Source of the DNA: Candidatus Bathyarchaeota archaeon
Lineage (GTDB): Archaea > Thermoproteota > Bathyarchaeia > TCS64
Direction: 5' to 3'
Length of the DNA stretch: 10,615 bases
Assembly: GCA_018396515.1 (NCBI GenBank)
Contig: JAGTQJ010000050.1
Span: forward strand, 1 to 10,615
The translations under genes and the position numbers were made by a program. The notes beneath the pieces are model-generated. The model saw nothing but the letters and a program-made list of their open reading frames with translations, had not been told where the DNA came from and did no database searches. Of this stretch, positions 1 through 10,615 are shown piece by piece. Position 1 is the first letter of the stretch. Every line of letters begins with the position of its first letter.

Positions 1-633
1 TGTTTTTCAGGCTTAAATAAGAATTTTATTGGCGATGGTACATGGAACTTCTATAAAAACAAGGGAAGCTGTTTTATTAGAATTGCAATGAAGGATCTTG
101 ACGCCCAGATGAGAACCTTTGAGTTTTTAAAGGTTTTAGGTTTACCGATGGAAAAATTCGAAATTAGAACATATAAGGTGAAGGCTTCAGATCTATTAAA
201 GATTGATTCATGGAGTAAAAAAATTTATGATATAATATTAGACATTATAGAAAATAGAGGAAATTCTGTTGATTTTGCAAAAGGTTTTCTTTCAGGAATT
301 TATGACGCTGAAGGTAGCTACTCAAATGTTTTAAGAATTTGTAATCATGATGAAAGCATTATAAAAGATGTTAAGATGTATGGTAAATTTTTGGGTTTCA
401 ATTTTGTCGAAGAAGAAAGAGGGGTTAGGTTGTTGGGAGAATTAAATGAAGTAATTAGGTTTTTCATTATTACAAATCCCATAGTGAAAAGAAAAAAAGA
501 GAAAATATTAAATAAATCATTGAAAAATGCTATAGATGAAGATGTTGAAATAGAAAAATATGGAGAAGAACACGTGTATGACATAACAACCACGAGCGGG
601 ACCTTCATCGCAAATGGTTTCTTAACCCATAAT
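1..633 (+). mobile_element. Intein with LAGLIDADG homing endonuclease domain, 5' partial
   Basis: In-frame protein-splicing element; the N-terminal splicing block lies outside the window. The first dodecapeptide motif contains N-F-I-G-D-G-T-W (about 22-45) and the second is FLSGIYDAEGSY (286-321), both keeping the acidic residue (D, E) that binds the catalytic metal, so the endonuclease may be active. Block F reads HVYDITTTSGTFIANG and block G reads F-L-T-H-N, with the penultimate His and terminal Asn (631-633) needed for Asn cyclisation. Cys at 634-636 is the +1 nucleophile. Base composition shifts abruptly from AT-rich to GC-rich at this junction, which suggests transfer from elsewhere. The boundary is well supported on this side. 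Confidence 0.92.
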
Positions 634-1239
634 TGCTGGGCCAGGAGCTATGCTAAGAGGCTTGCCTCCATGGGCGTCGAGCCCTATAAGACCCACCTCT
701 TTGAGCCTGCTTTCGCTGAGTGGAGGCTGAGGCAGAGGTTCAGGGATGGGGGAACCGTCTTCGTCTCCGATATGGGGGATATGTGGGGGGACTGGGTTCC
801 AGGGGAGTGGATCGAGAGGGTCTTGGAGGTTGTGAGATCCAAGCCCAAGACGAGGTTCTTCTTCCTCACCAAGAACCCTAAGAGGTATCTGGAGTACGAG
901 GACCGTCTCAGCGAGAACATGGTCCTGGGAGCAACCATAGAGACGAACAGGGATTATGGGTTGACGAGAGCCCCTACGCCCAGAAAGAGGTATGAATCCA
1001 TGGCCCGGCTGAGCTGGCCATATAAGGTTGTGGTGGTGGAGCCCATCCTGGACTTCAATGGGGAGCTCTTGGACTGGATATGCGAGATCTCCCCGATGAT
1101 GGTCTACGTGGGCTACGACAACCACGGCAACAACCTCCCGGAGCCGAAGATGGCCAAGACCCAGATCTTACTAGAGGCCCTGAACAACATCACAGACCTT
1201 AGGGTGAAGACCATAAGAAAGGCCTGGCATGAAACCTGA
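1..1239 (+). CDS. DUF5131 (Gp37/Gp68) radical-SAM-like protein, intein-containing, 5' partial
   Basis: The reading frame is open from base 1, so the true start lies upstream; the ATG at 88 is inside the intein and is not a real start. The last 201 codons (634-1236) are the C-extein. It begins C-W-A-R-x-Y-A-K-R-L, matching the last cysteine of the cysteine cluster (GCxxxCxYCYA type) in DUF5131. It continues with the family's MGDMWGDWVPxEWI block near 760-815, the FFLTKNPKRY block near 859-888, then N-M-V-L-G-A-T-I-E and a C-terminal V-V-V-E-P-I-L-D strand. The family is related to radical SAM enzymes and occurs in phages and prokaryotes; its reaction is not known to me. Only a short N-extein is expected upstream, because family members are usually about 230-270 residues. 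The host part is GC-rich while the intein is strongly AT-rich. The family call is confident; function is open. Confidence 0.85.
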   Translation, partial: CFSGLNKNFIGDGTWNFYKNKGSCFIRIAMKDLDAQMRTFEFLKVLGLPMEKFEIRTYKVKASDLLKIDSWSKKIYDIILDIIENRGNSVDFAKGFLSGIYDAEGSYSNVLRICNHDESIIKDVKMYGKFLGFNFVEEERGVRLLGELNEVIRFFIITNPIVKRKKEKILNKSLKNAIDEDVEIEKYGEEHVYDITTTSGTFIANGFLTHNCWARSYAKRLASMGVEPYKTHLFEPAFAEWRLRQRFRDGGTVFVSDMGDMWGDWVPGEWIERVLEVVRSKPKTRFFFLTKNPKRYLEYEDRLSENMVLGATIETNRDYGLTRAPTPRKRYESMARLSWPYKVVVVEPILDFNGELLDWICEISPMMVYVGYDNHGNNLPEPKMAKTQILLEALNNITDLRVKTIRKAWHET

Positions 1240-1327
1240 ACTTTAAGCCCGACGACAAATCAGCATTTCTTGGATCAGGATTGACTCTAGATATTGTTTT
1301 AGATGAGTCTATCGTGGGAGAAAAGCC

Positions 1328-1337
1328 TTATAATATA
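1328..1337 (+). promoter_or_regulatory. TATA-like box for vapBC 1
   Basis: TTATAATATA is centred about 35 nt before the TTG start of the antitoxin gene, in an otherwise AT-rich spacer. By archaeal TATA spacing, transcription would begin near 1358, leaving a leader of roughly 10 nt with no clear Shine-Dalgarno sequence. Confidence 0.5.
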
Positions 1338-1367
1338 CCTTAATTATCTTTATTTTCGTGGTAGACC

Positions 1368-1613
1368 TTGGCTAGGGTTCAGGTCAATTTGAAGCTTGAT
1401 GAGGGGATTGTCAGGGAGGTGGAGAGGCTGGTGGAGCAGGGTTGCTTCCGCACCAAGACCGAGGCCTTCGTAAAAGCATTACAGCTGTTGATAAGGGCCC
1501 ATAAAGCTGGGGAGCTGATTAAAAGGTTCGATGAGGTTAGAGAAGCGACGGAGGAGGCGCCGAGCCTAACCGAGGCCGTGATCGAATCTCATGAGGAAGA
1601 GGATCTAATTTGA
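1368..1613 (+). CDS. vapB: VapB-type ribbon-helix-helix antitoxin
   Basis: An 81-residue protein whose N-terminal half (residues 1-45) has the ribbon-helix-helix pattern: an alternating strand (R-V-Q-V-N-L-K-L), a helix (E-G-I-V-R-E-V-E-R-L-V), then a turn and second helix starting at T29-K-T-E-A-F. Such proteins bind DNA as dimers and repress their own operon. The acidic C-terminal tail (E-E-A-P..., E-S-H-E-E-E-D) is where VapB proteins usually wrap the toxin. The TTG start is the only one possible because a TAG stop lies two codons upstream in the same frame. It overlaps the downstream PIN toxin gene by 4 nt, so the two are translationally coupled. Assignment as VapB rests on fold pattern plus partner. 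Confidence 0.82.
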   Translation: MARVQVNLKLDEGIVREVERLVEQGCFRTKTEAFVKALQLLIRAHKAGELIKRFDEVREATEEAPSLTEAVIESHEEEDLI

Positions 1614-2065
1614 GCCTTAAGGTATGTGTGGACTCCTCTGTGGTCGTGAAGTGGTTCAAAAAGGGAGAGGAGCATGAAGGGGAAGCATTGAGGCTTAGAG
1701 ACGAATCCCTGTCATCAAAGACCTACCCAATCATGTGTGAATGGGTATATCTGGAGGTTGTGAGAGCCCTCGTGAAGGCTGGATACCCGAAAGGGAAGAT
1801 AGTTGAGGCCTATAAAATCCTCAAAGAGATGGCGGAGTTGGGCTTTATCAAAACGGTGCCTGTACAAGAGCTGCTGGAAAAGGCGAAAGAGCTTGAAATT
1901 GAACTGAACCTCTACGCCTCTGACGCAGTAAACCTAGCAACCGCCATCATAAACTCGGAGAATATGCTAACAGAGGATAAACACCTACTTCAGGATAATG
2001 TCAGAATCTATGTTGAGAATCTGGGCTTGAAAATCATGAGCTTGAAGAATCTCACCTTAAGGTAA
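1610..2065 (+). CDS. vapC: VapC-type PIN-domain ribonuclease toxin
   Basis: A 151-residue PIN-domain protein, a Mg2+-dependent RNase expected to cut tRNA, rRNA or mRNA when released from its antitoxin. The acidic active-site residues are visible: D8 in the first strand (V-C-V-D-S-S), E49 (L-E-V-V-R-A-L; E44 is an alternative), D105 (Y-A-S-D-A-V-N-L-A-T-A) and D123 (T-E-D-K-H-L). The length is typical of VapC. It starts with TTG inside the sequence TTGA, overlapping the antitoxin stop; a stop lies six codons upstream and no ATG or GTG occurs between, so TTG is forced. All catalytic positions are present, so it is probably functional. The cellular target cannot be read from sequence. Confidence 0.87.
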   Translation: MSLKVCVDSSVVVKWFKKGEEHEGEALRLRDESLSSKTYPIMCEWVYLEVVRALVKAGYPKGKIVEAYKILKEMAELGFIKTVPVQELLEKAKELEIELNLYASDAVNLATAIINSENMLTEDKHLLQDNVRIYVENLGLKIMSLKNLTLR

Positions 2066-2157
2066 ACTGAGCCCCATATTCCGAGAATTTTTACTATTAT
2101 TGGTTCTGCAATTTCTTTATGCAAAGTTATGTGTTAGGGTTAGCTGAGTCTTCGAGT

Positions 2158-2295
2158 TCACCATATAGTCCTTATGTGCTGTTCTTTAGCCATGATCTGG
2201 AAATCCTTATCTCCTGATAGGATTGGAGACTGCCACTCTCTGGTTATAGTGGGACAGGCCCCTCCTATAGCGCCGGTTTCCCCTTCCCATTTCCC
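2158..2295 (-). pseudogene. C-terminal remnant of a PIN-like gene
   Basis: The minus strand has an open stretch of about 45 codons with no start codon near its beginning, ending in a TGA at 2158-2160. Its last part reads as P-I-L-S-G-D-K-D-F-Q-I-M-A-K-E-Q-H-I-R-T-I-W, the typical end of a PIN or PIN-like domain: a strand, then x-x-D-x-D-F with the fourth acidic residue, a helix, and a final strand. A preceding G-A-I-G-G-A-C stretch sits where D-A-x-I-A-A normally lies but lacks the Asp. Codons before 2295 run into a stop and then the 3' end of the ATPase gene, so the first two thirds are missing. It is read as debris of a third VapC-like toxin. The similarity is judged by eye only. Confidence 0.5.
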
Positions 2296-2320
2296 TTAGG
2301 GATCTAGGGCGTATTTTTGT

Positions 2321-3367
2321 TTATAGAAATTTTAGTATTCCTTCTCTGACTATGGGGTCGCAGGTTCTGTACATCTCATCGATTTTCTCTATTAATCCTT
2401 GATCTACCAGATTTCCTATTATTGTTGAGAGGGTGTTGTTTGGGATTCTACCTAATCTTGATTCTATTCCTCTCTTTATCTCTATCCATCTCGCATTTCC
2501 CAAGTTGGAGATGATCTTCAACGCCTCCTTATATCTTGGCTCCGCTACTCCATAGATCTTCAATGCGTTGCTGACCTCGTTAGCCGCTAACCTCGAGGCT
2601 CTCTCAAAGATCCTTTCTATGGGTTCATGGGTCCTTGTGGAGGCGTATCCGAAGTAGGTGAGCCAGCCTATTATCCCGTCAAACCTCTTTAAGGCGTCCT
2701 CTATCACCTCTTGGGGCATCTTGACCCCCTCCTGTTCAAACCCCTTCATCAGGAACTCTCTCGCCTTCTCCACTTCGAGCTTCTTCAACCTGACCTCTAT
2801 GTATGGCCTGCCGAAGAGGGGTGCATCGGGCTCTTGGAGCCTAAGAAACCGGTGTAGAAGGCCTACTTGAGACCCTGAGACTACAACCTTAAGCTTCTGG
2901 TGATCATACACATAGGCCAGAATGCTGTCAAGCCTATGGCCCATCCTCCTAAGCTCCTGGGCCTCATCCAGAACTAAAACCCTCCCATCCAAATTCTCCA
3001 AGAGGCTCAGGAGGCGCCCCTTACTCCTCTCCCTGAATCTCACGCCGAAGCTCCCGATGCTTATCCCCTCCACGCCTCTGAGAAGACCCCTAGCCCAGGA
3101 TCTCCTGGAGAGCTCCTCTTCAAGAAGCTCCATGAAGGAGTTAATGGATATCTTGCCCTGTGGGAGGAGCCTGCAATCTATGAATATATAAGCCTGCCTA
3201 GCCTTGCTCAGCCCTGTGAGGATGAGGGAGGTCTTCCCATACCTCCTCAGGCCCGAGACCACGATAAACCTACCATATTTTATTGCCTCGAGGAAGAGCT
3301 GGAGCTCCTCCTCCATGTCGAAGAAGTCCTCTATATTGGATTTTGGTTCAGGGCTGAAGTATGGCAT
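2321..3367 (-). CDS. Archaeal AAA-type ATPase (ATPase_2 family) with C-terminal winged helix
   Basis: A 348-residue cytoplasmic P-loop ATPase. Walker A is G-L-R-R-Y-G-K-T-S at residues 39-47, Walker B is V-L-V-L-D-E-A-Q at 130-137, and a sensor-1-like strand V-V-V-S-G-S-Q follows at 161-167. The P-L-F-G-R-P motif at 183-188 is characteristic of the large archaeal ATPase family (STAND-like), and the C-terminal part from about 284 to 345 looks like a winged helix-turn-helix, which would bind DNA. Family members are abundant in archaea and mostly uncharacterised. It is preceded by a TATA-like box and a duplicated start unit, so it appears to have its own promoter. It sits alone on the minus strand between a PIN remnant and a decayed region. 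Family assignment is strong; the role is unknown. Confidence 0.87.
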   Translation of the reverse strand: MPYFSPEPKSNIEDFFDMEEELQLFLEAIKYGRFIVVSGLRRYGKTSLILTGLSKARQAYIFIDCRLLPQGKISINSFMELLEEELSRRSWARGLLRGVEGISIGSFGVRFRERSKGRLLSLLENLDGRVLVLDEAQELRRMGHRLDSILAYVYDHQKLKVVVSGSQVGLLHRFLRLQEPDAPLFGRPYIEVRLKKLEVEKAREFLMKGFEQEGVKMPQEVIEDALKRFDGIIGWLTYFGYASTRTHEPIERIFERASRLAANEVSNALKIYGVAEPRYKEALKIISNLGNARWIEIKRGIESRLGRIPNNTLSTIIGNLVDQGLIEKIDEMYRTCDPIVREGILKFL

Positions 3368-3398
3368 AGTTACCCCCCTAACATAGTTACCCCCCTAA
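3365..3398 (-). repeat. Tandem duplication of ribosome-site/start-codon unit, with 4-codon upstream ORF
   Basis: Two exact head-to-tail copies of the 17-bp unit TTAGGGGGGTAACTATG (minus strand). Each copy carries a G6 tract, which could pair with the anti-Shine-Dalgarno sequence using one G-U pair, followed 5 nt later by ATG. The downstream ATG (3367-3365) starts the ATPase gene. The upstream ATG (3384-3382) is out of frame and reads M-L-G-G-stop, ending 2 nt before the real start. Confidence 0.8.
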
Positions 3399-3404
3399 CT
3401 TCTA

Positions 3405-3412
3405 ACTTATAA
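3405..3412 (-). promoter_or_regulatory. TATA-like box for the ATPase gene
   Basis: TTATAAGT on the minus strand. Usual archaeal spacing puts the transcription start near 3382, at the upstream ATG of the duplicated start unit. The upstream copy may therefore be only partly transcribed or used as a leaderless start. Confidence 0.45.
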
Positions 3413-3509
3413 CCTTGACTGAGGCCCAAAAGAGGGTGCGAAGAGGTTTCTAGGCGAGGCGGGGGCCGGGGCTTTTCATCGGGAGGTCTTATCCCCCTGA
3501 CCTCAATGA

Positions 3510-3803
3510 AGAGGGGGGCGCTTCCTTAGGGATGGCTTCATAGACGCCGCTGAGGAGTATCTGGAGCGATGGTTAGCCCGAAAAACGACCCGGCCCATCA
3601 TCTAGAAGAGGATGAACTGAATGTGATGTGCGCATTCAGGGGGATGGGGTGGACCCATATGTCCAGACCAAGATTGAAGATCGACCCCGACCTTTATCGA
3701 TAAGAGGGGTTCGGCCTTGATCTTTCAAAAACTCCTTGAATATGCCCTGAAATGGGTAATAGGGGCCTTAGAAACAGGTTACTTGAGAGAGAGGCTAAGA
3801 GAG
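3510..3803 (+). pseudogene. Possible decayed gene between ATPase and tRNA-Thr
   Basis: This stretch has no convincing intact gene, but protein-like segments appear in successive plus-strand frames. About 3513-3602 contains D-G-F-I-D-A-A-E-E-Y-L-E-R-W-L and ends at TAG. A 44-codon frame (3569-3703, ATG preceded by GGAG) contains E-D-E-L-N-V-M-C-A-F-R-G-M-G-W and ends at TAA. A third frame open from 3678 contains K-L-L-E-Y-A-L-K-W-V-I-G-A-L and then runs through the antisense of the tRNA gene. This is what a frameshifted remnant looks like, but chance open frames in GC-rich DNA are possible. I do not recognise the family. Bases 3413-3509 show nothing further. Confidence 0.25.
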
Positions 3804-3877
3804 AGCCTCGGGCGGGATTCGAACCCGCGGCCAACAGCTTACAAGGCTGCCGCTCTCCCAGGCTGAGCTACCGAGGC
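3804..3877 (-). tRNA. tRNA-Thr (anticodon UGU)
   Basis: The minus strand folds into a complete cloverleaf: acceptor GCCTCGG/CCGAGGC with 7 perfect pairs, D stem GCTC/GAGC, anticodon stem GCAGC/GCTGT (one G-U at the base), loop CTTGTAA with anticodon TGT (plus 3841-3843), a 5-nt variable loop, and T arm GCGGG-TTCGAAT-CCCGC. G15 and C48 allow the Levitt pair. The unpaired discriminator base (3804) is U, as expected for archaeal tRNA-Thr, and CCA is not encoded. There is no intron at the canonical 37/38 position. It reads ACA, and ACG by wobble if not restricted. Confidence 0.97.
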
Positions 3878-3904
3878 ATCCATCTTTGGGATCTTGCTTT
3901 CCTG

Positions 3905-3912
3905 TATATTTT
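3905..3912 (-). promoter_or_regulatory. TATA box of tRNA-Thr
   Basis: AAAATATA on the minus strand lies about 30 nt upstream of the first base of the mature tRNA, the usual position for an archaeal tRNA promoter. Confidence 0.65.
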
Positions 3913-4002
3913 GGTTTCTGAGGGGCAAAGCCGATTTTGGTTCAAGTATTTGGGATCCCTCCTACTCTGGTTTTGATGAGATCGGGCTGATCTATAGCAA
4001 GG

Positions 4003-4012
4003 TTTATTTTTT
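4003..4012 (+). promoter_or_regulatory. TATA-like box for the OsmC-family gene
   Basis: TTTATTTTTT is centred about 33 nt upstream of the ATG at 4040. Predicted transcription start is near 4033, giving a leader of only a few bases; no Shine-Dalgarno sequence is visible, consistent with leaderless translation. Confidence 0.45.
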
Positions 4013-4039
4013 GGAGCTGGGGCCTTACCCTCGATCTAT

Positions 4040-4435
4040 ATGAGCGTCGTTGTCACTAGGCTGGAAGGGATGAAGTTTAAGGCTGAGGCAGACGGCCTCG
4101 AGGTGGTCTCTGGGAGGGTTAGGGAGGATGCCCCCCTAGAGGGGATGACCCCCGGGAGGCTATTGACGGCCTCCCTCGGGCTCTGCACCGCCATGACCAT
4201 AGCAGGCTACTGTGAGAAGAGGGGGGTAAGGGCCGATGGCCTTAAGGTTGTCGTGGCCGCCAAGACGGATAAGGCGGTTGGGAGGGCTGTGGCCTTCGAT
4301 GTGGAGATAAACATGGGTAGACCCCTGACTGAGGAGGAGAGGAAGGTGGTTCTTGAGGCCGCTCAAAGCTGCTATGTCGGGAAGACGCTGCTGGGCTCGC
4401 CGAGCATCACTCATAGACTTGTCGAGAATTCGTGA
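4040..4435 (+). CDS. OsmC/Ohr family protein, predicted thiol peroxidase
   Basis: A 131-residue single-domain protein matching the OsmC fold, cytoplasmic, with no signal peptide. Known members reduce organic or inorganic hydroperoxides with two conserved cysteines. Both are present: C49 in A-S-L-G-L-C-T-A-M-T-I on the long central helix, and C111 in A-A-Q-S-C-Y-V-G-K-T-L, the position of the second reactive Cys before the T-L pair. The M-T-P-G-R-L-L block just before the first helix is typical. An extra Cys (C58) lies one to two turns after C49. The organic-hydroperoxide subtype cannot be separated from the general OsmC subtype by eye. It is transcribed alone and converges on the glycosyltransferase gene with a 22-nt gap. 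Confidence 0.87.
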   Translation: MSVVVTRLEGMKFKAEADGLEVVSGRVREDAPLEGMTPGRLLTASLGLCTAMTIAGYCEKRGVRADGLKVVVAAKTDKAVGRAVAFDVEINMGRPLTEEERKVVLEAAQSCYVGKTLLGSPSITHRLVENS

Positions 4436-4457
4436 ATTGATGATAAACCTCGATTTT

Positions 4458-5888
4458 CTATGATAGTTTTTGTTTTGATGTTGAGTAGTAAATTACTGTG
4501 GAGTACCCTGTTAGGTAGATGAACAGGGTTGATAGCACGGATAGGATCTGGTTCTTTACCGCTAGGATTATCCCTATAACTGTGACCGAAAGCATCAGCA
4601 TCTCCGGGAGTGGGAACCTCCCGATGGGTGTGTGTGTTTTTGATATCCTCTTCCTCCCCCCCTCTATGTTGTATTTGGGTGTTGTCTTGAACTCCAGCCT
4701 CTTCGAGAGGAGGCCCTTCAACATCGATATGGTGAGATGGGCCGAGAGGCCCACGCCGACGGCGGCCAGCAGGCCCAGGTAGGGGAGCTTCTCCCTAAGG
4801 CTCATATCCTGGAGGATGACGGTTGAGGAGTATAGGGTTGAGGCCCCTAGGGCCCCTATGGAGAAGAGGATGCTGAAGGGGGTCTGGAAGAGGGGGCTTG
4901 GGGCCCTGTTCAGGATGAGGAGAAGGACCAGTAGGATGATGGTTATCATCATGATGGGGAAGATCAGGTAGTTTGTCAGGTGAAGTGTGGCTTCAAGCTT
5001 CTGATATAGGGTTAGATGCGCCGACCTCCAGACATCCCCCAATAGCCTCCTGGCGCACTGGAGGCTCCCCACAGCCCATCTCGACTGCTGGTTCTTGAAG
5101 TCCAATATGTTGATGGGGACCTCCCCAGGAACGACCACATCCCTCAGATACCTCGACCCCCAACCCCTTATCCTCATCCTGTAGCTCATGTCCAGGTCCT
5201 CGGTGAGCATCTCGGGGCGCCAACCCCCCACATCGAGGATGGCCTCAGTCCTCAGGACACCCCCTGACCCGTTGAAGTTTATCACCATGGACATGGCCTC
5301 CCTCCCCGCCTGCTCCACCATGAAGTGGCCGTCTATGGCTAGGGAGATCATCTCGGTCACCCCATTATAGCCCCGGTTTAGGTGGCCGAGCCTAGCCTGG
5401 ACGAAGCCCAGCCTCGGATCCTCCTCGAGGTGGGAGACAACCCTCTCTAGGAAGTCTGGGGGAGGGACGAAGTCAGCGTCGAATATGGCTATGTACTTTC
5501 CATGGGTGTATTTGAGGGCGTTCTGGAGGGCCCCGGCCTTGAAGCCCTTCCTATCCCTCCTCCTCAGGACATGGATGTTCAGGCCCTCAGACCTGAGAGC
5601 CGCCACCTCTGAGTCTATTATGCTCGAGGTCTCATCGGTGCTGTCATCCAGGACCAGGACCTCAAGCTTGTCCCTAGGCCAGTGGAGCCCCGCCACCGAC
5701 CTGAGCAGTCTAGACACGACGTATCTCTCGTTGTAGATGGGTAGCTGAACGGTCACCATGGGATGGTTCACTATGGGCCTTCCTCCCCCAACCCTATACC
5801 TCAAAGCGCCGTAGAGGAGGAGGAAACAGTTGTATCCATGGGGCAGTAGAAGGAGGGAAAGGAGAAAATGCATGAGGGGGAGGGCCAT
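4458..5888 (-). CDS. Membrane-bound processive glycosyltransferase, family 2 (cellulose synthase/CslA-like)
   Basis: A 476-residue integral membrane enzyme predicted to polymerise or transfer sugars from nucleotide-sugars on the cytoplasmic face and probably extrude the product. An N-terminal hydrophobic segment (about 3-27) precedes the GT-A domain with V-L-D-D-S (D81, D82), the D-A-D motif (D137, D139), T-E-D (229-231, catalytic base region) and Q-Q-S-R-W (267-271), the QxxRW signature of processive GT2 enzymes. About five membrane segments follow (near 306-326, 337-359, 369-393, 431-444 and 447-467). A TTG at 5897 is in frame, but the ATG at 5888 is preferred because a TATA-like box lies 27 nt upstream. 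Sugar and linkage are unknown. It lies 225 nt downstream of a surface protein gene on the same strand but has its own promoter. Confidence 0.87.
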   Translation of the reverse strand: MALPLMHFLLSLLLLPHGYNCFLLLYGALRYRVGGGRPIVNHPMVTVQLPIYNERYVVSRLLRSVAGLHWPRDKLEVLVLDDSTDETSSIIDSEVAALRSEGLNIHVLRRRDRKGFKAGALQNALKYTHGKYIAIFDADFVPPPDFLERVVSHLEEDPRLGFVQARLGHLNRGYNGVTEMISLAIDGHFMVEQAGREAMSMVINFNGSGGVLRTEAILDVGGWRPEMLTEDLDMSYRMRIRGWGSRYLRDVVVPGEVPINILDFKNQQSRWAVGSLQCARRLLGDVWRSAHLTLYQKLEATLHLTNYLIFPIMMITIILLVLLLILNRAPSPLFQTPFSILFSIGALGASTLYSSTVILQDMSLREKLPYLGLLAAVGVGLSAHLTISMLKGLLSKRLEFKTTPKYNIEGGRKRISKTHTPIGRFPLPEMLMLSVTVIGIILAVKNQILSVLSTLFIYLTGYSTVIYYSTSKQKLS

Positions 5889-5911
5889 ATCGAACAATGC
5901 AGCACAGCCCC

Positions 5912-5919
5912 TTTATCAA
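5912..5919 (-). promoter_or_regulatory. TATA-like box for the glycosyltransferase gene
   Basis: TTGATAAA on the minus strand is centred about 27 nt upstream of the ATG at 5888. This places the transcription start at or very near that codon and argues for leaderless translation from the ATG rather than the TTG at 5897. Confidence 0.45.
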
Positions 5920-6113
5920 TCTAACAGATAAGAAGATTAATAGTTAAATAATTAACTCTTAAAGGCCTCCCTTCATCTTCCCCGTTAAACCATGATTCCA
6001 AGGTCCCCTTTGAACCTTACACGGCGGCGTCGCCTACAATGTGCCCAAACATGAAAGGGTTTGTTAAGGTCAGAGCTCTGCCCCGAGCTTTCCCTGGGCC
6101 GCCATCCCCAGCC

Positions 6114-8384
6114 TCAGGCCCTTCTCCTCCTTCTCCTAAAGAGTATGCCCACGAGGATGGCAGACAGCCCTACCGCTCCTAAGATGAATAGGGGGTGCCC
6201 TAGGATCCCCGGGCCCCTCTGGGCGGTCTGGGTCTGGGTGGCTGCCTGAGCTCCGACCTGTATAGGAATGGTCAGGGTGATGGTGTAGGGTGTTCTGAGG
6301 TTGTCGAGATAGCTCAGATGGATGGGGAGCTCAAAGGCCTTCTCGGTGGTGTTCTCCATCTGGAGGTTGACGGTGAAGGTCGTGGGAAGGTTGGCCTCTA
6401 TGTTGCCTATATACACAGACCTAGGCCCGAAGGCCCTCAAGGGGAGGCCTTGGATGGAGGGGACCGCGTATGCGGCGTAGGCGGTTGAGGTTCCGGTGTT
6501 GGTGACGGTGAGGGTTATGGAGAAGGCGGAGCCCGGCCTGGGGTTGGATGGGATCACGGCCATGTCGGTTAGGGATATCTCTATGAGACCCCTCAGGAGC
6601 ATATTGAGCCTCCAGCTCTCGCTCTCCACCACCTCAGACCCCTCCTTGAGGTATGTGGCTGTGACGGTCAGGGTGGTGGTCGCGGCGGTGGCCGTGGCTG
6701 GGACATAGACCCTCGCCTTAAGGGTCTTCTCCTCCCCTGGGTCGAGATGGTCTATCTTGAACCTAGATTCTCCGAAGACCTTCAGCGTGGCATCAGGTGA
6801 TAGGTCTATCCTGATGTCGTTTAGGCCTCTATCCCCTGAGGCTCTCACCCTCAGGTGGAGGTCTCCGCTCTTCCCTATTGTCAGCTCCTCGGGCTCCACA
6901 GAGATGGATAGTGGGGGGATGGAGACCACCCCTTTGACGAGCAGGTTCACCCTTTGAGCCTCGCTCTGGACCGCTCTGAGACCCTCATCGTAGAATGTGG
7001 ATGTCAGGATCAGGGTAGCTGTGGATGGGGCTGTTAGGGGGGCGTACACCCGGACCATTATGCTGCTGTTCCCCTCAGGCTCAAGGCTTCCAAGCTGGAG
7101 TATACTCGTCCCCAGGATCTTAACGGGAGCCTCCGAGGAGAGCTCAAGCCTCACATCCCTCAGATTTTGCGCCTTCACGTTAAACATCTTGATGTGGAGG
7201 GTTGTCTCCCTACCCGCGGTGAGCTCCTCAGGCCTCACTTCATAGGATATGGAAGGCATCTGGATCTGGCTCCTAAGCCTAAGGTTGAGCCTCTCCTCCT
7301 CGCTCCTGTAGACCCTTAACCCCTCATCATAGTATCTCAGGACAGCTGAAAGCGTCGCCGTTGTCGATGTCGCAGTCGATGGGACATAGACCTCGATCCT
7401 GACCGACAGGGCCTCCCCAGGCTCAAGCCCCTCGGAGTAGAAGTGGGTCTCCCCGAATAATCTCAGGTTCGCGTCCGGTGATAGATCCACCCTAACCTCC
7501 GAGAGCCTGCTCTTTCCTGTGTTGATCATCGTCAGGTTGACCAGGGTGCTCTCTCCTATCTGCAGCTCCATAGGCTCCACCTTCAGCTTAAGAGGCGGCG
7601 TATAGGCTGTGGGTCTCAGGTTGAGCATAACGCTCCTGGTGAAGTTGTAGGGCGTGTTTCTAGGACCCACACATGTCACCACAAGGATGAGGGGGGCCAG
7701 GCTGCTCCTCAGCTCAGGGGGGACGTATACGTTGAGGTTCATGGGCCTGGCCGCCCCAGGCTCCATCCTACCAAGGCTGACCTCCCCGAATAGCTCCGCT
7801 GAGATCGCGTTAGAGTAGGCCTCAACCACCCTCACATTCTCCGCGGCCCCATCCCCCTCGTTGGTCAGGGTGAGGGTGACCAGCTGGCTCCCCTCTGTTA
7901 GAGGAGGCCCCTGAGCCCTGACCTCTATCCTGGGTTTACCGGAGACCTCTATGTATAGCTCCAAGGCCTCCCTCCTCCAGCGGGATAAGGCGTCGATGTA
8001 GTAGTCGAGCTCGAGGCGGGTCGGGTAGGCTCCCAATGAGGCCTCCCTGGATATAGTGATGGGGAAGGCCAGCCTCACAATCGATCCTGTGGAGACCGCC
8101 CCGCTGTAGTAGGCCTGGGCCTTGCTCCCCCCGCCTACAGGGATGAAGCCATAGGGTAGGGAGAGCTCAGCTACGAGGTTCCTGACGGTATAGAGATGTT
8201 CATATCTTAGGAAAACGCTCAGGATGGCCGTATCCCCCGGGGAGACCTCGCGGGGGAGCTCCTCCCCCCAGTAAACCCTGAGCAGATTGAAGTAGCTGCT
8301 CTGCTGGGACTCCACGAGTTGGAGCTGAGGCCATGGAAACACGGCGAGGAGGATCAGGACCAAGAGGCCTCTTCTCGAGATCAT
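6114..8384 (-). CDS. Secreted membrane-anchored surface protein with tandem COG1361-like beta-sandwich repeats
   Basis: A 756-residue protein exposed outside the cell. An N-terminal Sec signal (residues 1-27, M-I-S-R-R then a hydrophobic core ending near V-E-S) is followed by an N-terminal domain (about 28-148) and about five tandem beta-sandwich repeats of about 110 residues (about 149-259, 263-373, 374-486, 487-600, 601-709). Each repeat holds a P-E-E-L/M-E-L-T-I-G-like strand, a middle block of the type L-S-P-D-A-x-L-x-x-F-G-E and an L-x-P-G-E strand. A T-Q-T-Q-T-A-Q linker, one membrane helix (about 728-749) and an arginine-rich tail anchor the C-terminus. N-glycosylation sequons are present (NFT, NLT, NSS, NTT). 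This resembles archaeal COG1361/CARDB-type proteins. The ATG at 8384 is preferred over an in-frame TTG at 8405 because it starts the signal peptide and fits the TATA spacing. Ligand or role unknown. Confidence 0.83.
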   Translation of the reverse strand: MISRRGLLVLILLAVFPWPQLQLVESQQSSYFNLLRVYWGEELPREVSPGDTAILSVFLRYEHLYTVRNLVAELSLPYGFIPVGGGSKAQAYYSGAVSTGSIVRLAFPITISREASLGAYPTRLELDYYIDALSRWRREALELYIEVSGKPRIEVRAQGPPLTEGSQLVTLTLTNEGDGAAENVRVVEAYSNAISAELFGEVSLGRMEPGAARPMNLNVYVPPELRSSLAPLILVVTCVGPRNTPYNFTRSVMLNLRPTAYTPPLKLKVEPMELQIGESTLVNLTMINTGKSRLSEVRVDLSPDANLRLFGETHFYSEGLEPGEALSVRIEVYVPSTATSTTATLSAVLRYYDEGLRVYRSEEERLNLRLRSQIQMPSISYEVRPEELTAGRETTLHIKMFNVKAQNLRDVRLELSSEAPVKILGTSILQLGSLEPEGNSSIMVRVYAPLTAPSTATLILTSTFYDEGLRAVQSEAQRVNLLVKGVVSIPPLSISVEPEELTIGKSGDLHLRVRASGDRGLNDIRIDLSPDATLKVFGESRFKIDHLDPGEEKTLKARVYVPATATAATTTLTVTATYLKEGSEVVESESWRLNMLLRGLIEISLTDMAVIPSNPRPGSAFSITLTVTNTGTSTAYAAYAVPSIQGLPLRAFGPRSVYIGNIEANLPTTFTVNLQMENTTEKAFELPIHLSYLDNLRTPYTITLTIPIQVGAQAATQTQTAQRGPGILGHPLFILGAVGLSAILVGILFRRRRRRA
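6258..7940 (-). repeat. Five tandem ~330-bp coding repeats (beta-sandwich modules)
   Basis: Approximate units are 7940-7608, 7598-7266, 7265-6927, 6926-6585 and 6584-6258. Units 2 and 4 are closest: both encode V-D/I-D-L-S-P-D-A-x-L-x-x-F-G-E-x-x-F and V-Y-V-P-x-T-A-T. Units 2-4 share an E-G-L/S-x-V-x-x-S-E-x-x-R-L/V-N-x-L block near their ends. Units 1 and 5 are more diverged. Boundaries are by eye. Confidence 0.7.
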
Positions 8385-8410
8385 CAGCCGATCCCACACC
8401 CACAACCAGC

Positions 8411-8430
8411 ATATAAATCTGTCTATAAAT
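8411..8430 (-). promoter_or_regulatory. Double TATA-like element for the surface-protein gene
   Basis: On the minus strand, TTTATATG (8418-8411) and a second box ATTTATAG just upstream are seen. From the proximal box, transcription would start near 8388, four bases before the ATG at 8384; from the distal box, near 8400. Both favour the ATG over the TTG at 8405. Confidence 0.5.
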
Positions 8431-8560
8431 TGTTCTTGTGAAATTTCTAATAATTCATTTTACAGAAGCATCCTATTAGATCATATTGGATTATAAGCAC
8501 GAATATAAGGGTTTAATACATCTTCATAATAGGTTTTTATCATTGAAAGCGTGTGTTATC

Positions 8561-8980
8561 CTATTTCTTCCATGTCTTAACATGTATAGAAATTTCTGGG
8601 ACTTTTTTATATAGATAATCATCTGCAGTTATAAGTTTTGTCTCATATTTTTCAGCTATTGCTATAAAGGTGGCATCATAAAATGTTATGTTTTTGCTCT
8701 CTGATAAATAGCATATCTTCCTCAAAAGGTCATCGTCGGAAAAGACATTTATAAGGTTGATCTTCAAATCCATGAATTTCTTTATGAAGAGATATGCCCT
8801 TTCATGATCAATCTGCGGGTGTTTCCAAAACACATTTCCCAACTCATATATAAGCAATTTTGGAGCTAACAATTTCAAGTATCCACTAACATGTCCCTCG
8901 AAAATCTCTCTTGCCCTTTCAGAATAATCCTCCTTTATAAATAGCTTCGCGGCCACAGAGGTATCTATCACATAACTCAC
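8561..8980 (-). CDS. vapC: VapC-type PIN-domain ribonuclease toxin (second pair)
   Basis: A 139-residue PIN-domain RNase. The catalytic acidic set is complete: D6 (Y-V-I-D-T-S), E46 (L-I-Y-E-L-G-N), D102 (T-F-Y-D-A-T-F-I-A-I-A) and D120 or D121 (L-I-T-A-D-D-Y-L). It is typical in length for VapC. The ATG overlaps the antitoxin stop by 4 nt (ATGA), so the genes are coupled. It differs in sequence from the PIN protein at 1610-2065 and is clearly more AT-rich (many AAA, ATA and TAT codons) than the flanking surface-protein genes, which suggests separate acquisition. The target RNA is unknown. Confidence 0.9.
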   Translation of the reverse strand: MSYVIDTSVAAKLFIKEDYSERAREIFEGHVSGYLKLLAPKLLIYELGNVFWKHPQIDHERAYLFIKKFMDLKINLINVFSDDDLLRKICYLSESKNITFYDATFIAIAEKYETKLITADDYLYKKVPEISIHVKTWKK

Positions 8981-9213
8981 ATTGTCTCCCTCATTTTACG
9001 TATAACCTCTGTGCTGTCAAAGCCCACCTCGTTCCCTTGAACCATATTCGCCTCCACCCACCTTAATGCCTCCTCAGATTTTTTCCTTGCTAAAGCCTCC
9101 ATCATGGCCTCCCTGGCGAATTCTGAGACCTTGAGGCCGAGCGCCTCTATCTCTCTCTTAACCCTTTCGGGTATCCTAACAGCTACTACGACAGTCCCAC
9201 CCATCTCTGTCAT
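8977..9213 (-). CDS. vapB: VapB-type antitoxin, ribbon-helix-helix-like (second pair)
   Basis: A 78-residue protein. Residues 6-20 form a strand (T-V-V-V-A-V-R-I-P) followed by helices with L-K-V-S-E-F-A-R-E-A-M, the pattern of ribbon-helix-helix antitoxins whose N-terminus binds operator DNA. The C-terminal half (about 45-78) is polar and would contact the toxin. It overlaps the toxin gene by 4 nt and is promoter-proximal, as usual. The start is the ATG at 9213 or the in-frame ATG at 9204; the second gives a tighter RHH N-terminus, and the TATA-like sequence does not decide between them. A perfect inverted repeat begins at the start codon and is a likely self-regulation site. Confidence 0.8.
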   Translation of the reverse strand: MTEMGGTVVVAVRIPERVKREIEALGLKVSEFAREAMMEALARKKSEEALRWVEANMVQGNEVGFDSTEVIRKMRETM

Positions 9214-9229
9214 TGTTTACATTAAACAA
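9213..9229. promoter_or_regulatory. Inverted repeat, probable VapB operator
   Basis: TTGTTTA-CAT-TAAACAA is a perfect 7-bp inverted repeat with a 3-bp spacer, overlapping the last base of the antitoxin start region and lying beside an AT-rich TATA-like stretch (ATTTAAAT, 9231-9238 region). The decamer GTTTACATTA inside it (9215-9224) recurs at 9264-9273. Autoregulatory binding by the VapB dimer is inferred. Confidence 0.5.
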
Positions 9230-9303
9230 AAATTTAAATGTATTGCTTTATTGTTTTCAATAGGTTTACATTAGTTCGCTGAAGGTTACATCAATTAATT
9301 TAA

Positions 9304-9477
9304 TCAACTTACTTAGAAGATATTTGGCATATTATTCGACTTAAAAAGGCGATAGATGTAATTGGTGAAGTGGGATATCAAGAATTATTTTTAGATTGAA
9401 TATCTAGATTTTTAGAAATATTCTTAAAAGAAGTCGATATGGAAATTGAGAGAAATATTAAAATTAAAAGGAATTAA
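9304..9477 (+). pseudogene. Possible small-gene remnant in AT-rich spacer
   Basis: The 353-nt spacer 9214-9566 has no intact gene. In it, one plus-strand frame stays open from 9304 to 9474 except for a single TGA at 9397-9399, although the DNA is AT-rich and should be full of stops. It encodes L-E-D-I-W-H-I-I-R-L-K-K-A-I-D-V-I-G-E before the stop and F-L-E-I-F-L-K-E-V-D-M-E-I-E after it. No start codon or ribosome site is evident. I do not recognise the product; it may be a decayed small helical protein, or chance. Confidence 0.2.
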
Positions 9478-9530
9478 TTATTTAGCTTGGTTTAATGTGA
9501 TTAGATATTTAAAATTTTTTATTAAAATGT

Positions 9531-9555
9531 TAAAAAAAATGGGGGTTTAACCCCT
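9531..9555 (-). terminator. Hairpin plus T-tract terminator
   Basis: On the minus strand, just past the stop of the gene at 9567-10514, GGGGT-TAA-ACCCC forms a short GC-rich hairpin (plus 9542-9554), followed by CA and eight T (plus 9539-9532). T-tracts end transcription in archaea and the hairpin strengthens the call. Confidence 0.65.
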
Positions 9556-9566
9556 TTCTGGGGCTC

Positions 9567-10514
9567 TCAGCCTGCTATCTTCCTGGTTATCTGGATTACG
9601 CCCACTATGGCCGCGATTGCGGCTATTAGGGCCAGTATAACCGCTGCGTAGAGGGTCCCTGACATGGCCTCGACGGCCGACTTGGCTCCAGCTGCGGCTG
9701 AAGCGGCGTCAGAGGCGCTCTTCTTTGCGGCTGCCAAGTCGCTCTTGAGGGCACTGGTTTCGTTCTTCAGGGTTCCGAGATCCGACTTCAAGGGTTCTAA
9801 GGCCTTCGATATATCGTCTGTGGTTAGGGGCTTGAGGTCTACCGTGAAGGTCTTCAGGGCTGCTCCTGAGCCCTCATACTGCTCTGAGGTGTGGCTTGCG
9901 CTGACCACTAGGGCATATGTTCCAAGTTTGGCTGTCGATGGGATGGTGAGGGTTATCTTGTATAGGCCTGTTCCAACCTTGCTCACCGATGGCGTGATTG
10001 CAGTGGGGCCATACGCTGTGGAGGTCAGGTTCGCATCTATAACCTTCCCCTGGTATGATGTCAGAGCGTAGAGTTCGGCCGTGTCGCCTGGGTAGTAGAC
10101 CGCCCCTACATCTATAGATACCGTTAGGGTTATCGTGGTTTTTGGTGGAACCACTGGGGCTCCCTCGAACTCGAAGGTAGCCTCACTGGTTGTTCCCATG
10201 TAGACAGCCTTAACGGTCCATACCCCTGATGGATCTGTGTCCTTGAAAACCATAACGGTGGTGGAGTATGTCCCATCAGCGGCTGGGGTTGCCTGCCCGA
10301 ATGCTTTCGGCTCATTCAGCGGGCTGTATACTATTATGCTGACATCCTGACCCGGCTGGACTGGGGAGACCACTCCCCTGACCACTAGGGGCTGTCCAGG
10401 CTTGTATGATGCCTTGTCTGTCGTCACCGTCACGGTCACGGCGTATGCGGTAACTGGTAGGAGCATCAGGAGCATCAGCGCCGTCAACGCGACTGCATTA
10501 CTTTTCAGGTCCAT
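9567..10514 (-). CDS. Surface protein with signal peptide, two beta-sandwich domains, coiled coil and C-terminal membrane anchor (SlaB-like architecture)
   Basis: A 315-residue exported protein. The signal peptide covers residues 1-25 (hydrophobic core, A-Y-A cleavage motif). Two beta-sandwich domains follow: about 27-118, opening with V-T-V-T-T-D-K-A-S-Y-K-P-G-Q-P-L as in MG2/macroglobulin-like or Ig-like modules, and about 126-227, with Y-Y-P-G-D-T-A-E-L in the same position. Residues 230-285 are a predicted coiled coil (D-I-S-K-A-L-E-P-L-K-S-D-L, then Ala/Ser-rich), and 287-308 a membrane helix ending in R-K. In Sulfolobales, SlaB, the S-layer stalk, has this order of parts, though its coiled coil is longer. 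The gene lies 19 nt after the stop of the preceding minus-strand gene, likely as one operon, and ends at a strong terminator. The SlaB relation is by architecture only. Confidence 0.82.
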   Translation of the reverse strand: MDLKSNAVALTALMLLMLLPVTAYAVTVTVTTDKASYKPGQPLVVRGVVSPVQPGQDVSIIVYSPLNEPKAFGQATPAADGTYSTTVMVFKDTDPSGVWTVKAVYMGTTSEATFEFEGAPVVPPKTTITLTVSIDVGAVYYPGDTAELYALTSYQGKVIDANLTSTAYGPTAITPSVSKVGTGLYKITLTIPSTAKLGTYALVVSASHTSEQYEGSGAALKTFTVDLKPLTTDDISKALEPLKSDLGTLKNETSALKSDLAAAKKSASDAASAAAGAKSAVEAMSGTLYAAVILALIAAIAAIVGVIQITRKIAG

Positions 10515-10533
10515 CTTCGTTGCCCCCAGGGGT

Positions 10534-10615
10534 CTATGATACCGTGATGGTGAATGTCGTTGGTGGAGCTAATGCTGTCGGTGTGGTCAGGCTGCTCCAT
10601 ACGTAGATGGTGACG
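10534..10615 (-). CDS. C-terminal end of an upstream gene, possibly a surface protein (partial)
   Basis: On the minus strand, 26 codons run from the window edge to a TAG stop at 10536-10534. They encode a Thr/Ser/Val-rich tail ending T-F-T-I-T-V-S, like the last beta strand of an extracellular protein. No membrane helix or charged tail is seen at its end, so if it is a surface protein it is not C-terminally anchored. The 19-nt gap to the next ATG holds a G5 tract as a possible ribosome site, supporting co-transcription with the membrane-anchored protein at 9567-10514. Identity cannot be set from 26 residues; an S-layer outer subunit is a guess from context. Confidence 0.6.
   Translation of the reverse strand, partial: VTIYVWSSLTTPTALAPPTTFTITVS

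Follow-up and report, generated by a model that had tools for sequence, protein, structure and literature searches.

Whether inteins are mere parasites or can serve as switches is the subject of an ongoing debate, and the locus described here raises this question for an intein placed right at a predicted iron-sulfur ligand. The window, that is, the whole stretch of 10,615 nucleotides that was analysed, corresponds to one entire contig (G000:C101) of a Candidatus Bathyarchaeota genome that is 65% complete and distributed over 162 contigs. It begins with an open reading frame at 1..1239 (+) whose 5' end is open. The identification of an intein and a DUF5131 host in this frame is confirmed: TIGR01443 (intein_Cterm) matches residues 191-212 at 22.4 bits (cut-off 15.6) and PF07505 (DUF5131) matches residues 210-350 at 54.2 bits (cut-off 28.9). 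The original prediction of an intein in a DUF5131 protein is thus borne out by both profiles, with PF07505 as the matching family instead of the suggested PF18505. The intein ends in GFLTHN, FLTHN finishing at 631-633, and the codon at 634-636 provides a Cys at +1. Our reading is that the DUF5131 gene, of which the window very probably contains the 3' portion, is invaded by a mobile class-1 LAGLIDADG intein, lodged between a Tyr at -1 and the third Cys of a CX3CX2C motif; protein splicing, cluster binding and endonuclease cutting are its predicted activities (Table 1).

The N-extein and block A, for which a search upstream had been proposed, are both found on another contig of the same genome. 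A search of relatives and of the own genome located the missing N-terminal part at the tip of G000:C49, on the minus strand (L015 1-438), where it reads MNLGSEFGEITDTWNPITGCLHGCVY, followed by block A (CVTGDTLVLT), with the N-extein/intein junction at GCLHGCVY|CVTGD. Window positions 24-75 overlap exactly (52/52) with the last 52 bases of C49 on its other strand. Contig comparison also revealed that window positions 1-32 are an inverted copy of C49:98-129 (31/32), and since the true overlap starts only at 24, bases ~1-23 are considered an assembly artefact rather than intein. Owing to this fold-back at the contig tip, the open frame is too long by ~23 spurious bases and eight spurious residues. 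An artefactual origin of the whole finding was rejected, given that the artefact is confined to about the first 23 bases, and so was a chance resemblance to an intein, in view of the N-terminal part and of a homologue (P0001) that is 90% identical and encoded by a single ORF. As the two parts of the gene lie on separate contigs, its full reading rests on their join. This join is supported by the congeneric genome G002, in which a single uninterrupted ORF of 557 aa, identical in sequence to P0001 except for the start residue, comes after a homologue of the same upstream gene. The joined reading is free of stops and comprises 559 aa, distributed between an intein of 332 aa and a host of 227 aa. 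Its class-1 assignment derives from Cys1 (on C49), the THN end and the Cys at +1 (in the window) and the TIGR01443 match above cut-off. The gene contains two LAGLIDADG motifs with their acidic residues, GIFIGDGT and GIYDAEGS, and relatives match PF14528 and, by profile, I-DmoI. We therefore infer an intein of the LAGLIDADG homing-endonuclease type, putatively able to cut the empty site.

Table 1. Features of the 10,615-nucleotide window.
Feature	Position	Strand	Evidence
Contig-tip fold-back artefact; inverted upstream sequence, outside the real gene	1..23	.	Overlap with C49
C-terminal part of LAGLIDADG intein (N-terminal part on G000:C49)	24..633	+	Sequence, TIGR01443, C49 overlap
Remaining portion, FIGDGTW, of first LAGLIDADG motif (complete on C49 as GIFIGDGT), with its catalytic acid kept	25..45	+	Sequence and alignment of relatives
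Second LAGLIDADG motif, GFLSGIYDAEGS; second catalytic acid kept	283..318	+	Sequence and alignment of relatives
C-terminal splicing region, blocks F and G, ending T-H-N	571..633	+	TIGR01443, residues 191-212
+1 Cys, third Cys of host CX3CX2C motif	634..636	+	Sequence, C49, structure prediction of homologue
C-extein: DUF5131 (PF07505) domain, predicted radical-SAM fold, including stop codon	634..1239	+	PF07505; fold from homologue P0008
Archaeal ATPase (PF01637)	2321-3367		
tRNA-Thr (TGT)	3803-3877	-	
OsmC-like protein	4040-4435		
Family 2 glycosyltransferase	4458-5897		
CARDB-repeat protein	6114-8405		
Protein with near-cut-off MG2 match	9567-10514		

At the level of the host, DUF5131 is a Pfam entry separate from PF04055 (Radical_SAM), and no PF04055 match was obtained in the window protein at E 0.001; what places it among the radical-SAM proteins is therefore the cysteine motif, together with the fold predicted for a homologue. 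Structure prediction of this homologue (P0008) yielded a radical-SAM fold whose best match is spore photoproduct lyase and which agrees with the partial or full TIM barrel expected of this superfamily. Comparison of the DUF5131 sequence with solved structures gave weak matches at most (best E 0.22), and a full-text search of the open-licence literature returned no paper on DUF5131. The host is accordingly described here as a predicted radical-SAM protein with a putative [4Fe-4S] cluster and putative SAM cleavage.

In the spliced host the motif reads C-LHG-C-VY-C, and the intein precedes its third Cys. It had been proposed that the +1 residue coincides with the last Cys of the cluster motif, a proposal left to stand or fall with the cysteines of the N-extein and with the alignment of C634 in the host. 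It stood on both counts: the N-extein does contain the first two cysteines (CLHGC), and C634 aligns with the third Cys of CX3CX2C. The further claim that the divided motif prevents any cluster from forming until splicing holds as regards the position of the intein but not as regards its consequence. Because intein Cys1 and the +1 residue are both Cys, the unspliced precursor itself reads C-x3-C-x2-C, with Cys1 as the third Cys, and the absence of a cluster before splicing therefore does not follow. In the precursor, as read on C49, Cys(-3), which is the second cluster ligand, forms together with Cys1 a C-x-x-C pair (C-V-Y-C1). In the proposed mechanism, the whole precursor would be translated, Cys1 would attack the bond following Tyr(-1), the third cluster Cys would act as the +1 nucleophile, and the last Asn would cyclise beside the penultimate His. 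The ligated host would thus regain CLHGCVYCWAR and the ability to bind its cluster, and the intein would spread by homing into the codons of the very motif that defines radical-SAM proteins.

DUF5131 had been regarded as an unusual intein host, a view that is not sustained by its homologues. The search with the window ORF found 161 of them, and among the 120 listed, from which the intein counts were taken, there are 17 intein carriers, distributed over three sites. Nine inteins occupy the window site (site a), three lie at site b (FIFV|CDMGDMW; P0016, P0018, P0019) and five at site c (DMWG|SWVP; P0009, P0020, P0035, P0037, P0038). Sites b and c flank the DMGDMWG motif, just before and just after it, respectively; the +1 residue is Cys at site b, where intein-free proteins mostly have Ser, and Ser at site c. 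The number of six-residue stretches, of 208, that are equally or more conserved is 27 for site a, 11 for site b and 70 for site c, which places sites a and b in strongly conserved stretches and site c in a less conserved one. The set A2 retains 89 of the 120 listed homologues after exclusion of intein-bearing, fused and near-duplicate rows and of P0063 and P0081, which have no intact motif. The N-terminus of P0063 lacks the motif and reads ...LRNCWARR, perhaps because an intein junction there is damaged or was misread. A tree of 57 host proteins requires 12 changes among the states a, b, c and none, and its well-supported branches force at least seven changes between presence and absence. Such a patchy distribution is as expected of homing parasites.

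Inteins at the equivalent position were also sought in other protein families. Profile A1, built from eight same-site inteins with the cluster motif included, found 210 proteins in the protein database, 120 of them listed. Among viral contigs, where the patterns were derived from the intein interior and the C-terminal junction, 172 loci were confirmed and 80 kept, and 18 of 398 genomes of the phylum gave a match, several of them weak. An intein-only profile produced 236 matches in this collection, 194 of them with both ends; the 42 lacking an end were left out, including 28 that score above 150 bits, of which four are copies of the window. In 127 of the 194, the insertion point precedes the last Cys of CX3CX2C (122) or CX6CX2C (5), a figure that includes at least six repeats of other rows. 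It comes from the profile count; an alternative count by a regular expression (100 matches in 123 proteins) was dropped, having assigned wrong C-ends in six cases (P0128, P0134, P0152, P0196, P0207, P0211). Both Cys1 and the +1 residue are Cys in all 127 same-site inteins, and at other sites Cys1 is Cys in 67/67 and +1 in 66/67. The lineage lies mostly at this site: above 155 bits, 126 inteins are at the site and three elsewhere (including P0133, which is cut at its start), as against one and 64 below, and in the viral loci alone the same split gives 15 versus two above and one versus 57 below, figures that are descriptive because the query included the motif, so that the protein collection favours the cluster-motif site, and because the threshold was picked after inspection of the data. 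After thinning to less than 75% identity, 104 of the 113 inteins above 130 bits remain at the site.

Hosts of the same-site inteins comprise archaeal and bacterial DUF5131 proteins, Rv2578c-like proteins, QueE, DUF1848 and SPASM- or PflA-like proteins. QueE (L085) scores 221.5 bits against a curated cut-off of 206.1 and DUF1848 (L068) 89.4 against 30.5. L082 and L084 are SPASM- and PapB-like below the curated NCBI cut-offs, L148 is AmmeMemoRadiSam-like, also below cut-off (194.6 against 220), and L010, labelled here PflA-like, matches PF04055 above cut-off and activases weakly. Two further proteins (P0171, P0201) carry the NCBI name intein-containing Rv2578c family radical SAM, the subject of NCBIfam NF038136. 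This profile spans the N-extein motif, the intein and the +1 region without interruption (P0001 12-362 on profile 62-340), and the single continuous match implies that intein and insertion point correspond in both cases. However, the host of NF038136 is Rv2578c-type, and the window protein is placed outside that family by its scores: the cut-off is 700 bits, of which P0001 reaches 108.4 and the window part 41.3. NF038136 matches all ten host proteins scanned; in nine of them the match starts at about profile position 51-69 and stops at 335-340, and in L072 it extends as far as 498. It also matches in 207 of 300 genomes of the phylum, a number that was discarded as an intein count: among the matches listed, only those of G321 and G316 span the intein, and the remaining ones align with the radical-SAM portion that comes later in the profile. 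A doubtful annotation concerns Virus Rctr197k, where the gene labelled 'radical SAM protein-like' (L065, 1795-5064) reads as helicase-like and has a related intein at a different site; similarity between the inteins may be the source of the label.

Several observations bear on the mobility and age of these inteins. Both endonuclease acids are present in 123 of the 127 same-site inteins. The window intein has a GC content of 0.336 versus 0.557 in its exteins, a difference that by itself gives no acquisition date. On an intein tree of 113 rows, host-family labels need 17 changes among eight groups, compared with a shuffled mean of 40.5; from this difference, and on a quick tree with 40 of 110 inner branches open and several long branches, most inteins seem to have kept to one host family, with some apparent transfers from family to family. 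Compared with the same-site intein of G001, synonymous sites of the intein are saturated (pS 0.783), unlike those of the exteins (dS 0.515), a pattern compatible with separate acquisition or with replacement inside a single genus. In the comparison with G002, the intein shows a dS of 0.069 and the extein of 0.161; this suggests recent intein transfer, the difference being non-significant on synonymous-only changes (Fisher test, p 0.086).

MoaA is a radical-SAM enzyme, and its intein in Pyrococcus abyssi is the closest mechanistic precedent for the one studied here. According to two reviews, a disulfide between Cys(-3) and Cys1 of this intein controls splicing and blocks it under oxidising conditions (PMC3922620, PMC10663303). 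Both systems combine a radical-SAM host with Cys(-3) and Cys1; unlike in MoaA, the host here is DUF5131 and disulfide control is hypothetical. The MoaA intein probably belongs to the same lineage, and, judging by the Cys-3/Cys1 spacing, its site is probably the same. The closest published redox role belongs to the pair Cys(-3)/Cys1 rather than to the +1 Cys, the residue on which the original prediction had focused. PMC3922620 also describes a Cys1/Cys+1 disulfide in the Pab PolII intein, which leaves room for the +1 idea. Recurrent placement in a catalytic motif common to many families has its parallel in the inteins of P-loop ATPases, whose motif is the Walker A loop and not a metal-binding Cys motif (PMC5050341). 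SufB inteins likewise combine an iron-sulfur related host, several insertion sites and studies of conditional splicing (PMC6805012, PMC6195587), although SufB is a cluster scaffold and not a radical-SAM enzyme. A full-text search of the open-licence literature, assessed by its listings, found no study of inteins across radical-SAM families; one paper (PMC3322345) mentions inteins and radical SAM in one phage, with the inteins in other genes.

On this evidence, an intein that is only a parasite is the most likely reading, and gating by redox state or by an Fe-S cluster is a plausible hypothesis, put forward only as such, with direct precedent. In its stricter form, the parasitic reading holds that the site is used only for the conservation of its codons and that splicing is fast and unregulated, which we consider probable. 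It agrees with the strong conservation of sites a and b (less so of c), with the retained endonuclease acids together with the patchy distribution, and with two relatives of the lineage (L071, L080) in hosts that read from their sequences as epimerase-like and nuclease-like, outside the radical-SAM proteins, where an aromatic|Cys-Tyr context similar to the motif is kept. Nothing speaks directly against it, and redox sensitivity as a by-product would still be compatible. Redox-sensitive splicing in vitro is a serious possibility, if somewhat short of an even chance, and a physiological redox switch is unlikely. Such a switch would operate if oxidation linked Cys(-3) to Cys1 and paused splicing, the oxygen-labile enzyme being completed only in a reducing environment; this proposal, to which we give a low probability, draws on the C-V-Y-C1 sequence, on the MoaA precedent and on the invariance of Cys1 at this site. 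However, the host motif itself dictates Cys(-3), which is also built into the definition of the site, and Cys1 is equally invariant in related inteins elsewhere, and therefore neither residue indicates selection for a switch; moreover, two of the three intein sites of DUF5131 lie away from the cluster motif.

The version originally predicted, in which the split motif would bar the cluster until splicing and the +1 Cys would act as the sensor, is quite improbable. The identity of the third ligand with the +1 residue and the Pab PolII disulfide are in its favour, but in the sequence of the precursor the third place is already taken by Cys1, and the closest host precedent relies on Cys(-3)/Cys1. 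The retention of CX3CX2C could also suggest that Cys1 acts as a surrogate third ligand, and that splicing is delayed while Cys1 is capped by iron or by a nascent Fe-S cluster; this is very improbable, as Cys1 is needed in the splicing active site too. There is also a small chance that one intein lineage has specialised on the third-Cys codon across families and that C-x-x-C works as a general gate, allowing completion only when conditions are reducing or Cys1 is uncapped by iron or cluster. With regard to the parasitic reading and its rivals alike, the 127 collected inteins at the same iron-sulfur ligand motif constitute a natural panel for testing a MoaA-type redox gate.

The lineage itself is already recognised by NCBI in one radical-SAM family (Rv2578c). 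What seems to be new is its breadth, as a single candidate lineage occupies the same cluster-ligand codon in several families of radical-SAM proteins. The three intein sites that DUF5131 has in Bathyarchaeia and relatives seem to be new as well, as does the retention of CX3CX2C by the precursor through Cys1. For annotation, this accounts for DUF5131 and radical-SAM genes that are split or oversized, among them a same-site DUF5131 gene that adjoins tcmP on a Streptomyces plasmid and is absent from its annotation.

The tcmP gene adjoins the DUF5131 gene in all three bacterial plasmid loci examined. In P0058 and P0064, DUF5131 is fused to the three-Cys-motif partner TcmP (TIGR04474 above cut-off). 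A TcmP partner in the window's own genome was rejected, TIGR04474 having no match in G000 (65% complete), G001 or G002; the profile matches in two of the 31 genomes searched. Elsewhere in the window there are two VapBC-like toxin-antitoxin pairs, at 1368-2065 (+) and 8561-9213 (-), with two PIN domains (PF01850) and one VapB-like antitoxin below the Pfam cut-off; the small partner at 8977-9213 is without a Pfam match.
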